Source: an uncultured Pelagibacteraceae bacterium
GTDB taxonomy: Bacteria; Pseudomonadota; Alphaproteobacteria; Pelagibacterales; Pelagibacteraceae
Direction of reading: 5' to 3'
Length of the DNA stretch: 64,000 nt
Assembly (NCBI GenBank): GCA_902618205.1
Contig: CACMZL010000002.1
Coordinates: 62,001-126,000 of the forward strand
The notes beneath the pieces are model-generated. The model saw nothing but the letters and a program-made list of their open reading frames with translations, was not told the DNA's origin and did no database searches. A program made the translations under genes and the position numbers. The first letter of the stretch is position 1. The number at the start of each line of letters is the position of its first letter. Shown here piece by piece: positions 1-64,000 of this stretch.

Positions 1-1232
1 GTTGCTATAGGAATTATAATAAAACCTAATTTACTAAATAAAGATACACTAATAATTATATTCAAAATTACAGAAATGAATGAAAAATAAAAAGGTGTTT
101 TGGTATCATTTCTAGCAAATATAAAATTTGAAAATATTTTAATCATCGAAAATGCAGGCAGGCCTAATGCAAAATAAAATAAAGCACGGGCTGAATTTTT
201 AACACTTTCTTCATTAAAAGATCCATACCCGAAAAGTGCAGAAACAATTTCTTCAGAGGCAAAAATCAATGCAAGTGTAGCAGGAAGACTTAAAAATAAA
301 CTTAACTCAAGAGACTTATTTTGTAAAAATTCTAATTTTGATTTATTTTTATTCTTAACATATCTACTTAAGTTGGGTAAAATAATTATACCAATTGCAA
401 TGCCAGCTATAGCTAAGTTTATCTGATATATTCTGTCAGCATAGTACAAGTATGAAACTGCACTTGCCTGGAAAGAAGCGATTATCGTTCCAACTAATAT
501 ATTAATTTGAGTAACACCAGATGAAAATATACTTGGCAAAAGCTTCTTAAAAAAGAATTTTATTTTTTTATCCAATTGAAAATTGAATTTAAAACTTGGG
601 TAAAAATATTTTCTAGTAAAAATAATTAAAAATATAAATTGTATAATTCCTGCAAATGTTACTGCATAACTTATATAGTAAACTAAATTTGTGTCATTTT
701 TTATAATAATGAAACATAATATTAATATTATATTTAAAAAAAGTGGTGCAGCAGCAGCAGCGGCAAATTTATTATGAGAATTTAAAATTGCTGAAAAAAA
801 TGATGCTATGCTTATAAAAAATAAAAAAGGAAAAGTAATTCTTGTTAAGTCGACTGCTAATTTAAACTTATTATCTACCTCTGAGAAACCAGGCGCAATC
901 AATTTGATAAAGCTTGGCATAAAAATCTCAACTAATATTGTTAGAGCTAAAAGTACTAATACCAATAAATTAAATACTGAGTTTGCAAATTTTTGTGCTT
1001 TTTTTTTACTAAACAAAAGTTCTGATGTGTAAGATGGAACGAATGCTGCATTAAAAGTACCTTCTGCAAACAATCTTCTAAAGGTGTTTGGTATTCTAAA
1101 TGCTACAAAGAATGCATCTGCAATTGGTCCCGAACCAAGATAAATAGCTATGAAAAAATCTCTAATGTATCCTAAAATTCTGCTTAGTATAACAAACAAA
1201 CTAAATGTGCCTGTTGACTTAATTAAATTCAT
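1..1232 (-). CDS. murJ: Lipid II flippase MurJ (MviN), 3' part beyond the left edge
   Basis: Probable flippase that moves lipid II, the peptidoglycan precursor, across the cytoplasmic membrane (MviN/MurJ branch of the MOP superfamily). The reverse strand reads open from an ATG at 1232 to the window edge, giving about 410 residues of a family usually near 510, so the C-terminus is missing only because the window ends. The N-terminal family signature is clear: LSRILGYIRD, then RIPNTFRRLFAEG and FVPSY, followed by many hydrophobic helices. It is divergent from malic enzyme with a 44-bp gap that must hold both promoters. Confidence 0.93.
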   Translation of the reverse strand, partial: MNLIKSTGTFSLFVILSRILGYIRDFFIAIYLGSGPIADAFFVAFRIPNTFRRLFAEGTFNAAFVPSYTSELLFSKKKAQKFANSVFNLLVLVLLALTILVEIFMPSFIKLIAPGFSEVDNKFKLAVDLTRITFPFLFFISIASFFSAILNSHNKFAAAAAAPLFLNIILILCFIIIKNDTNLVYYISYAVTFAGIIQFIFLIIFTRKYFYPSFKFNFQLDKKIKFFFKKLLPSIFSSGVTQINILVGTIIASFQASAVSYLYYADRIYQINLAIAGIAIGIIILPNLSRYVKNKNKSKLEFLQNKSLELSLFLSLPATLALIFASEEIVSALFGYGSFNEESVKNSARALFYFALGLPAFSMIKIFSNFIFARNDTKTPFYFSFISVILNIIISVSLFSKLGFIIIPIA

Positions 1233-1276
1233 AAATCATATTACTAATTTAATCCATTTGTATATCTAAACAAACA

Positions 1277-3565
1277 ATGAAAAAAAACAAAATTGAACAT
1301 TATTCTGATAAAGAAGCTTTAGATTTTCATACTAATGATAAATCTGGCAAAATAGAGATCGTATCATCTAAACCTGTAACTACAAAAAGAGACCTTGCCT
1401 TAGCTTATTCTCCTGGTGTTGCGGCTCCTGTAAAAGCAATAGCAGATAATCCTGAGTTAGCATATGAATATACTACTAAGGGAAACCTAGTTGCAGTAAT
1501 TAGTAATGGATCAGCAATATTGGGACTAGGAAATTTAGGAGCTATAGCATCAAAACCAGTAATGGAAGGAAAGGCTGTTCTATTCAAAAGATTTGCAGAT
1601 ATTGACTCCATAGATTTAGAAATAGACACTGAGGACACAAAAGAGATAATTAATTCCATAAAACATATTGCAAAAAGCTTTGGAGGAATAAATTTAGAAG
1701 ATATTGCAGCCCCAAACTGTTTTATAATTGAAGAAGAATTAAAAAAAATTTTAGATATTCCTGTATTTCATGACGATCAACATGGGACGGCAATTATAAC
1801 AACAGCAGCATTAATTAACGCAGTTGATATTGCAAAAAAAAACTTAAAAAAAATTGAAATAGTAATTAATGGAGCCGGTGCTGCAGCTATGGCATGTGCA
1901 AAATTATTTAGAAGCACAGGTATTCCAAAAAATAATATTAAAATGTTGGATACAAAAGGAGTAATAAATAAAAATAGAAAAGATATTAATTCTTGGAAAA
2001 AAGAATTTGCAGTAGAAACAAAGGATAAAAGTTTAGATGATGCGATGAAAAATGCAGATGTATTTTTAGGCCTATCTGCTGCAGGTGTTGTAAAAAAGAG
2101 TATGGTAAAAAAAATGGCTAAAAATCCAATTATATTTGCGTGCGCAAATCCAGATCCTGAGATTAAGCCTGAAGATATAGAAGAAGTTAGAAATGACGCA
2201 ATTATAGCAACAGGTAGATCCGATTATCCAAACCAAGTAAATAATTTAATAGGTTTTCCCTATATATTTAGAGGAGCATTAGATGTTAGAGCGAAAACCA
2301 TAAATGAAGAAATGAAAATTGCTGCAGCTAATGCGATTGCATCACTTGCAAGAGAATTTGTGCCTGATGAAGTTGCAGCTGCAATGGGTGGCGAAAGGCC
2401 AAATTATGGAAAAGAATATATTATCCCATCAACTTTTGACCCAAGGTTAATAAGTGTAATACCGGTAGCAGTAGCAAAAGCTGCTATGAAATCTGGAGTA
2501 GCTAGAAAAAAAATTGAAAATTTTGATCAATATTCTGAACAATTAAAACAAAGGTTGGATCCATCAGTTACTATAATGCAAGGAATTAATAACCAAATTA
2601 AAAAAACAAATAAAAAAGTTGTCTTTGCCGATGGTGAAGATGAAAATACTTTAAAAGCTGCAATAGCTTTCAAAAATAGTGGACTTGGTACACCTATATT
2701 AGTTGCTAAAGAGAAAGTGGTTAAAGAAAAACTTAGAGAGATTGGTTATGGAGAAAACTTTGATATTGAAATTGTAAACTCTACATTGAGCGATAAAAGA
2801 AAAAAATATGTGAATTATTTATTTAGAAAACTACAGAGAAAAGAGGGATTGCTTGAAAGAGATTGTGATAAAATGGTCAGAAATGACAGAGTTATATGGG
2901 GTTCTTGTATGGTTGCATGTGGTGATGCTGATGCAATGGTTACTGGAAATTCAAGAAGGTATGGACAATCTCTTGATAAAGTAAAAAAGGTCATAGATGC
3001 AAGACCTGGAGAAATTATGTTTGGATTAAACATGATTGTGAACAAAGGTAAAACAGTGTTTATTGCTGATACAAGTGTAAATGAGTACCCAACTTCAGAC
3101 CAATTATCTGAAATTGCAATTTCTGCATCAAGAGTTGCAAGATTATTTGGTTTTGAACCAAAAGTAGCTTTTCTTTCACACTCTACCTTTGGTCAACCGA
3201 TTACAGCTAGAACTAAACATATAAGAGATGCAGTAGAAATTTTAAAGAAGAAAAAAGTTGACTTTAAGTTTGATGGGGACATGCAACCCGATGTTGCGTT
3301 AAGCGATGAATATAAGGACCTCTATCCTTTTTCTGAAATTGTTGGAAATGCAAATATATTAATTATGCCTGGACAACACAGTGCAGCAATAACATATAAA
3401 ATTATGAAAACTCTAGGAGGTGCTAAAGTTATTGGGCCACTTTTAATCGGCTTAGGTCAAGCTATAGAAATTGCTCCTCTCCGATCTTCAACATCTGACA
3501 TATTAAATTTAGCTTCAGTGGCGGCATATTCATCTGGGGTTATTAATTATAAAAAACCTAACTAG
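1277..3565 (+). CDS. maeB: NADP-dependent malic enzyme with C-terminal phosphotransacetylase-like domain
   Basis: Oxidatively decarboxylates malate to pyruvate and CO2 in the cytoplasm, linking the TCA cycle to pyruvate and NADPH. The 762-residue length matches the large MaeB type. Residues about 20-425 are the malic enzyme: SNGSAILGLGNLGA near 77-90 and FHDDQHGTAI near 165 are hallmark stretches. A PTA_PTB domain fills about 430-755; in this family it is thought to be regulatory (acetyl-CoA sensing) rather than catalytic. Start is the ATG at 1277. Its TAG stop lies in a CTAG that also supplies the stop of the convergent BON lipoprotein gene. Confidence 0.95.
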   Translation: MKKNKIEHYSDKEALDFHTNDKSGKIEIVSSKPVTTKRDLALAYSPGVAAPVKAIADNPELAYEYTTKGNLVAVISNGSAILGLGNLGAIASKPVMEGKAVLFKRFADIDSIDLEIDTEDTKEIINSIKHIAKSFGGINLEDIAAPNCFIIEEELKKILDIPVFHDDQHGTAIITTAALINAVDIAKKNLKKIEIVINGAGAAAMACAKLFRSTGIPKNNIKMLDTKGVINKNRKDINSWKKEFAVETKDKSLDDAMKNADVFLGLSAAGVVKKSMVKKMAKNPIIFACANPDPEIKPEDIEEVRNDAIIATGRSDYPNQVNNLIGFPYIFRGALDVRAKTINEEMKIAAANAIASLAREFVPDEVAAAMGGERPNYGKEYIIPSTFDPRLISVIPVAVAKAAMKSGVARKKIENFDQYSEQLKQRLDPSVTIMQGINNQIKKTNKKVVFADGEDENTLKAAIAFKNSGLGTPILVAKEKVVKEKLREIGYGENFDIEIVNSTLSDKRKKYVNYLFRKLQRKEGLLERDCDKMVRNDRVIWGSCMVACGDADAMVTGNSRRYGQSLDKVKKVIDARPGEIMFGLNMIVNKGKTVFIADTSVNEYPTSDQLSEIAISASRVARLFGFEPKVAFLSHSTFGQPITARTKHIRDAVEILKKKKVDFKFDGDMQPDVALSDEYKDLYPFSEIVGNANILIMPGQHSAAITYKIMKTLGGAKVIGPLLIGLGQAIEIAPLRSSTSDILNLASVAAYSSGVINYKKPN

Positions 3566-4155
3566 TTTTTTATTACTCTCAAATCCTCTACTAAAAATAT
3601 ACTTGTAACGACATCTTCCACATCAAGAACTTGCTTTGCTTCATTTATTACTTCAGCTCTTTCTTCCTCATTTTGTGAAATACCATAAATGTAAATAATT
3701 TTTTTATATGTATCGATGTCATAATTTGCAGACTTTATTTTTTTATTTGTTATTAGAGCAGTTCTTAGTTGAGATGTTATAAGTACATCCTTTGCGGTCT
3801 GTTTAAAGTTAAACTCCTCTTTAATTTTTAGGTCATTTTTTACTGATCTCGCACCTTTTATTTCCCAACCTAACTTTGTAATTTTTAATTTTTCTTCTAC
3901 GGTATCTACTTTACCTGTTATAAAAATTCGACCATCTAATACTTTGGTCTTTACGTTAAGTAGATAACCTTTATTCATCAATATTAATTTTGTTCTTAAA
4001 TTTTTTTTCATTAATGAGTCGTCAATTTGTGTTCCTATAGTCCTTGGATCCATAGCAATAGAAACTCCTGTACCCAAAACACCTGTAGATGAATAGCCAA
4101 CACATCCTGAAACTAATATTAAAATTATTATTAGTATTAAGTTTCTAGATTTCAT
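3562..4155 (-). CDS. BON-domain outer-membrane lipoprotein (YraP/DolP-like)
   Basis: A 197-residue predicted lipoprotein. A hydrophobic signal ends in the lipobox LVSGC with the acylated cysteine at residue 18. Two BON-like repeats follow (about 49-115 and 118-190), each with the pattern of a secondary-structure unit ending in a VKNDL or VVTSI strand. In E. coli the equivalent DolP (YraP) helps outer-membrane integrity; here that is inference. It follows rsmI with an 11-bp overlap, the same neighbourhood seen in other proteobacteria (rsmI, lpoA, dolP), which supports the assignment. Confidence 0.82.
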   Translation of the reverse strand: MKSRNLILIIILILVSGCVGYSSTGVLGTGVSIAMDPRTIGTQIDDSLMKKNLRTKLILMNKGYLLNVKTKVLDGRIFITGKVDTVEEKLKITKLGWEIKGARSVKNDLKIKEEFNFKQTAKDVLITSQLRTALITNKKIKSANYDIDTYKKIIYIYGISQNEEERAEVINEAKQVLDVEDVVTSIFLVEDLRVIKN

Positions 4156-5002
4156 TTTTCTTTTTCAAACAAAAATCATAAATAATTTTTTTTGATATAT
4201 TATTTTCTTTGCTTATTTTTAATGTTATATCTTTAATTGACATTTTTTTTAAAAGTTTAATAATTTTTTTTTTAACTGATTCTTCGATTACTTGTAACCT
4301 ATTTTGTAAATTTAAATTTTCAGATATAACAACAGTAATCTCACCCTTTTCAGTTATATTAACATTATTAAGATTATTAACTTTTTCTCTGATGTATTCC
4401 TCATGTAACTTTGTCATTTCTCTAGTAATTAAAATATCTCTGTCTTTAAAATATTTTTGGATTTGAGCTTTTATTTTTTTTATTTTTTTGGGTGAAATAA
4501 AAAAAACGATTGAATAATTTAAATTAGAAATCTTCTGAAAAAGTTGATCAATTTGCAATTTTTTATCAGGCAAAAAACCGCAAAAAAAGAAATTTTTTGA
4601 AAAGCCGCTTATAGAAACAGCTGCAGTAACAGCAGAAGACCCAGGAACTGGAAATATGTCAATTTTATTCTTGATGCATTCGTTTATCAAAATTCCACCT
4701 GGATCTGAAATTGCTGGAGTACCAGCATCTGAAATGATAGAAATTATTTTATTTTCTTTTAATAAATCTAATACGTATTTGATATTTTTTTTTTCATTAA
4801 ATTTATGATTGGATAATAATTTTGTATTTATATTGAACCTAGATAACAGTTTACTTGAAACTCTTGTGTCCTCTGACAAAATAACATCTGATTTATTAAG
4901 TATGTATATAGCTCTAAAAGTAATATCGCCTAAATTTCCTATTGGCGTTGAAACACAATATAGCCCAGGTTTTAAACTATCATTTATTTCAAAATTATAC
5001 AT
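4145..5002 (-). CDS. rsmI: 16S rRNA (cytidine-1402 2'-O)-methyltransferase RsmI
   Basis: SAM-dependent methylation of the ribose of C1402 in the 16S rRNA decoding centre. The 285-residue protein belongs to the tetrapyrrole-methylase fold: STPIGNLGD near residues 18-26, LSEDTR near 43, ISDAGTPAISDPG near 90-102 and VPGSSA near 118 are the family motifs. The ATG at 5002 is forced, since no other start codon occurs before the GNLGD motif. It is divergent from the LpoA-like gene, whose ATG is only 3 bp away, so its promoter must lie inside that gene. Confidence 0.95.
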   Translation of the reverse strand: MYNFEINDSLKPGLYCVSTPIGNLGDITFRAIYILNKSDVILSEDTRVSSKLLSRFNINTKLLSNHKFNEKKNIKYVLDLLKENKIISIISDAGTPAISDPGGILINECIKNKIDIFPVPGSSAVTAAVSISGFSKNFFFCGFLPDKKLQIDQLFQKISNLNYSIVFFISPKKIKKIKAQIQKYFKDRDILITREMTKLHEEYIREKVNNLNNVNITEKGEITVVISENLNLQNRLQVIEESVKKKIIKLLKKMSIKDITLKISKENNISKKIIYDFCLKKKNEI

Positions 5003-5005
5003 TTA

Positions 5006-6163
5006 ATGACGATGATGAAATTATATATCACAGTTTTAAAAGTTTTTCTTATAATCGTTTTTTCGGATCTTAAAGCAATTTCGGACGAGAAAATTAAAAT
5101 AGGTTTAATTGTACCTCTATCTGGTGAATATTCATATATTGGTAATTCAATTCTTAAATCTACAAGAATGGCACTAAATAAAATTAATGATGAAAGAATA
5201 ACAGTTATACCTAAAGATACAAAAGCAAACCCAATAGATACATTAAAAGTATCAAATGAGCTTCACAACAATGGTGTGAAAATAATTATTGGACCAGTAT
5301 TCAATGAGAGTAATAAATATTTAGATGAATTAAATGAGGTAACATTTTTATCTTTTACAAACAAAATTAGAAATAATCCGAAAAACGTAATTTCTGCAGG
5401 AGTAAATGCAATATCACAAATAAATACTATTAAAAAATATTTGAGTAAAAATAATTTAAAAAATACAATATTTTTAATACCTGAAACGGAGTATAAAAGA
5501 GAAATAGAAGAAGCTATTGAGAAATCCAATTTAATATTAAAAGAAAGATTTATTTATAGTAAAGACCCAACATTACTAACAAAGCAAATAGAAGATTTAA
5601 CAAGGTATCAACAAAGAAAACGAAATTTAGAAAATGAAATTAAAAGAATAGAAAATACAAATACTTTCAATAAAAAAAAAAAAATAGATGAATTGAAAAA
5701 AAAAGATACTTTAGGTTTTATTAATTTTGATTCGGTAATAATTGCTGATTTTAGTGAAAGTCTAAAAAGTGTTGCTACATCGTTATTATATACTGATGTA
5801 TCTTCTGAAAGAATAAAATATATTACATTGAATCAGTGGTTTGATGAAAGTCTTTTAAAAGAAACTTCATTACATCCAATATATTTCCCATCAATCAATA
5901 AAGATAATTTTGAAATATTTCAAAAAGAATACACTCGAAACTTCAAAAATACACCAAATCAAATTTCTTTTTTAAGTTACGATCTAATAGGGTTGATCTA
6001 TTACTTGTTAATAAATAATGATTTTAAGGCTAACGAAAATTTATTTATTAAAAAAAACAAATTTAAAGGAAAAATAGGTATCTTTGAAATAAATAAAAAA
6101 ACAATTACCCATCAATTAAATTTTTACGAAATACAAAATAATAATTTTAAAGAAATTTTTTAA
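5006..6163 (+). CDS. LpoA-like penicillin-binding-protein activator / periplasmic binding-fold protein
   Basis: A 385-residue protein with an N-terminal hydrophobic segment and then a Leu/Ile/Val-binding-type fold (IGLIVPLSGEYSYIGNS near 30-46; IIIGPVFNESN near 91-101), the fold of the C-terminal half of LpoA, which activates PBP1A. Being divergent from rsmI, next to a DolP-like gene, matches the lpoA context of other proteobacteria. No lipobox cysteine is seen, so it may be soluble periplasmic or anchored by its signal segment. A charged, coiled-coil-like insert lies near residues 195-235. Start could be ATG 5006, 5012 or 5015. The 3' end overlaps rdgB by 17 bp. Confidence 0.7.
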   Translation: MTMMKLYITVLKVFLIIVFSDLKAISDEKIKIGLIVPLSGEYSYIGNSILKSTRMALNKINDERITVIPKDTKANPIDTLKVSNELHNNGVKIIIGPVFNESNKYLDELNEVTFLSFTNKIRNNPKNVISAGVNAISQINTIKKYLSKNNLKNTIFLIPETEYKREIEEAIEKSNLILKERFIYSKDPTLLTKQIEDLTRYQQRKRNLENEIKRIENTNTFNKKKKIDELKKKDTLGFINFDSVIIADFSESLKSVATSLLYTDVSSERIKYITLNQWFDESLLKETSLHPIYFPSINKDNFEIFQKEYTRNFKNTPNQISFLSYDLIGLIYYLLINNDFKANENLFIKKNKFKGKIGIFEINKKTITHQLNFYEIQNNNFKEIF

Positions 6164-6749
6164 TTTTTTTGAAAGCTTTTGCCCGATGATCATTTTTAAA
6201 TTTTAACTTTTGGCTCATTTGGCCAAATGTTAATTTTTTATTTTTAGGAATAAAAATTGGATCATAGCCAAAACCTTTATTACCTATTTTTTTTTTAGAA
6301 ATTCTACCACTAATAATCCCTAAAGATTGGATCGGTTTTTTTTTTAATCCATAAATTGTTAATGCACAGATAAATCTCGCTTTAATCTTTTTTGACTTCC
6401 AGTTTTTATCTACCTTCGATAACTTTTGATATACTTTAGATATTGCCAAATTGAAATCTCCCCTTTTCCCACCCCATCTTGCTGAATAAATACCTGGTTG
6501 ATTATTTAGTAAGTCAATTTCAAGCCCAGAATCATCCGCGATGCAAATTTTTTTTGTTTTTTTTGAAAAATGCTTTGCCTTGATTAAAGAATTTTTTAGA
6601 AAAGTTTGTCCATTTTCTTTAGGGCTTTTTAGACCATAGTCTTTTGGAGAAGTAATAGTGTAGTATTTGGGCAGTAAATCTTTGATTTCTTTTATTTTTC
6701 CTTCATTATTTGACCCTACTACGATTTCTTTAATTTTTTTTTTTAACAT
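6147..6749 (-). CDS. rdgB: Non-canonical purine NTP pyrophosphatase RdgB/HAM1
   Basis: House-cleaning enzyme that hydrolyses XTP, dITP and ITP to the monophosphate plus pyrophosphate, keeping deaminated purines out of DNA and RNA. The 200-residue length is normal. Motifs: NNEGKIKEI near 14-22 (substrate loop), ADDSGLEID near 71-79 (metal-binding acid pair), GKRGDF near 94, and GFGYDPIF near 159. Starts at ATG 6749, 36 bp from the divergent grpE ATG; that gap is almost wholly taken up by the candidate heat-shock promoter of grpE. Confidence 0.94.
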   Translation of the reverse strand: MLKKKIKEIVVGSNNEGKIKEIKDLLPKYYTITSPKDYGLKSPKENGQTFLKNSLIKAKHFSKKTKKICIADDSGLEIDLLNNQPGIYSARWGGKRGDFNLAISKVYQKLSKVDKNWKSKKIKARFICALTIYGLKKKPIQSLGIISGRISKKKIGNKGFGYDPIFIPKNKKLTFGQMSQKLKFKNDHRAKAFKKIKKFL

Positions 6750-6778
6750 CTAGAATTTCATAAATTTCTTACCATATA
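6750..6778 (+). promoter_or_regulatory. Candidate RpoH (sigma-32) promoter of grpE
   Basis: CTAGAA at 6750-6755, a 16-bp spacer and CCATATA at 6772-6778. This resembles the sigma-32 consensus (CTTGAA, then CCCCATNT) and has exactly the same spacing as the candidate site upstream of hslV at 40096-40124, another classical heat-shock gene. The grpE ATG follows 7 bp after the -10, so transcription would begin at or just before the start codon, implying a leaderless message. Confidence 0.5.
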
Positions 6779-6785
6779 GACTTTA

Positions 6786-7424
6786 ATGGAAAAAGAAGAA
6801 TCGCAAAAAAAAGAAAATCAAAATTTAAAAGACGAAAACTCAGAGCTAAGCACAGATAAACAAGCCTCAGAGGAAGCTAAAAAAAATGAAGAAGAAGAGC
6901 AACTTTCACCCGAGGATGAAATTGCAAATCTTAAAGATAAAGTTGCTAGAACATTTGCTGAAATGGAAAATCAGAGAAGACGATTCGAAAAAGAGAAAGA
7001 TGAAGCTTTTGAATATGGTGGATTTTCATTTGCGAGGGAAACTCTTAATCTTCTAGATAATTTAGAAAGATCAAAACAAACACTGGAAAGTGATGAAACT
7101 ATAAAAGATAAAGACACACTAAAAAAATTGATAGAACATATTAATATTATTAATGAAGATATGATTTCTATTTTTAAAAAAAATAATATTGAGCCAATTA
7201 AAGCAATTAACGAAAAACTGGATCCAAATTTGCATCAGGCAATGATGGAAGTTGAAGATGATACAAAAGATCAAGGGACAATAGTTCAAGAAATTCAAAA
7301 AGGTTTTATGATGAAGGATAGATTGCTAAGACCTTCGTTAGTAGCTGTATCTAAAAAAAAAGTTGAAGAGAAACAAAATAACCAAAAAGACAAGGAAATT
7401 GAGGAAAAAGAGGCAAAAAATTAA
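6786..7424 (+). CDS. grpE: Nucleotide exchange factor GrpE
   Basis: Co-chaperone that releases ADP from DnaK. Of 212 residues, the first 45 or so are a low-complexity Glu/Lys-rich tail, then a long helix (about 50-100, LKDKVARTFAEMENQRRR) forming the dimer stalk, then the compact beta domain (IKAINEKLDPNLHQAMMEV near 138-156 and the conserved KGFMMKDRLLRPSLVAVS near 176-193). First gene of grpE-dnaK-dnaJ. No Shine-Dalgarno precedes the ATG, in line with the leaderless start suggested by the promoter position. Confidence 0.95.
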   Translation: MEKEESQKKENQNLKDENSELSTDKQASEEAKKNEEEEQLSPEDEIANLKDKVARTFAEMENQRRRFEKEKDEAFEYGGFSFARETLNLLDNLERSKQTLESDETIKDKDTLKKLIEHINIINEDMISIFKKNNIEPIKAINEKLDPNLHQAMMEVEDDTKDQGTIVQEIQKGFMMKDRLLRPSLVAVSKKKVEEKQNNQKDKEIEEKEAKN

Positions 7425-7485
7425 TTATTTATTATGGTTGTAGTTGTAAAATTAGCACTTATATGAAGATCAATTAGGGTAAATT

Positions 7486-9408
7486 ATGAGTAAAGTTATT
7501 GGAATAGATTTAGGAACAACAAATTCTTGTGTAGCCGTTATGGAGGGAACACAAGCAAAAGTATTAGAAAATGCTGAAGGAGCAAGAACGACACCTTCAG
7601 TTGTTGCATTTACAGATGAAGGTGAAAAATTAATAGGTCAACCAGCTAAAAGACAAGCTGTTACAAATCCTGAAAATACAATTTTTGCAGTTAAAAGGTT
7701 AATCGGAAGAAATTTTGATGATCCGACGGTTAAAAAAGACGTAGAGACTGCACCTTTTAAAATAGTTAATTCTGATAAAGGTGACGCATGGATAGAGGCA
7801 AAAGGACAAAAATATTCACCTTCACAAATTTCAGCTTTCACGCTTCAAAAAATGAAAGAGACAGCAGAAAAATATTTAGGTTCAGAGGTGAAACAAGCGG
7901 TAATTACTGTTCCAGCATATTTTAATGATGCTCAGAGACAAGCTACTAAAGATGCGGGTAAAATAGCTGGCCTTGAAGTTTTAAGAATTATAAATGAGCC
8001 TACAGCAGCATCCCTAGCTTATGGTTTAGACAAAAAAGCAAATAAAAAAATAGCAGTATATGATTTGGGTGGAGGAACATTCGATGTTTCAATTCTTGAA
8101 TTAGGTGATGGTGTATTTGAAGTTAAGTCAACTAATGGTGATACTTTTTTAGGCGGAGAAGATTTTGACAATGCAATAGTTGATTACCTTCTTTCAGAAT
8201 TCAAAAAAGAAAATGGTATTGATTTAAAATCAGATAAATTAGCATTACAAAGATTAAAAGAAGCTGCTGAAAAAGCAAAAATAGAACTTTCATCAGCTAC
8301 CCAAACAGAAATAAATTTACCATTTATTACAGCTGACAAAACTGGACCGAAACATATTAACTTGAAAATGACTAGAGCCAAATTAGAAGCATTAGTCGAA
8401 GATTTAATTTCAAGAACGATTCCGCCATGTAAAACAGCTTTAAAAGATGCGGGATTATCAGCAAGTGAAGTAGACGAAATTGTACTGGTTGGTGGTATGA
8501 CCAGAATGCCAAAAGTTATAGAAGAAGTTAAAAATTTCTTTGGGAAAGATCCTAACAAATCTGTAAATCCTGATGAAGTTGTTGCTATGGGAGCAGCAAT
8601 TCAAGCAGGGGTATTACAAGGTGATGTTAAAGATGTATTACTTCTAGATGTGACACCTTTATCATTAGGAATAGAGACTTTAGGTGGTGTTTCTACAAAA
8701 TTAATAGATAAAAATACAACAATACCAACCAAAAAAAGCCAAGTATTTTCTACTGCAGAGGATAATCAACCAGCTGTATCAATTAGAGTTCTTCAGGGTG
8801 AAAGGGAGATGGCTTCAGATAATAAAGTATTAGGAAACTTTGAGTTGGTTGGAATAGCTCCAGCTCCAAGAGGAGTTCCGCAAATTGAAGTGACATTTGA
8901 TATAGATGCAAATGGTATTGTAAATGTCTCGGCTAAAGACAAGGGAACTGGCAAAGAGCAAAAAATTCAAATTCAAGCATCTGGAGGATTAAGTGACGAA
9001 GAAATTAATCAAATGGTAAAAGATGCAGAGTCGAATAAAGAAGAGGATAAAAAGAAAAGAGAAGCTGTTGATGCAAGAAATCAAGCAGATACATTAATTC
9101 ACTCAACTGAAAAAAATTTAAAAGACCACGGAAGTAAGGTCAGTGATGCAGATAAAAAAGTTATTGAGGATGCATCAGCAAACCTTAGAAATGCTCTTAA
9201 AGGAACTGATGTTGAAGAAATTAAAAAGAAAACACAAGATTTAGTTCAGGCATCTATGAAACTAGGTGAAGCTATCTATAAATCACAACAAGGTGCAAAA
9301 CCTGAAGATGCTCCAAAAGACGCAAAGAAAGAAGATACGAAAGACGATAACGTTGTTGATGCAGATTTTGAAGAAGTAAAAGACGAAAATAAAGAAAAAA
9401 GCGCCTAA
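7486..9408 (+). CDS. dnaK: Hsp70 chaperone DnaK
   Basis: ATP-driven chaperone for nascent and heat-damaged proteins. The 640-residue length is standard. [13 protein letters not shown] (5-17), [11 protein letters not shown] near 193-203 and [11 protein letters not shown] near 335-345 build the ATPase domain. The linker [19 protein letters not shown] is near 385-403, the substrate domain follows, and an acidic and Lys-rich tail ends in KEKSA. The 61-bp gap after grpE holds an AGGG-like ribosome site 7 bp before the ATG. Co-transcribed with grpE and dnaJ by position. Confidence 0.98.
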
Positions 9409-9436
9409 TAAAACAACTGTTTGTCTATAACATGTT

Positions 9437-10561
9437 ATGGCAAAAAGAGATTATTACGAAGTTTTAGGTGTGAATAAAGGTGCTTCAGCAGATCAAATAA
9501 AATCAGCTTACAGAAAACTTGCTGTTAAATATCATCCAGATAAAAATAAAGGTGATAAAGGCGCTGAAGAAAAGTTTAAGGAAGCATCTGAAGCTTATCA
9601 CGTACTTTCTAATTCTGAGAGAAAACAAAATTATGATAATTTTGGTCATGCAGCTTTTGAAAATGGAGGAGGTGGAAGAGGAGGATTTGGAAATTTTGAT
9701 TTTTCAAATCATTTTTCTGACATTTTTGAGGATTTTTTTGGAGAAGGCTTTGGTGGAGGTCGTAGGTCAAGAAGATCAAACAATAGAGGCTCAGACTTAA
9801 GATATGATTTATCTATTTCTTTGGAGGAAGCTTTTTCTGGCAAAAAACAAGATATAAAATTCTCTACATCTGAGAAATGTGATACCTGTAATGGATCAGG
9901 TTCAAAACCTGGTCACCAAGCTGGTGCATGCTCAATGTGTGGAGGTCATGGACAAGTGAGATCAAGCCAAGGTTTTTTTACAGTCCAACAAACATGTCCT
10001 CAATGTGCAGGTGCAGGAGAGGAAATTACTCACCCGTGCTCTAGTTGTAATGGACAAGGTAAAAAGCAGGCTTCAAAAAGATTATCAGTTACTATTCCAA
10101 AAGGTGTAGATGATGGAACTAGAATTAGACTTTCAGGTAAAGGCGAAGCTGGGTCAAGAGGTGGTAGTAGTGGTGATTTATATTTATTCATCAATGTTCA
10201 CTCCCATGACCTATTTAAAAGGTCAGATGAAAACTTATTTTTTGAATGTCCAGTTTCAATTGCAGATGCAGCTCTAGGTACTTCAATTGAAATTCCAACA
10301 ATTGACGGTGGTAAAGCAAAAATTAAAATTCCAGCAGGAACTCAAAGTGGTAAACAATTTAGATTAAGAGGAAAAGGAATGCCTTACATGAGAGGGAATG
10401 ATTTTGGAGACCTTTATGTTCAAGTAAACACTGAAGTTCCAATATCACTAAATAAAGAACAGAAAGAATTATTAGAAAAATTTAGGGAAATTGAAAACGA
10501 AAAATCTAACCCAAGTATTAAAAAATTCTTTCAAAAAGCCAAAAGTTTTTGGAAGAATTAA
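9437..10561 (+). CDS. dnaJ: Hsp40 co-chaperone DnaJ
   Basis: Stimulates DnaK ATPase and delivers substrates. The 374-residue type I J-protein has a J-domain at 1-70 with the HPD tripeptide (YHPDKNKG), a Gly/Phe-rich linker (about 73-115), and a zinc domain with all four CxxCxGxG repeats ([32 protein letters not shown]), followed by the two C-terminal beta domains. It ends 14 bp before the convergent pseudogene with no visible terminator. Confidence 0.98.
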
Positions 10562-10575
10562 TAAAAATTTTCAAA

Positions 10576-11081
10576 CTAATTAAGAATAACTTCTAAAGTT
10601 TCATTATCCTTTGGTTTGACTTTAAGCATTAAATAACCTCCCTCAACAACTGAGACTTCCCAAGTAACTTTAGTAGTTATAAAATATTCCTTATCGGCTT
10701 TAATATCATTAAATTTAAAATTCCCTTGAGCGTCACAAATAGATTTCTTTGCTAAAGTATAATATTCTTGAGGAGTTGAAGGCTCAAAAACTATATTGCT
10801 TAAGTAGTATCCTAAGTAACCTTTTTCTGTTGATTTATAAATTGCATTCATTCTTTCAGAGGAATAGCTATTTACAGGTGTTAGGTAGCCTCTTGACCTG
10901 CACATGTAACTACTGTTCCTCCTTTCTGATTTAAAAAAGCTTGTCCAATTATGTTGGCATTACCTCTCTCCTTTATCCATTTGGCTTCATCTGCATTAAA
11001 TTTTGTTTTAAGTGTGTATGTCGAAGGCGCAAAACATGCATGCAAAAATAAAAAGATAATTACAATAAATAACTATTTCAT
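10576..11081 (-). pseudogene. Broken lipoprotein gene (carboxypeptidase-regulatory-like fold), two lesions
   Basis: Read on the minus strand from ATG 11081, codon 3 is TAG (11073-11075) where a Lys AAG would complete a normal signal sequence (MK, stop, then LFIVIIFLFLHACF with a possible lipobox cysteine). The frame then runs through GQAFLNQKGGTVVTCAGQE and hits TAA at 10881-10883. The sensible continuation, YLTPVNSYSSERMNAIYKS, lies in another frame, as if one base were lost near 10886-10889. That frame is open to 10576. The pattern of extracellular proteins with a transthyretin-like regulatory domain is recognisable but weak. An intact 109-codon remnant from ATG 10905 remains and probably is not a functional protein. 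Confidence 0.75.
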
Positions 11082-11107
11082 GTTAGTCTTGAATATTCAA
11101 ATATTAT

Positions 11108-11884
11108 ATGAAAAAAATAAATTTAGCAATTACCGGATGCATGGGAAGAATGGGTCAACAGCTCATTAAATCCACTAAAAAAGATAAATATACTAGGTTA
11201 GTTACTCTAACAGAAAATAGATTAATTAATAAAAAGATAAGTGGAATTAAACCTGAATTAAACACTGAAAAAGCCCTAAGTAAAGCAAATGTGATAATAG
11301 ACTTCACTATACCAAAATGTACATTCGAGGTTTTAAGAATAGCTACAAAACTTAAAAAAAAAGTTGTTATTGGTACAACAGGTTTTACAAAAAAAGAAGA
11401 GGATTTAATAAAGAAGTTTTCTAAAAAAATTCCAATTTTAAAAGCTGGAAATATGAGTCTTGGTATTAATTTGCTTATGTACCTGACCGAAATCACCTCA
11501 GCATCACTTGGTAATAATTATCAAAGTAAAGTTTTTGAGGTTCATCACAAACACAAAAAAGATCATCCATCAGGTACAGCCCTTATGCTTGGAAAAGGAA
11601 TTGCTTTAGGAAAAAATAAAGACTTTTATAAGATGATTGGTAAAAAATATTTGAACAAAAAAAAATTTCCTTATGGAAAAAAAATTAATTTTAATTCAAT
11701 AAGGAAAGGTGAAATTATAGGTGAACATGAAGTTACTTTTTCAAGTGGAAAAGAAATTATAAAACTGAACCACGAAGCTTTTGATAGAGCTTTATATTCA
11801 GAAGGTGCAATAACTGCTGCTAAATGGCTGATAAATAAAAAACCAGGCCTTTATTCAATGAGAAATCTTCTGAATTTCAAATAA
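11108..11884 (+). CDS. dapB: 4-hydroxy-tetrahydrodipicolinate reductase DapB
   Basis: NAD(P)H-dependent step of the diaminopimelate/lysine pathway, feeding both lysine and peptidoglycan. The 258-residue protein has the nucleotide loop GCMGRMGQ (9-16), VIIDFT near 61-66, IGTTGFT near 90-96, and the active-site segment EVHHKHKKDHPSGTA near 140-155 with the catalytic His and Lys. Starts at ATG 11108, 26 bp from the divergent pseudogene start. Its TAA overlaps the ATG of nth by one base. Confidence 0.95.
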   Translation: MKKINLAITGCMGRMGQQLIKSTKKDKYTRLVTLTENRLINKKISGIKPELNTEKALSKANVIIDFTIPKCTFEVLRIATKLKKKVVIGTTGFTKKEEDLIKKFSKKIPILKAGNMSLGINLLMYLTEITSASLGNNYQSKVFEVHHKHKKDHPSGTALMLGKGIALGKNKDFYKMIGKKYLNKKKFPYGKKINFNSIRKGEIIGEHEVTFSSGKEIIKLNHEAFDRALYSEGAITAAKWLINKKPGLYSMRNLLNFK

Positions 11885-12537
11885 TGAATGAAGTACAGAG
11901 AGCCAAAATAGTTTTAAAGATTCTCAATAAAATTTATCCAACGACACCTATACCATTAAAGCATAGAAATATATTTACACTTTTAATATCAGTACTACTT
12001 TCTGCTCAATGTACAGACGTGAATGTTAATAATGTTACCAAAAATATTTATCCAAAATTCAACAAACCTGAACATTTTGTTAAACTTGGAAGAAGAAAAA
12101 TAGAAAAATTGATAAGAAGCATAGGTATCTTTAGAATTAAGGCTAAAAGTGTTTATAATCTATCAAAAACATTAGTTGAAAAATATAATGGTAAAGTACC
12201 TAGGACTTTTGAGGAATTAGAGGAATTGCCAGGAGTAGGACATAAAACAGCAAGTGTAGTTATGTCTCAAGGTTTTGGGTATCCAGCATTTCCAATAGAT
12301 ACCCACATACATAGACTTGCTCAAAGATGGGGTTTAACTAATGGAAAAAATGTTGTTCAAACAGAAAAGGATTTAAAGCGTTTATTCCCAAAAAAATATT
12401 GGAATAAACTACATCTTCAGATAATTTATTACGGCAGAGAATATTGTAAAGCAAGAGAGTGTTATGGTATATCTTGTAAAATTTGCACTAGTTGTTATCC
12501 TTATAGAAAAAAACCAATTAAAACAAAAAAAGCTTGA
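11884..12537 (+). CDS. nth: Endonuclease III (DNA glycosylase/AP lyase)
   Basis: Base-excision repair enzyme removing oxidised pyrimidines. Of 217 residues, the helix-hairpin-helix is LPGVGHKTAS with the catalytic Lys121, and Asp139 in PIDTHIHR matches the catalytic Asp; both positions equal the E. coli numbering within one residue. The C-terminal iron-sulfur region is unusual: cysteines at 188, 193, 198, 201 and 204 (C-x4-C-x4-C-x2-C-x2-C) rather than the usual C-x6-C-x2-C-x5-C. Couples to dapB by a TAATG overlap and is followed 1 bp later by the PfkB kinase. Confidence 0.93.
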   Translation: MNEVQRAKIVLKILNKIYPTTPIPLKHRNIFTLLISVLLSAQCTDVNVNNVTKNIYPKFNKPEHFVKLGRRKIEKLIRSIGIFRIKAKSVYNLSKTLVEKYNGKVPRTFEELEELPGVGHKTASVVMSQGFGYPAFPIDTHIHRLAQRWGLTNGKNVVQTEKDLKRLFPKKYWNKLHLQIIYYGREYCKARECYGISCKICTSCYPYRKKPIKTKKA

Positions 12538-12538
12538 T

Positions 12539-13468
12539 ATGAAAATTTTAGGAATAGGAAATGCAATTGTAGATGTAATTTGTAAAGTTGATGAAAACTT
12601 TATTAATCAAAATAACTTAACAAAAGGTACTATGAAGCTTATTTTTGATGATAAGGAATTTCAATCCATGCTCTCAAGACTAAATATTGAAAAAACCATA
12701 TCTGGAGGTTCGGTTGCTAATTCTATAGTAGGACTATCTCAGCTAGGAAATGAAGTAGGTTTTATAGGCAAAGTAAGTGACGACGATTTGGGTAGTAAGT
12801 ATGAAGATGGATTGAAATCAGAGAATGTTGAATATCTTTACACAAAGAAAAAAGAAGAGTTGCCAACTGGAACTTGTTTGATTTTAGTAACACCAGATTC
12901 AGAAAGAACGATGTGTACATTTTTAGGTACAGCAGGAAAAATTAATGAAGACGATGTAGATGCAAAAATTATAAAACAGACTGAAATGATATTTTTAGAA
13001 GGCTATTTGTGGGACGAAGGTGAGCCAAAAAAAGCTTTTGAAAAAGCTATTAATAATGCCAATAAAGTTGCAATGTCCCTATCTGATCAATTTTGTGTAG
13101 ATAGACATAAATCACATTTTCTTGATCTGGTAAAAAATAAATTAGACATCACTTTTGCAAATGAACAAGAAATGATGTCATTAGTTAATTCTAAAAATTT
13201 TAGTGAAGCAGTTGATTTTGCAAAGACTTTAAAAAAACTTGTTGTAATCACTCGAGGAGATAAAGGTGCGATATCAATCTTTGGTAATGAAATTGTGGAA
13301 AATGATGTTGAAAAAAAACTTGATATAAAAGATCTAACCGGTGCTGGTGACTTATTTGCAGCAGGATACCTTCATGGTCATTTGAATAATTTTAATCCTA
13401 TCGAATGTTTAAATAAAGGAAGAGAAATGTCCTCTAAAGTTATTCAACAAATTGGTGCTAGACTTTAG
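12539..13468 (+). CDS. PfkB-family carbohydrate/adenosine kinase
   Basis: A ribokinase-superfamily kinase that phosphorylates a sugar or nucleoside using ATP; the closest look is to the adenosine-kinase-like alphaproteobacterial group, but the substrate cannot be fixed from sequence. 309 residues from ATG 12539. An upstream in-frame ATG at 12464 lies inside nth and would add a non-homologous tail, so it is rejected. Motifs: GNAIVDV near 7-13, SGGSVANSIVGLSQLG near 54-69 (first signature), and DLTGAGDLFAAGYLHG near 263-278 (catalytic Asp and anion hole). The 3' end overlaps the convergent arfA by 11 bp. Confidence 0.85.
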   Translation: MKILGIGNAIVDVICKVDENFINQNNLTKGTMKLIFDDKEFQSMLSRLNIEKTISGGSVANSIVGLSQLGNEVGFIGKVSDDDLGSKYEDGLKSENVEYLYTKKKEELPTGTCLILVTPDSERTMCTFLGTAGKINEDDVDAKIIKQTEMIFLEGYLWDEGEPKKAFEKAINNANKVAMSLSDQFCVDRHKSHFLDLVKNKLDITFANEQEMMSLVNSKNFSEAVDFAKTLKKLVVITRGDKGAISIFGNEIVENDVEKKLDIKDLTGAGDLFAAGYLHGHLNNFNPIECLNKGREMSSKVIQQIGARL

Positions 13469-13592
13469 TTTTCTTTCTATCATAGCTACCTTTTCCTTTT
13501 TTTTGTTTGACAATTCTAGGCTTATATTTATTCGAGAATAAATGTTTTGCTATATTGTTTCTTAATTTTTTTCTCTTAAATTTTGTAACCAT
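13458..13592 (-). CDS. arfA: Alternative ribosome-rescue factor ArfA (44 residues)
   Basis: A very short gene read on the minus strand from ATG 13592 to TAG 13458. The protein is basic, and its second half, KPRIVKQKKGKGSYDRKK, carries the KKGKGSY core of ArfA. That protein binds ribosomes stalled at the 3' end of non-stop mRNA and recruits RF2. It overlaps the end of the upstream winged-helix gene by 17 bp and the end of pfkB (opposite strand) by 11 bp. Family length is usually 50-75 residues, so this is a minimal form. Function is inferred from the motif alone, but the match is specific. Confidence 0.8.
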   Translation of the reverse strand: MVTKFKRKKLRNNIAKHLFSNKYKPRIVKQKKGKGSYDRKKTKV

Positions 13593-14133
13593 TTTTTAAA
13601 CTTAAAATAAATGATTTATCATTAAATTTTTTTTCTACTTTTTTTCTTAGTCTATAGACATGTGTTTCAACAGTGTGAGTTTCTAATTTAGATTTATGAC
13701 CCCACACTTCTGATTGTAAATTTTGTACATTTATTTCTTTATTTGATAGATTTAAAAAGGTTATAATCATTGTTTCTTTTTCAGTTAATGAAACAAATTT
13801 ATTTTTATATGACATTTTTCTAGAATTGAGATTTATTTCATATTTACCAACTTTAATATTATTTTGTTGCTGAAATTTATTTTTTAGAAATTGTATATTT
13901 ATTATTTCAAGTAGTTTTTGAATATTTATTGGATAATTTTTAATCTTTAATAAACCTCTTGAATGTAATTTTTCGCTATCCGATATTATTACAAAGTTTT
14001 CAAGTTTATTTAATATATCAATATTATCATCATCAACTAATATTATTTTAAAATTTAAATTACTTTTAATCTCATTTAATATATTAAATAAAATTGGTTT
14101 CTTATGAATTATAAGCGTATGTGAATTAATCAT
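13576..14133 (-). CDS. Orphan winged-helix (OmpR-type) regulator with degenerate receiver
   Basis: 185 residues. Residues about 90-185 form an OmpR/PhoB-type DNA-binding domain: LTEKETMIITFL near 117-128, then the recognition helix region HTVETHVYRLRKKVEKKF near 153-170, and a terminal wing ending in NGYKI. The N-terminal 85 residues have the size and hydrophobic pattern of a receiver fragment, but no clear phosphoacceptor Asp or switch residues can be placed, so phosphorylation control is doubtful. No histidine kinase is adjacent. Divergent from the L,D-transpeptidase-like gene with an 11-bp gap; target genes unknown. Confidence 0.7.
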   Translation of the reverse strand: MINSHTLIIHKKPILFNILNEIKSNLNFKIILVDDDNIDILNKLENFVIISDSEKLHSRGLLKIKNYPINIQKLLEIINIQFLKNKFQQQNNIKVGKYEINLNSRKMSYKNKFVSLTEKETMIITFLNLSNKEINVQNLQSEVWGHKSKLETHTVETHVYRLRKKVEKKFNDKSFILSLKNGYKI

Positions 14134-14144
14134 GTATATACATT

Positions 14145-14639
14145 ATGTCAATTATAGTTAAAAATAAAGATACACTTATTTTTGATGATTTTATCTTTAG
14201 ATGTTGTGTTGGAAAGAATGGATTCTCAAAAAATAAAACAGAAGGTGACAAGAGAACCCCAGTAGGAAAATTTAAATTAAATTGTCTGTATTATAGAGCA
14301 GATAGAAAAAAAAAACCTTTAACCAAACTAAAATTAAAAATTATTAAAAAACAGATGGGATGGTGTGATGATATAAACTCAAAAAAATATTACAATAAAT
14401 TAATTAAAACAAATTTAAATCTAAAGCATGAAAAGCTTTTCAGAAAAGATTATAAGTATGATTTATTTGTACCTATAAAATATAATTGGAATAAAACAAT
14501 TCCAAGAAAAGGTAGTGCTATTTTTATACATCTTACAAAAAACTATAAACCTACAGCTGGATGTATAGGTTTATCTGAAAAAGATTTTTTAATTTTAATT
14601 AAGTTGATAAATAAAAATACAAATATTAAAATTCTTTAA
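14145..14639 (+). CDS. L,D-transpeptidase-like protein (YkuD fold)
   Basis: 164 residues. KRTPVGKF near 37-43 and the catalytic stretch IHLTKNYKPTAGCIGL, with His129 and Cys140, are the YkuD-domain signature; such enzymes form 3-3 peptidoglycan cross-links or attach lipoproteins. No signal peptide is visible, as in the short alphaproteobacterial members of this group, so location and substrate are uncertain. Its TAA lies in a TTAA that also forms the stop of the convergent PLP-protein gene. Confidence 0.8.
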   Translation: MSIIVKNKDTLIFDDFIFRCCVGKNGFSKNKTEGDKRTPVGKFKLNCLYYRADRKKKPLTKLKLKIIKKQMGWCDDINSKKYYNKLIKTNLNLKHEKLFRKDYKYDLFVPIKYNWNKTIPRKGSAIFIHLTKNYKPTAGCIGLSEKDFLILIKLINKNTNIKIL

Positions 14640-15298
14640 CTTCTTTCACCAAATATACTAGAACCAATTCTTATAAATGTAGAATTATTTCTTAATGCAT
14701 TCAAATAATCAGAAGACATACCCATACTTAATTCTTCTAAATTTAATTTATTATTTAATTCAACCATATCTTGAAAATATTTTGAGCTATCCTCATTGTA
14801 AGGAGGGATGCACATTAAACCTATAATATTTAAGTTAAGACTTTTGCAATAAATATAAAAATCTTCAACTTTATCTCTAGAAATTCCTGATTTTTGTTGC
14901 TCGTCTCCAATATTTACTTGAATAAACAATTTCGTTTTTAAATTAAGTTTGATTTCTAGGTTTGAAATTTTATCAGCAAGCTTTTTGCTATCTAATGAAT
15001 GTATATAATCGAATAATTTAATTGCAATTTTAACTTTATTTGTTTGTAAACGACCTATCAGATGAAGTTTTATATTTTTGTTTTGTTCCTTAATTTTGCT
15101 CCATTTTTCTAAAGCTTCTTGAACTTTATTTTCTCCATAATCGATATGACCATACTCAATCAGAGGCATTATATGATCTAATTTAAAAGTCTTTGATACG
15201 GCTATAATTTTTGGTGTTTTGATCAAGTTATTTTTCGATAAAAAGTTTTGCTTAACATTTTCCTTAATTTTGAGTAAATTTTTAATAGTTAGATGCAT
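14636..15298 (-). CDS. yggS: Pyridoxal-phosphate homeostasis protein (YggS/PLPBP family)
   Basis: PLP-binding protein with an alanine-racemase-like barrel but no known catalysis; keeps free PLP in balance. 220 residues. The PLP lysine is Lys36 in AVSKTF, followed by YGENKVQEA near 54-62, HLIGRLQTNK near 80-89, and the C-terminal phosphate site SMGMSSDY and RIGSSIFGER. The ATG at 15298 is forced; no other start codon precedes the AVSKTF motif. That ATG lies in an ATGCAT whose other strand is the start codon of the neighbouring TenI-like gene. Confidence 0.93.
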   Translation of the reverse strand: MHLTIKNLLKIKENVKQNFLSKNNLIKTPKIIAVSKTFKLDHIMPLIEYGHIDYGENKVQEALEKWSKIKEQNKNIKLHLIGRLQTNKVKIAIKLFDYIHSLDSKKLADKISNLEIKLNLKTKLFIQVNIGDEQQKSGISRDKVEDFYIYCKSLNLNIIGLMCIPPYNEDSSKYFQDMVELNNKLNLEELSMGMSSDYLNALRNNSTFIRIGSSIFGERS

Positions 15299-15820
15299 TA
15301 TAAGTATCCAAATAATTTTTATTTTTTAAAAAGTTTCAAAAAAAATAATATTGATAAATTAGATAATAATACAGGAGTAATTTATAGAAATTATAAAAAA
15401 AATTTAGATATTAATGAAATTCTAAGTATCAAAAAATATTGTACTAAAAGGAATATTAAATTTTTCCTTTCAAATAATTTCAAGACTGCAATAAACTTGG
15501 GACTAGATGGAGCTTATATTCCATCTTTTAATAGAGATTTTAGACACTTAAATTATATGACTAATTCGTCTTTTATAATACTTGGATCGGCTCATAATTT
15601 AAAAGAAATTCGAATAAAAGAAATTCAGAAAGTAGAATTAATTTTTATTTCATCTATTTTTAAAAAAAACAAAAATTATAAGGGGATTTATAATTTCAGA
15701 TGTATTAAAAAAATAACTGATAAAAAAGTTGTAGCTCTTGGTGGTATTACTAAATTAAATAAAAGGAAGCTTAAATTAGTTGATTGTTTTGGGTATAGCG
15801 GAATTTCTTATTTTGAATAA
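15293..15820 (+). CDS. TenI/ThiE-like protein, probably degenerate thiamine-phosphate-synthase fold
   Basis: 175 residues with the TIM-barrel layout of the TMP-synthase/TenI family. FFLSNNF near 57-63 corresponds to LIVNDR of typical members, LGLDGAYIP near 70-78 to the GADGVHLG strand, ILGSAHNLKEI near 102-112 to the IGxSxH strand, and VVALGGITKLN near 147-157 to the phosphate-binding AIGGI strand. Usual ThiE catalytic Arg/Asp/Lys positions are hard to place, so enzymatic TMP synthesis is doubtful. It starts at ATG 15293, back-to-back with yggS, and ends just before a bidirectional terminator. Confidence 0.65.
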   Translation: MHYKYPNNFYFLKSFKKNNIDKLDNNTGVIYRNYKKNLDINEILSIKKYCTKRNIKFFLSNNFKTAINLGLDGAYIPSFNRDFRHLNYMTNSSFIILGSAHNLKEIRIKEIQKVELIFISSIFKKNKNYKGIYNFRCIKKITDKKVVALGGITKLNKRKLKLVDCFGYSGISYFE

Positions 15821-15850
15821 AAAAAAGGCCCCATATAGGGGCCTTTTTTT
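15821..15850. terminator. Bidirectional intrinsic terminator
   Basis: Perfect 6-bp GC stem GGCCCC (15827-15832) / GGGGCC (15838-15843) with loop ATATA, extended by an A-run on the left (15821-15826) and a T-run on the right (15844-15850). The layout terminates both the plus-strand TenI-like gene and the minus-strand porin gene. It is one of only two convincing intrinsic terminators in the window. Confidence 0.93.
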
Positions 15851-15868
15851 ATAAAACATATGTTTTAA

Positions 15869-16810
15869 TTAGAATGAGAATACTACTCCTAATTCATATG
15901 CAGATCTGTCATCAGTTGATGTATTAGCAATGTTATCAACACTGTTATATGCACCACTTAATGCCATTGATCCCATAGTATATGAGATAGAGAAACCACT
16001 AGCTTCTTGGTCATCACCTGAGTTGTACTCAATACTGTGAGCACCATAAGAAACTGCTAAGTCATCGTTTACTTGGTATGAAATACCAAATGCTGAAGAC
16101 TCAGTGTCTGCTGTAGTGTTACCGCTTCTGTCAAGTTCAGAAGTTTGAACACCGACAGTGAAACCACCTGTTGCATAAGTTGCAAACATTGTGCTTTCTT
16201 CTTGCTCAGTTCCTGCAGTTGTTTCAACATCACCAAATGCATAACCTACTCTTAAACCTTCCACTCCTGTGTACTCAAGTGCAAAGTCAGTGTAAGAAAC
16301 AGCGTTAGCTGCTGAATCTGCGTTGTTGTATGCTGCATTGAATAGGACGCCTGAGTCATGTGAGTATGTGTAGTTAAACTGATTTTCTGCAGCTGCACCA
16401 TTAATTATGTCAGCGTCAGAACCAGTTACTACATCCCATGGCTCTTCTTTAGCTGTTGGCATTACGTCGTCTCTAGCACTTAATGCACTAGATCCACCGT
16501 GACCAGCAAAAACTAAAGTGCCTGCATCACCTAAATCAAATGAAATTGAGTGATCATCGAATGTATCAGTAGCAGAGCCTTGTCCGTCTAACTCGTATGA
16601 TACAGTTATTCCGATGTCATTTACATCTCCTGAAGCAGAAAAAGTAAGTGAGTCACCCATAGACCAACCATTACCAGTAGTAGCGTTGTCGTCACCACCA
16701 GAAAAAGTCATGCTAGAAGTTCCTGAAATCGACCAGTCAGCCGCATTTACAGTTCCTACCATTAGGGAACCAGCTAATGCTGTTAACCCTATTTTTGTTA
16801 GTTTGTTCAT
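15869..16810 (-). CDS. Outer-membrane porin (Gram-negative porin family)
   Basis: 313 residues: a clear signal peptide (LTALAGSLMVGTVNAA, cleavage before DWS near residue 24), then alternating beta strands rich in Asp, Ser, Thr, Gly and Tyr, and a C-terminal VVFSF with the terminal Phe recognised by the BAM machinery. It forms a diffusion channel in the outer membrane. Base composition (by eye above 40% GC) and codon use differ from neighbours, consistent with a highly expressed gene. A strong Shine-Dalgarno AAGGAGT (16818-16824) sits 7 bp before the ATG and a strong terminator follows. Which solutes pass cannot be told. Confidence 0.88.
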   Translation of the reverse strand: MNKLTKIGLTALAGSLMVGTVNAADWSISGTSSMTFSGGDDNATTGNGWSMGDSLTFSASGDVNDIGITVSYELDGQGSATDTFDDHSISFDLGDAGTLVFAGHGGSSALSARDDVMPTAKEEPWDVVTGSDADIINGAAAENQFNYTYSHDSGVLFNAAYNNADSAANAVSYTDFALEYTGVEGLRVGYAFGDVETTAGTEQEESTMFATYATGGFTVGVQTSELDRSGNTTADTESSAFGISYQVNDDLAVSYGAHSIEYNSGDDQEASGFSISYTMGSMALSGAYNSVDNIANTSTDDRSAYELGVVFSF

Positions 16811-16817
16811 ATTTAAT

Positions 16818-16824
16818 ACTCCTT
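16818..16824 (-). promoter_or_regulatory. Strong ribosome binding site of the porin gene
   Basis: AAGGAGT on the minus strand, 7 bp before ATG 16810. Such a complete Shine-Dalgarno is uncommon in this window, where most genes have weak or no visible site, and it fits a gene translated at a high rate. Confidence 0.75.
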
Positions 16825-17010
16825 GTTTTTAATATTAATATTAAACGAGACCTTTTTATCAAAAATCATTGTAAAATCTTAATAATTGAAAAATTACAAT
16901 TAATAACTTTTAAAGTGTTGCAATTTTACATCACAAGAAAAGCCAATAAAATAAGCTATTTTTGGTTATATATATTATAATTAAAATAATTAAGTGATAT
17001 TACATTAAAA

Positions 17011-17565
17011 ATGAAAAAAATTTTTTCTATATCGATTACTTTCCTGATTTTTAGCCTAATGATTCTGTCGTCATGTAAAAATGCAGGAGATGCTAGAAAA
17101 ATTTCTCCTGATCCTAGAGAAAGAGTTAAGCAAAATATAGAAGAAGGAAGAGGTTTTAGACTAAAAGGATTTACAGACCAGAATAAAAGTGGAGAATTTG
17201 ATTTTGCTAGCTCTAATGAACTTTGGAGAGCTTCTCTTGATACTCTAGAATTTATGCCTCTTGCATTAGCAAATTACAGCGGAGGAATTATAGTTACTGA
17301 TTGGTATAGTGAAGGTGCCGATAATAATGAGTCAATTAAAATATCGATAAGATTTTTAAGTAACAAAATTAGATCTGATGCATTGAAAATTAAAGTTTTT
17401 TATAAAAACTGCTCAATGCAAAATAATTGTGAAGTCACGGATAGATCAAGTCAGTTATCAGAGGATCTATCGAAAAAAATTCTCACACAAGCTGCAATAT
17501 ATGAAAAAAAAAATAAGTCAAAAAAGAAGAAAAAGAAGTATATTAACAGTGCTTTGAAAGATTAA
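17011..17565 (+). CDS. DUF3576 family lipoprotein
   Basis: 184 residues with a lipoprotein signal (LSSC, acylated Cys22) and the conserved alphaproteobacterial DUF3576 body: LWRASLDTLEFMPLALANYSGG near 70-90, TDWYSEG near 94-100, and KVFYKNC near 128-134. The C-terminus is a Lys-rich tail. Function unknown; the family commonly sits just upstream of leuS and lptE, as here, which hints at an envelope role. The 200 bp upstream, shared with the divergent porin gene, is AT-rich and holds the promoters of both; no other element was recognised there. Confidence 0.8.
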   Translation: MKKIFSISITFLIFSLMILSSCKNAGDARKISPDPRERVKQNIEEGRGFRLKGFTDQNKSGEFDFASSNELWRASLDTLEFMPLALANYSGGIIVTDWYSEGADNNESIKISIRFLSNKIRSDALKIKVFYKNCSMQNNCEVTDRSSQLSEDLSKKILTQAAIYEKKNKSKKKKKKYINSALKD

Positions 17566-17583
17566 TCATTACTCAAAAAAATC

Positions 17584-20127
17584 GTGGAAAGATACAATTT
17601 TAAAAAAGTTGAAGAAAAATGGCAAAAATATTGGGCAGATACAAACTTATTTACAACCAAAATAAATAAATCGAAGAAAAAATTTTATTGTCTTGAAATG
17701 TTTCCTTATCCGTCAGGAAAAATTCACATGGGTCATGTAAGAAATTATACAATTGGTGATGTTTTATCCAGATATAAAACTCTTCAAGGTTTCAATGTTC
17801 TTCACCCTATGGGGTGGGATGCATTTGGAATGCCAGCAGAAAATGCTGCAAGAGACAATAAGTTAGATCCGAAAGATTGGACAAATTCAAACATTGAGTC
17901 CATGAAAAATCAATTAAAAAGACTTGGTCTATCGATTGATTGGGAAAGAGAAATTTCAACTTGTTCAGAAGATTATTATAAACATCAACAGATGTTCTTT
18001 TTAGAATTACTTGAAAAAAAATTAGTTTATAGGAAAGAAAACTACGTAAATTGGGACCCAGTGGATGAAACAGTATTAGCAAATGAACAAGTTATTGATG
18101 GAAAAGGATGGAGATCAGGAGCGATTGTTGAAAGAAAAAAATTAAGTCAATGGTTTTTTAACATATCAAAATTTTCACAAGATTTACTTGATGGACTAGA
18201 GCAATTGCAAAATTGGCCAAACAAAGTAAAGACAATGCAAAAAAATTGGATTGGAAAATCTTATGGATGTGAAATTAACTTTGAAATTAGTGGAGATTTA
18301 CCAGTTAAAAGTATTAAATGTTTTACGACAAGACCAGATACATTGTTTGGATTCTCTTTTTTGGCTCTTTCAGTAGATCATGAAATATCTAAATATTATA
18401 AAAATGATGAAAAATTTTTAAAGTTCAAGGCAGATTGTTCTAAGACCGGTACAACAGAAGAAGCCATTGCCGTTGGAGAAAAAATTGGTTTTAAAACAAA
18501 TTTAATGGCGAAAAACCCTTTAAATCCTGATCAAAAAGTTCCTGTATATTTTGCAAATTTTGTATTGATGGATTATGGCTTTGGAGCAGTTTTTGGTTGT
18601 CCCGCTCATGATCAAAGAGATTTTGATTTTGCAAAGAAATATGATCTAAAAATAAAAACAGTTGTGAGACCTAATAATAAAGGATCTGATTTTGAGGTAG
18701 AAAATGAGGCTTATCCAGGATCAGGAATTATAATTAACTCAAATTTTTTAGATGGTCTTGAGGCTCCAGACGAATCTGTCAAAAAAACAATTGATATACT
18801 TGAAGAAAAAAATTTAGGAAAAAGACAAATAAATTATAGGTTAAAGGACTGGGGAGTTTCAAGACAAAGATATTGGGGATGTCCTATTCCTGTAGCATAT
18901 GATGAACGAGGAAATGTGTATCCAATACCAAAATCAATGCTCCCAGTTAAACTACCTGAAAATATTAATCTTGAAGTAAAGGGTAATCCTCTTGATAGTC
19001 AAGATAATTGGAAAGAAGTATTAATAGATGGAAAAAAACTTAAAAGAGAAACAGATACACTAGACACATTCGTTTGTTCATCATGGTATTATTTACGATT
19101 TTGTTCACCAAAAGAGGAAAGTTATGGTTTCAATAAAGATGAAATTGATTATTGGATGCCAGTCGATCAATATATTGGAGGTGTGGAACACGCAATTTTA
19201 CATCTCTTATATTCTCGTTTTTTTATGAGAGCGATAGATTATGATAACAAAAATTTTAATATTAAAGAACCTTTTAAAAGTTTATTTACTCAAGGTATGG
19301 TTTGTCATGAAACCTATAAAGATAAAAATAATAATTGGTTGAGACCTGATGAGGTTGAAAAAATTGGGAATGATTGTGTATTAAAAAAAAATCCAACTGA
19401 AAAAGTTATTGTTGGTGCATCAGAGTCTATGTCAAAATCAAAAAAAAATGTAATCGATCCAGAATATATTATTGAAAATTATGGAGCAGACTCTGTTAGA
19501 TTATTTATTTTATCTGATAGTCCTCCAGAAAAAGATGTTCAATGGTCAGAGCAAGGAATGGTTTCTTCTTTTAAATTTATACAAAAACTTTGGTTAACAC
19601 ATTCTGAAATTAAAAGTAAATTGAATAAAGAAAAAAAAAAAGAAATGAATGAGGAGCTGAATTTATTTACAAATCAAATAGTTGCTAAAATAACAGATAA
19701 TTTAGAAAAATTTAATTATAACGTAATTATTGCTAATATGTATAAGACCTACAATTTCTTAAATAAATTTATAAGGGAGAATAAAAATTTAGCTAATCTC
19801 GAGGAAAACTATAAAAAGATTTTGATCTGCTTTTCTCCAGTCATCCCACATTTTGTAAATGAATGTCTTAATGACTTTAAAATAGGCAGCGAAATTAGTT
19901 GGCCAAAATTTAATAAATCTCAATTAGAAAGAGAGAATATAAACTTTGTAGTTCAAATAAATGGAAAAAAAAGAGCAATATTAAATATAAATAGAGGAGT
20001 AGAAGAAAAGGATTTAATGGAGCTTGTAAAAACTAATAAAAATACAGAAAAATATTTAACAAAAGTGAAAATAAATAAAATAGTATTTGTTCCTGATAGA
20101 CTTATAAACATTTTAATAGATGAATAA
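17584..20127 (+). CDS. leuS: Leucyl-tRNA synthetase
   Basis: Charges tRNA-Leu. 847 residues, normal length. Starts with GTG at 17584. The class I signatures are HMGH (48-51, in [11 protein letters not shown]) and MSKSKKN (616-622). The editing (CP1) domain shows TTRPDTLFG near 245-253 and the KYWG-type segment RYWGCPIPV near 430. Its 3' end overlaps lptE by 8 bp, forming leuS-lptE-holA, a conserved order in proteobacteria. Confidence 0.98.
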
Positions 20128-20572
20128 ATTTTTTAAACTCATTTTTTCATTATTTTTGTTTTATGGATGCTCGTATGAACCAATATTGGTTAACAAAAAT
20201 TATAACTTTTCATTTAATAATATTGAGACAATTGGAGAAAAAAAAATAAACAATTATATAAAAAATAAACTGAACAATAGAAGTTCAGGTGGAGCAAGAT
20301 TTGACATTTTTATAGTTACAAAAAAAAACAAAGAAATAATCTCATCTGATCAAAAAGGTGATCCACTAGTTTTTGAACTTACAGTAGTTTTAAATTATAA
20401 TGTTAAAAAAGACGAAAAAGAAGTGTTATCAAAATCTTTAAAGAAAAAAATCTCATATAACAATATTAAAGATAAATTTGAATTATCAAAATATGAAGAA
20501 AATATTTTAATAAATATTTCAGATAATATTTCTGATGAAATACTTTTAACTATAAATAAATTAGTCGAATGA
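20120..20572 (+). CDS. lptE: LPS-assembly lipoprotein LptE-like
   Basis: 150 residues, lipoprotein signal with lipobox FYGC (Cys17) followed by SYEPI, the typical start of mature LptE (GYxPL/GFxP type). The rest is weakly conserved beta-alpha sequence. LptE plugs the LptD barrel that inserts lipopolysaccharide in the outer membrane. Identification leans on position between leuS and holA plus the N-terminal pattern. Overlaps holA by 4 bp (ATGA). Confidence 0.8.
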
Positions 20573-21543
20573 TTATTAAATCCTATGAAATTAACAAAAT
20601 TGAATTGAATAAGTTCAATTTTTTCCTTTTCTATGGAAAGAATGAAGGTGCTCAATCTGAGATTATAAATCAATATTTTATTAAAAATTTTAATGGAAAA
20701 GTAAGTAAATATGATGAAAACGAGTTTATTAATAATTATGAAGTTATTGCCTCTGAAATATTAACAAAATCATTATTTGAAAATGAAAAAATTATAATAA
20801 TTTCTAGAACTACGGATAAATCACTAAAATTTATACAAGAAATTATTAACAAAGAACCAAAAGATACAAATTTTTTGTTAAAATCTGGTCCTCTAGAAAA
20901 AAAATCAAAAATCAGAAGTTTTTTTGAAAGAAATAAAAAATCGATTGTAATACCTTTTTATGAAGAAAGTACTAAATCACTTAATTTTATAATTGAGCAA
21001 TTTATTAGAAAAAATCAAATTAAACTATCGAGGGAGTCAATCAATTTACTGATTGAAAGATCATCGGGAGATAGAGCAAATTTAAACACTGAATTAGAAA
21101 AAATTTACAATTATTCAATATCAAACAAAAATATAAATTACAACACTGTTAGAAAGCTTTCTAATTTATCAGAAAATTATGCAGTCAGTGAAATTGCAGA
21201 ATCATTTTTATCAAAAAATAAGAAAAAAACATCTAAGATTTTAAATGAAAATATTTATTCTGATGAAGATTGTATTTTGATTTTAAGAACTATTGCAAAT
21301 AAGTCTAAAAGACTTCTAAACATAATAGAGGAAAATAATAATTCAAATAATATAGATAAAGTTATATCTTCCTTTAAACCTCCTATTTTTTGGAAGGAAA
21401 AAGAGATTGTGAAAAATCAAGTAAAAACATGGAAAATTAACGATTTAAGAAGCAAAATTTACGAAATCAACAACTTAGAATTAATTTTAAAGAGTAATTC
21501 TAAAAATTCATTGAATATACTCTCGGATTTTATAATAAATTAA
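20569..21543 (+). CDS. holA: DNA polymerase III subunit delta
   Basis: Clamp-loader subunit that opens the beta clamp. 324 residues; the AAA-like N-terminal fold shows FLFYGKNEGAQSEI near 18-31, and LLIERSSGDRANLNTELEKI near 156-175 is the conserved middle motif. The C-terminal collar domain has ILRTIANKSKRLL. Last gene of leuS-lptE-holA. Its TAA lies in the TTAA (21540-21543) that also ends the convergent parB. Confidence 0.92.
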   Translation: MIIKSYEINKIELNKFNFFLFYGKNEGAQSEIINQYFIKNFNGKVSKYDENEFINNYEVIASEILTKSLFENEKIIIISRTTDKSLKFIQEIINKEPKDTNFLLKSGPLEKKSKIRSFFERNKKSIVIPFYEESTKSLNFIIEQFIRKNQIKLSRESINLLIERSSGDRANLNTELEKIYNYSISNKNINYNTVRKLSNLSENYAVSEIAESFLSKNKKKTSKILNENIYSDEDCILILRTIANKSKRLLNIIEENNNSNNIDKVISSFKPPIFWKEKEIVKNQVKTWKINDLRSKIYEINNLELILKSNSKNSLNILSDFIIN

Positions 21544-22391
21544 TAATAATTTTTAACAATTTTTATAAGTCGATCAAGTTGATCTAATCCTTTATATTGA
21601 AATGTTAAAGAACCAGAATTATTTTTTTTATTATTTAAGATAACTCTCATCCCAATTTTATTTGTTAATTCATTCTCCGTTGAAGTAATATTGGTATCTT
21701 TTAAGTTATTTTTATTTTTACCTGCTTTTTTAAATAATCTGACTAAGCTCTCTGTTTGTCTGACTGATAGTTTTTTTTTTATAATTTTCTCAGCTATTAG
21801 TAGAGCATTTTCCAGGCCTATTAATATTTTTGCATGACCTTGAGAAATTTTCCCATGCCTGATCATATCTATTAACTTATCCGGTAATGATAGTAAGCGT
21901 ATGGAATTTGATATATGTGATCTACTTTTACCGATAAATTTAGAAACTTTATCTTGGTCATAATCAAAATTTTCAATTAGATTTTTATAACTTTCAGCTT
22001 CTTCAATAGTGTTTAAATCTTTTCTTTGCACATTCTCAATTATTGCTAATTCTAAGGATTTTAAATTGTTAGCTTCGATTACAACAGCAGGAACTTCATG
22101 AAGACCAGCCGATTGTGCAGCTTGCCATCTTCTCTCGCCAGCAATTAACTCAAATTTGTCATTTTGATCTTCTGATTTTCTTACAATAAGTGGTTGTATT
22201 ATCCCTCTTTCTTTTATTGAGTTTGTTAATTCTTCTAAAGCTTCTTTTTCAAATAATTTTCTTGGTTGATTTTTATTTGGAATAATAGAGCTTATAGAAA
22301 TTTTGTTAGTTGAGGTTTTTAAATCACTGTCACCAATTAAGGATGATAGGCCTCTCCCTAAACCTTTTTTATTTTTAAAAGGATTTATCAT
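21540..22391 (-). CDS. parB: Chromosome-partitioning protein ParB
   Basis: CTP-dependent DNA clamp that loads at parS sites and spreads near the origin. 283 residues: N-terminal GLGRGLSSLIGD (ParA-stimulating tail, 10-21), ParB-N with NQPRKLF and LIAGERRWQAAQSAG near 82-96, the CTPase ENVQRKDLN near 116-124, HTH with GKSRSHISN near 146-154, and a C-terminal dimer domain. ParA gene overlaps by 4 bp upstream. Two matching parS sites lie 1.5-2 kb upstream at 23863 and 24195. Confidence 0.97.
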   Translation of the reverse strand: MINPFKNKKGLGRGLSSLIGDSDLKTSTNKISISSIIPNKNQPRKLFEKEALEELTNSIKERGIIQPLIVRKSEDQNDKFELIAGERRWQAAQSAGLHEVPAVVIEANNLKSLELAIIENVQRKDLNTIEEAESYKNLIENFDYDQDKVSKFIGKSRSHISNSIRLLSLPDKLIDMIRHGKISQGHAKILIGLENALLIAEKIIKKKLSVRQTESLVRLFKKAGKNKNNLKDTNITSTENELTNKIGMRVILNNKKNNSGSLTFQYKGLDQLDRLIKIVKNYY

Positions 22392-23194
22392 GCAGCAGTC
22401 ACTACTTGTTTATCTTGATTTAAAAATTCGTCTGTAAATTTAAAATAAGCTTTGCTACCTGGACATATCTTATCATATATTAGAACTGGTATACCGTGAG
22501 ATGGCGCTTCAGACAATCTGACATTTCTTGGAACTGCAGTGGAGTAAACCTTTTCTTTAAAATAGTTTCTTGCCTCTTTCTCAACTTGTCCTGAGAGCTT
22601 ATTTCTTTTATCAAACATTGTTAAAAGAATGCCCCTAATCTCCAGAGACGGGTTTAGATTTGATTTGATCCTTTCTATAGTCTTCATCAGTTGTGTTAAA
22701 CCTTCGAGTGCAAAAAATTCTGTTTGAAGAGGCACTACTAAAGCATCTGAGGCCACCAATGCCATAATTGTTAGGAGACTCAATGATGGAGGGCAATCAA
22801 TCAATATATAATCATATGATGCTTCAGAATCATTTAAAATAGCGCTTAATTCGTCCTTTAGTTTAAAGGCTCTTCGGCTATCTCCAGCGGTCTCCACTTC
22901 TAGTCCTGACAAATCCACATTAGAGGTAATTAAATTAAGATTAGAAAAACTTGTTTTTTGTATTACATCGAAAATTTTCTTATTTCCATTAAGCACGCTG
23001 TAGATTGTCATCTCCGAACTTGTGTTGTTTGATAATCCAAGACCGGTAGTGGCATTGCCTTGAGGATCTAAATCTATTACTAGAATTTTTTTTCCTTTCA
23101 TGGATAATCCAGCTGCTAAATTTATGACAGTAGTCGTCTTTCCTACTCCACCCTTTTGATTTATTATAGAAATAATTTTTTTATCTGTTTTCAT
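22388..23194 (-). CDS. parA: Chromosome-partitioning ATPase ParA
   Basis: Walker-type ATPase that forms a nucleoid gradient pulling ParB-parS complexes. 268 residues. Deviant Walker A KGGVGKTTT near 14-22, DLDPQGNAT near 42-50 (Walker A'), and LIDCPPSLSLL near 125-135 (Walker B). Pairs with parB by ATGA overlap, and the block parB-parA-rsmG-mnmG-mnmE is the usual alphaproteobacterial origin-proximal order. The 86 bp upstream, before rsmG, looks like its own promoter region. Confidence 0.97.
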   Translation of the reverse strand: MKTDKKIISIINQKGGVGKTTTVINLAAGLSMKGKKILVIDLDPQGNATTGLGLSNNTSSEMTIYSVLNGNKKIFDVIQKTSFSNLNLITSNVDLSGLEVETAGDSRRAFKLKDELSAILNDSEASYDYILIDCPPSLSLLTIMALVASDALVVPLQTEFFALEGLTQLMKTIERIKSNLNPSLEIRGILLTMFDKRNKLSGQVEKEARNYFKEKVYSTAVPRNVRLSEAPSHGIPVLIYDKICPGSKAYFKFTDEFLNQDKQVVTAA

Positions 23195-23280
23195 TTATAC
23201 GTTTTAATCTGATACATAATTTATTTTTTTTTAAAACTAATTTTGTAATTATCAAATTGTTTATATGCAGATTTTTTATT

Positions 23281-23925
23281 TTATACATTTACTTTTTTTA
23301 AATTAGAAACTTTCACAATCATCGAGCCATTACTTGTTAAACTTTTTTTTATTTTATAATCAAATTTCCAAATCTTAAGTGCATCTTCTAAAACTTTATT
23401 TCCACTCTTACCTAAAAATAAAATAATATATTTAAAACTTTTGAAATTATTTTGTGCTATTTGAAAAATTATGGGTAAAGGTTTGAAAGCTCTAGAAATA
23501 ATTACATCAGTACTAAGATCTTTTTCATCAAAAATATTTTTTCTATGTATTTCTGAGTTTAAACTTAATTTTTTTGTCATTTCCTCTAAAAATTTACTTT
23601 TATGAAAACTTTTTTCATAAAGAATTAGCTTAAATAAAGGGTTTTTTTGCTTCATTAAAATTCCTAAAACTATACCAGGTAGACCTGCTCCGGAACCAAG
23701 GTCAGTGCATATTTTAATATCATTTTTATCAATAAATTCAATAGTTTGTGCACTATCTTCTATATGCCTTGTTTTTATTACTTTTTCTGAATTTTGACTG
23801 ATTAAGTTAATCTCTTTATTTTTTAATAATATGGAATCTGAGTAAATTTGCAGTTCCTTTAATGTTTCACGTGAAACATTTAAAGATTTAATTTTACCAA
23901 TTTTTAAAAAATTCGAATCAATCAA
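23281..23925 (-). CDS. rsmG: 16S rRNA (guanine-527 N7)-methyltransferase RsmG
   Basis: SAM-dependent m7G527 modification in the 530 loop; loss gives low-level streptomycin resistance in other bacteria. 214 residues. Contains [16 protein letters not shown] near 75-90 (SAM loop) and [12 protein letters not shown] near 105-116. Residues NVSRET near 17-22 are encoded by a perfect parS palindrome (23863-23878). ATG at 23925 overlaps the end of mnmG by 4 bp. Confidence 0.95.
23863..23878. promoter_or_regulatory. parS centromere site 1 (inside rsmG)
   Basis: TGTTTCACGTGAAACA, a perfect 16-bp palindrome identical to the Caulobacter/consensus parS bound by ParB. It lies within the rsmG coding region and encodes Asn-Val-Ser-Arg-Glu-Thr, 0.7 kb from parA. 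Confidence 0.93.
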
Positions 23926-25793
23926 GCTATATGCTTAATAGACTTTCTTTTTAAGTGAGACAACAAAATATATACAGCTGCGGGAGTAATTCCATCAATC
24001 CTTAGTGCTTGACCCATTGTTTTGGGCTTAATTCTTTTAAATTTTGATTTAACTTCGTTTGATAGCCCTGAAAAATTGTCATAATTGATATTTTCAGGAA
24101 TTAAAAGATTTTCATCTCTTTTAAAGGCCAATATATCAGCTTTTTGCTTCTTTAAATAACCTTTATAGTGTGAATTAATCTCAAGTTGCTCGTCTATTTC
24201 ACGTGAAACATAAGCTATTTCTGGCCAAATTTCTCTAATTTTACTCATATTTACTGATTTTTGTCCTAATATTTGATTAGCAGAGCGTTTAGCACCGTCT
24301 TTTGAGATATTTATACCGTATTTTGCTGCTTTTGTTGGAGTAATTTCTAATTTTTCCATTCTAGACTGAATTTTTGTTAATTTCGAATACTTATCTTTAA
24401 ATTGGATTTCTCTTTTTTTCGATACTAATCCGAAATCTATACCTTTTTGAGTCAGCCTGATATCAGCATTGTCTGATCTTAAAGAAAGCCTATATTCAGC
24501 TCTTGATGTAAACATTCTATAGGGTTCTGCTACTCCTTTTGTTACAAGATCGTCAATCATTACTCCGATATAAGCCTCAGATCTATCTAAAATGAAAGGC
24601 TCCTTTCCCTGAAAAGATAAAGCTGCATTTATGCCTGCAATCAATCCTTGAGCAGCCGCTTCCTCATAACCTGTTGTTCCATTTATTTGACCGGCTAGAA
24701 AAAGATTTTTAATTTTTTTCGTCTCAAGTGTTAAAAAGAGCTCTCTAGGGTCTACAAAATCATACTCAATAGCATATCCTGGCCGTAAAATCTTAACCTT
24801 TTCTAAACCATTGATTTTACTACATATTTCTTGCTGTATATCTGCAGGTAAAGAAGTCGATATTCCATTTGGATAAATAGTATTATCATTTAATCCTTCT
24901 GGTTCTAGAAAAATTTGATGTCTTTGTTTATCTTCAAATTTTTTAATCTTATCTTCAATTGATGGGCAGTATCTTGGTCCTACTCCTTTAATGTTTCCTG
25001 AATACATTGCACTCCTTTTTATATTCATGGAAATAATTTTATGAACCTTCTCATTTGTATATGTCATTCTGCATGAAATTTGCTTATTAAAATTTTTTTT
25101 AGTTAAAAAAGAAAAAAAATATGGATCTGTATCTGCATGTTGTTCCTCTAAGTTTTCAAAATTTATTGTTCTCGCATCCAATCTTGGAGGGGTTCCAGTT
25201 TTCAATCTCCCTATTTTAAAAGAATATTTTTTTAGTTGCTCACTGAGACCAGTTGAAGGTTTTTCATCGTATCTACCTGCTGGAGTTTTTATCTCACCAA
25301 TATGTATCAAACCATTTAAAAATGTTCCAGTTGTTAAAATTATCTTAGAGGATTTAATTTCTTTTCCTGACTTTGTAAAAAAACCGATTACGCTATTTTT
25401 ATTAAAATTAAACTTAATTACAGGATCTGAAAAAATGCATAAATTACAATAGTTTACAAGTTTTTCTTGCATAAATTTCTTATATAGTGATCTATCACTC
25501 TGAGTTCTTGGTCCTCTTACAGCTGGGCCTCTACTTCTATTCAATAATCTGAATTGTATTCCAGACTTATCAGCCACCTCTCCCATTACACCGTCTAAGG
25601 CATCTATTTCTCTAACCAAATGTCCTTTACCCAGACCACCAATGGCTGGATTGCAGGACATCTCACCTATAGTTTGAAAATTATTAGTGAATAAAGCTGT
25701 ATTGGCTCCTAGTCTAGCTGATGCAGCAGCTGCTTCACAACCCGCATGACCTCCTCCAACTACAACTACATCAAAAGTTAACTCATTTTTCAT
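23922..25793 (-). CDS. mnmG: tRNA uridine-34 carboxymethylaminomethyl enzyme MnmG (GidA)
   Basis: FAD enzyme that, with MnmE, makes cmnm5U34 in tRNAs reading NNA/NNG codons. 623 residues. FAD loop [19 protein letters not shown] near 11-29, [21 protein letters not shown] near 45-65, and the signature RTGTPPRLD-type run ([13 protein letters not shown] near 197-209). The C-terminal domain ends in [15 protein letters not shown] second parS-like site is encoded within YVSREI near the C-terminus. Confidence 0.98.
24195..24210. promoter_or_regulatory. parS-like site 2 (inside mnmG)
   Basis: TATTTCACGTGAAACA on the plus strand, one base off the perfect parS, with the 12-bp core TTTCACGTGAAA intact. 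It encodes Tyr-Val-Ser-Arg-Glu-Ile of MnmG and lies 317 bp from site 1, giving a two-site parS cluster next to parAB. Confidence 0.85.
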
Positions 25794-25869
25794 AGCTGTA
25801 ATTTATTATTGATCTGGAAATTTACAAGAAAACACTTAAAATTGTTTAAAAACTCAATAATACCAACGA

Positions 25870-27201
25870 TTATTTACCTATACAAAAATCGCTAAAAATC
25901 GAACCCAATATTTCTTCAACATCTATTTTACCAACAATCATTCCTAAATATCTAGTTGCCAATCTGAGATCTTCTGCAGCTTTATCAAAATCATCTTTCG
26001 ATTTTTTTTTAATAAAGTTCTCTAAACTTTCAACACATTTTTCCAGATTATTTCTATGTCTTTGTCTAGTTATAAAAATATCTTCAGACGAAATAAATTT
26101 GTTTTTTAAATTTTCTTTTATTAAATTAATCAGTTTGTCTAAATTTTTTTCTTCTTTAATTGAAATATAAATTGGATTGTGTTTTTTTATTTCTTGATCA
26201 ATGATATCAGCTCCAAGATCAGATTTATTTACTAGTATAATTGCATTTTTTGATAATAGACCATCTAAATAACGAGTAAAATCAACACTTTTTGGCTCTA
26301 AAACTATAATATTTAAATCTGCGGAATCTGCTTTATCTAAAGCTAGTTTTATGCCTTTTTTCTCAATTTCATTATTAGCAACCCTTATTCCTGCAGTGTC
26401 AGATACCACAACTGGATAACCATCAATATTTAGATGAGCCTCAATAACATCCCTTGTGGTACCAGCTATTTCTGAAACAATAGCAATATCCCTTTTTGAT
26501 AAATAGTTCATTAAAGATGATTTTCCAGCATTAGTTGGTCCTACTATTGCTATTTTAAATCCCTCTCTAATTCTCTCCCCTACTTTTTGATCATTTAATA
26601 TTTTTTTTATTTCATCTTTTATGTTTTCAGTTTGAAAATGAATATCTTGTAAAATATCATCGGGCAAATCATCCTCTGGAAAGTCTATCTTGGCCTCTAC
26701 ATTTGCTAATATTTTTAAGAGTCTTTGCCTTAAGGAATTAAATTTGTCTGAACTTTTGCCAGACATAATTTTTATTGCTTGCTGCCTTTGTATCTCCGTT
26801 TCAGAAGAAATTAAATCAGATACACTCTCTGCCTTTAATAAATTTAATTTTCCGTTTTGAAAAGCTATTTTGGTAAATTCTCCAGGTTCAGCTAATCTGC
26901 AGCCATCAATCTCAGAAATTAAAGCATGTATAGCATTTACAACTGCTCTACTACCGTGAACATGAAATTCGGCCATATCTTCACCTGTGTAGCTGTTAGG
27001 GGCAGGGAACCATATTAAAATTCCCTCATCAATTACTTCATTATCCTTAATTTTAACGAATTTTCTTTTTGTTGCTACTCTTGGCTTAGGTAACTTTTTA
27101 ACTGTCAATTTAGATATTATTTCTTTTGTATTATTCCCGGAGACTCTTATTACAGATATTCCCGCTAAGCCTGGACCTGATGATAGAGCATATATTGTCA
27201 T
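25870..27201 (-). CDS. mnmE: tRNA modification GTPase MnmE (TrmE)
   Basis: Partner of MnmG in wobble-uridine modification. 443 residues from ATG 27201; the further upstream TTG at 27210 would add three residues and is less likely, since TIYALSSGPG is the usual family N-terminus. G domain GPTNAGKSSLMN near 226-237, switch IAGTTRD near 254-260, and DTAGIR near 278; NKSD near 333. The C-terminal CIGK keeps the CxGK motif with the essential Cys. Divergent from the sulfotransferase by 47 bp. Confidence 0.97.
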   Translation of the reverse strand: MTIYALSSGPGLAGISVIRVSGNNTKEIISKLTVKKLPKPRVATKRKFVKIKDNEVIDEGILIWFPAPNSYTGEDMAEFHVHGSRAVVNAIHALISEIDGCRLAEPGEFTKIAFQNGKLNLLKAESVSDLISSETEIQRQQAIKIMSGKSSDKFNSLRQRLLKILANVEAKIDFPEDDLPDDILQDIHFQTENIKDEIKKILNDQKVGERIREGFKIAIVGPTNAGKSSLMNYLSKRDIAIVSEIAGTTRDVIEAHLNIDGYPVVVSDTAGIRVANNEIEKKGIKLALDKADSADLNIIVLEPKSVDFTRYLDGLLSKNAIILVNKSDLGADIIDQEIKKHNPIYISIKEEKNLDKLINLIKENLKNKFISSEDIFITRQRHRNNLEKCVESLENFIKKKSKDDFDKAAEDLRLATRYLGMIVGKIDVEEILGSIFSDFCIGK

Positions 27202-27248
27202 TAAAAACAATTATAGCTAGTATTGGTTTTAAATATATAAATTTTTCT

Positions 27249-28118
27249 ATGATAATTTGGTTAGCGTCTTATCCTAAAAGTGGAAATACTTGGCTAAGAG
27301 CATTCTTAACATCATTAATGTATGAAAAAGATGGTAAATCAAATTTAAAGAATCTTAACTTTATCAGACAGTATCCTTTAAGAAGTGATTTTAAAGATTT
27401 GGTTTATGATTTTAAAAAAATAAATGATGTAACAAAAAATTGGTCTGTCACACAAGATAGGATCAACTTGGATAAAAAAATTAAATTTTTAAAAACACAT
27501 CACATTAGTTGTAAAATTAATGGATATAATTTTACAAATCAAAAAAATACTTTAGGGACAATTTACATCGTAAGAGATCCAAGAAATGTTGTTTCTTCTA
27601 TAAAAAATCATTTTTCAAAAACTATGAAGGAAGCGATAGAATTTTTAACTAATGATTATAAATGGATAGGAGTAGATTGGAACAACAAAACTCCAGATCT
27701 GAGTTCTAATGAAGATTTGGATGATAAATTTCCGACGTTAATAGGTTCTTGGAAAACTCATTACAATTTATGGAAACAAACTAAAAATAATTTTTTATTA
27801 GTAAAATACGAAAATATGCTAAATAATCCAGATGAAGAGTTTAGACGAATTACAAATTTTCTCTCAAAATTTATTAATAAAAAGTTTGATGAAGATAAAA
27901 TAAAAAAAGCAATAGAAAATAATTCCTTTAACAAACTCAAAGCTCAAGAACAAAAAGATGGTTTTGATGAAGCAGTATTTGATAAAAATTTAAAAAAAAC
28001 AAGAAACTTTTTCCACTTAGGACCAAATAATAATTGGAAAAAATTATTAGATGAAGATACTAAATCTTTTATAGAAGATAAGTTTTATAATGAGATGAAA
28101 GAGCTAAATTACCTCTAA
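27249..28118 (+). CDS. Sulfotransferase (PAPS-type), paralogue 1
   Basis: Transfers sulfate from PAPS to an unknown hydroxyl or amine acceptor. 289 residues from ATG 27249; the longer reading from 27126 would run into mnmE and is rejected because the paralogue at 54072 starts at the same MIIW. Motifs: YPKSGNTW (7-14, 5'-phosphosulfate loop) and YIVRDPRNVVSS (3'-phosphate loop); KTHH matches the base-contacting region. It is the only head-on gene in the minus-strand block parB to hemE, which suggests insertion into an older order. Acceptor is not deducible; a cell-surface glycan is a guess. Confidence 0.85.
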   Translation: MIIWLASYPKSGNTWLRAFLTSLMYEKDGKSNLKNLNFIRQYPLRSDFKDLVYDFKKINDVTKNWSVTQDRINLDKKIKFLKTHHISCKINGYNFTNQKNTLGTIYIVRDPRNVVSSIKNHFSKTMKEAIEFLTNDYKWIGVDWNNKTPDLSSNEDLDDKFPTLIGSWKTHYNLWKQTKNNFLLVKYENMLNNPDEEFRRITNFLSKFINKKFDEDKIKKAIENNSFNKLKAQEQKDGFDEAVFDKNLKKTRNFFHLGPNNNWKKLLDEDTKSFIEDKFYNEMKELNYL

Positions 28119-28120
28119 AA

Positions 28121-29392
28121 TTAGGAAGGTTTATTCATTGAATTAAAGAAATCAGAGTTATTTTTCGTATCTTTTAACTTTGAATTAATAAATTCTATTG
28201 CATCCATTGATCCCATCGGGGCAATTATTCTTCTCAACACATTCATTTTTTGCAAATCCCCTTTTTCAAAAATCAACTCTTCTCTTCTTGTGCCAGATTT
28301 TGTTATATCTATTGCTGGAAATATTCTTTTTTCTGAAATTTTTCTATCCAAAATTGTTTCACTATTACCTGTTCCTTTGAATTCCTCAAATATTACTTCA
28401 TCCATCCTGCTTCCGGTGTCTATTAAAGCTGTTGCAATAATTGTTAAAGAACCACCTTCTTCGATATTTCTTGCTGCTCCAAAAAATCTTTTCGGTCTTT
28501 GAAGAGCATTCGCATCTACACCTCCCGTTAGTACTTTACCTGAACTTGGAACCACAGCATTATAAGCTCTACCGAGTCTTGTTATGGAGTCTAAAAGAAT
28601 AACCACATCTTTTTTATGTTCTGTCAACCTTTTAGCTTTTTCAATTACCATTTCAGCAACAGCAACATGTCTTTGGGCTGGTTCATCAAATGTGGAACTT
28701 ATAACTTCTCCTTTTACAGTTCTCTGCATATCTGTTACCTCTTCAGGTCTCTCATCGATTAATAATACCATTAAATAACATTCTGGATGATTAGCAGTTA
28801 TAGAATTTGCTATGCTTTGTAAAATCATTGTTTTTCCTGCTTTAGGTGGAGATATAATCAATGATCTTTGACCTTTTCCTATTGGACTAACAAGGTCAAT
28901 TAATCTTGGTGTTAAATCTATTTTTTTTTCTACCTTAGATTTTTCCAACTCCATAACTAATTGTTTATTTGGATAGAGTGGAGTTAAGTTATCAAATGCT
29001 ATTTTATGTTTAAATTTGTCTGTATCTTCAAAATTTATTTTACTAACTTGAAGTAAAGCGAAATATCTCTCACTTTCTTTAGGAGCTCTGATTGGCCCTT
29101 CAACAGTGTCACCTGTTCTTAGACCAAACCTTCTTATCTGGTTTGGACTTACATATATATCGTCTGCACCTGGTAAATAATTTGATTCAATGGCCCTTAA
29201 AAATCCAAACCCGTCTTGAAGCAATTGAAGCACTCCTCCACCTGTAATTTCTTCACCTTTTTCAGCTAACTTTTTTAAAATAGCAAAATATATTTCTTGT
29301 CTTCTCAATGTACTTGCATTTTCAATTCCTAAATTTTCAGCATCTGTAATGAGCTTTTCAGAGCTTTTTTCTTTTAATTCTTGAATGTTCAT
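28121..29392 (-). CDS. rho: Transcription termination factor Rho
   Basis: Hexameric RNA helicase for Rho-dependent termination. 423 residues: N-terminal [16 protein letters not shown] near 52-67 and the cold-shock-like primary RNA site ([16 protein letters not shown] near 85-100), then Walker A PPKAGKT near 183-189, [13 protein letters not shown] near 216-228, and Q/R loops [12 protein letters not shown]. With almost no intrinsic terminators in the window, Rho probably carries much of the termination load. Followed on the same strand order by hemJ-hemH-hemE upstream. Confidence 0.98.
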
Positions 29393-29452
29393 ATTATGGG
29401 GGGTTTTAATTAGATGTATGTAATATAATAACCTGATAGAGAGATTTCAAGC

Positions 29453-29887
29453 TTATAAAGGCTTAAATATCACAACAAAAACAATTAAAATAAGCAATAT
29501 TGTAGGAATTTCATTAATTAATCTGTAAAATTTATGAGAATGAGTATTTTGGTCAAATTTAAACTGATTTAAGGTTTTCCCTAAATAGAAATGATACAAA
29601 CTAAGAAATATCACAAAAATTATTTTTAACACCATCCATGTTTGTCCTAATTGTTGAAATCCTACGCTGTGAATTAAAAGTAAACCAAATATCCATGATA
29701 GAATCATGGCTGGCGTCATAATGTAAAAATACAATTTTTTTTCCATGACCTTAAATACATCTGAAATTTTTTTATCATCATTATTTTCAGAATGGTAAAC
29801 AAAAATTCTTGGTAAATATAATAAACCAGCCATCCATGAGATAACTGAAATTAGATGCAAAGATTTAAAAAGAAGATAATAATTCAT
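29453..29887 (-). CDS. hemJ: Protoporphyrinogen oxidase HemJ
   Basis: 144-residue, four-helix membrane protein of the HemJ (UPF0093/CopD-like) family, oxidising protoporphyrinogen IX. Conserved FKSLHLISVISWMAGLLYLP near 7-26 with the essential His11, and LKIIFV plus YHFYLGK later in the protein. Context is decisive: it lies 3 bp after hemH in hemE-hemH-hemJ, the last steps of haem synthesis. Confidence 0.92.
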   Translation of the reverse strand: MNYYLLFKSLHLISVISWMAGLLYLPRIFVYHSENNDDKKISDVFKVMEKKLYFYIMTPAMILSWIFGLLLIHSVGFQQLGQTWMVLKIIFVIFLSLYHFYLGKTLNQFKFDQNTHSHKFYRLINEIPTILLILIVFVVIFKPL

Positions 29888-29890
29888 TAA

Positions 29891-30883
29891 TTAAATATTT
29901 CGTTTGATCAAACTATTAAGTAATTTTATATGGTCATCATTATCATTAAGACATGGTATCATATCAAAATTTTCCCCACCAGCTTCTATAAAACTTTCTT
30001 TTCCTTGAATTAGTATTTCTTCTAATGTTTCAACACAATCTGAAGAAAATCCAGGGCAAATTGCTAGAATATTTTTTACTCCCTCTTTTGGTAAATTTTC
30101 TAGAGTTTTGTCAGTATAGGGTTGTAACCATTCCTCGGGTCCAAACCTTGATTGAAAAGTGGTTTTAATTTCGATTTCATTAAATTTTTCAGAAATAAGT
30201 CTTGTGGTTTTGTGACAATAACAGTGGTATGGGTCTCCTTTATCAAAATATTTTTTTGGTATTCCATGATAAGAAGCTAATATTAAATCTGGTTTCCAAT
30301 TAATATTTTCTATTTTAGAATTAATGGAATTCACCAAAGCATCAATATACAAAGGATCCGATTCATAATGTGGGATAATTTTGAGTGAAGGCTGCCACCT
30401 CATAGACATCAAAGTTCTGTAAACTTCATCGCATACTGTTGCTGTAGTTGCAGCAGCATATTGTGGATACAAAGGTAAAATTACAAGATTTTCACAACCA
30501 TTATCATGTAATTTTTTTATTTTACTTTTAATACTCGGGTTTCCATATCTCATTGCAAAGTCTACCATTATGTCCTCATTCGATATTGAATTTGAGACTT
30601 TTTCAGCTTGTCTCTTGGTATAATACATTAAAGGAGACATGTTTATATCCCGCATCCAAATTTCTTTATAAGCTTTTGCAGTTTTAGATGGTCTTAAATT
30701 TAAAATTATGAGGTTTAATATCAATTGCCACAAAATTGGGTTAAGCTCTATAACTCTTCTATCAGACAAAAACTCTTTTAAATATCTTCTAATGTCTAAC
30801 CATTTTGTTGAATCGGGGGTGCCTAAGTTAACAATTAAAACTCCAGTTTTACCAAATTTAATTTGAGGGTGGTCTTTTATCAT
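29891..30883 (-). CDS. hemH: Ferrochelatase
   Basis: Inserts Fe(II) into protoporphyrin IX. 330 residues. GVLIVNLGTPDS near 14-25, SPLMYYTKRQ near 94, and the active-site ASYHGIPKKYFDKGDPY near 203-219 with the catalytic His, followed by FQSRFGPEEWLQPYT near 244-258. ATGA-type overlap with hemE upstream. Confidence 0.97.
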   Translation of the reverse strand: MIKDHPQIKFGKTGVLIVNLGTPDSTKWLDIRRYLKEFLSDRRVIELNPILWQLILNLIILNLRPSKTAKAYKEIWMRDINMSPLMYYTKRQAEKVSNSISNEDIMVDFAMRYGNPSIKSKIKKLHDNGCENLVILPLYPQYAAATTATVCDEVYRTLMSMRWQPSLKIIPHYESDPLYIDALVNSINSKIENINWKPDLILASYHGIPKKYFDKGDPYHCYCHKTTRLISEKFNEIEIKTTFQSRFGPEEWLQPYTDKTLENLPKEGVKNILAICPGFSSDCVETLEEILIQGKESFIEAGGENFDMIPCLNDNDDHIKLLNSLIKRNI

Positions 30884-31881
30884 TTGAAATCTCTAACTAT
30901 TTTTACCAATTCTTCAACCATCTCAATTTTTGTTTCAGGAAGAATACCATGCCCAAGGTTAAATACATAAGGGTGATTTTTGAAAATTTCTAAATATTTT
31001 TTTACTTCTTTTCTTAAGTTCGCTTTATCTGTTAATAGCACTTGAGGGTGCAATCCGCCTTGTATGGGTATGTCTATATTTTTAAGTAAATTTTTTGGAT
31101 CTACGTTATAATCGATATTAATCATACTTGGCTCAACGATTCTACAAAATTGACTGTAGTCTGATATTCCTCTTGGAAAACAAATAACTGGTGCTCCTAG
31201 ACTCTTAGTATAATTAACTAAGGATAAAGTTGGATTGTATAAATATTTATCAAAATCAGATTTAATCATGCCAGCCCAACTATCAAATATTTGAATTATA
31301 GTTGCTCCTGCATTTATTTGATTTTTAATATGAATTTTTATAAATCTATCAAGAATTTTTAACAGATTATTAATTAACTCTTTATTTAAAAAAAAATTAT
31401 TATTTAGACCTTTTTTCGGGGAAACTTTATTAATCATATAAACAAGTAATGTCCAAGGAGCTCCTACAAAACCTATTGTATCTTTACCTTTTAAATCATT
31501 ACTTTTTTTTAATTCAACTAAGAGTTCATAAATGGGAGATAAATTTTTTATAAATTCTTCTTCCTCGATCTCTAGTAATTTATCTATGTCTAAATCTCCA
31601 AGATTAGGACCGAAGTTTTTTTTAAACTCAACTTTTTGACCAAGGCCGTAGGGTATCATTAAAATATCAGAAAAGATAATAGCTGCATCAAAATCAAACC
31701 TTTTTATTGGTTGAAGAGTTATTTCCTTTGATAATTTTGAATTCAAACAGAGATTTATAAAGTTTGAGTTGTTTTTTCTTATTTCTCTGAATTCAGGTAA
31801 ATATCTACCCGCTTGTCTCATTAACCAAATAGGAACGAGATCTGTTTTATTATTTATTAAACATTCTTTTATTGGTGTCAT
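30880..31881 (-). CDS. hemE: Uroporphyrinogen decarboxylase
   Basis: Converts uroporphyrinogen III to coproporphyrinogen III. 333 residues. WLMRQAGRYLPEFRE near 19-33 is the first family signature; FSDILMIPYGLGQ near 70-82 and GFVGAPWTLLVYMI near 138-151 complete it. Its start faces the 280-bp gap judged to be oriC, as hemE does in Caulobacter and Rickettsia. Confidence 0.97.
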   Translation of the reverse strand: MTPIKECLINNKTDLVPIWLMRQAGRYLPEFREIRKNNSNFINLCLNSKLSKEITLQPIKRFDFDAAIIFSDILMIPYGLGQKVEFKKNFGPNLGDLDIDKLLEIEEEEFIKNLSPIYELLVELKKSNDLKGKDTIGFVGAPWTLLVYMINKVSPKKGLNNNFFLNKELINNLLKILDRFIKIHIKNQINAGATIIQIFDSWAGMIKSDFDKYLYNPTLSLVNYTKSLGAPVICFPRGISDYSQFCRIVEPSMINIDYNVDPKNLLKNIDIPIQGGLHPQVLLTDKANLRKEVKKYLEIFKNHPYVFNLGHGILPETKIEMVEELVKIVRDFK

Positions 31882-32161
31882 TTATAATAAGATAATTATA
31901 TTTAGATTTATTATTAGTATGAATTGTTGATAACGTAAATTACTCAATTTCAACACTTTATTCATTTTTTATTCATCATTTAAAAAAAAAATCCCTTAAA
32001 AAGTGGATTATTTGAAGACATTTACACAAATGAAAATTGTTAATAACTTATTCACATTTATAAAAATGTTAATTAAATAATAAAAAGTAGCCTAAATTTA
32101 GATGAAGTTGCTAAATCAAAAGTTTTTCTTATTCTATAATTAATTTATAAACAATTTATAC
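31882..32161. other. Candidate chromosomal replication origin (oriC)
   Basis: A 280-bp non-coding gap, the largest in the window, between hemE and the RP001/DUF299 homologue, the flanks of oriC in Caulobacter and Rickettsia. Extremely AT-rich. It holds a DnaA box TTATTCACA at 32048-32056 (plus) and two one-mismatch boxes on the minus strand, TTATCAACA (31925-31933) and TTATTAACA (32038-32046). Gene direction flips here, from minus on the left to plus on the right, as expected for bidirectional replication. parAB and parS lie 8-10 kb away. Direct proof is lacking. Confidence 0.75.
32048..32056 (+). promoter_or_regulatory. DnaA box in the candidate oriC
   Basis: TTATTCACA matches the TTATNCACA consensus exactly. 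A minus-strand TTATTAACA lies immediately left (32038-32046), giving a back-to-back pair, the best-supported part of the candidate origin. Confidence 0.65.
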
Positions 32162-32983
32162 ATGAAAAATACACATCAGGTTTATTTAATATCAGACTCT
32201 ACAGGAGAAACACTTGACAGAATATTTATGGCTCTAAAAGCACAATTTAATAATTTTAATTATGATTTGAACCACTTTTCATTCACTAGAACCGAAAATC
32301 AAATTTCTACAATATTGAACGATGCCAAAAATAAAGAGAGCCCAATAATTTTATATACTGTTGTTAATAGTAAATTAGCAAAGTTTTTAGCAGAAGAAGC
32401 TAATAGGAAAAATATACCATGTTTTGGTGTTTTGGGAGATTTAATACTTAACTTCTCAAAAATTTTAAATGAAAAGGCAACACATCAACCTAGTGCTCAA
32501 CATGTTTTAGATAAAGATTATTATAAAAGAATTGAGGCAATACAATTTACCATGAATCATGACGATGGTAATAATACCGAAAATATTTTAGAATCAGATA
32601 TCATTTTAATTGGTGTTAGTAGGACAAGCAAAACACCAACTTCGATATATCTTGCAAATAAAGGACTAAAAACTTCTAACATACCACTCGTGAATGAAAT
32701 GAGTATCCCAAATGATATTGTGGAATCAAAAGCTATATGTGTTATTGGCTTAACCACAGAAGCAGAAAGACTTTATGATATAAGAAGAAACAGATTAAAT
32801 TCACTGAAGGAGAATGAAGTTTCAGATTATACTAATTATGAAAAAATAAGGGAAGAGGTAGAAAGATCAAAAAAAATATTTAAACAAAACAAATGGCCAG
32901 TTATTGACGTAACTAGAAAATCTGTAGAAGAAACAGCAGCATCAATAATTAAAATATTTGAAATACAAAATAAAAATGGTTGA
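32162..32983 (+). CDS. ppsR: PPDK/PEP-synthase regulatory kinase-phosphorylase (DUF299, RP001 homologue)
   Basis: ADP-dependent kinase and Pi-dependent phosphorylase that switches pyruvate phosphate dikinase or PEP synthase off and on. 273 residues. LISDSTGETLDRI near 8-20 is the family N-terminus, GVSRTSKTPTSIYLANKG near 155-172 is the P-loop, and PVIDVTRKSVEETAA near 248-262 is the C-terminal signature. Which dikinase it serves is outside the window. First gene on the right side of the candidate origin. Confidence 0.93.
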   Translation: MKNTHQVYLISDSTGETLDRIFMALKAQFNNFNYDLNHFSFTRTENQISTILNDAKNKESPIILYTVVNSKLAKFLAEEANRKNIPCFGVLGDLILNFSKILNEKATHQPSAQHVLDKDYYKRIEAIQFTMNHDDGNNTENILESDIILIGVSRTSKTPTSIYLANKGLKTSNIPLVNEMSIPNDIVESKAICVIGLTTEAERLYDIRRNRLNSLKENEVSDYTNYEKIREEVERSKKIFKQNKWPVIDVTRKSVEETAASIIKIFEIQNKNG

Positions 32984-33560
32984 AATTATTTTAGCTTCAA
33001 AAAGTAAGGTTAGAGAAGAAATTTTGAAAAAAAACGGAATCCAATGTAAAATTATACATTCAAACGTTGATGAGGATCCTGTAAAAGAAAGTTTATTAAA
33101 TGAAGGGGCATCTCCAGAAATAATTTCAAAGAACCTGGCTGAACTAAAAGCTAACAAAGTAAGTCAAAAAAATTATAATGCTTTAGTTCTCGGTGCTGAT
33201 AGTGTGATTGATCTAGACGGAGAACTAATTTCTAAACCAGAAGATAGGGTAGAAGCTTTTAAGATTTTAAAAAAATTAAACGGAAACAAACACTCATTGA
33301 TAAGTTCAGTTTGCATATCTAAAAATGGATCAATGATTTGGAATTATACAGACAAAGCCTATCTAACAATGAAAAGCTTTTCAGAAAATGACTTGAGAAT
33401 TTATTTAAATAAAATATCCGATGAAGCTTTATATTCATATAATGTTTATCAAATAGAAGGAGAAGGAAGAAAACTTTTTTTAAAAATAGAAGGTGATGAA
33501 AATACTGTTATGGGACTACCTGTTAAAAAGATAAAACAGTATATAAATAGTTATAAATGA
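32976..33560 (+). CDS. maf: Maf-like nucleoside triphosphate pyrophosphatase
   Basis: Septum-formation/house-cleaning pyrophosphatase acting on dTTP, UTP or modified nucleotides. 194 residues from ATG 32976, which gives the normal start VEIILASKSKVR; a TTG at 32958 would lengthen it inside ppsR and is rejected. LVLGADSVIDLDG near 67-79 holds the catalytic Asp, EDRVEA near 86 and VYQIEGEG near 154-161 follow. Overlaps ppsR by 8 bp and aroE by 4 bp. Confidence 0.93.
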   Translation: MVEIILASKSKVREEILKKNGIQCKIIHSNVDEDPVKESLLNEGASPEIISKNLAELKANKVSQKNYNALVLGADSVIDLDGELISKPEDRVEAFKILKKLNGNKHSLISSVCISKNGSMIWNYTDKAYLTMKSFSENDLRIYLNKISDEALYSYNVYQIEGEGRKLFLKIEGDENTVMGLPVKKIKQYINSYK

Positions 33561-34351
33561 AAAAATTTCTCGTTATTGGAAACCCTATTGAACATTCACT
33601 ATCACCAAAATTACACAATTATTGGATTAAAGAAAACAATTTACAAGCAATTTATGCAAAATTAGAAGTAAACGAGCATGATTTACTTGAGTTATGCTCA
33701 AATCTTAAACAAGGCAAACTGGATGGAATAAATGTTACCGTACCATTTAAAAATAAAATAATTACTCATCTTGATATACTAAGTGGTGATGCTCTCAGGA
33801 CACACTCAGTAAATACTATTTCAATTAAAGACGGAAATTTAATTGGACACAACACTGATATTGATGGGTTCGAACTCAGTATAAAAAAAATAAATTATGA
33901 TTTAAAAGATAAAACAGCTGTAATATTAGGAGCTGGTGGCGTAGTGCCTTCAATCATTTATTCATTGAAAAAAATGGGTGTTTCCAAAATAATTCTGACA
34001 AATCGAACAATGGAAAAAGCAGAAAAATTAAAGGAATATTTTAGTGATATTGAAATTGTAGAATGGAATAAATTACCTAACTTTGACATAATTATTAATG
34101 CAACAATCTTAGGTTTAAAGAAAAATGATAAATTTGGAGTCGATTTTACAAAAGTAGGTAACAATAAGTTGTTTTATGACGTTATATATGAACCTTTTCA
34201 AACAGAATTTTCTGAAGCTGGAAATTTAGTAGGTAATGAATTTATAAATGGTTTAAACATGTTCTTATTTCAGGCGCAAAAGGCCTTTAATATTTGGCAT
34301 AATATCAAACCAAAAATTGATGAAAAATTAATAAATTTTTTGAAAAAATAG
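33557..34351 (+). CDS. aroE: Shikimate dehydrogenase
   Basis: NADPH-dependent reduction of 3-dehydroshikimate in aromatic amino-acid synthesis. 264 residues. IGNPIEHSLSPKLHNYW near 7-23 binds shikimate, NVTVPFKNKII near 59-69 carries the catalytic Lys, HNTDIDGFELS near 96-106 the Asp, and LGAGGVVPSI near 125-134 is the cofactor loop. In ppsR-maf-aroE, the conserved origin-right operon. Confidence 0.96.
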   Translation: MKKFLVIGNPIEHSLSPKLHNYWIKENNLQAIYAKLEVNEHDLLELCSNLKQGKLDGINVTVPFKNKIITHLDILSGDALRTHSVNTISIKDGNLIGHNTDIDGFELSIKKINYDLKDKTAVILGAGGVVPSIIYSLKKMGVSKIILTNRTMEKAEKLKEYFSDIEIVEWNKLPNFDIIINATILGLKKNDKFGVDFTKVGNNKLFYDVIYEPFQTEFSEAGNLVGNEFINGLNMFLFQAQKAFNIWHNIKPKIDEKLINFLKK

Positions 34352-34355
34352 ATTT

Positions 34356-35096
34356 GTGAGATTGAAAAATAAAGTAGCAGTTATAACAGGTGCAGCATCT
34401 GGATTTGGCAAAGGAATTGCAAAAAAATTTTCAAATGAGGGTGCAAAAATAATAATGGTTGATATTAACGCAAAATTATTAAAAAAAGAGTCTAAAAATT
34501 TGCATCAAGATTATTTCATAGCAGATATATCAAAAGCTAACAATTTTCTATTGCTTCGGAACTATATTTATAAAAAATATAAAAAAGTGGATATTGTAGT
34601 AAATAATGCTGGTGTAACTCATAAACCAAAACCGATGGAAAATGTAACAGAAAAAGAATTTAATTATGTATTCAATGTAAACGCAAAATCTGTTTATTAT
34701 TGTGGAAAATTTTTTGTACCAAAAATGAAAAAAACAAAAAAAGGAGTCATTTTAAATGTTGCATCTACCGCTGGATTATCGCCAAGACCAAAATTGAATT
34801 GGTATAATGCAAGCAAGGGATGGATGATAACCGCAACCAAAGCGATGGCAATTGAACTTGCTCCTTATAAAGTAAGAGTTAATGCAATTGCGCCAGTTGC
34901 AGGGGAAACACCACTTTTAAAATCTTTTATGGGAGGAAATACGCCAGCAAAAAAACATGCGTTTTTATCAACAATTCCAATAGGAAGATTTTCTTCACCT
35001 CAAGACATGGGTAATGCCGCATGTTTTCTATGTTCCGATGAAGCTAGCATGATAACCGGAGTAACTTTAGAAGTTGATGGTGGGAGATGTATTTAA
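34356..35096 (+). CDS. Short-chain dehydrogenase/reductase (SDR), substrate unknown
   Basis: 246 residues, classical SDR. TGAASGFGKGIA near 11-22 is the cofactor loop, D (VDIN near 36) favours NAD(H), NNAG near 83-86, and the catalytic YNASK near 150-154 with the upstream Ser in NVASTAG. Ends in VTLEVDGGRCI, typical of the 3-oxoacyl-reductase/glucose-dehydrogenase group. Starts with GTG at 34356. It sits between aroE and coaE, which are normally adjacent in the conserved block, so it is an added gene. Substrate cannot be told. Confidence 0.88.
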   Translation: MRLKNKVAVITGAASGFGKGIAKKFSNEGAKIIMVDINAKLLKKESKNLHQDYFIADISKANNFLLLRNYIYKKYKKVDIVVNNAGVTHKPKPMENVTEKEFNYVFNVNAKSVYYCGKFFVPKMKKTKKGVILNVASTAGLSPRPKLNWYNASKGWMITATKAMAIELAPYKVRVNAIAPVAGETPLLKSFMGGNTPAKKHAFLSTIPIGRFSSPQDMGNAACFLCSDEASMITGVTLEVDGGRCI

Positions 35097-35102
35097 ATTT
35101 TA

Positions 35103-35690
35103 ATGATTAGATTAGGTATTATTGGAAGCATCGGTTCAGGAAAGTCATTTATTGGAAAACTTTTTAAGGCACCTATCTTCGACGCAGATAAAGAAGTAAA
35201 TTATTTATACAGATATAACAGGGAATGTTTTAATAAAATAAAAAAAAAATTACCAAAATTTGTTAATTCTTTTCCATTAAAGAAAAAAGATTTATCGAAA
35301 GCAATTATTGAAGATAAAAGAAACTTAAAAAAAATATCTTCTATAGTTCATCCTTTGGTTAGAAATAAAATGAGAAAATTCATAAACAAAAATAAAAATA
35401 GCAAAATTTTGGTATTGGATATTCCGCTTCTGGTTGAAAATAAGTTGTACAAAAAAAATGATATTTTAATTTATGTAAAATCTAGTAAGAAAAAAATACT
35501 GAAAAGATTAAAACAAAGGCCAAATTATAATAAAAAAATATTAAAAAGTCTTATGGAAAATCAGGTGATACTTTCAAAAAAGAGAAGATTAGCAAATTAT
35601 ATTGTCGATAATAATTTTCCGCCGAATATAATGGAAAAAAAAATTAAACTATTAAAAAAAAAAATTTTGAATGAAAGAAGTAATTCTTGA
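35103..35690 (+). CDS. coaE: Dephospho-CoA kinase
   Basis: Last step of coenzyme A synthesis. 195 residues, Lys-rich as is usual for this genome. P-loop GSIGSGKSFIGK near 8-19, FDADKEV near 27-33, IVHPLVR near 79-85, and LLVENKLYKK near 111-120 are the family motifs. Its end overlaps dnaQ by 20 bp. Confidence 0.94.
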   Translation: MIRLGIIGSIGSGKSFIGKLFKAPIFDADKEVNYLYRYNRECFNKIKKKLPKFVNSFPLKKKDLSKAIIEDKRNLKKISSIVHPLVRNKMRKFINKNKNSKILVLDIPLLVENKLYKKNDILIYVKSSKKKILKRLKQRPNYNKKILKSLMENQVILSKKRRLANYIVDNNFPPNIMEKKIKLLKKKILNERSNS

Positions 35691-36333
35691 CACAGAAACA
35701 ACTGGATTGTCAGTTAAAGAGGGGCATAGAATAGTTGAAATAGGGTGTATAGAAATAGAAAACCTTATACCAACAAATAATTTTTTTCATTGCTATTTAA
35801 ATCCCGAAAGAGAAGTATCAAAAAGTGCTTTAGAAGTTCATGGATATACTGATGAATTTTTAGCAAATAAGAAAAAGTTTTATGAAATTGCTGATGATTT
35901 TCTAAAATTTATCGAAGGAAAAAAGTTAGTAATACATAATGCAGAATTTGATATTTCACATATTAATAACGAATTAAGCTTAATTAAAAAAAATAATATA
36001 AATTTAAATGATGTCGTAGATACTTTAGAGCTAGCTAGAAATAAATTTCCAGGGTCTAGTACTAGTTTAGATGCTTTGTGTAAAAGATTTAGGATAGATA
36101 ACTCTAAAAGAGAAAAACATACAGCATTAATTGATTGCGAATTACTATCAAAAGTATATATAAATTTACTAGGACAAAAAGAACCAATCTTTCAATTTTC
36201 AGAGGATATTCTAAAAGATAACAAAACTGGTAAAGCGGTGTCTTATTCAAAAAAAATTATAATGCCTGATAAAGAAGAGATGGAAAAACATAAACAATTT
36301 TTATCAAAAGAATTAAAAAAAAATTACTATTAA
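35671..36333 (+). CDS. dnaQ: DNA polymerase III epsilon subunit (3'-5' proofreading exonuclease)
   Basis: Proofreader of the replicase. 220 residues. DEDD-type motifs: LDTETTGL near 6-13 (Exo I, Asp and Glu), HNAEFDISHIN near 90-100 (Exo II), and EKHTALIDCELL near 151-162 (Exo III, His and Asp). A C-terminal clamp-binding-like stretch is not obvious. Its TAA lies in a TTAA that also ends the convergent secB. Confidence 0.95.
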   Translation: MKEVILDTETTGLSVKEGHRIVEIGCIEIENLIPTNNFFHCYLNPEREVSKSALEVHGYTDEFLANKKKFYEIADDFLKFIEGKKLVIHNAEFDISHINNELSLIKKNNINLNDVVDTLELARNKFPGSSTSLDALCKRFRIDNSKREKHTALIDCELLSKVYINLLGQKEPIFQFSEDILKDNKTGKAVSYSKKIIMPDKEEMEKHKQFLSKELKKNYY

Positions 36334-36752
36334 TTTAATTTTTGGGTATAAAGTTTTTCAAAATCAATTTTCTTTTGTAATTTTAAATCTGGAAAGCCAC
36401 TATCTCTAATTATATTTAACAAAATTTTTTCTAAACCGGGGTAAATTTCATTTTGAACATCACAAAGTAGAATTTTTTCAAGCTCATCTTTTTTTAAATT
36501 TTTATCGTTAATTTTAACAACTGACGCATATAAGATTTCAAAATATGACTTCTTTCTACTTTTATGAGGGTCTCTGTAGCTAAGTTTAGTTATTACCTCA
36601 ATCATGTTATTTTTCATGGCTTTTGTTGTAATATTTAAGCCCAATGAATATTTGGTAATTAAATCTCTACTGAATATAAAGGTTTCAGCATCAGGAATTT
36701 CAACTGATAAATCCTTAATATATTTTAAAACAATTTCATATTTATTTGTCAT
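36330..36752 (-). CDS. secB: Protein-export chaperone SecB
   Basis: Tetrameric chaperone that keeps preproteins unfolded and hands them to SecA. 140 residues from ATG 36752; a GTG at 36761 could add three. YIKDLSVEIPDAE near 10-22 is the conserved N-terminal motif. The sequence beyond is diverged, but length, the YASVVKI strand and the acidic LLCDVQNEIYPGLEKIL near 92-108 fit SecB. Location beside dnaQ at the origin-right end agrees with Rickettsia and other alphaproteobacteria. Overlaps the end of the FxsA gene by 11 bp. Confidence 0.85.
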   Translation of the reverse strand: MTNKYEIVLKYIKDLSVEIPDAETFIFSRDLITKYSLGLNITTKAMKNNMIEVITKLSYRDPHKSRKKSYFEILYASVVKINDKNLKKDELEKILLCDVQNEIYPGLEKILLNIIRDSGFPDLKLQKKIDFEKLYTQKLN

Positions 36753-37161
36753 TGTCCTCACCTATATCTTCATAATCTCCTTCTATATAATCTTTTTTTT
36801 CTTTTCTTTTAAAATCTTGTTTTTTTATAAATCTGCTTAAGATAACTTTCCTAGTAAAAGGAATAATTAATAGAATTCCAATTAAGTCTGTTGCAAATCC
36901 TGGCAATATTAATAGCAGAGCTGCAAATGCCAATGTTGCACCAGAAATTATTTCATACATTGGAACTTCATTTTTTACTAATTGATCAATTCCAGACCTT
37001 AAAGTGTTAAATCCTTCATACCTTGCATAAGTAACCCCAATAATTGCAGTGGTTAAAATTAACAAAACTGTATTAAAAGCACCTATTTGAGAGCCAATCT
37101 TAATAAATAAATAGATTTCTATAAGTGGAATCCCAATAATTAAAAAAAGTAGTGTGTTCAT
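36742..37161 (-). CDS. FxsA-family membrane protein
   Basis: 139 residues with about three to four hydrophobic helices: LLFLIIGIPLIEIYLFI near 4-20, the conserved GxxxTxxxVxxTAxxG-type pattern as IGAFNTVLLILTTAIIGVTY near 26-45, and LLLILPGFATDLIGILLIIP near 82-101 with the PG-x3-D motif. Cytoplasmic tail is charged. In E. coli FxsA blocks F-exclusion of phage T7; its normal role is unknown. Divergent from tim44 by 58 bp. Confidence 0.88.
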   Translation of the reverse strand: MNTLLFLIIGIPLIEIYLFIKIGSQIGAFNTVLLILTTAIIGVTYARYEGFNTLRSGIDQLVKNEVPMYEIISGATLAFAALLLILPGFATDLIGILLIIPFTRKVILSRFIKKQDFKRKEKKDYIEGDYEDIGEDNDK

Positions 37162-37219
37162 TTGTCTATAATTTAAATAGCAGGTTGAAATTTATTAACA
37201 TAGTAAATATTATACATAT

Positions 37220-37807
37220 ATGAGTTATAGTTTTGAATACATAGATATTATACTTCTTGCAATGATTGCAGGGTTTATTTTCTTACGGTTAAGAGGAATA
37301 TTAGGAAAAAAAACAGGTTTCGAGGAGGACATTGACTCTAGTTTTGCACATGAAGCTCCGCCCCCAAAACCGTCTGTTGATTTAAATGCAAACACATTCG
37401 ATGAAAACGCAAAAAAAGAGTTCGTAAAAGGTGCTAGGATTGCTTATGAGACTATAATTACTAACTTTGCCAATGGAAAGTTAAAAGACATTAAATCATT
37501 ACTTGATAAAAACGTTTATCTACAATTTGAGGAAGCTATAAAAGATAGAGATGAAAAAAAACTATCTTCAGAAACAACATTCATTGGAATTAACTCAGCT
37601 GAAGTCAAAGAACATCAACAAAATAAAAATATGTTAGAAGTTACAGTAGAATTCGTAAGTGAAATTATTTCATGTGTTAAAGATAAAGACAACAAAGTTG
37701 TTTCTGGCGATCCTGAAAAAATTAAAAAAGTTTTAGATACTTGGAAATTTTCTAAAGATAGTCGATCCTCAAATCCTAATTGGCTTTTAATTGACACTCA
37801 AGCTTGA
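37220..37807 (+). CDS. Tim44-like domain protein (TimA)
   Basis: 195 residues: one N-terminal membrane segment (DIILLAMIAGFIFLRLRGIL near 9-28), a Pro-containing linker, then a Tim44-like lipid/peptide-binding domain (FVKGARIAYETIITNFANG near 68-86; WKFSKD and NWLLIDTQA at the end). The alphaproteobacterial ancestor of the mitochondrial import subunit Tim44; its bacterial role is unclear, perhaps membrane protein or export related. The smr gene starts inside its stop codon (TTGA). Confidence 0.9.
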   Translation: MSYSFEYIDIILLAMIAGFIFLRLRGILGKKTGFEEDIDSSFAHEAPPPKPSVDLNANTFDENAKKEFVKGARIAYETIITNFANGKLKDIKSLLDKNVYLQFEEAIKDRDEKKLSSETTFIGINSAEVKEHQQNKNMLEVTVEFVSEIISCVKDKDNKVVSGDPEKIKKVLDTWKFSKDSRSSNPNWLLIDTQA

Positions 37808-38217
37808 CGAATAAGTTATCAGATAAAGATAAAAAAGACTGGCAAAATTTCTTAGAAAGCTCAGAAAAACTTCAAAGCAAAGATGTAGATCAATTAAAAA
37901 ATCAAATAATTTCGGAAAGATCAATCGATCTTCATGGATATACTTTAGAAGACGCTAACAAACAAATTTCTGAATTTATTGAGTATTGTTATGTAAATAA
38001 GGTAAAGAAAATAATTGTGATTACTGGAAAAGGGATGAGATCAAAAAATTTAGAAGATCCTTATCAATCTAAAGACTTAAGTATATTAAAATATTCAGTA
38101 CCTGAATACATAAAAAATAATAACCATTTAATGAATAAAATAATTAAAATTGATTTTGAATCAGTTAATAGTCCCTCAAAAGGAAATTTTGATATATTTT
38201 TGAAAACTATAAAATAA
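37804..38217 (+). CDS. Smr/MutS2-type small domain protein
   Basis: 137 residues. A Smr domain with [11 protein letters not shown] near 39-49 and [13 protein letters not shown] near 67-79 (usual form LxxITGKG, with a nuclease/RNA-binding role in homologues). The start is TTG at 37804, overlapping the TGA of tim44, and no better start exists upstream of the motif. In many alphaproteobacteria an mltA gene lies between tim44 and smr; it is absent here. Overlaps hslU, convergent, by 11 bp. Confidence 0.85.
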
Positions 38218-39574
38218 ACTTAGAAAGATCAGTATCTTTTACCAATTCACCAATATTATCTTTTATATATTTACCATCCACAGTAATTTTTTCTCCAGCC
38301 CTATCTGTTGCTGTAAAACTAATTTCATCCAAAACTCTCTCGATAATCGTATGTAATCTTCTTGCTCCTATATTTTCTACTGATGAATTGACTTCATTTG
38401 CTATATGGGCGATTGTATTGATACCGTCTTCTGTAAACTCTAGATCAACATTTTCGGTTTTTAAAAGAGCTTTATATTGTTTTATTAAACTGTTGTCTGG
38501 TTCTTTTAATATTCTTATAAAATCCTCACTATTTAGAGCATCAAGCTCAACTCTTATTGGAAGTCTACCTTGTAGTTCAGGTAAAAGATCTGATGGTTTC
38601 GCTAATTGAAAAGCACCTGACGCTATAAATAAAATATGATCTGTTTTAACAGGTCCATATTTTGTGCTAACAGTTGTCCCCTCTATTAATGGTAATAAAT
38701 CTCTTTGAACACCTTCTCTTGAAACATCACCACCAACTCGGTCAGTTCTTGCAGAAATTTTGTCAATCTCATCCAAGAAAACTATACCATTGTTTTCAGT
38801 TGAATCTTTTGCTGATTTTATAATTTTATCTTGTTCAATAAGTTTGTCTGATTCTTCATTTATCAAAATTTCATGAGACTCTTTAACTGTCATTTTCTTT
38901 TTTTTTGGCTTTTGACCCATAGATTTTCCAAGCATGTCAGAAATATTTATCATTCCAACGTTTGCACCAGGCATTCCAGGTATCTCAAAAGATGGCATTT
39001 GATTATTTTCGCTAACAGCTACTTCAATTTCATTGTTATCTAAATCACCATCTCTTAGTCTTTTTCTAAAACTTTCTCTTGTTGCAACACTTGCTTTATT
39101 ACCAACTAGGGCATCTAAAACTCGGTCTTCGGCTAGCTTTTGGGCTTGAGCATGAACTTCTTTTCTTTTCTTCACTTTCTCCATTGCAATTGCAATTTCT
39201 AAAAGATCCCTAACAATTTGCTCGACATCACGTCCCACGTATCCTACTTCAGTAAATCTTGTGGCTTCAACTTTTACAAACGGTGCTTCTGCTAATTTTG
39301 AAAGCCTTCTAGAAATTTCAGTCTTACCAACACCTGTTGGTCCAATCATTAAGATATTCTTTGGAAGAACTTCATCTTTCATATCATCTTCTAATGCTTG
39401 TCTTCTCCATCTATTTCTTAATGCGATCGCAACAGCTCTTTTGGCTTTGTTTTGCCCCACAACAAATCTATCTAATTCAGAAACAATTTCTCTTGGTGAC
39501 AGCGAGTTTGCTATTGTATTTTTCTCTTTTGCAAATTTGCCTTTTGGAAATGATGTAACATTTGATTTTTCCAT
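38207..39574 (-). CDS. hslU: ATPase subunit HslU of the HslVU protease
   Basis: AAA+ unfoldase feeding HslV. 455 residues. [18 protein letters not shown]-type Walker A (GPTGVGKTE near 73-81), pore motif YVGRDVE near 107-113, the I domain (about 125-255) with Lys-rich low-complexity stretch, Walker B IVFLDEID near 270-277, and sensor/arginine motifs [13 protein letters not shown] near 332-344. Starts inside the stop codon of hslV (TAATG). Expected to be heat induced through the RpoH-type site upstream of hslV. Confidence 0.98.
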
Positions 39575-40089
39575 TATATTTTCTCCATACTCAAATTGTC
39601 ATTAGTAAATACACAAATATCTGATGCAACTTTAATTGATTTCTTTGCAATTTCTTCTGCAGACATATCAGTATCCATTAATACCTTTGCGGCCGCTAAA
39701 GCATAATTTCCACCAGAACCAATTCCAATTACATCACCTTCTGGTTCTAAAACATCACCAGTTCCTGAAATGATAAAACTTTTTTCTTTATCACCTATCG
39801 CCATTAAGGCTTCTAACCTACGTAAATACTTATCAGTCCTCCAATCTTTAGCCAATTCTACGGCAGCTCTTGTTAGGTTGCCTGCATGTTTTTCAAGCTT
39901 TGACTCTAGCCTCTCAAACAAAGTAAGTGCGTCAGAAGTAGATCCTGCAAATCCTGCGATCACATTTCTTTTCTCAATTTTACGAACTTTGTTAGCAGTT
40001 TTCTTAATTACAGTATTACCCATACTAACTTGACCATCACTGGCCACAACTACGTCATTATTTTTTCTAACAAGCACAATTGTTGTCAT
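39574..40089 (-). CDS. hslV: Peptidase subunit HslV
   Basis: Thr-protease ring of HslVU. 171 residues; the N-terminal Met is followed by TTIVLVRK, so the catalytic Thr is exposed on Met removal. [13 protein letters not shown] near 17-29 and [19 protein letters not shown] near 44-62 are the family signatures, [14 protein letters not shown] near 121-134 the Gly-rich loop. It starts just after a candidate RpoH promoter, 6 bp from its -10, and shares a TAATG junction with hslU. Confidence 0.98.
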
Positions 40090-40095
40090 GGAATA

Positions 40096-40124
40096 TAGAT
40101 GGATATGAATTTAAATAGTTCAAG
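40096..40124 (-). promoter_or_regulatory. Candidate RpoH (sigma-32) promoter of hslVU
   Basis: On the minus strand CTTGAA (40119-40124), 16-bp spacer, CCATCTA (40096-40102), 6 bp before the hslV ATG. The elements match the sigma-32 consensus better than the grpE site and have the identical spacing, so the two support each other. Confidence 0.65.
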
Positions 40125-40179
40125 TCCAGGCTTAGTATTATTGATATAATCAAAAATACCTATATACCTAATTTAAATT

Positions 40180-40770
40180 ATGAAAAGAAAAGCAAAAATA
40201 GCCAGAAAAACAAAAGAAACCAATATTAGTGTTGACCTTAATATTGATGGTAAAGGTAAGTACAAAGTTGACACAGGAATAGGTTTCTTAGATCACATGC
40301 TTGAACAGCTGTCTAAACACTCATCAATGGATTTAACTGTTAAAGCAAAAGGAGACACACACATTGATCTTCACCACACAACTGAAGACACTGGAATTGC
40401 TATTGGAGAATGTTTAAAGAAAGCTTCAAAAAAATTTGTAGGCATTAAAAGATATGCTCACATTCTTTTACCTATGGATGAAACATTAACAAGAGTTGCA
40501 ATCGATGTTTCAAATAGACCTTATTTGATTTGGAATGTTAAATTAAAAGTTGAGAAACTAGGTGAAATGGATACTGAATTATTTAAAGAGTGGTTCCAAG
40601 CCTTTTCGCAAGCTGCTGGAATTACTTTGCACGTTGAAAATATTTACGGTGATAATAGTCACCACATTATAGAATCTTGCTATAAAGGCCTGGCAAGAAC
40701 TTTAAGAGCTGCATTAGAATTAGATCCAAGAAACAAAAATGTAATTCCTTCGACAAAGGGCTCTTTATAA
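40180..40770 (+). CDS. hisB: Imidazoleglycerol-phosphate dehydratase
   Basis: Sixth histidine-pathway step, manganese dependent. 196 residues, monofunctional (no phosphatase domain). [13 protein letters not shown] near 35-47, the metal-binding [15 protein letters not shown] near 64-78, and the second cluster [17 protein letters not shown] near 160-176. First gene of hisB-hisH-unknown-hisA-hisF-hisE; divergent from hslV by 90 bp, which holds the hslV promoter. Confidence 0.97.
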
Positions 40771-40775
40771 GATTA

Positions 40776-41402
40776 ATGAACGTCACTATTGTTGACTATA
40801 AATCAGGTAATATTAGTTCGGTAATAAACTCCTTTAATGAAGTTGCTAAAGGTAAAGTAAATATCGAAATAACCTCAGATTTAAATAAAATTAAATCTAG
40901 TGATAAGGTAGTATTACCAGGGCAGGGCTCATTTAAGAGCTGTATAGATAGTTTAAATAGCATAAATGGTTTGATTGATACTCTAAGTGAATTTGCATTA
41001 AATAACAAAAAACCTCTTTTAGGAATCTGTGTAGGCCTTCAAATGTTTGCAGATGTTGGATATGAGGAGGTTGAATCAAAAGGTTTAGGATGGATCTCTG
41101 GTAAAGTATCTAAAATTGATAATCAAAATGGAAAATTTAAACTGCCCCATATTGGTTGGAACCAAATAAATATTATTAAGGATAGTAAAATTTTTAAAGA
41201 TATAGAAAATAATTCACATATGTATTTTGTCCACAGCTATGAATTTATTCCAAAAAATAAGTCGGTTACATCTGCAACAACCGATTATTCATCGAACATA
41301 GTTTGTGCGGTTGAAAAAGAAAATATATTTGGAACACAGTTTCACCCAGAAAAAAGTGATAAAACTGGTCTAAAAATAATTGATAATTTTATAAATTTAT
41401 AA
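40776..41402 (+). CDS. hisH: Imidazole glycerol phosphate synthase, glutaminase subunit
   Basis: Glutamine amidotransferase half of IGP synthase; hands ammonia to HisF. 208 residues. LPGQGSFKSC near 46-55, the nucleophile elbow GICVGLQMF near 83-91 with Cys85, PHIGWNQI near 123-130, and the catalytic His/Glu in FHPEKS near 189-194. Five bp after hisB and followed by the SHOCT protein gene. Confidence 0.96.
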   Translation: MNVTIVDYKSGNISSVINSFNEVAKGKVNIEITSDLNKIKSSDKVVLPGQGSFKSCIDSLNSINGLIDTLSEFALNNKKPLLGICVGLQMFADVGYEEVESKGLGWISGKVSKIDNQNGKFKLPHIGWNQINIIKDSKIFKDIENNSHMYFVHSYEFIPKNKSVTSATTDYSSNIVCAVEKENIFGTQFHPEKSDKTGLKIIDNFINL

Positions 41403-41406
41403 AACA

Positions 41407-42345
41407 ATGAAATTAATTAATCTTATTATTTTTTTGACAATTCTAATCATCGGTAGTGCAAATTCTAAAAATATTAACATTCAAGATATTAACTTTGATG
41501 TCCCTCAAAGCCATATTTACATTGAGTATACGAATGATGAAGTTGAAGATTTTTTCCAGGAGTTTGTGAATTCAGCAAATATCAAAATGTATCTTATGGG
41601 GCCTAAAAAATATGTTGATTTAGAAACAGCTATTTTAAATGGTGAAGATGTTATGAATAATCAATATGCAAAATCAATCATGAAAAAAATGGAAAAAAAG
41701 AATTTTAAAGATGAGGTTCAAGCTTCTAAGTGGGTAATGTCAGAAGTAAAAAAAATAATGAAAAAAGAGCAAATTGATTTCATTTCCTATGTGATATTTT
41801 CAGACCAAAACTTAAAAAAAACTTTTTCTGATAATAATTTTTCAGGAATTATTGATGAGTTAAATCAGATGAACTCTACTGAATTAGCTGAACAAACAAA
41901 AGAGATAAGAAAAATGATTACAAGTTTATCTGGCAATAATAAAAGTATTCCAATTAATGATGATATGACAATAAATTTGTCAAAATTTAAAATATCTAAG
42001 AATAAAAATAATCAATTATATCTTAAATCTGCTGGTAATTTTATTTATATATTTGGCCCTATGAGATTAGACATAGATTTAAATCTTTTTTTAACCGAGC
42101 ATAATGATAATGCAATTATGTTAATTTCAGCGTGTTATGTAAATTGCTCAAAATTTAATTCTAAATTTGATAAAATGAAAAAAAATTCATTCAATAATAT
42201 TAAAATTAACAAAATAAAAATAAATGATAGTAATGATATAAATTCCAATATTGTTGAACAGTTAGAGCAGCTAAATAGTTTATACAAATCAGGTGTCTTA
42301 ACTAAAGAAGAATTTGAAAAAGCAAAGAAAAAAATCTTAAATTGA
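41407..42345 (+). CDS. Secreted protein of unknown function with C-terminal SHOCT-like motif, inside the his operon
   Basis: 312 residues. An N-terminal signal-like segment (LINLIIFLTILIIGSANS, 3-20) suggests export. The middle is unrecognised; the last 35 residues (LEQLNSLYKSGVLTKEEF then EKAKKKIL) are a SHOCT-type short C-terminal oligomerisation domain. It lies 5 bp after hisH and 2 bp before hisA on the same strand, so it is co-transcribed with histidine enzymes. An imidazole-pathway role has no sequence support; it may merely ride in the operon. Confidence 0.75.
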   Translation: MKLINLIIFLTILIIGSANSKNINIQDINFDVPQSHIYIEYTNDEVEDFFQEFVNSANIKMYLMGPKKYVDLETAILNGEDVMNNQYAKSIMKKMEKKNFKDEVQASKWVMSEVKKIMKKEQIDFISYVIFSDQNLKKTFSDNNFSGIIDELNQMNSTELAEQTKEIRKMITSLSGNNKSIPINDDMTINLSKFKISKNKNNQLYLKSAGNFIYIFGPMRLDIDLNLFLTEHNDNAIMLISACYVNCSKFNSKFDKMKKNSFNNIKINKIKINDSNDINSNIVEQLEQLNSLYKSGVLTKEEFEKAKKKILN

Positions 42346-42346
42346 A

Positions 42347-43066
42347 ATGAAAATTTTTCCAGCAATAGACATTAAAGATAAAAGGTGTGTAAGATTAATC
42401 AAAGGAGATTTTGAAAATAAAACTGAATATGAAATGTCTCCTGTAGAGCAAGCCGGAAAATATAAGCAAAATGGATTTAAAAATTTACACATTGTTGATT
42501 TGGACGGTGCATTAATCGGGGAGCCAATTAATATTGATATTATTCAAGATATTATTAGAAAATTTGACCTCAAAATAGAAATAGGGGGCGGAGTAAGAAA
42601 TTTTGAGACTATTCAAAAATATATTGATGCTGGTGTTGAAAAAGTAATTTTGGGAAGTGCTGCTATAAAAGATAGAAGATTTTTGGAAGATGCTTGTAAT
42701 AAATTTCAAAACCAAATTGCATTAGGCTTAGATGCAAAAGATGGACATCTTGCGATTTCAGGTTGGACTGAAGAATCTGACAAACTAACAACTGAATATT
42801 TAAAAAAGGTAAATGATTATGGAGTTAGCAGGATTATTTACACAGATATTAATAGAGATGGAACTAAGCAAAGCCCGAATTTTGAAGAAACACAAAAAGT
42901 GGCGAATATTTCTAATTGTCCAGTAGTTATATCTGGTGGTGTTTCATCAATTACTGATATTAAAAGGGCTAAAAATTTAAATAATATTGAAGGTGTTATA
43001 GTCGGAAAAGCTATATACGATGGAGATATAAGTTTAGATGAACTTGCAAAAGAAATAGATGCTTAA
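42347..43066 (+). CDS. hisA: Phosphoribosylformimino-5-aminoimidazole carboxamide ribotide isomerase
   Basis: Amadori-type ring-opening isomerase. 239 residues, half-barrel repeat protein. [17 protein letters not shown] near 4-20 with the first catalytic Asp, HIVDLDGA near 47-54, [10 protein letters not shown] near 79-88, and the second catalytic Asp in YTDINRDG near 166-173; ends with GGVSS phosphate loop. Overlaps hisF by 8 bp. Confidence 0.96.
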
Positions 43067-43811
43067 AAATAGAATTATACCTTGTTTAGACGTTAAAAAT
43101 GGTCGTGTTGTAAAAGGTATTAACTTTGTAGATCTAAAAGATGCAGGAGACCCTGTGGAACAAGCAAAAATCTATAGTGATGGCGGAGCTGATGAGATTT
43201 GCTTTTTAGATATTACTGCTTCAAATGAAAATAGAGATACTATTTATGAAGTTGTAGAGAAAACTTCTAAGAAATGTTTTGTACCTTTAACTGTTGGTGG
43301 AGGAGTTAGAAGTATAGATGACATTAATAAATTACTTAACAGTGGAGCTGATAAAGTTTCTATAAATACAGCTGCTGTTCAAAATTCAAAAGTTGTTGAA
43401 GATAGTTCTAGAAAATTTGGATCACAATGCATTGTTGTTGCAATTGATGCAAAGAGAAAAGATGATGGATGGGAAATTTTCACTCATGGGGGAAGAAACC
43501 CAACTGGCATAAATGCATTAGAATTTGCTTCTAAAATGGAGAAATGTGGTGCAGGAGAGCTTCTTGTAACATCCATGGATAAAGATGGAACTCAATCTGG
43601 ATACGATATTGAATTAATGCATAAGATATCTTCTATGGTGAATATTCCAGTTATTGCATCAGGTGGAGTTGGAACTTTAGATCACTTAGTTGATGGAATA
43701 AAATCAGGTGCTAGTGCAGTTTTAGCTGCATCTATATTCCATTATGGCACTTATTCAGTAAACGAAGCTAAGCAATATTTGGCATCAAAAGATATACCTG
43801 TTAGGATTTAG
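43059..43811 (+). CDS. hisF: Imidazole glycerol phosphate synthase, cyclase subunit
   Basis: Cyclase partner of HisH. 250 residues. [17 protein letters not shown] near 6-22 with the catalytic Asp, [13 protein letters not shown] near 76-88, and [16 protein letters not shown] near 168-183 with the second Asp; [12 protein letters not shown] near 197-208 binds phosphate. Followed by hisE 1 bp later. Confidence 0.97.
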
Positions 43812-43812
43812 T

Positions 43813-44085
43813 ATGTTGAAGATTTTAGAAGATCTCGTAACCCTTGCAAGAGAGCGAAAAAGCAATCCTGTTGAAGGCTCATATACCAATAAGCTTTTAG
43901 AGGATAAATCCTTAGCGAAAGAAAAAGTCATAGAAGAAATAAATGAACTAATAGAAGCCATAGAGAAAGACTCAAATAAAATTCATGAAGCTGCAGATGT
44001 TTTATATCACTTAATTATGTATCTAGAAAAAAGTGGTATAAAAATTGAAGAAGTAATGGAAGAATTAAAGAGTAGAAAAAAATAA
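43813..44085 (+). CDS. hisE: Phosphoribosyl-ATP pyrophosphatase
   Basis: Second histidine-pathway step, as a stand-alone HisE (90 residues, all-alpha MazG-like). SYTNKLLEDKSLAKEKVIEE near 22-41 and EAADVLYHLIMYLEKSGI near 59-76 carry the metal-binding Glu and Asp. Last gene of the operon; it ends 2 bp before the convergent TRAP gene with no terminator visible. Confidence 0.93.
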   Translation: MLKILEDLVTLARERKSNPVEGSYTNKLLEDKSLAKEKVIEEINELIEAIEKDSNKIHEAADVLYHLIMYLEKSGIKIEEVMEELKSRKK

Positions 44086-44087
44086 AT

Positions 44088-45353
44088 TTATAATTTACTT
44101 GGCAACCAGGTTGAGAATATTGGAAAGAGTATCATTAGTATTCCATAAATTATTCCAACGATTGTAAATAAAGGAACTTCTTTAAATGCTTTAGCTGGAT
44201 TTTCTTTTATTACTCCTGCTGCTGTATAAATACCAACACATACGGGGGGCGTTATCATCCCAATTCCTGCAAAAGCAACAAACACAACATAAAGATGAAG
44301 TAAGCTCTGATTGAATGATAATGTGATTGCTGCAAAAATTGGAACAGTTAAATAAAATACAGGGACGATTTCAATAAAAGTTCCAAGAATTAAACAAATT
44401 GCTCCAAGCATTATCCAGAACAGATTTACGCTAACACCTTTGTCTGTAAAGAATGTTATAATTTTTTGAGGAGCTTGAGTGTAAGTTAAAACTACACTTA
44501 AGAAAGTTGCAGTTGCAATAATTGCAAAAATGACAGCTGTTATGATTGCTGTTTCCCTTAAACAACTCATCAAAGATGAAAAAGTTAGCTCTCTATAAAT
44601 TAAAAATCCAATGAGCACCGCATAAACTCCTGCAACAGCAGCTGATTCAGATGGGGTTAATATTCCTGCATAAATTCCACCCAAAATTATTACTGGAGTG
44701 ATCAATGCTGGTAATGCAGCTATGAAAGAACTTACTCTTTCCTTAATAGATGCCTTCTTATCTGTTCTAATATGCCTGCATTTAAACAAAACTAGAAGGA
44801 CCATCAAAACAAGCAGAACTAAGCCCGGTATAACGCCCGCAGCGAATGTTTTTGATACTGGAACATTGGTTAAAGCGCTGAATAGGATTGCTGCATTAGA
44901 GGGAGGTATCAATGCTTCTAATAAAGCAGCAGAAGCTGCAAGGACAACAACAAACGGAGTTGGATAACCCTGTTCAATCATCTTTGGCATCATGATTGTC
45001 CCAACCGCAGTAATCGCTGCAAGTATTGAACCACAAAAAGCTGCAAAGAAACCCATCGCGATAACCATGGCAACACCTAATCCACCTGGCCAATGACCAA
45101 CTAGTGTTGTTGTAAACTTAACCAGTCTTGATGCTGCGCCTCCTTTTAACATAGCCATACCAGTAAATATGAATAAAGGAACGGCAATAAGAACATGCTT
45201 AGTTAATGCACCAAATGAGACTTGAATAAGAACTGACCAAGGTAAATTTAATCCTGCAATTGCAGCTAACGAACTTCCTAAACCAAAAACTAAAAAAATC
45301 GGAACTGAGATGACTAATGTTATAAGAGAAATAATAAAAGCTAATCCAAACAT
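44088..45353 (-). CDS. TRAP transporter large permease DctM
   Basis: Twelve-helix membrane subunit that performs sodium-coupled uptake of a substrate given by the periplasmic binding protein. 421 residues with repeated hydrophobic helices. GGAASRLVKFTTTLVGHWPGGL near 71-90 and PPSNAAILFSAL near 150-161 are typical DctM runs; FAGIGMITPPVCVGIYTAAG near 365-384 is the second re-entrant loop. Downstream of dctQ with no gap (TAA ATG abut). Confidence 0.95.
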   Translation of the reverse strand: MFGLAFIISLITLVISVPIFLVFGLGSSLAAIAGLNLPWSVLIQVSFGALTKHVLIAVPLFIFTGMAMLKGGAASRLVKFTTTLVGHWPGGLGVAMVIAMGFFAAFCGSILAAITAVGTIMMPKMIEQGYPTPFVVVLAASAALLEALIPPSNAAILFSALTNVPVSKTFAAGVIPGLVLLVLMVLLVLFKCRHIRTDKKASIKERVSSFIAALPALITPVIILGGIYAGILTPSESAAVAGVYAVLIGFLIYRELTFSSLMSCLRETAIITAVIFAIIATATFLSVVLTYTQAPQKIITFFTDKGVSVNLFWIMLGAICLILGTFIEIVPVFYLTVPIFAAITLSFNQSLLHLYVVFVAFAGIGMITPPVCVGIYTAAGVIKENPAKAFKEVPLFTIVGIIYGILMILFPIFSTWLPSKL

Positions 45354-45848
45354 TTATTCTTTTCCTGAAAGCTTTTTTAAATTATCTAAAATAAGTTCTA
45401 AAGAGGTTAATGCTAAAATTAAAAAGCCAACTGGAAAAGCTAAAAACATCCACCAGATAGGAATATTAATTTCTAATTCCATCATCTGCCCTAAATTATA
45501 ATACATTGTTGTTGCATCAACTCCTGCTTTAAAGAAAACGCATGCAGAAATTAAGGCTATTAAATTTACGATTGTTCCAATTATGTTTTTTGATTTTTCC
45601 GATAAATAGTGACTTAAAAAATCTACTTTAATATGTTGTCCTTGCTTTAACAAAGGACCAAGTAATGGAAAAACTAACCAGCTTACCATTACAGGCGGCA
45701 ATTCAATAAACCACGCAAATCCTGTACCTGTGATAAATCTTGTTGTGGCACTTAATGCTAAAGCTGCCACCATTAAAAAGACAATGAACATTGCGAGCGA
45801 AATTGCAGCTTTTGCTAGCAAATTATTAATAGCTCGCAATGCCTTCAT
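45354..45848 (-). CDS. TRAP transporter small permease DctQ
   Basis: 164 residues, four hydrophobic helices. WFIELPPVMVSWLVFPLLGPL near 41-60 and the motif-like GQHIKVDFLS near 66-75 (usual form G-x-H-I-x-V/I-D) identify DctQ. Works with DctM to bind the loaded receptor. In order P-Q-M on the minus strand, 28 bp after dctP. Confidence 0.92.
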   Translation of the reverse strand: MKALRAINNLLAKAAISLAMFIVFLMVAALALSATTRFITGTGFAWFIELPPVMVSWLVFPLLGPLLKQGQHIKVDFLSHYLSEKSKNIIGTIVNLIALISACVFFKAGVDATTMYYNLGQMMELEINIPIWWMFLAFPVGFLILALTSLELILDNLKKLSGKE

Positions 45849-45876
45849 AATCTTTTTAGAAAAAGTTTAACTTCTT

Positions 45877-46893
45877 CTAATTGCTCTTAGCATATGCTTG
45901 TGCTGCCTCTAAGGCGTCAGCATCAATCATTTTAGCCATTGCTGGCATTACTTCATCTTTCATAAGCTTATCAAACTTAGCTTTTTCAGCACCTGAAAGT
46001 GTAGTAACAACTCCACCTCTTTCTTGGAATTTTTTAAGAGTGCTTTCTCCAGTATCCATAATTAAGTCAGTTGATCGTTTTCCAATTTCTTTACCAACAT
46101 CCATTATGATTTTTTGTAAGTCTGGAGACAGACTATTAAACCAAGTTGAGTTAGCCATGATATATGCATCAGCATAATATTGATAAGGCTTTTGAGCGTA
46201 TTTTAAAAACTCCCACCAGCTATATGCTTCGATACTTCCTGGAGGACTATTTATTGTGTCGATCATCCCAGTTTGTAATGAAGTATAAACTTCACCAGTA
46301 GGCAAAGATACTCTGTTTGCACCTAAAGCATCCCACATAGGCTCTTCACTTTTTAAAAGTCTTCTAGCCTTTAGACCTTTCATAGCATCAATACCTGTTA
46401 ACTCTTTTGCACTTGAAAAAGTCATTACAGGACCAACCGGGTTATACATGACTAATGTTGAATTAGTTTTTTTTGTTAACTCACCCCAAATCTCTTTTCC
46501 TTTTGGTGAGTTTTGAAAAAAACCTCTTTGCTGCTCCCATGAATTAAACAAACCTGGGAAGGAAGCCACGTTAAAGTTTTTATTAATTGGTGGAAAACTT
46601 ACGACTCCAACAATTCCTCCTAGTTCAACTGCACCAGAAGTTACTGCACCCATCACTTCTCTAATTCCAAATAATTGTTTAGATGGATAAACTTCAATTT
46701 TTAATTTCCCCTTTGCTCTTTTATTAACTTCATCTGCAAAAATTTGTGCATGTTTTGCACTATGGTGTTTCGGACTCCAGTGAACAGATAAACGCCCAAC
46801 TATTTCTGAAAAAGCAGCTGTTGAAGTAAGAACAAAAGAAAAAACAAATGTTAAGCCAATGAAAGCTTTATAAATTGATTTAAATTTATTCAT
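45877..46893 (-). CDS. TRAP transporter substrate-binding protein DctP
   Basis: Periplasmic receptor. 338 residues with a signal peptide (about 1-30). The mature start IVGRLSVHWSPKHHSAKHAQ gives the usual fold, and MKGLKARRLL near 170-179 contains the conserved Arg that in most homologues bonds the substrate carboxylate. TSGAVELGGIVG near 84-95 and TGMIDTINSPPGSIEAY near 207-223 are further family segments. Substrate cannot be predicted; an organic acid is the usual kind. AGAGGG ribosome-site-like sequence precedes the ATG. Divergent from the pilin cluster by 89 bp. Confidence 0.92.
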   Translation of the reverse strand: MNKFKSIYKAFIGLTFVFSFVLTSTAAFSEIVGRLSVHWSPKHHSAKHAQIFADEVNKRAKGKLKIEVYPSKQLFGIREVMGAVTSGAVELGGIVGVVSFPPINKNFNVASFPGLFNSWEQQRGFFQNSPKGKEIWGELTKKTNSTLVMYNPVGPVMTFSSAKELTGIDAMKGLKARRLLKSEEPMWDALGANRVSLPTGEVYTSLQTGMIDTINSPPGSIEAYSWWEFLKYAQKPYQYYADAYIMANSTWFNSLSPDLQKIIMDVGKEIGKRSTDLIMDTGESTLKKFQERGGVVTTLSGAEKAKFDKLMKDEVMPAMAKMIDADALEAAQAYAKSN

Positions 46894-46982
46894 TTTCCCT
46901 CTCTTTTTTAAAATATGATCTTATTAGTTGCATATATTTTAACAATGCAAAAATTTAAAAAATTTAATAGGATATTTTCAAA

Positions 46983-47480
46983 ATGAAACGCAATGGTTTC
47001 ACTTTAATCGAATTATTAGTTGTAGTAGCAATTATAGGTATCCTAGCCGCAGTGGGGGTAGTTGCTTATAATGGGTACACTCTTAGTGCTAAAAGAAATG
47101 CAACAATAGCACAACATCAAACTGCTGTTAAGTTTATAAAAAATTCTTTGGGAATGTGTGATGTACAAGGAGGAGGAACACTGGAATTAAGCAATAAGAG
47201 ATCAATTAACTGCAATATTACAAATAATGCTGGAGGCATTAATTCAATGAATGGTATTTTTATTAATCATTTTTTAGATTTAGGATGGAAAAATCCCTAT
47301 GGAGAAACTGATCCAGTAGTTTATACTGCAAGAAATGGAACAAATGATAGAGATGGCAGAATGAGATTTGATGAAACAGAATGTTCAAGTGGATCTTCAA
47401 AAAAACAAATAGCTTTATGGATAAAAACTCATAAAGAATATTATCCAGTTTTAATTGCAAAAGATGGTTGGTGTAACTGA
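46983..47480 (+). CDS. Type IV pilin-like protein 1
   Basis: 165 residues. A type III (prepilin) signal: short basic leader MKRNG, then FTLIELLVVVAIIGILAAVG, with cleavage after Gly5, Phe1 and Glu5 of the mature helix as in PilA. The globular part has paired cysteines, suggesting a disulfide-bonded D-loop. First of three tandem pilin genes; the N-terminal 30 residues are shared and the rest is unlike its neighbours. AGGA lies 10 bp before the ATG. Probable role in a type IV pilus (attachment, motility or DNA uptake); assembly genes are not in the window. Confidence 0.9.
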   Translation: MKRNGFTLIELLVVVAIIGILAAVGVVAYNGYTLSAKRNATIAQHQTAVKFIKNSLGMCDVQGGGTLELSNKRSINCNITNNAGGINSMNGIFINHFLDLGWKNPYGETDPVVYTARNGTNDRDGRMRFDETECSSGSSKKQIALWIKTHKEYYPVLIAKDGWCN

Positions 47481-47968
47481 TGAGAAATAAAGGATTTACA
47501 TTAATTGAACTTTTAGTTGTTGTTGCAATTATTGGTATTCTAGCTGCAGTTGGAGTTGTTGCTTACAGTGGATATACTAGTGGAGCAAAAAAATCAGCAG
47601 CTAATTCAAATCATCAAGCAGTGGTTAAATATATAACTACAGAAGTATTAAAGTGTTCAATAGGTGAGAGTACAGCTATGGATGGAGAATTAGATTGCTC
47701 AAAAAGTGGCACATCTAACTGGAAAAACGATGTAGCGCAAGAAGCCGCTAAAGTTTTGAACAGAAATTTTAAGAATCCTTACACTTCATTACCCCCAGTT
47801 TCGCATGGTGGAAACATTACTAACGATACAGATGTTGGATATCATAGATTGAGATCTCCTGGAACAACAATTAAAGTTTGGACTTGTGTTAAAACTCCTT
47901 GCTCTGGAACTGAATGTAGTATTCCAAACCATGTTTGTAGTGGTGATATTGATATAAGTGGTCTTTAA
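47480..47968 (+). CDS. Type IV pilin-like protein 2
   Basis: 162 residues, leader MRNKG then FTLIELLVVVAIIGILAAVG and VVAYSGYTSGAK. The ATG overlaps the TGA of pilin 1 by one base. The globular region has six cysteines toward the end (CVKTPC, then CSIPNHVC region), more than pilin 1. Shares VVAYSGYTSGAK with pilin 3 but not its globular part. Confidence 0.9.
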   Translation: MRNKGFTLIELLVVVAIIGILAAVGVVAYSGYTSGAKKSAANSNHQAVVKYITTEVLKCSIGESTAMDGELDCSKSGTSNWKNDVAQEAAKVLNRNFKNPYTSLPPVSHGGNITNDTDVGYHRLRSPGTTIKVWTCVKTPCSGTECSIPNHVCSGDIDISGL

Positions 47969-47969
47969 A

Positions 47970-48449
47970 ATGCTAAAAAAAAATGGTTTTACTTTAATTG
48001 AACTCTTAGTAGTTGTTGCCATCATAGGTATATTAGCTGCAGTAGGGGTAGTTGCCTATAGTGGCTATACAAGTGGCGCAAAAAATAGAGTATGTCAAAA
48101 GCATTTTGCTGATTTAAAAAGACTGATAAATCAACATTGGGCGCTTTGTGATATTGAGGGTAAAGTATCTTTAAAAACTCAGTATACAAATAATACTGAG
48201 GGAACAGCAAGAGACGTTAGTTGCACCAATTTTGGAACAATTGCGGGAGAGACGGTAAAGCATTTTACTAATTATGCCAAAAGTCCATATGAAAAATTAG
48301 ATTATAATTTAGGAATATTATCTTATATAGGTGATCCTCCAAAAGACGGTCAATTTGCTTATTATCCTGAGACAGATGGATTTAAGCTTAGAGTAAGATG
48401 TAATGGAAAAGTAGATATTTACCAATGGCCAAAAGCTCAATTTCCATAA
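47970..48449 (+). CDS. Type IV pilin-like protein 3
   Basis: 159 residues from ATG 47970, one base after the stop of pilin 2; a GTG at 47958 would add four residues before the basic leader and is less likely. Leader MLKKNG, then FTLIELLVVVAIIGILAAVG and VVAYSGYTSGAK as in pilin 2. Four cysteines in the globular half. Last of the tandem set, 53 bp before the HIT gene. Confidence 0.9.
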   Translation: MLKKNGFTLIELLVVVAIIGILAAVGVVAYSGYTSGAKNRVCQKHFADLKRLINQHWALCDIEGKVSLKTQYTNNTEGTARDVSCTNFGTIAGETVKHFTNYAKSPYEKLDYNLGILSYIGDPPKDGQFAYYPETDGFKLRVRCNGKVDIYQWPKAQFP

Positions 48450-48502
48450 AAATTTTTCCTAATAGACTTAATAAGATTATAAGGATATTTTAAAAAAATT
48501 TT

Positions 48503-48868
48503 ATGAAATACGATGATAATAATATATTTGCAAAAATCTTAAGAGGAGAAATTCCTTGCAATAAAATTTATGAAGATGATTATGTTTTATCTTTTTATGA
48601 TATTAACCCTCAAAAAAAAATTCATGCTTTAGTAATTCCAAAAGGAAAATATATTGATTTAGACGATTTCAATTCAAATGCTTCAAATGATGAAATAGTA
48701 GGTCTAATGAAAGGAATAACAACAGTTTCGAAAAAACTAGGAATTTCATCGATTGGTGGCAAAGGGTATAGAGCTCTTGCTAATATTAGTGACTATGGAG
48801 GTCAAGAGGTTCCACACTTACATTTTCATTTATTTGGTGGTGAAAAAGTAGGAAAAATGGTTTTGTGA
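48503..48868 (+). CDS. HIT-family nucleotide hydrolase (HinT-like)
   Basis: 121 residues. KILRGEIPCNKIYEDD near 11-26, the helix-turn HALVIPK near 40-46, and the catalytic histidine triad VPHLHFHLFGG near 103-113. HinT enzymes hydrolyse AMP-lysine and other phosphoramidates. The next gene begins within its stop (GTGA). Confidence 0.95.
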   Translation: MKYDDNNIFAKILRGEIPCNKIYEDDYVLSFYDINPQKKIHALVIPKGKYIDLDDFNSNASNDEIVGLMKGITTVSKKLGISSIGGKGYRALANISDYGGQEVPHLHFHLFGGEKVGKMVL

Positions 48869-49374
48869 TAACTAAAGTTGACAGAAACTATTTGGAAATT
48901 AACTCTCTTAATGAAATTAATTCAACAAAGCCAAAGATAAACTGTAAAATTGAATTAAAAAATCCTCCAGATTTTCAAATAAATAAATTTTTTTATAAGC
49001 AAATTGGTAAAAGCTATCGTTGGATAGATCGACTTGTCTGGGACGATGAGAAATGGATGAGTTATACAAATAATTCTAATTTAGAAACTTACATAATGAC
49101 AGAAAATCGAGATTTAGTAGGCTTTTTTGAGCTTTTATTTAATCCAGAAACAAGAAAATGTGAAGTAGCTTATTTTGGAATTTTAGATCAATACATTGGA
49201 AAAAATTATGGAAAATACCTTTTAAGTGAAGCTTTAAGGTTAGGGTTTAGAAAGAATACAAAAAAAGTATGGCTTCATACTTGCTCTTTAGATCACAAAC
49301 ATGCTCTCAAAAATTATTTAGGAAGAGGTATGAAAATTTTTAAATCTGAAACAATTAATTTAGAAATTAATTAA
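48865..49374 (+). CDS. GNAT-family N-acetyltransferase
   Basis: 169 residues, GTG start at 48865 overlapping the HIT stop. The acetyl-CoA site is diverged: AYFGILDQYIGKNYGKYLLSEAL near 107-129 follows the V-x-x-x-x-R/Q-x-x-G-x-G/A loop pattern (QYIGKNYGKYL), and VWLHTCSLDHKHALKNYLGRGM near 137-158 is the usual beta5-alpha4 region. Acceptor unknown. Overlaps convergent lolA by 8 bp. Confidence 0.82.
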   Translation: MITKVDRNYLEINSLNEINSTKPKINCKIELKNPPDFQINKFFYKQIGKSYRWIDRLVWDDEKWMSYTNNSNLETYIMTENRDLVGFFELLFNPETRKCEVAYFGILDQYIGKNYGKYLLSEALRLGFRKNTKKVWLHTCSLDHKHALKNYLGRGMKIFKSETINLEIN

Positions 49375-49921
49375 TATATTTCTGTATACGATATATATTA
49401 TCGTCTATCATTAAATTTGTCTCTACTTCAAATAGTTTTGTTTCAACTTTGTTTTGATATATGTCGACAGTAGTCCATCCTTGAATATCAAACCTCTTTT
49501 TATCAAAAAAAATTGTAACTAAATTTTTATTATGTTCTATTTCAAAAAAAAACGTATCGTTGTTCTCTTCAATTTTATTTATAGATTCAATTTTTTTTAT
49601 TAAATATTTTTTATCTAAAATTAAATCTAATGGTGTATCCTTTAGCTTATAAATGTAGTAATTTTTGATTTTTTTACTGTTTATTATTAATGACCTTCCA
49701 TTTGAAACCAGAACCTTTTTATATATATCATCATATAAACAATATATTTTTTTAGGATAAGATAATTTACATTCTCCACTTTCTACTTTGTCATTAATCT
49801 TCTGCTTAAATTTAAAATAAATATTTTCTGTCTTTTCAAGTTTTTCTTTAATTTCATTTTTTGTTGATGCAAAACTGCTCAAGGGTATTAAGAGCATTAA
49901 AATCAAAATATATTTCATCAT
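49367..49921 (-). CDS. lolA: Outer-membrane lipoprotein carrier LolA-like
   Basis: 184 residues with a signal peptide (LILMLLIPLSSFAS, 5-18). The periplasmic half-barrel pattern appears as FKQKINDKVESGECKLSYPKK near 38-58 and WTTVDIYQNKVETKLFEV near 153-170. Carries lipoproteins from LolCDE to the outer membrane. Sequence is diverged; position directly after ftsK (4-bp overlap) is the usual one and supports the call. Confidence 0.85.
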   Translation of the reverse strand: MMKYILILMLLIPLSSFASTKNEIKEKLEKTENIYFKFKQKINDKVESGECKLSYPKKIYCLYDDIYKKVLVSNGRSLIINSKKIKNYYIYKLKDTPLDLILDKKYLIKKIESINKIEENNDTFFFEIEHNKNLVTIFFDKKRFDIQGWTTVDIYQNKVETKLFEVETNLMIDDNIYRIQKYIN

Positions 49922-52002
49922 TTTAAAACTTCTCTTTTCCCTACATGGTTTGCCTTGCTAACTTCACCATTGGCCTCCATTTGGTCTATAATTCTTGCAG
50001 CTCTATTGTAGCCAATCTGTAATTTTCTTTGCAAAAAAGAGGTTGAAGCTTTTCTTTCAGTTTTAATTATCTCTAATGCTGTGTCATAAAGATCATCGGT
50101 ATCTGAATTTTCGTTATTCTTATCAGCACCATCCTTCTCATCAGTAAAATTCAAAATTTCATCTACATAATTAGGTTCAGCTTGATTCCTCAAAAAATTA
50201 TTTATTTTATCTATTTCAATTTCAGATACGTATGGAGCATGTATTCTAGTAATTCTATTGGCTGATGACATGTATAACATATCTCCTTTTCCCAATAATT
50301 GCTCAGCTCCTTGCTCACCTAGAATTGTTCTGCTATCAATTTTGGATGTGACTTGAAAAGATATTCTAGTAGGAAAATTAGCTTTTATTGTACCAGTTAT
50401 AACATCTACACTTGGTCGTTGGGTTGCCATTATTATATGAATACCAGCCGCTCTTGCCATTTGAGATAACTTTTGAATGTAGTTTTCTATCTCTTTACCC
50501 GCCACAAGCATCAGGTCAGACATTTCGTCAACTATTACCACTATATAAGGCATTTTCACTTTATGTTTTTCATTGTAGCCATCTATGTTTCTAACACCTA
50601 CTTTGGTCATTAATTTATATCTACTTTCCATTTCTTTAACTACCCAGCCTAAAACAGATGCTGCTTTTTTTGCTTCTGTGATAACCGGACATAATAAATG
50701 CGGAATACCTTCATAAGTGGACAGTTCAAGCATTTTAGGATCTATCAAAATAAATTTACATATTTCAGGTGTATGTTTGTAAATTAATGACAAAATAATG
50801 GTATTAATACAAACCGATTTACCCGATCCAGTTGTGCCAGCGATTAGAAGATGAGGCATAGAGCTTAAATCACTAGTTATTGGTTCTCCAGAAATACTTT
50901 TTCCAAGTGCAATTGGTAACTTAACGTCTTTCTTTTTAAAATTTTTATCTGAAATTATTTCTCTTAAAAAAACATTTTCTCTGGAAATCTTTGGCAACTC
51001 TATCCCCACAGTATTACTTCCAGGTATTGTAGCTATTCTTGCAGACTCCGAACTTGTGTTTCTTGCGATATCCTCAGATAAATTTATAATTTTTGATACT
51101 TTTACACCAGCCGCTGGCTCGAATTCATTTAGTGAAACTACAGGTCCATGACTAATTTTTTTTATTTTTCCTTCAACTCCAAAATCTAATAAAATTTTTT
51201 CTAAGGCCTCAGCATCAATTTTTATGTCCTCTTTCTTTTTAATCAATTTTTCAGGTTTCTTTAAAAAATCGATTAGAGGTAACTTAATTTTTATGTCACT
51301 TGATTTTACTATTTTATTATTACTCGAAAAAAGATCTTCTTGAACAAGTGTCTTTTTTAGTTCTGTACTTTCTATTTTTTTTTGAATTAAATCATCATTT
51401 TTCGCCAATATATCATTCTTTGATGGAAAAAGTTTTTTTATAAATAAAAATAATTTCAAAATATGGATGATTTTAAAATTGCCACTTAATAAAAAAAATA
51501 GAAAAATAAAAAAGATTAATAAATAATAAGTTATTGACTCATTAATTTTTAACAAATCTAATAAGATTGTATCATTCATTAGATTGCCCACAAATCCGTT
51601 ATTACCATTAATTATCAACCAGTAGGTTTCTTTATGAAATATTCCAAAAAATAGTGTAGATAAAAAAGTGTATAAAATTATATAAAACAAACTTTCAATA
51701 AGTATAACCAAGCTTTTGTTTATGGTTATAGATAAACCAGAGAAAAATAACGAAAAAGGTATAAGTAATGATATTAGACCTACTGATTGAAAAAATATAT
51801 CAGCAACATAACTCCCTTTGATTCCCAAAATGTTTTTAATTTCTGTATTTTCAGAGAATATAAAGTTAGGATCCTCAGGCGAATAACTAATCAAACTTAT
51901 TAACAATAATATTGATATTACAATTAGAGACAAACCTATTAGTTCTGAAAGCCTTCTAATAATAAAATCGGCTGTTTTATTGATATAATTTTTAATTATC
52001 AT
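49918..52002 (-). CDS. ftsK: DNA translocase FtsK
   Basis: Septal DNA pump that clears and decatenates chromosomes at division. 694 residues, short for the family because the linker is brief. Four to five N-terminal membrane helices (about 15-190), a charged linker, then the RecA-like motor: GTTGSGKSVC near 390-399 (Walker A), IVVIVDEMSDLML near 482-494 (Walker B), and ATQRPSVDVITG near 522-533. A winged-helix gamma domain (ASTSFLQRKLQIGYNRAARI near 649-668) reads KOPS sites. Confidence 0.97.
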   Translation of the reverse strand: MIIKNYINKTADFIIRRLSELIGLSLIVISILLLISLISYSPEDPNFIFSENTEIKNILGIKGSYVADIFFQSVGLISLLIPFSLFFSGLSITINKSLVILIESLFYIILYTFLSTLFFGIFHKETYWLIINGNNGFVGNLMNDTILLDLLKINESITYYLLIFFIFLFFLLSGNFKIIHILKLFLFIKKLFPSKNDILAKNDDLIQKKIESTELKKTLVQEDLFSSNNKIVKSSDIKIKLPLIDFLKKPEKLIKKKEDIKIDAEALEKILLDFGVEGKIKKISHGPVVSLNEFEPAAGVKVSKIINLSEDIARNTSSESARIATIPGSNTVGIELPKISRENVFLREIISDKNFKKKDVKLPIALGKSISGEPITSDLSSMPHLLIAGTTGSGKSVCINTIILSLIYKHTPEICKFILIDPKMLELSTYEGIPHLLCPVITEAKKAASVLGWVVKEMESRYKLMTKVGVRNIDGYNEKHKVKMPYIVVIVDEMSDLMLVAGKEIENYIQKLSQMARAAGIHIIMATQRPSVDVITGTIKANFPTRISFQVTSKIDSRTILGEQGAEQLLGKGDMLYMSSANRITRIHAPYVSEIEIDKINNFLRNQAEPNYVDEILNFTDEKDGADKNNENSDTDDLYDTALEIIKTERKASTSFLQRKLQIGYNRAARIIDQMEANGEVSKANHVGKREVLK

Positions 52003-52063
52003 GAATCAAATCTGCATTTGTCACTTTGTATCACTTAATTTTTATTGTTAAAATTATTTTGTT

Positions 52064-53146
52064 ATGAAACTTTGTTTAATTGGTCAAAATCTTACAAATT
52101 TAATTTTAGCAACTGTTCTAGCAGAAAAAAAACTGAGTGTAGATCTATATATAAATAACAAAACTTATAAAGTAAACACCAATAGAACTATTGCAATTTC
52201 AGCTAAAAATTTTTCTTACTTAAAGGGATATTCAAAAAGTATCATCCCTACATGGCGTTCAAAAGAGATTAAAATTTTTATTGAAAACGGGAAATCGAGA
52301 GAAATAATAAATTTTCAAAATAAAAAGAATGAAGTATTTAATTTGTCAAAATATTCAGATCTGAGTAAAATTTTTATAAATAAAGCAAAGAGATCAAAAA
52401 ATATAAATTTAATTAAGTTAAATACATCAAACTCCACACTGATAAATAAAATTAAAAACTATGACCTAGTAATTAACAGTGATAGTAAAAATTTAGTTTC
52501 TAGAAAATATTTTATCAACAATTTAAGAAAAAATTACAAAAGTACTGCTTATACCTTCACAATAAATCATGAGAAAAATGAGAATAACATAGCTTTGCAG
52601 ATATTTACGAAATTTGGACCACTAGCTTTTTTACCAATTTCAAAATCTAAAACATCTATTGTCTTTTCATATTCAGGAAAACCAAAATCTGACAATGAAA
52701 TTTTAAAATTATTTAATAATTATAACAATTTTTATAAAATTAAAAAAACAAGTAAAATTGAAAAATTTCACTTAAGTTTTTTGATGCTAAGAAATTATAC
52801 TAATAAAAATATTTTAGCGTTTGGAGATTTGATCCATCGAATTCACCCACTTGCTGGACAAGGATTTAATATGACGATAAGGGATATAAAAAACTTATCT
52901 AGCTTAATTGATAAACAAATCAGTCTAGGTCTTCCAATTGATATTTCTGTTGCAAATGAATTTGAAAAATTATCGAAGCCTAAAAATTATTTATATGGCA
53001 GAGCAATTGATTTTATCCACGAATTTTTTCAATTCGACAGTAAAGTTGAAAATTCAATTTCGAAACCTTTATTTAGTTTTTTAAATAAAAATTCCATTTT
53101 TAAAAAGTATTCTAACATTTTTTCTGAAAAGGGATTTGATATATAA
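52064..53146 (+). CDS. FAD-dependent ubiquinone-type hydroxylase (UbiH/Coq6 family), diverged
   Basis: 360 residues. The C-terminal FAD motif is intact: LAFGDLIHRIHPLAGQGFNMTI near 256-277 (usual GDAAHxxxPxAGQGxN). The N-terminal nucleotide loop, normally GxGxxG, is GQNLTN near 7-12 with the second and third Gly replaced by Asn, though RTIAIS (usual RAxALS) is kept near 45-50. Probably a ring hydroxylase of ubiquinone synthesis, the only monooxygenase-type function this family performs in most alphaproteobacteria, but the altered loop leaves some doubt. Divergent from ftsK by 61 bp. Confidence 0.78.
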   Translation: MKLCLIGQNLTNLILATVLAEKKLSVDLYINNKTYKVNTNRTIAISAKNFSYLKGYSKSIIPTWRSKEIKIFIENGKSREIINFQNKKNEVFNLSKYSDLSKIFINKAKRSKNINLIKLNTSNSTLINKIKNYDLVINSDSKNLVSRKYFINNLRKNYKSTAYTFTINHEKNENNIALQIFTKFGPLAFLPISKSKTSIVFSYSGKPKSDNEILKLFNNYNNFYKIKKTSKIEKFHLSFLMLRNYTNKNILAFGDLIHRIHPLAGQGFNMTIRDIKNLSSLIDKQISLGLPIDISVANEFEKLSKPKNYLYGRAIDFIHEFFQFDSKVENSISKPLFSFLNKNSIFKKYSNIFSEKGFDI

Positions 53147-53147
53147 A

Positions 53148-53789
53148 TTATTGAATAGTAGTATTTTCAAACTCGTCTTTGATATAATTATTCAAAATTT
53201 GTTCCATTTTTTCTTTCCTTGTATTAATATCAAGACTTTCTAATAATATTTGTTTTTCCTCTAGTGAAAAAGGCGAAGCCATAGAAAGATCGTTTAAAGT
53301 CTGGCTTAAATCTTTCTTTTCCAAATCTTTTAGATTTACAATATATCCCTGCTTTTTAAAAAATTTTTTCATATTTTCCATAATCATATTTAGATCAGTA
53401 AATTTAATATCATTGTTTTTCTTTGAAATATCATTCAAGAAACTGTTATATTTTACCTCACACTCACGGTATAATTTTTCACTCTTCACTTCAGAATCTA
53501 TCCTAAATCTACAAATTCCATTAAGGATGATTAATATTCTTCCGTCCTCAGTTTCATTAAAGCTTGTAATTTTCCCAATACATCCAATTTCATACAAGTC
53601 TGGGTTTTTTAAATCACCTGATTTTTTTGGTTGTATCATGCCAATCATTCTATGATTTTTCATGCTATCGTTAACCATCTGCAGATATCTTGGTTCAAAA
53701 ATATTTAAGGGTACTGTTGTTCCAGGAAACATTATGAAATTTGAGAGAGGGAATACAGGTATTTTTTTTGGCAATTCATCAAAATCCAT
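53148..53789 (-). CDS. Lon N-terminal-domain protein (LON substrate-binding domain only)
   Basis: 213 residues matching just the first domain of Lon: IPVFPLSNFIMFPGTTVPLNIFE near 9-31, RYLQMVNDSM near 33-42, GCIGKITSFNETEDGRILI near 69-87, and GICRFRI near 91-97. No ATPase or protease. Such stand-alone proteins are common in alphaproteobacteria; function unknown, possibly peptide binding. The 122 bp between its start and tRNA-Gly hold nothing recognisable. Confidence 0.92.
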   Translation of the reverse strand: MDFDELPKKIPVFPLSNFIMFPGTTVPLNIFEPRYLQMVNDSMKNHRMIGMIQPKKSGDLKNPDLYEIGCIGKITSFNETEDGRILIILNGICRFRIDSEVKSEKLYRECEVKYNSFLNDISKKNNDIKFTDLNMIMENMKKFFKKQGYIVNLKDLEKKDLSQTLNDLSMASPFSLEEKQILLESLDINTRKEKMEQILNNYIKDEFENTTIQ

Positions 53790-53911
53790 AAATAGATTAT
53801 AATTATTCTTTTTAAAGATACAATAATACTCAAATGAATCGATAGTCGCATTTGAACATAAAACTTCTTGCTAAATTATTAAAAAGCTTTTAACTTTAAT
53901 ATGTAGAACAA

Positions 53912-53986
53912 GCGGGCATAGCTCAGTGGTAGAGCGTCTCGTTGCCAACGAGAAGGTCGTGGGTTCAAGTCCCATTGCCCGCTCCA
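53912..53986 (+). tRNA. tRNA-Gly (anticodon GCC)
   Basis: Complete cloverleaf in 75 nt: acceptor GCGGGCA (53912-53918) pairs with TGCCCGC (53976-53982), D arm GCTC...GAGC, anticodon stem TCTCG / CGAGA with loop TTGCCAA (anticodon GCC), T arm GTGGG TTCAAGT CCCAT, discriminator T and encoded CCA. Reads GGC/GGU codons. No other tRNA is seen in the window. No repeat of its 3' end was found downstream, so there is no sign of an integrated element. Confidence 0.98.
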
Positions 53987-54071
53987 TTGAGTTAAATTAA
54001 ATGATTTTGTGCTTTAATTAGCGCCTTTAATAAATAAGTATAAAATGTGTTTAATCAAATAGATTATTAAT

Positions 54072-54923
54072 ATGATTATTTGGATTGCATCATATCCAAA
54101 AAGTGGAAATACTTACATAAGATCCTTTATTGCATCTTATTTTTTTTCAAAAAAAGGAAAATTTTCATTGGATTTATTACCTAATATTCTTCAATTTCCA
54201 TCAGTTAAATTTACAAAAAAAAATATTTATTCAAAATTAGAAGCCGCACAAAGTTGGATTTATAATCAAAATAATTTTTTTTCTGATAATAAAATACATT
54301 TTTTAAAGACACATAGCTCTCTTGATAAATTTAAAGGTTATGAATTTACATCAAACAAGCAAACATTGGCAGCTATATACATTGTTAGAGATCCAAGAAA
54401 TGTTATAACATCTATGACAAATCATTATTCTCTCAGTTATGAGGATGCCTTTTCAAAAATGTTAGATAAAGAATCTTCACTTTTACAAAAAGTGGTAGAT
54501 ACAGATTATAGTGGTTATACCCATCTAGGATCGTGGTCATCCCACTACAAATCATGGAAAAATATGAAAGAATTTAAAATACTTTTTATTAAATATGAGG
54601 ATTTAGAGAATTACAAATATGAAACTTTCACAAAAATAGTTAATTTTATAAATAATTGTAAAAATGACGGAGAAAAAATAAATGAGAAAAAACTCATCAA
54701 CTCTATCAGATCTACAAATTTTACTAATTTACAAAATTTAGAAAAACGTGAGGGATTTGAGGAAAGTATTTACTCAAAAAATACTGGGGAAAAGATAAAT
54801 TTTTTTCATCTTGGGTTTAACAACAGATGGAAAAAAATTCTTCCCAAAGAAATCTTGCATAAGCTAAATAATGCTTTTCAAAAAGATATTAATGAATTAG
54901 GTTACGAGGAAATAAATGAGTGA
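54072..54923 (+). CDS. Sulfotransferase (PAPS-type), paralogue 2
   Basis: 283 residues starting MIIW, as paralogue 1 does. YPKSGNTY (8-15) and YIVRDPRNVITSM near 99-111 are the PAPS loops; KTHSS near 79-83 and the C-terminal EGFEESIY, FFHLG, NNRWKKIL run is shared with paralogue 1. The two are clearly homologous over their full length but well diverged. Acceptor unknown. It lies between the tRNA-Gly gene and phhB. Confidence 0.86.
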   Translation: MIIWIASYPKSGNTYIRSFIASYFFSKKGKFSLDLLPNILQFPSVKFTKKNIYSKLEAAQSWIYNQNNFFSDNKIHFLKTHSSLDKFKGYEFTSNKQTLAAIYIVRDPRNVITSMTNHYSLSYEDAFSKMLDKESSLLQKVVDTDYSGYTHLGSWSSHYKSWKNMKEFKILFIKYEDLENYKYETFTKIVNFINNCKNDGEKINEKKLINSIRSTNFTNLQNLEKREGFEESIYSKNTGEKINFFHLGFNNRWKKILPKEILHKLNNAFQKDINELGYEEINE

Positions 54924-55254
54924 TTTGGCAAACAAAAAATGTGTTCCATGTGAGGGTAATATTCCTCCATTTAATACAGAGGAAATACATAAATACTTAA
55001 AACAAGTTGATGGTTGGGAAGTTGTTGAGGATAAAATTGATGGATTTCATTTAATTAAAAACTTTAAATTTGAAAACTTTCTTAAAAGCCAAGAATTTGT
55101 AAATAAAGTATGTGAAATTGCAGAAACTGAAGGTCATCATCCAGATTTATGGTTTGGATGGGGCTATGCAAGAATTAAAATATTTACTCATGCAATTAAA
55201 GGTCTTGCTGAGAGTGATTTTATTTTAGCTGCTAAAATAGACAAGATAAATTGA
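54916..55254 (+). CDS. phhB: Pterin-4a-carbinolamine dehydratase-like protein
   Basis: 112 residues. The motif EGHHPDLWFGWGYARIKIFTHA near 74-95 matches the HHP...TH signature of PCD/DCoH, with the active-site His pair and later His. LNFKNF-type FKFENFLKSQEFV near 48-60 is the helix before it. In other bacteria the enzyme recycles tetrahydrobiopterin for phenylalanine hydroxylase or assists molybdopterin; the extra Trp-rich run (WFGWGY) is an unusual variant. Overlaps the sulfotransferase gene by 8 bp and ends flush against convergent purH. Confidence 0.82.
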   Translation: MSDLANKKCVPCEGNIPPFNTEEIHKYLKQVDGWEVVEDKIDGFHLIKNFKFENFLKSQEFVNKVCEIAETEGHHPDLWFGWGYARIKIFTHAIKGLAESDFILAAKIDKIN

Positions 55255-56814
55255 TTAGTGATTAAAGTGTCTTGTTTTGGAAAATACTAAAATAGTATTT
55301 GTTTGGTTAGCAAATTTAATAATTTTTTTATCATTTTTTGAACCCGACGGTTGAATGATTGCTGAAATTCCTGCTTGTACCAATTTTTCTATACCATCCA
55401 CAAACGGGAAAAACGCATCAGATGCTGCTAGGATTTCATCACTATCGCTTATTTTCTGAAACTTTTTCATTTTATCAACTGCTATTTTGCAACTATCTAA
55501 CCTACTTGGTTGACCAGAACCTATGCCTATTGTCTTGTAATTTTTTGTAATGACTATCGCATTCGATTTTACACTTCTGCATATATTAAATGCAAAAATG
55601 AGTTTGTTTAAAGTTTTATTCGTAGGTTTTAATTTTGATACAATTTTAAAATCTTTCTTAGAAAAATATTGAGTATCAGGATCTTGAACTAAAATTGAAT
55701 TAAATTTATTTATAAAATTAAATTTAAAATTTTTTTCTACTTTACTAGAATCAATTAGCCTTAGATTTTTTTTCTTTTTTAAAAGTTTGACTGATTTTTT
55801 ATCAAATCCATTTGCAACTATTACCTCAAAAAATATTTTATTAATCTCTTTAGCTAAACCAATATTTAATTTAAAGTTACATGATATAATACCACCGTAG
55901 GCACTAATTGGGTCACTTTCCAAAGCCTCTTTAAAAGATTTGATTTTGTTTGGATTAATTGAAACTCCACAGGGATTAGCATGTTTAATTATTGCTACAC
56001 CTTTATTTTTTGGTAAAGTTTTAGATATACTTAGAGCTGAATAAAGATCGTTATAGTTGTTGTAACTTAGTTGTTTACCGCTGATTTGAATAATTTCCTG
56101 TTTGTTATTTTGTGAATATATCGCTGCCTTTTGATGAGGGTTTTCTCCATATCTTGTCTTCTCAACTAATTTTCCAGAAAATATATTCTTGATTGGGAAA
56201 AGGTTTTTAGACTTCTGATTGAAATAATTAAAAATTTTTGATTCATAATATGCAGTTTCCATAAATGCTTCCTCTGCTAATTTTTCTCTAAAATCTATAT
56301 TCGTAGACCCTCTATTTCTATCTAATTCAATAGTTAAATCTTCATACTGTTTTGTGTTACTTAGGATAACTACGTCATTATAATTTTTTGCAGCTGATCT
56401 AACCATTGTTGGTCCTCCAATATCTATATTTTCAATTATATTTTTGTGGCCAGAATTACTTAACAAAACTTTTTCAAATGGATAAAAGTTTATAATAACT
56501 AAATCTATATTTTCATAATCATTAATTTTCATTTCTTTTTGATGTTTTTTGTTCTGCCTAATATTCAAAATCCCAGAATGAATTTTTGGATGTAATGTTT
56601 TTACTCTTCCATCTAATAGCTCTTTTGAATTTGTAAATTTAGATACTTCTAAGCATTTAAAACCCATACTGTTAATTTTTTTGTATGTACCGCCTGAGCT
56701 TATTATTTTAATTTTATATTTTTTTAATAAATTTAATAATGGTCTTAAATTGGATTTATCTGATACGGAAATTAAAGCAGTCTTGATTTTTATTGTATTT
56801 TTTCGAATACCCAT
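55255..56814 (-). CDS. purH: Bifunctional AICAR formyltransferase / IMP cyclohydrolase
   Basis: Last two purine steps. 519 residues. N-terminal cyclohydrolase: TALISVSDKSNL near 12-23, SSGGTYKKI near 37-45, RVKTLHPKIHSGIL near 69-82. C-terminal transformylase: LRYGENPHQKA-type (TRYGENPHQKAA near 217-228), QLSYNNYNDLYSAL near 245-258, IIKHANPCG near 272-280 with the catalytic Lys and His. Its first 25 bases overlap the end of the heparinase-like gene, as rpe-heparinase-purH is a conserved alphaproteobacterial order. Confidence 0.97.
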   Translation of the reverse strand: MGIRKNTIKIKTALISVSDKSNLRPLLNLLKKYKIKIISSGGTYKKINSMGFKCLEVSKFTNSKELLDGRVKTLHPKIHSGILNIRQNKKHQKEMKINDYENIDLVIINFYPFEKVLLSNSGHKNIIENIDIGGPTMVRSAAKNYNDVVILSNTKQYEDLTIELDRNRGSTNIDFREKLAEEAFMETAYYESKIFNYFNQKSKNLFPIKNIFSGKLVEKTRYGENPHQKAAIYSQNNKQEIIQISGKQLSYNNYNDLYSALSISKTLPKNKGVAIIKHANPCGVSINPNKIKSFKEALESDPISAYGGIISCNFKLNIGLAKEINKIFFEVIVANGFDKKSVKLLKKKKNLRLIDSSKVEKNFKFNFINKFNSILVQDPDTQYFSKKDFKIVSKLKPTNKTLNKLIFAFNICRSVKSNAIVITKNYKTIGIGSGQPSRLDSCKIAVDKMKKFQKISDSDEILAASDAFFPFVDGIEKLVQAGISAIIQPSGSKNDKKIIKFANQTNTILVFSKTRHFNH

Positions 56815-58415
56815 TTAATTTCCTGAGTTACATCGTTTATTTTGCCTGATAAACATATATTTTGGTTTTCGCTAGTCAAATTTTTATTACCGAAATATAT
56901 ACCCGTTTCAATATTTATAATCTCACAGTTAGTTGAAAATTTCCATCCAGAATTTTCAATTTCAATTAATATAGTTTTGTTATCTAGTGTTTTTGTTAAT
57001 TTAACACCTGGTTCCATATGAAATCTGATATCATATTTTTTTGGTTCTAACTTGTTTTTTGAAATTATTTTATCGGTTCCTACCAGTTTATTTTTTTCAA
57101 CAAAAAATTCTAAAGATCTTTCATACAAAATTCCGAATTTTTTTAGAAAGCCATTATGAGATGCTTTGATTAACCAATAGTTCTTTTCATTAACAATTTT
57201 TTTATCACTAATTTTTAAACCATTTTCTAATGTTTTATAGTTTCCATTGTTTCTAAACGAACAACTTGAATGATTATCAATTATAAGCGCAGAATGAGCA
57301 GCAGTAGATTTTGAAATTAGATTTAATTTATTTTTGTAATCCTGAAAGTAACCAGAATTAGAAATAAGTTTTTTATCTTTGTATAAGAATTCAAATGAAA
57401 GAGCTCCACTTTGATAGTTATATGAAAATGTTTTTTGGGGTGAATTTCCAACATCCATTGCAAGAATACAATTTTTGTTTTTTAATATAGCATATCCTCC
57501 TACTTCATTATTTGAATTTTCAAACTTATATTTATAAAGTGAAAGATATTTATTGAATTCCTTTAAATCATTTTGATGATTTCCATTGAATAGTAAACTT
57601 TGTTCGATTTTAGAAAAAACAGAATAAGATTTCCCTAGATAGAAAATTATTTCATCAAGGTACTCAGGTATATCATTAAAAGACTCCTTTAATATTTCTC
57701 TAACTAGAACAAAATATTTTAAATAAAAATTTAATTGCCTGATACTTCTTGTTTTTGGAAAATACTCATCGTCAAAAGAATTGATAATAATTTTTCTTAG
57801 CAATTCTAATCCATAATTTAAAAATTTTTCATTTTCGTATGACAATCCTGTGATTATTATTGCAGTACATCCTAATAATTTATCATTAACAGATTGAGAT
57901 TTGCTTATTTCGTTTATTAAATGATTAATTTGTTTGTTTACAGAAAAATTAAATTTATTTTTATATTTAGTGCCACTTTCATCGTAAGATAATTTAGAGT
58001 TTGCAATCCAAGATATTATTCTCTTCGATAAAATATCGATTTGCCATGTTAATGAATTGTAACTTTGATTTTTTTCAATCCATTTAATAATTATTGATTG
58101 TGTAATATTTGGTGAAGATTTTAAATCGATACTAAACAACCAATAAAAATTATTAAGTTTATATAAGTTATGCCCACTCAATAACTTATTTTCCCATATA
58201 TTATCTTTATCTAATTCATCAATTTTAATTTTTTTTTTGTCATATTTAACTAAGCAACTCAGAATGCTTAGACTTGGTCTATATGTAATATTACTTATTT
58301 CAATTTTTGAAATTTTATTATTATAAAAATTTGATTTTAAGTATAATTTTCTTATTTGATTTTTGGATGTGTTAAAAAATTCATTTATAAAAGATAAAGA
58401 ATTTTTTAAATACAT
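56790..58415 (-). CDS. Heparinase II/III family protein
   Basis: 541 residues. C-terminal half resembles the heparinase II/III-like beta domain (NEVGGYAILKNKNCILAMDVG near 296-316 and ATAAHSALII-type STAAHSALIIDNHSS near 356-370, where the His is the usual catalytic-region residue). N-terminal half is helical. Conserved in alphaproteobacteria between rpe and purH; substrate is unknown and polysaccharide degradation is not established for this subgroup. Cytoplasmic by lack of an evident signal. Confidence 0.82.
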   Translation of the reverse strand: MYLKNSLSFINEFFNTSKNQIRKLYLKSNFYNNKISKIEISNITYRPSLSILSCLVKYDKKKIKIDELDKDNIWENKLLSGHNLYKLNNFYWLFSIDLKSSPNITQSIIIKWIEKNQSYNSLTWQIDILSKRIISWIANSKLSYDESGTKYKNKFNFSVNKQINHLINEISKSQSVNDKLLGCTAIIITGLSYENEKFLNYGLELLRKIIINSFDDEYFPKTRSIRQLNFYLKYFVLVREILKESFNDIPEYLDEIIFYLGKSYSVFSKIEQSLLFNGNHQNDLKEFNKYLSLYKYKFENSNNEVGGYAILKNKNCILAMDVGNSPQKTFSYNYQSGALSFEFLYKDKKLISNSGYFQDYKNKLNLISKSTAAHSALIIDNHSSCSFRNNGNYKTLENGLKISDKKIVNEKNYWLIKASHNGFLKKFGILYERSLEFFVEKNKLVGTDKIISKNKLEPKKYDIRFHMEPGVKLTKTLDNKTILIEIENSGWKFSTNCEIINIETGIYFGNKNLTSENQNICLSGKINDVTQEIKWVFEKIQ

Positions 58416-58416
58416 C

Positions 58417-59076
58417 TTACATTGATCTTAGCGTTTCTATATTTTTTTTAATATCGCCATTATTTTCATGAAATATAGTTGTTCCTGAAACCAATATATT
58501 TGCTCCTGCTGATATAACTTCTTTTGAATTAGAAAAGTTAATTCCACCATCAACTTCAATATCAAAGTTTAATTTATTATCTTTTTTAATTTGAAAAAGC
58601 TTTTTAATTTTTTCAATTACCTCTGGCATAAATTTTTGACCACCAAATCCTGGATGTACACTCATGATTAAAACTAAATCAATATCTTTTAAAATTTTTT
58701 CTATGATATTTATTTCCGTATTTGGATTTAAAGATACTCCGACTTTTTTCTTTAATTGCTTTATAAGTTGAATTGACTCAATTAAATTATCAGTTGCTTC
58801 AGGATGAATTGTTATTATATCAGATCCTGCTTCAGCAAAATTTTTAATATATTTATGAACCGGCGAGATCATCAAATGTACATCAAAGGGTAATTTTGTA
58901 TAATTTCTTAAAGTTTTTATCACTGGTGGGCCTATTGTGATGTTCGGAACAAAATGTCCATCCATTACATCGACATGAATTAAGTCAGCGCCACCATCTT
59001 CTAATCTTTTAATTTCCTCGCCTAACTGGCTAAAATCTGCAGAAAGTATTGAAGGCGAAATTTGTATATTTTTCAT
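58417..59076 (-). CDS. rpe: Ribulose-phosphate 3-epimerase
   Basis: Interconverts ribulose-5-P and xylulose-5-P in the pentose phosphate pathway. 219 residues, TIM barrel. SPSILSADFSQLGEEI near 7-22, HVDVMDGHFVPNITIGP near 34-50, DVHLMI near 64-69, MSVHPGFGGQKFMPEV near 137-152, and EVDGGIN near 171-177 give all metal and catalytic residues. 47 bp from the membrane protein gene upstream. Confidence 0.97.
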   Translation of the reverse strand: MKNIQISPSILSADFSQLGEEIKRLEDGGADLIHVDVMDGHFVPNITIGPPVIKTLRNYTKLPFDVHLMISPVHKYIKNFAEAGSDIITIHPEATDNLIESIQLIKQLKKKVGVSLNPNTEINIIEKILKDIDLVLIMSVHPGFGGQKFMPEVIEKIKKLFQIKKDNKLNFDIEVDGGINFSNSKEVISAGANILVSGTTIFHENNGDIKKNIETLRSM

Positions 59077-59123
59077 TAATAAATAAAAACTAGTACTATC
59101 AATTTTTGGATATATTTGAATTA

Positions 59124-59459
59124 TTATTTACCAAATATTTTATAAATTTCTGCAGCTATTTCACTTTCTAATGGAAACGATAACATTCCCATAACAGAAT
59201 AACCCATTAAATAAGGCATTAAATAAAATCTAAACATATAAAAAAACCATGCAACATAAAGTGGGACTAACGGTCCTATAATGAAACTAGGAGTTATGAA
59301 TTTAAAAATTTTAATTATTGGATTTGTGTATTTTACAAATACTTTCATAAAAAAGAATTCAGAATCTTCTTTTTGAAAAATATTCATTGCAGATCTTCCA
59401 ATTAAAGTCCACATAATGATACCTAAAATGTAGTCTATTACTAAAATATATAAAGGCAT
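59124..59459 (-). CDS. Small membrane protein of unknown function (weakly YggT-like)
   Basis: 111 residues with about three hydrophobic segments (YILVIDYILGIIMWTLI near 4-20; PSFIIGPLVPLYVAWFFYMF near 57-76; LMPYLMGYSVMGMLSF). The run FVKYTNPIIKIFKFITPSFI near 41-60 loosely recalls the NP...I.P pattern of the YggT family, but the match is too weak to name. It sits just beyond the terminator of the sodium symporter and before rpe. Confidence 0.6.
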   Translation of the reverse strand: MPLYILVIDYILGIIMWTLIGRSAMNIFQKEDSEFFFMKVFVKYTNPIIKIFKFITPSFIIGPLVPLYVAWFFYMFRFYLMPYLMGYSVMGMLSFPLESEIAAEIYKIFGK

Positions 59460-59468
59460 TTATCTGAA

Positions 59469-59493
59469 AAAAATGGGGGCGGTATCCGCCCCC
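59469..59493 (-). terminator. Intrinsic terminator of the sodium/solute symporter operon
   Basis: Perfect 8-bp GC stem GGGGGCGG (59475-59482), loop TAT, CCGCCCCC (59486-59493). Read on the minus strand it is followed by a T-run (59473-59467 region), so it acts on the symporter gene that ends at 59506. Very GC-rich for this genome. Confidence 0.93.
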
Positions 59494-59505
59494 AAAAAGT
59501 TTAAT

Positions 59506-61344
59506 TTAGTGTTGCTTACCAAGTATTGTCTTACCTGATGGAACACGAACTTCGTCTACCATTTGCTGTGTAGCTTTATCTGGTTCTTCAGTCATTAAAC
59601 TTACTACAACCATTACAACTAAACAGACCGATGCTCCGATTATACCAAACCGTAAATGGTCAATACCTAACCAAGGTGCATTACCCATAAACTTAGGATA
59701 CACATAAATTAGATAAGCTGTTCCTGATGCAAGACCTGCTATCATACCTGCTATTGCTCCTTGTCTTGTTGCTCTCTTCCACCATACACCAAGTATTAAT
59801 GGGAAGAACAATCCTGACATTGCAAAGTCAAATGCCCAAGCAACTGCACCAAGGATACTAGTGATCCTCATCGATGCAATGTATGCTCCAGCGGCACCAA
59901 TAACTATTAGAAGTGCTCTAGCAACTAACAATCTCTTTCTTACATCCGCTTTTGGATCAATGATTTTGTAATAGATATCATGTGATAAAGCGTTTGCGAT
60001 AGCAAGAATTAGACCATCAGCAGTTGACATCGCAGCAGCCATCCCTCCTGCAGCAACTAGTCCAGAGATTACGTATGGTAATCCAGCAACTTCAGGAGTT
60101 GCTAGTACAACTACGTCACCTCTCATAAACCATTCATTTAACTGAAGAATACCATCTCCGTTAAAGTCTGCTATGAAGGCTTGTTTTACATTAATCCAAG
60201 CATTTACCCACTCAATTTGCATAATTTCAGCAATTGGTTTTCCAATAATACCTGTTGGTAAGTTTGGATCTATTAGTGAGATTTTGGATAATGTTGCAAG
60301 CATTGGCGCTGAAGTATAAAGCAATGCAATAAAGAATAGTGACCATGCCACTGATTTTCTTGCAGCTTTAACACTTGGAGTAGTGAAGTATCTCATTAAA
60401 ATGTGTGGTAAAGAAGCTGTTCCTACCATCATACATAATGCTAATGAAATAAACTTCCATGCAGCCATTCCACCTTCTGGCACACCTGCGTGTGATACAG
60501 CGATAGATTTTAGACCACCTGGTACACCTGCAGCTTTTATATCTGCAGCAGCATTTTTAACTAATCCAAATTGCGATTCAAGTGCACCTAATCTAGCCAC
60601 TTCCTCACCTAACATAAAGTGTGGAAAGAAACCAAATCCTGATTTGTTACTAATCCAGAATACTGGAATTAGATAAGCAATAATCAATACTATGTATTGT
60701 GCAACCTGTGTCCAAGTTACCGCTCTCATTCCGCCTAGCATTGAACAAAGTAAAATACTTACTAGTCCAACCCAAACTCCTAATTCAAATGGAATACTTA
60801 GTGCTCTTGATGCGATTGTTCCTGTTGCGTTAATTTGAGCTGTTACATAAGTGAAAGATGCCAATGTTAAAACAACTACGGCACAGAACCTTGCGAAGTT
60901 TCCGCCATATCTTGTTCCAATGAAATCTGGCACAGTATAACATCCAAATTTTCTTAAGTATGGTGCTAAAAGTGATGATACTAAAACGTATCCCCCAGTC
61001 CATCCGACTAAGAAAGCCATATAAGTATAACCACCAAAGTAAATACCACCAGCCATTGCAACGAATGAAGCACCTGACATCCAGTCAGCTGCAGTTGCCA
61101 TTCCGTTAAATACTGTTGGTACCTGTCTTCCAGCAACATAATAAGCATCGACCTGTACAGTTCTAGATAGATATCCAATTATGGCATATATACAAACTGT
61201 AAAGGCGACAAACAAAATACCAATTGTTTTTGCGGTCATACCTGCTTGCTCTGCTATTGCCATCAAAATGATGAATATAAAGAAGCCCCCAGTATATGTT
61301 CCGTAAATTTTTGGTAGGTTGTCAATAAAATTGCCTTTAAACAT
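59506..61344 (-). CDS. Sodium/solute symporter large subunit (VC_2705/ActP-like SSS family)
   Basis: 612 residues, about 13 membrane helices. FMSGASF-type motif as ADWMSGASFVAMAGGIY near 86-102, GGMRAVTWTQVAQYIVL near 204-220, and GLVAAGGMAAAMSTADGLILAIANALSHDIY near 430 are SSS hallmarks. Works with the DUF4212 small protein just upstream (1-bp overlap). Nearby acs suggests acetate or another short monocarboxylate. Base composition is higher in GC than neighbours and a near-perfect Shine-Dalgarno (AAGGAGGA, 61351-61358) precedes it, so strong expression is likely. Confidence 0.9.
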   Translation of the reverse strand: MFKGNFIDNLPKIYGTYTGGFFIFIILMAIAEQAGMTAKTIGILFVAFTVCIYAIIGYLSRTVQVDAYYVAGRQVPTVFNGMATAADWMSGASFVAMAGGIYFGGYTYMAFLVGWTGGYVLVSSLLAPYLRKFGCYTVPDFIGTRYGGNFARFCAVVVLTLASFTYVTAQINATGTIASRALSIPFELGVWVGLVSILLCSMLGGMRAVTWTQVAQYIVLIIAYLIPVFWISNKSGFGFFPHFMLGEEVARLGALESQFGLVKNAAADIKAAGVPGGLKSIAVSHAGVPEGGMAAWKFISLALCMMVGTASLPHILMRYFTTPSVKAARKSVAWSLFFIALLYTSAPMLATLSKISLIDPNLPTGIIGKPIAEIMQIEWVNAWINVKQAFIADFNGDGILQLNEWFMRGDVVVLATPEVAGLPYVISGLVAAGGMAAAMSTADGLILAIANALSHDIYYKIIDPKADVRKRLLVARALLIVIGAAGAYIASMRITSILGAVAWAFDFAMSGLFFPLILGVWWKRATRQGAIAGMIAGLASGTAYLIYVYPKFMGNAPWLGIDHLRFGIIGASVCLVVMVVVSLMTEEPDKATQQMVDEVRVPSGKTILGKQH

Positions 61345-61601
61345 TAATCATCCTCCTTTTCGGTAAAACCAAACTCTTCATCGATTTTTTCCTGTCTATT
61401 TGCAAACCAAAAAATTAGGACCACAAATGCAATGATGGAACCTTGCGCACACATGTAATACGCTAATGGATATCCCATAAAACTTGAAGTGTTTAGGTCA
61501 GAACCAAACATGAAGATCAGATAACCGAAAACAAACCAAATAATTAATGTAATTATCATTAATCCTTTGGTTTTTTCCCAGTGCTTTTCTTTGTTTGACA
61601 T
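61344..61601 (-). CDS. Sodium/solute symporter small subunit (DUF4212)
   Basis: 85 residues, two membrane helices (GLMIITLIIWFVFGYLIFMF near 13-32; YYMCAQGSIIAFVVLIFWFA near 49-68). The leading KEKHWEKTK and trailing NRQEKIDEEFGFTE are the DUF4212 signature. Always paired with VC_2705-type symporters. GGGAGGA ribosome site upstream. The 111-bp space to the divergent unknown gene holds both promoters; nothing else was recognised. Confidence 0.93.
   Translation of the reverse strand: MSNKEKHWEKTKGLMIITLIIWFVFGYLIFMFGSDLNTSSFMGYPLAYYMCAQGSIIAFVVLIFWFANRQEKIDEEFGFTEKEDD
61351..61358 (-). promoter_or_regulatory. Near-perfect Shine-Dalgarno of the symporter gene
   Basis: AAGGAGGA on the minus strand, 6 bp before ATG 61344 and inside the end of the small-subunit gene. 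Among the strongest ribosome sites in the window, pointing to efficient re-initiation. Confidence 0.8.
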
Positions 61602-61712
61602 TATTTTAATCCTCCCTATAGGTTAAAGATATAATTCATACTCATTTAATGTGATAATTAAAGGGTAAAAAATGGCATATATTTATAGCAAAAGTAGTAA
61701 TATCGGTTCTAA

Positions 61713-62342
61713 ATGGGTATTAAATACAAATTAAAGCTCAAAGATTTGAAATTTGAGTATTTAAAGGAATATTTCATTCCATTCTTAAAATATTTCAAAA
61801 AAACAAAAAAAATCGAAAATTATTCTGATTTAAAAGAATTCATTCAAAAAAAATCTGCATGGGTAAGCCAAGTTACTCTATATGGATATCTTAAAACAAG
61901 AATGGGAGCAAAATATGTATTGATGTTTGAAGATGAGATATTTTTAGGATCTATTAACAAAGCTAAATGGAACATCTACTCAGTTGCTTTACAAGATCTT
62001 ACATTTTATGCGATTTCTTTTTTAAAAAATATTAGAAATCAACATGATACTGAAAAAGCAAATGAAATTTATTTTGAAATTTTAGATAATGAACTTAAAA
62101 AAAATGAAATGCCAAATGAAATATATGAAAATGCAAAAAAAAAATTTCTTGAGAGATATCAAAACATTAATTGGAATGAGTACCATGAGTCATTACCTTT
62201 TAATACTAGTGCTTTATCTTTATATGAATGGTCACCAATAGCTGAAGAGTTAAAATCTTTGGACAAAAAAATAGTTTTAAATTCTATGATTCTTAAATGG
62301 GATAATGTTAAAAAGGAATTTATTGAATTAATAAATTTTTAA
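61713..62342 (+). CDS. Conserved-looking protein of unknown function beside acs
   Basis: 209 residues, no signal or membrane segment, and no recognised domain. Features visible: a Lys-rich start, [20 protein letters not shown] near 50-69, an amphipathic helix-rich middle ([21 protein letters not shown]), and [13 protein letters not shown] near 174-186. It lies between the divergent symporter operon and convergent acs, sharing a TTAA stop with acs. The coding pattern (full-length frame, typical codon use) supports a real gene. A link to acetate use is positional inference only. Confidence 0.7.
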
Positions 62343-64000
62343 GTATTTTTTCTATTTTCAACTAAACTTTTTACAACACTTGGATCTGCCAAGGTAGTTG
62401 TATCACCTAATTGATCATGTTCATTTGCAGCAATTTTTCTAAGTATTCTTCTCATGATCTTACCTGACCTAGTTTTTGGAAGACCAGGAGAAAATTGAAT
62501 TAGATCCGGAGTAGCTATTGGACCAATTTGTTTTCTAACCCACAGCTTTAAATCTCTCTCTAAATCTAAAGTTGATTTTTCTCCCACATTTAAAGTAACG
62601 TAACAATACAAACCATTACCTTTAATATCATGTGGATATCCAACCACAGCAGCCTCAGCAACTTTTGGATGAGCAACGAATGCACTTTCTATTTCGGCAG
62701 TTCCAAGATTATGTCCCGATACTATTATCACATCATCAACTCTTCCTGTAATCCAGTAATATCCATCTTTATCTCTTCTGCATCCATCTCCTGTAAAATA
62801 TTTTCCGTCAAATTGAGAAAAATAAGTATCAATAAATCTTTGATGATCACCGTAAACTGTCCGCATCTGACCGGGCCAAGATTGTGCAATACATAATCGA
62901 CCTTCAGCTTCTCCTTTTAAAACTTTTCCATCTTTACTAACTATTACTGGTTTAATTCCATAAAATGGTTTTGTTGCTGAACCTGGTTTTAAATTTATAG
63001 CACCTGTTTGAGGACTGATTAATATTCCACCCGTTTCCGTTTGCCACCAAGTATCAACAATTGGGCAGTTCGAATCTCCAACAGTTTTATAATACCACTC
63101 CCATGCTTCTGGATTGATTGGTTCGCCCACGGTTCCTAATAATTTCAGTGATTTTCTTGATGTTTTTTTAACAGGCTTATCACCTTCTCTCATTAAAGCT
63201 CTTATTGCTGTTGGTGCTGTATAAAAAATATTCACTTTATATTTATCAACGATCTGCCACCATCTTGAACTATCAGGATAAGTTGGAATTCCCTCAAACA
63301 TTATTGTTGTTGCTCCATTTGATAATGGTCCATAAATAATATAGCTATGACCAGTTACCCAACCAATGTCAGCTGTACACCAATAAATATCTTTAGGTTT
63401 ATAATTGAATATATACTGATGAGTCATTGATGCGTAAACCATATACCCTCCTGTTGTATGCATCACCCCTTTCGGTTTTCCTGTTGATCCCGAAGTATAT
63501 AAAATAAATAAAGGATCTTCTGCATTCATTTCTTCGGGTTCACATTTATTTGAAACTTTTTTTGTTAACTCGTGGTACCAAACATCTCTCCGTTCATCCC
63601 AATTTATTCTATTGCCTGTTCTTTTTACAACAACACATTTTTTTACGTTTGGGCAATTTACTAAAGCTTCATCAGCTATTGATTTTAACGGGATTATTTT
63701 TCCACCTCTTACACCTTCATCAGCTGTAATTAGATAATCAGACTCGCAATCGTTTATTCTTCCAGAAATACTATCTGGAGAAAATCCTCCAAAGATTATT
63801 GAATGCACCGCTCCTATTCTTGCACAAGCCAACATTGTATATGCAAGTTCTGGTATCATAGTTAAATAGATTGTTACTCTATCACCTTTTTTAACCCCTA
63901 ATTCTTTAAGACCATTTGCAGCTTTAGAAACTTCTTTGTGTAATTCTTTGTAAGAAATTTTCTTTTGAACTTTTGGATCATCTCCAACCCATATAATCGC
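62339..64000 (-). CDS. acs: Acetyl-CoA synthetase, 5' end beyond the right edge
   Basis: Activates acetate to acetyl-CoA via acetyl-AMP. About 553 residues of a family near 650 are present; the frame stays open to base 64000 ([20 protein letters not shown] at the visible end), so the N-terminus lies outside and no internal start is needed. Signatures: [36 protein letters not shown] (P-loop), [27 protein letters not shown], and [12 protein letters not shown] with the catalytic Lys that is acetylated in homologues. Confidence 0.97.

Follow-up and report, generated by a model that had tools for sequence, protein, structure and literature searches.

The hemE-ppsR gap as the probable chromosomal replication origin of a SAR11-type bacterium

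The 280-bp gap between the divergent genes hemE and ppsR, at 31882-32161 of the window (the whole 64-kb stretch of DNA analysed here, G000:C2:62001-126000), very probably serves as oriC, the origin of chromosome replication, in a bacterium of SAR11 type (Pelagibacteraceae). The original prediction that this gap is oriC is supported on three grounds. The origins of Caulobacter and Rickettsia have the same two flanking genes (PMC1914354, in excerpt); an element of DnaA-trios and paired DnaA boxes occupies one and the same position in 112 of 116 gaps when the tested genus is held out; and the corrected strand skew fits an origin at ppsR in three of four complete relatives. The genome comprises 1.376 Mb in 28 contigs, with the gap on a contig of 265 kb, and the closest named records to its PpsR come from uncultured Pelagibacteraceae (at most 92% identity), indicating that the genome is SAR11-type. 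SAR11 bacteria are among the most abundant cell groups of the ocean, and estimates of their growth from read depth depend on the places where replication starts and ends. Among the listed literature matches on SAR11 and Pelagibacter origins, we found no description of the origin sequence in the portions available: the excerpt of PMC9589681 describes SAR11 coverage as following a single V-shaped pattern, and that of PMC12421898 mentions a gene order conserved near the SAR11 origin of replication, neither excerpt naming the sequence.

The gap, its neighbours and its DnaA boxes

The gap has exactly the coordinates originally given to it. Its GC content is 17.1%, against 22-35% across the 2-kb blocks of the window, making it richer in AT than its surroundings, and 0.35% of the 280-bp windows in the 64 kb reach a GC content as low or lower. 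It is the longest gene-free gap visible in the window: the gap at 53790-54071 is 2 bp longer but contains a tRNA-Gly, and the first 807 bases of the window, free of any complete 60-aa ORF, adjoin the window edge, where a cut gene is possible. The tRNA was the sole Rfam match at gathering scores in the 64-kb window, and the hairpin structure of the gap is unexceptional (z -1.6; 12 of 200 shuffles fold equally well). The features of the locus are as follows.

21540-23194, minus strand: parB and parA, Pfam-confirmed
23863-23878: parS-like site, exact match to the parS consensus
24195-24210: second parS-like site, one mismatch to the parS consensus
30880-31881, minus strand: hemE, left flank (Pfam URO-D, PF01208)
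31882-32161: hemE-ppsR gap, proposed oriC, with its AT-rich left end (31882-31920) as the proposed opening region
31909-31920, plus strand: DnaA-trios TAT TAT TAG TAT, four where the consensus of the family carries five; the fifth slot (31906-31908) reads ATT in the window
31921-31924: 4-nt spacer GAAT between the trios and box 1
31925-31933, minus strand: DnaA box 1, TTATCAACA, one mismatch to TTATNCACA
31934-31942, minus strand: box 2, TAATTTACG, degenerate and abutting box 1, four mismatches to TTATCCACA by hand count; TGKGRTTAA-type on the plus strand in relatives
31947-31955, plus strand: weak box-like site ATTTCAACA, +22 from box 1, a box position in relatives, degenerate in the window
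31958-31966, plus strand: weak box-like site TTATTCATT, +33 from box 1, likewise a box position in relatives and degenerate here
31969-31977, plus strand: weak box-like site TTATTCATC, +44 from box 1, again a box position in relatives and degenerate here
32038-32046, minus strand: DnaA box of the middle cluster, TTATTAACA, one mismatch to TTATNCACA
32048-32056, plus strand: DnaA box of the middle cluster, TTATTCACA, exact
32067-32075, minus strand: box-like sequence of the middle cluster, TAATTAACA
32145-32153, plus strand: DnaA box TTATAAACA, 17 nt ahead of the ppsR start; relatives have boxes at -14 or -17
32162-32983, plus strand: ppsR (RP001/COG1806/DUF299), right flank (Pfam Kinase-PPPase, PF03618)

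Minus-strand genes predominate to the left of the gap (hemH, hemJ, rho, mnmE, mnmG, rsmG, parA and parB); on its right, maf, aroE, an SDR gene, coaE and dnaQ run on the plus strand. Pfam confirms hemE, ppsR, parA, parB and the hemJ family; the other names are presumed from the sequence. The parAB genes and the two parS-like sites lie about 8-10 kb from the gap, and two or more parS-like matches were also reached by 6 of 100 shuffles. The co-directional run left of the gap is interrupted between mnmE and rho by a sulfotransferase-domain gene of opposite orientation (27126-28118, plus strand). Also on the ori-proximal side of the contig, 13576-14133 (minus strand) encodes an orphan protein whose sole Pfam match is a Trans_reg_C DNA-binding domain.

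The three DnaA boxes described originally, at 31925 (minus), 32038 (minus) and 32048 (plus), are present, and a fourth one-mismatch box at 32145 (plus) had been overlooked. Boxes with at most one mismatch to TTATNCACA are not enriched over the whole 64-kb window (86 observed against 106 expected). In the 265-kb contig, 0.055% of 280-bp windows attain a density of four, and one further place ties with the gap, at C2:99071 (window 37071-37350), about 5 kb to its right. By the looser family consensus TTATNMACA, which was picked after inspecting the relatives and whose counts are descriptive, the gap holds 4 of the 39 exact boxes of the contig, the next best 280-bp window holds 2, and none of 2000 composition shuffles of the gap reached four. 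With one mismatch allowed there are six in the window's gap, a number reached by 88 of the 2000 shuffles. Across the relatives, a gap contains the exact consensus 2.27 times on average, compared with 0.11 times after shuffling that preserves base composition alone, and the gap is the richest sampled window for it in the complete relatives G009 (4), G078 (3) and G063 (4), while the gap of a fourth, G043, is not among the richest windows of that genome. Relatives repeatedly carry boxes at offsets of 0, +22, +33 and +44 relative to box 1, and at -14 or -17 relative to the start of ppsR. The original view of a minimal origin with a single exact box is not supported in that form, since there are four exact boxes by the family consensus in addition to weaker phased ones. 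The gap is nevertheless unusually short, measuring 255-297 bp in 109 relatives against 383-620 bp for the origins tabulated in PMC1914354 (in excerpt).

A conserved element and its persistence in genus g9

PpsR is present in 117 of the 147 genomes of the family and in 53 of the 54 of good quality; of the 30 genomes without a ppsR match, 29 fall below the class of 90% completeness and 5% contamination. hemE was examined in 116 of the 117 genomes with ppsR, G079 being excluded for its partial ppsR match and locus L118 being left out of the gap set as it belongs to the same genome as L110. It is divergent from ppsR in 109 of these 116 relatives, with a mean gap of 275 bp, hemE starts being projections from the alignment. 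In G040 (L110/L118) and G011 (L090) the hemE match is split into two pieces, with in-frame stops in the second G040 match, and the gene may be broken in these two genomes.

A 40-nt element recurs near the hemE end of the gap (116 gaps, 13 genera) and reads TAT TAG TAT TAT TAG, 4 nt, TGTTAATAA, TGKGRTTAA; the window copy occupies 31909-31942. Adenine stands in the middle of the five trios at frequencies of 0.89, 0.61, 0.69, 0.83 and 0.84, compared with 0.40 in the background, and an alignment of 26 gaps from the window's own genus has conserved blocks near hemE and near ppsR. The refined search assigns every gap one site by design, and each genus was held out only in a separate test judged against the refined sites; this test, run on either strand over the whole gap, placed the best site at the same position in 112 of the 116 gaps. 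Against 100 dinucleotide shuffles per gap, its score was reached by none in 101 of the 116 gaps and by at most five in 110; L011 and L057 fail, L018, L032, L059 and L064 are weak, and L051 and L064 have their best site elsewhere. With its own genus excluded, the window's element ranks second on both strands of the 265-kb contig (9.7 bits against a best of 9.9), and the ppsR site ranks first in the sampled parts of G043 (620 kb) and of G009. Furthermore, among 63 named SAR11-type loci, 6 of which duplicate gaps already counted, the best site lies 19-27 nt from the hemE start in 62 and scores above zero (at least 8.9 bits) in 60. In alphaproteobacteria other than SAR11, hemE is upstream at 15 of 17 loci, and among these 15 a [CT]GGGGAT[TC]A box lies within 240 bases of hemE in 6 and a trio-like run of at least three in 4, indicating that the element is just partly visible outside SAR11.

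The remaining 7 of the 116 relatives all belong to genus g9, where the element still stands beside ppsR and hemE is gone from the site. In three of these genomes upstream ORFs identify rho as the border of the gap, about 350 nt from ppsR, and the other four have the same rho start as judged by eye from the sequence. The g9 site therefore lacks the hem genes that separate rho from the gap in the window. A hemE-like gene with 28-38% identity lies elsewhere in the genome (hemE-like loci L111-L117; ppsR side L133-L139), and replacement of the heme gene is possible. The strand skew switches at the site in the one g9 genome tested. Genus g9 thus constitutes a natural test, in which the element stayed as hemE left, and it bears on whether the conserved blocks are simply promoters or operators of hemE and ppsR, with no origin at all. 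Both promoters must fit inside the gap, and a 10/12 promoter-like match (TTCATA-17-TATAAT) on the hemE strand at 31923-31895 overlaps the trios. However, promoter-like matches occur in the gap at the level of chance (6 against 5.2 in shuffles), and promoters leave the whole-chromosome strand-bias switches at the locus unaccounted for. We rejected the promoter-only explanation, which we consider very unlikely, chiefly on the seven g9 genomes that keep the element though hemE is gone.

Strand skew and gene direction

GC skew at third codon positions, corrected for gene strand, was computed for four complete relatives sampled at about 28-45% each, so that grid positions are coarse. The corrected skew supports an origin at ppsR in G009 (best fit at 140 kb, ppsR at 140.5 kb), in G063 (900 kb, ppsR at 910 kb) and in G078, where ppsR (1262 kb) ties for the best fit; in all three, none of 400 permutations matches the fit at ppsR. 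G043, the nearest of the complete relatives examined, has a wrong-signed skew at ppsR (rank 68 of 69), and its best fit of 17.4 lies under the 95% level of 50 permutations (18.5), so no fit is significant. Gene direction indicates ppsR or its vicinity in all four relatives: ppsR ranks 1 of 69 in G043, 3 of 61 in G009, 1 of 68 in G078 and 8 of 72 in G063, where the best place is 30 kb from ppsR, and the score was attained by 2, 1 and 15 of 200 rotated controls in G043, G009 and G078, respectively. Around the window's gap, the share of co-directional genes within 10, 20 and 40 kb is 80%, 58% and 50%, respectively. The corrected skew of the window's contig is wrong-signed at the gap and non-significant (87 of 1000 permutations equal or exceed it). 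Raw cumulative GC skew of this contig counts against the gap, with its minimum at C2:63413 and the gap at C2:93882; it tracks gene direction and was discarded as an origin mark. For a genome in 28 contigs, the refuting outcome named originally, a skew minimum at another place, is neither established nor excluded by these results. The terminus dif site was likewise abandoned as an independent mark because PMC2731167, in excerpt, reports no dif/Xer system in Pelagibacter ubique.

The wrong-signed, non-significant skew of the window's contig and of G043, together with the few exact boxes in the G043 gap, speak for the alternative that the gap is an ancestral origin from which initiation has since moved elsewhere in the window's sub-lineage. 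Against such a move, both genomes keep the element, which in G043 is the best site of the 620 kb sampled; gene direction in G043 puts ppsR first of 69 places; and the exact TTATNMACA boxes of the window's gap are unmatched within its 265-kb contig (the rest of the genome being about 1.1 Mb). We judge relocation highly improbable; that this very genome uses the hemE-ppsR gap as its origin is inferred. Dense DnaA boxes do not by themselves prove initiation, but we give almost no credence to a DnaA-titration or regulatory cluster in place of an initiation site, from which trios beside paired boxes, nearby parAB and parS-like sites and strand-bias switches in relatives would be unexpected.

Predicted initiation and comparison with known origins

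The DnaA protein of the genome, whose gene shares the contig with the gap at a distance of 64 kb, is intact over domains III-IV, with the box-reading motif DHTTVIH and the arginine aligned to R264 of Bacillus subtilis DnaA kept; the position aligned to Ile190 is Val (hand-counted on the alignment). From these residues and from a layout like that of the basal unwinding system (BUS), whose strand geometry is partly general background, DnaA is predicted to bind the two abutting boxes at 31925-31942 through DHTTVIH and to polymerise leftwards onto the plus-strand trios at 31909-31920, whereupon the AT-rich DNA beside hemE would open. The phased boxes, with their spacing of about 11 bp, the middle cluster and the box ahead of ppsR may aid the loading or anchoring of DnaA. 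Helicases would then load, as is general for such origins, and two forks would depart, leftwards via hemE-rho-mnmG-parAB and rightwards via ppsR-maf-aroE. The element gives experiments on DnaA binding and strand opening a precise target of 40 nt.

The genome also encodes GcrA, three HU/IHF-family proteins and four Trans_reg_C proteins. Conservation among relatives had been proposed as a check on the original prediction, and it holds for the DnaA boxes and the element, whereas exact sites for CtrA and IHF occur in a minority of gaps: TTAA-N7-TTAA (CtrA consensus) is absent from the window's gap and present in 44 of 116, and exact WATCAANNNNTTR (IHF consensus) is absent from the window's gap and present in 26 of 116. 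Each incidence is about twice the shuffled rate, in shuffles that preserve base composition only, so either protein may exert control in some relatives. The missing IHF site was not counted as excluding oriC because its presence differs in detail among species, and CtrA sites are present in Caulobacter and scarce in several relatives (PMC1914354, in excerpt). GANTC is scarce in the gaps (in 4 of 116; mean 0.034 against 0.357 in composition shuffles), although the window's genome encodes GcrA. As a tentative proposal, which we think somewhat less likely to be right than wrong, the SAR11 origin may be a stripped alphaproteobacterial type of about 275 bp, with the trio-plus-paired-box element and helically phased DnaA boxes as sole conserved inputs and neither CtrA nor IHF as a fixed regulator. 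DnaA would in that case be the main determinant of initiation, and the origin of the window's sub-lineage would still be active although the usual skew around it had faded or reversed.

The proposed origin is of a known kind, compact and well preserved. The origins of Caulobacter crescentus (Cori) and Rickettsia have the same two flanks, hemE and COG1806, around an AT-rich gap with DnaA boxes, but they are longer, with 404 bp for Caulobacter and 383-396 bp for four Rickettsia against the 280 bp found here, where the window copy also has no exact CtrA or IHF site (PMC1914354, in excerpt). The SAR11 boxes are of the TTATNMACA type, whereas Cori has G- and W-boxes (PMC4468827, in excerpt). The BUS of B. 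subtilis and many other bacteria has the same DnaA box pair, short spacer and middle-A trios (PMC8287927, in excerpt). Under the search rule of that source (a DnaA box with at most two mismatches, a spacer of 0-16 and at least three NAN trios), the window has box 1 with one mismatch, a spacer of 4 and four trios, and TAATTTACG, with four mismatches by hand count, lies within the second-box limit of at most four where paired. In contrast to the BUS, the four-base spacer of the window copy is rather AT-rich and its second box degenerate, and the likeness is one of sequence alone. Finally, the origins of Wolbachia, Ehrlichia and Anaplasma (hemE/COG1253) likewise have one of the two usual flanks exchanged (PMC1914354, in excerpt): they keep hemE and lose COG1806, and genus g9, an informative natural experiment, is their mirror image, with ppsR kept and hemE gone from the site.
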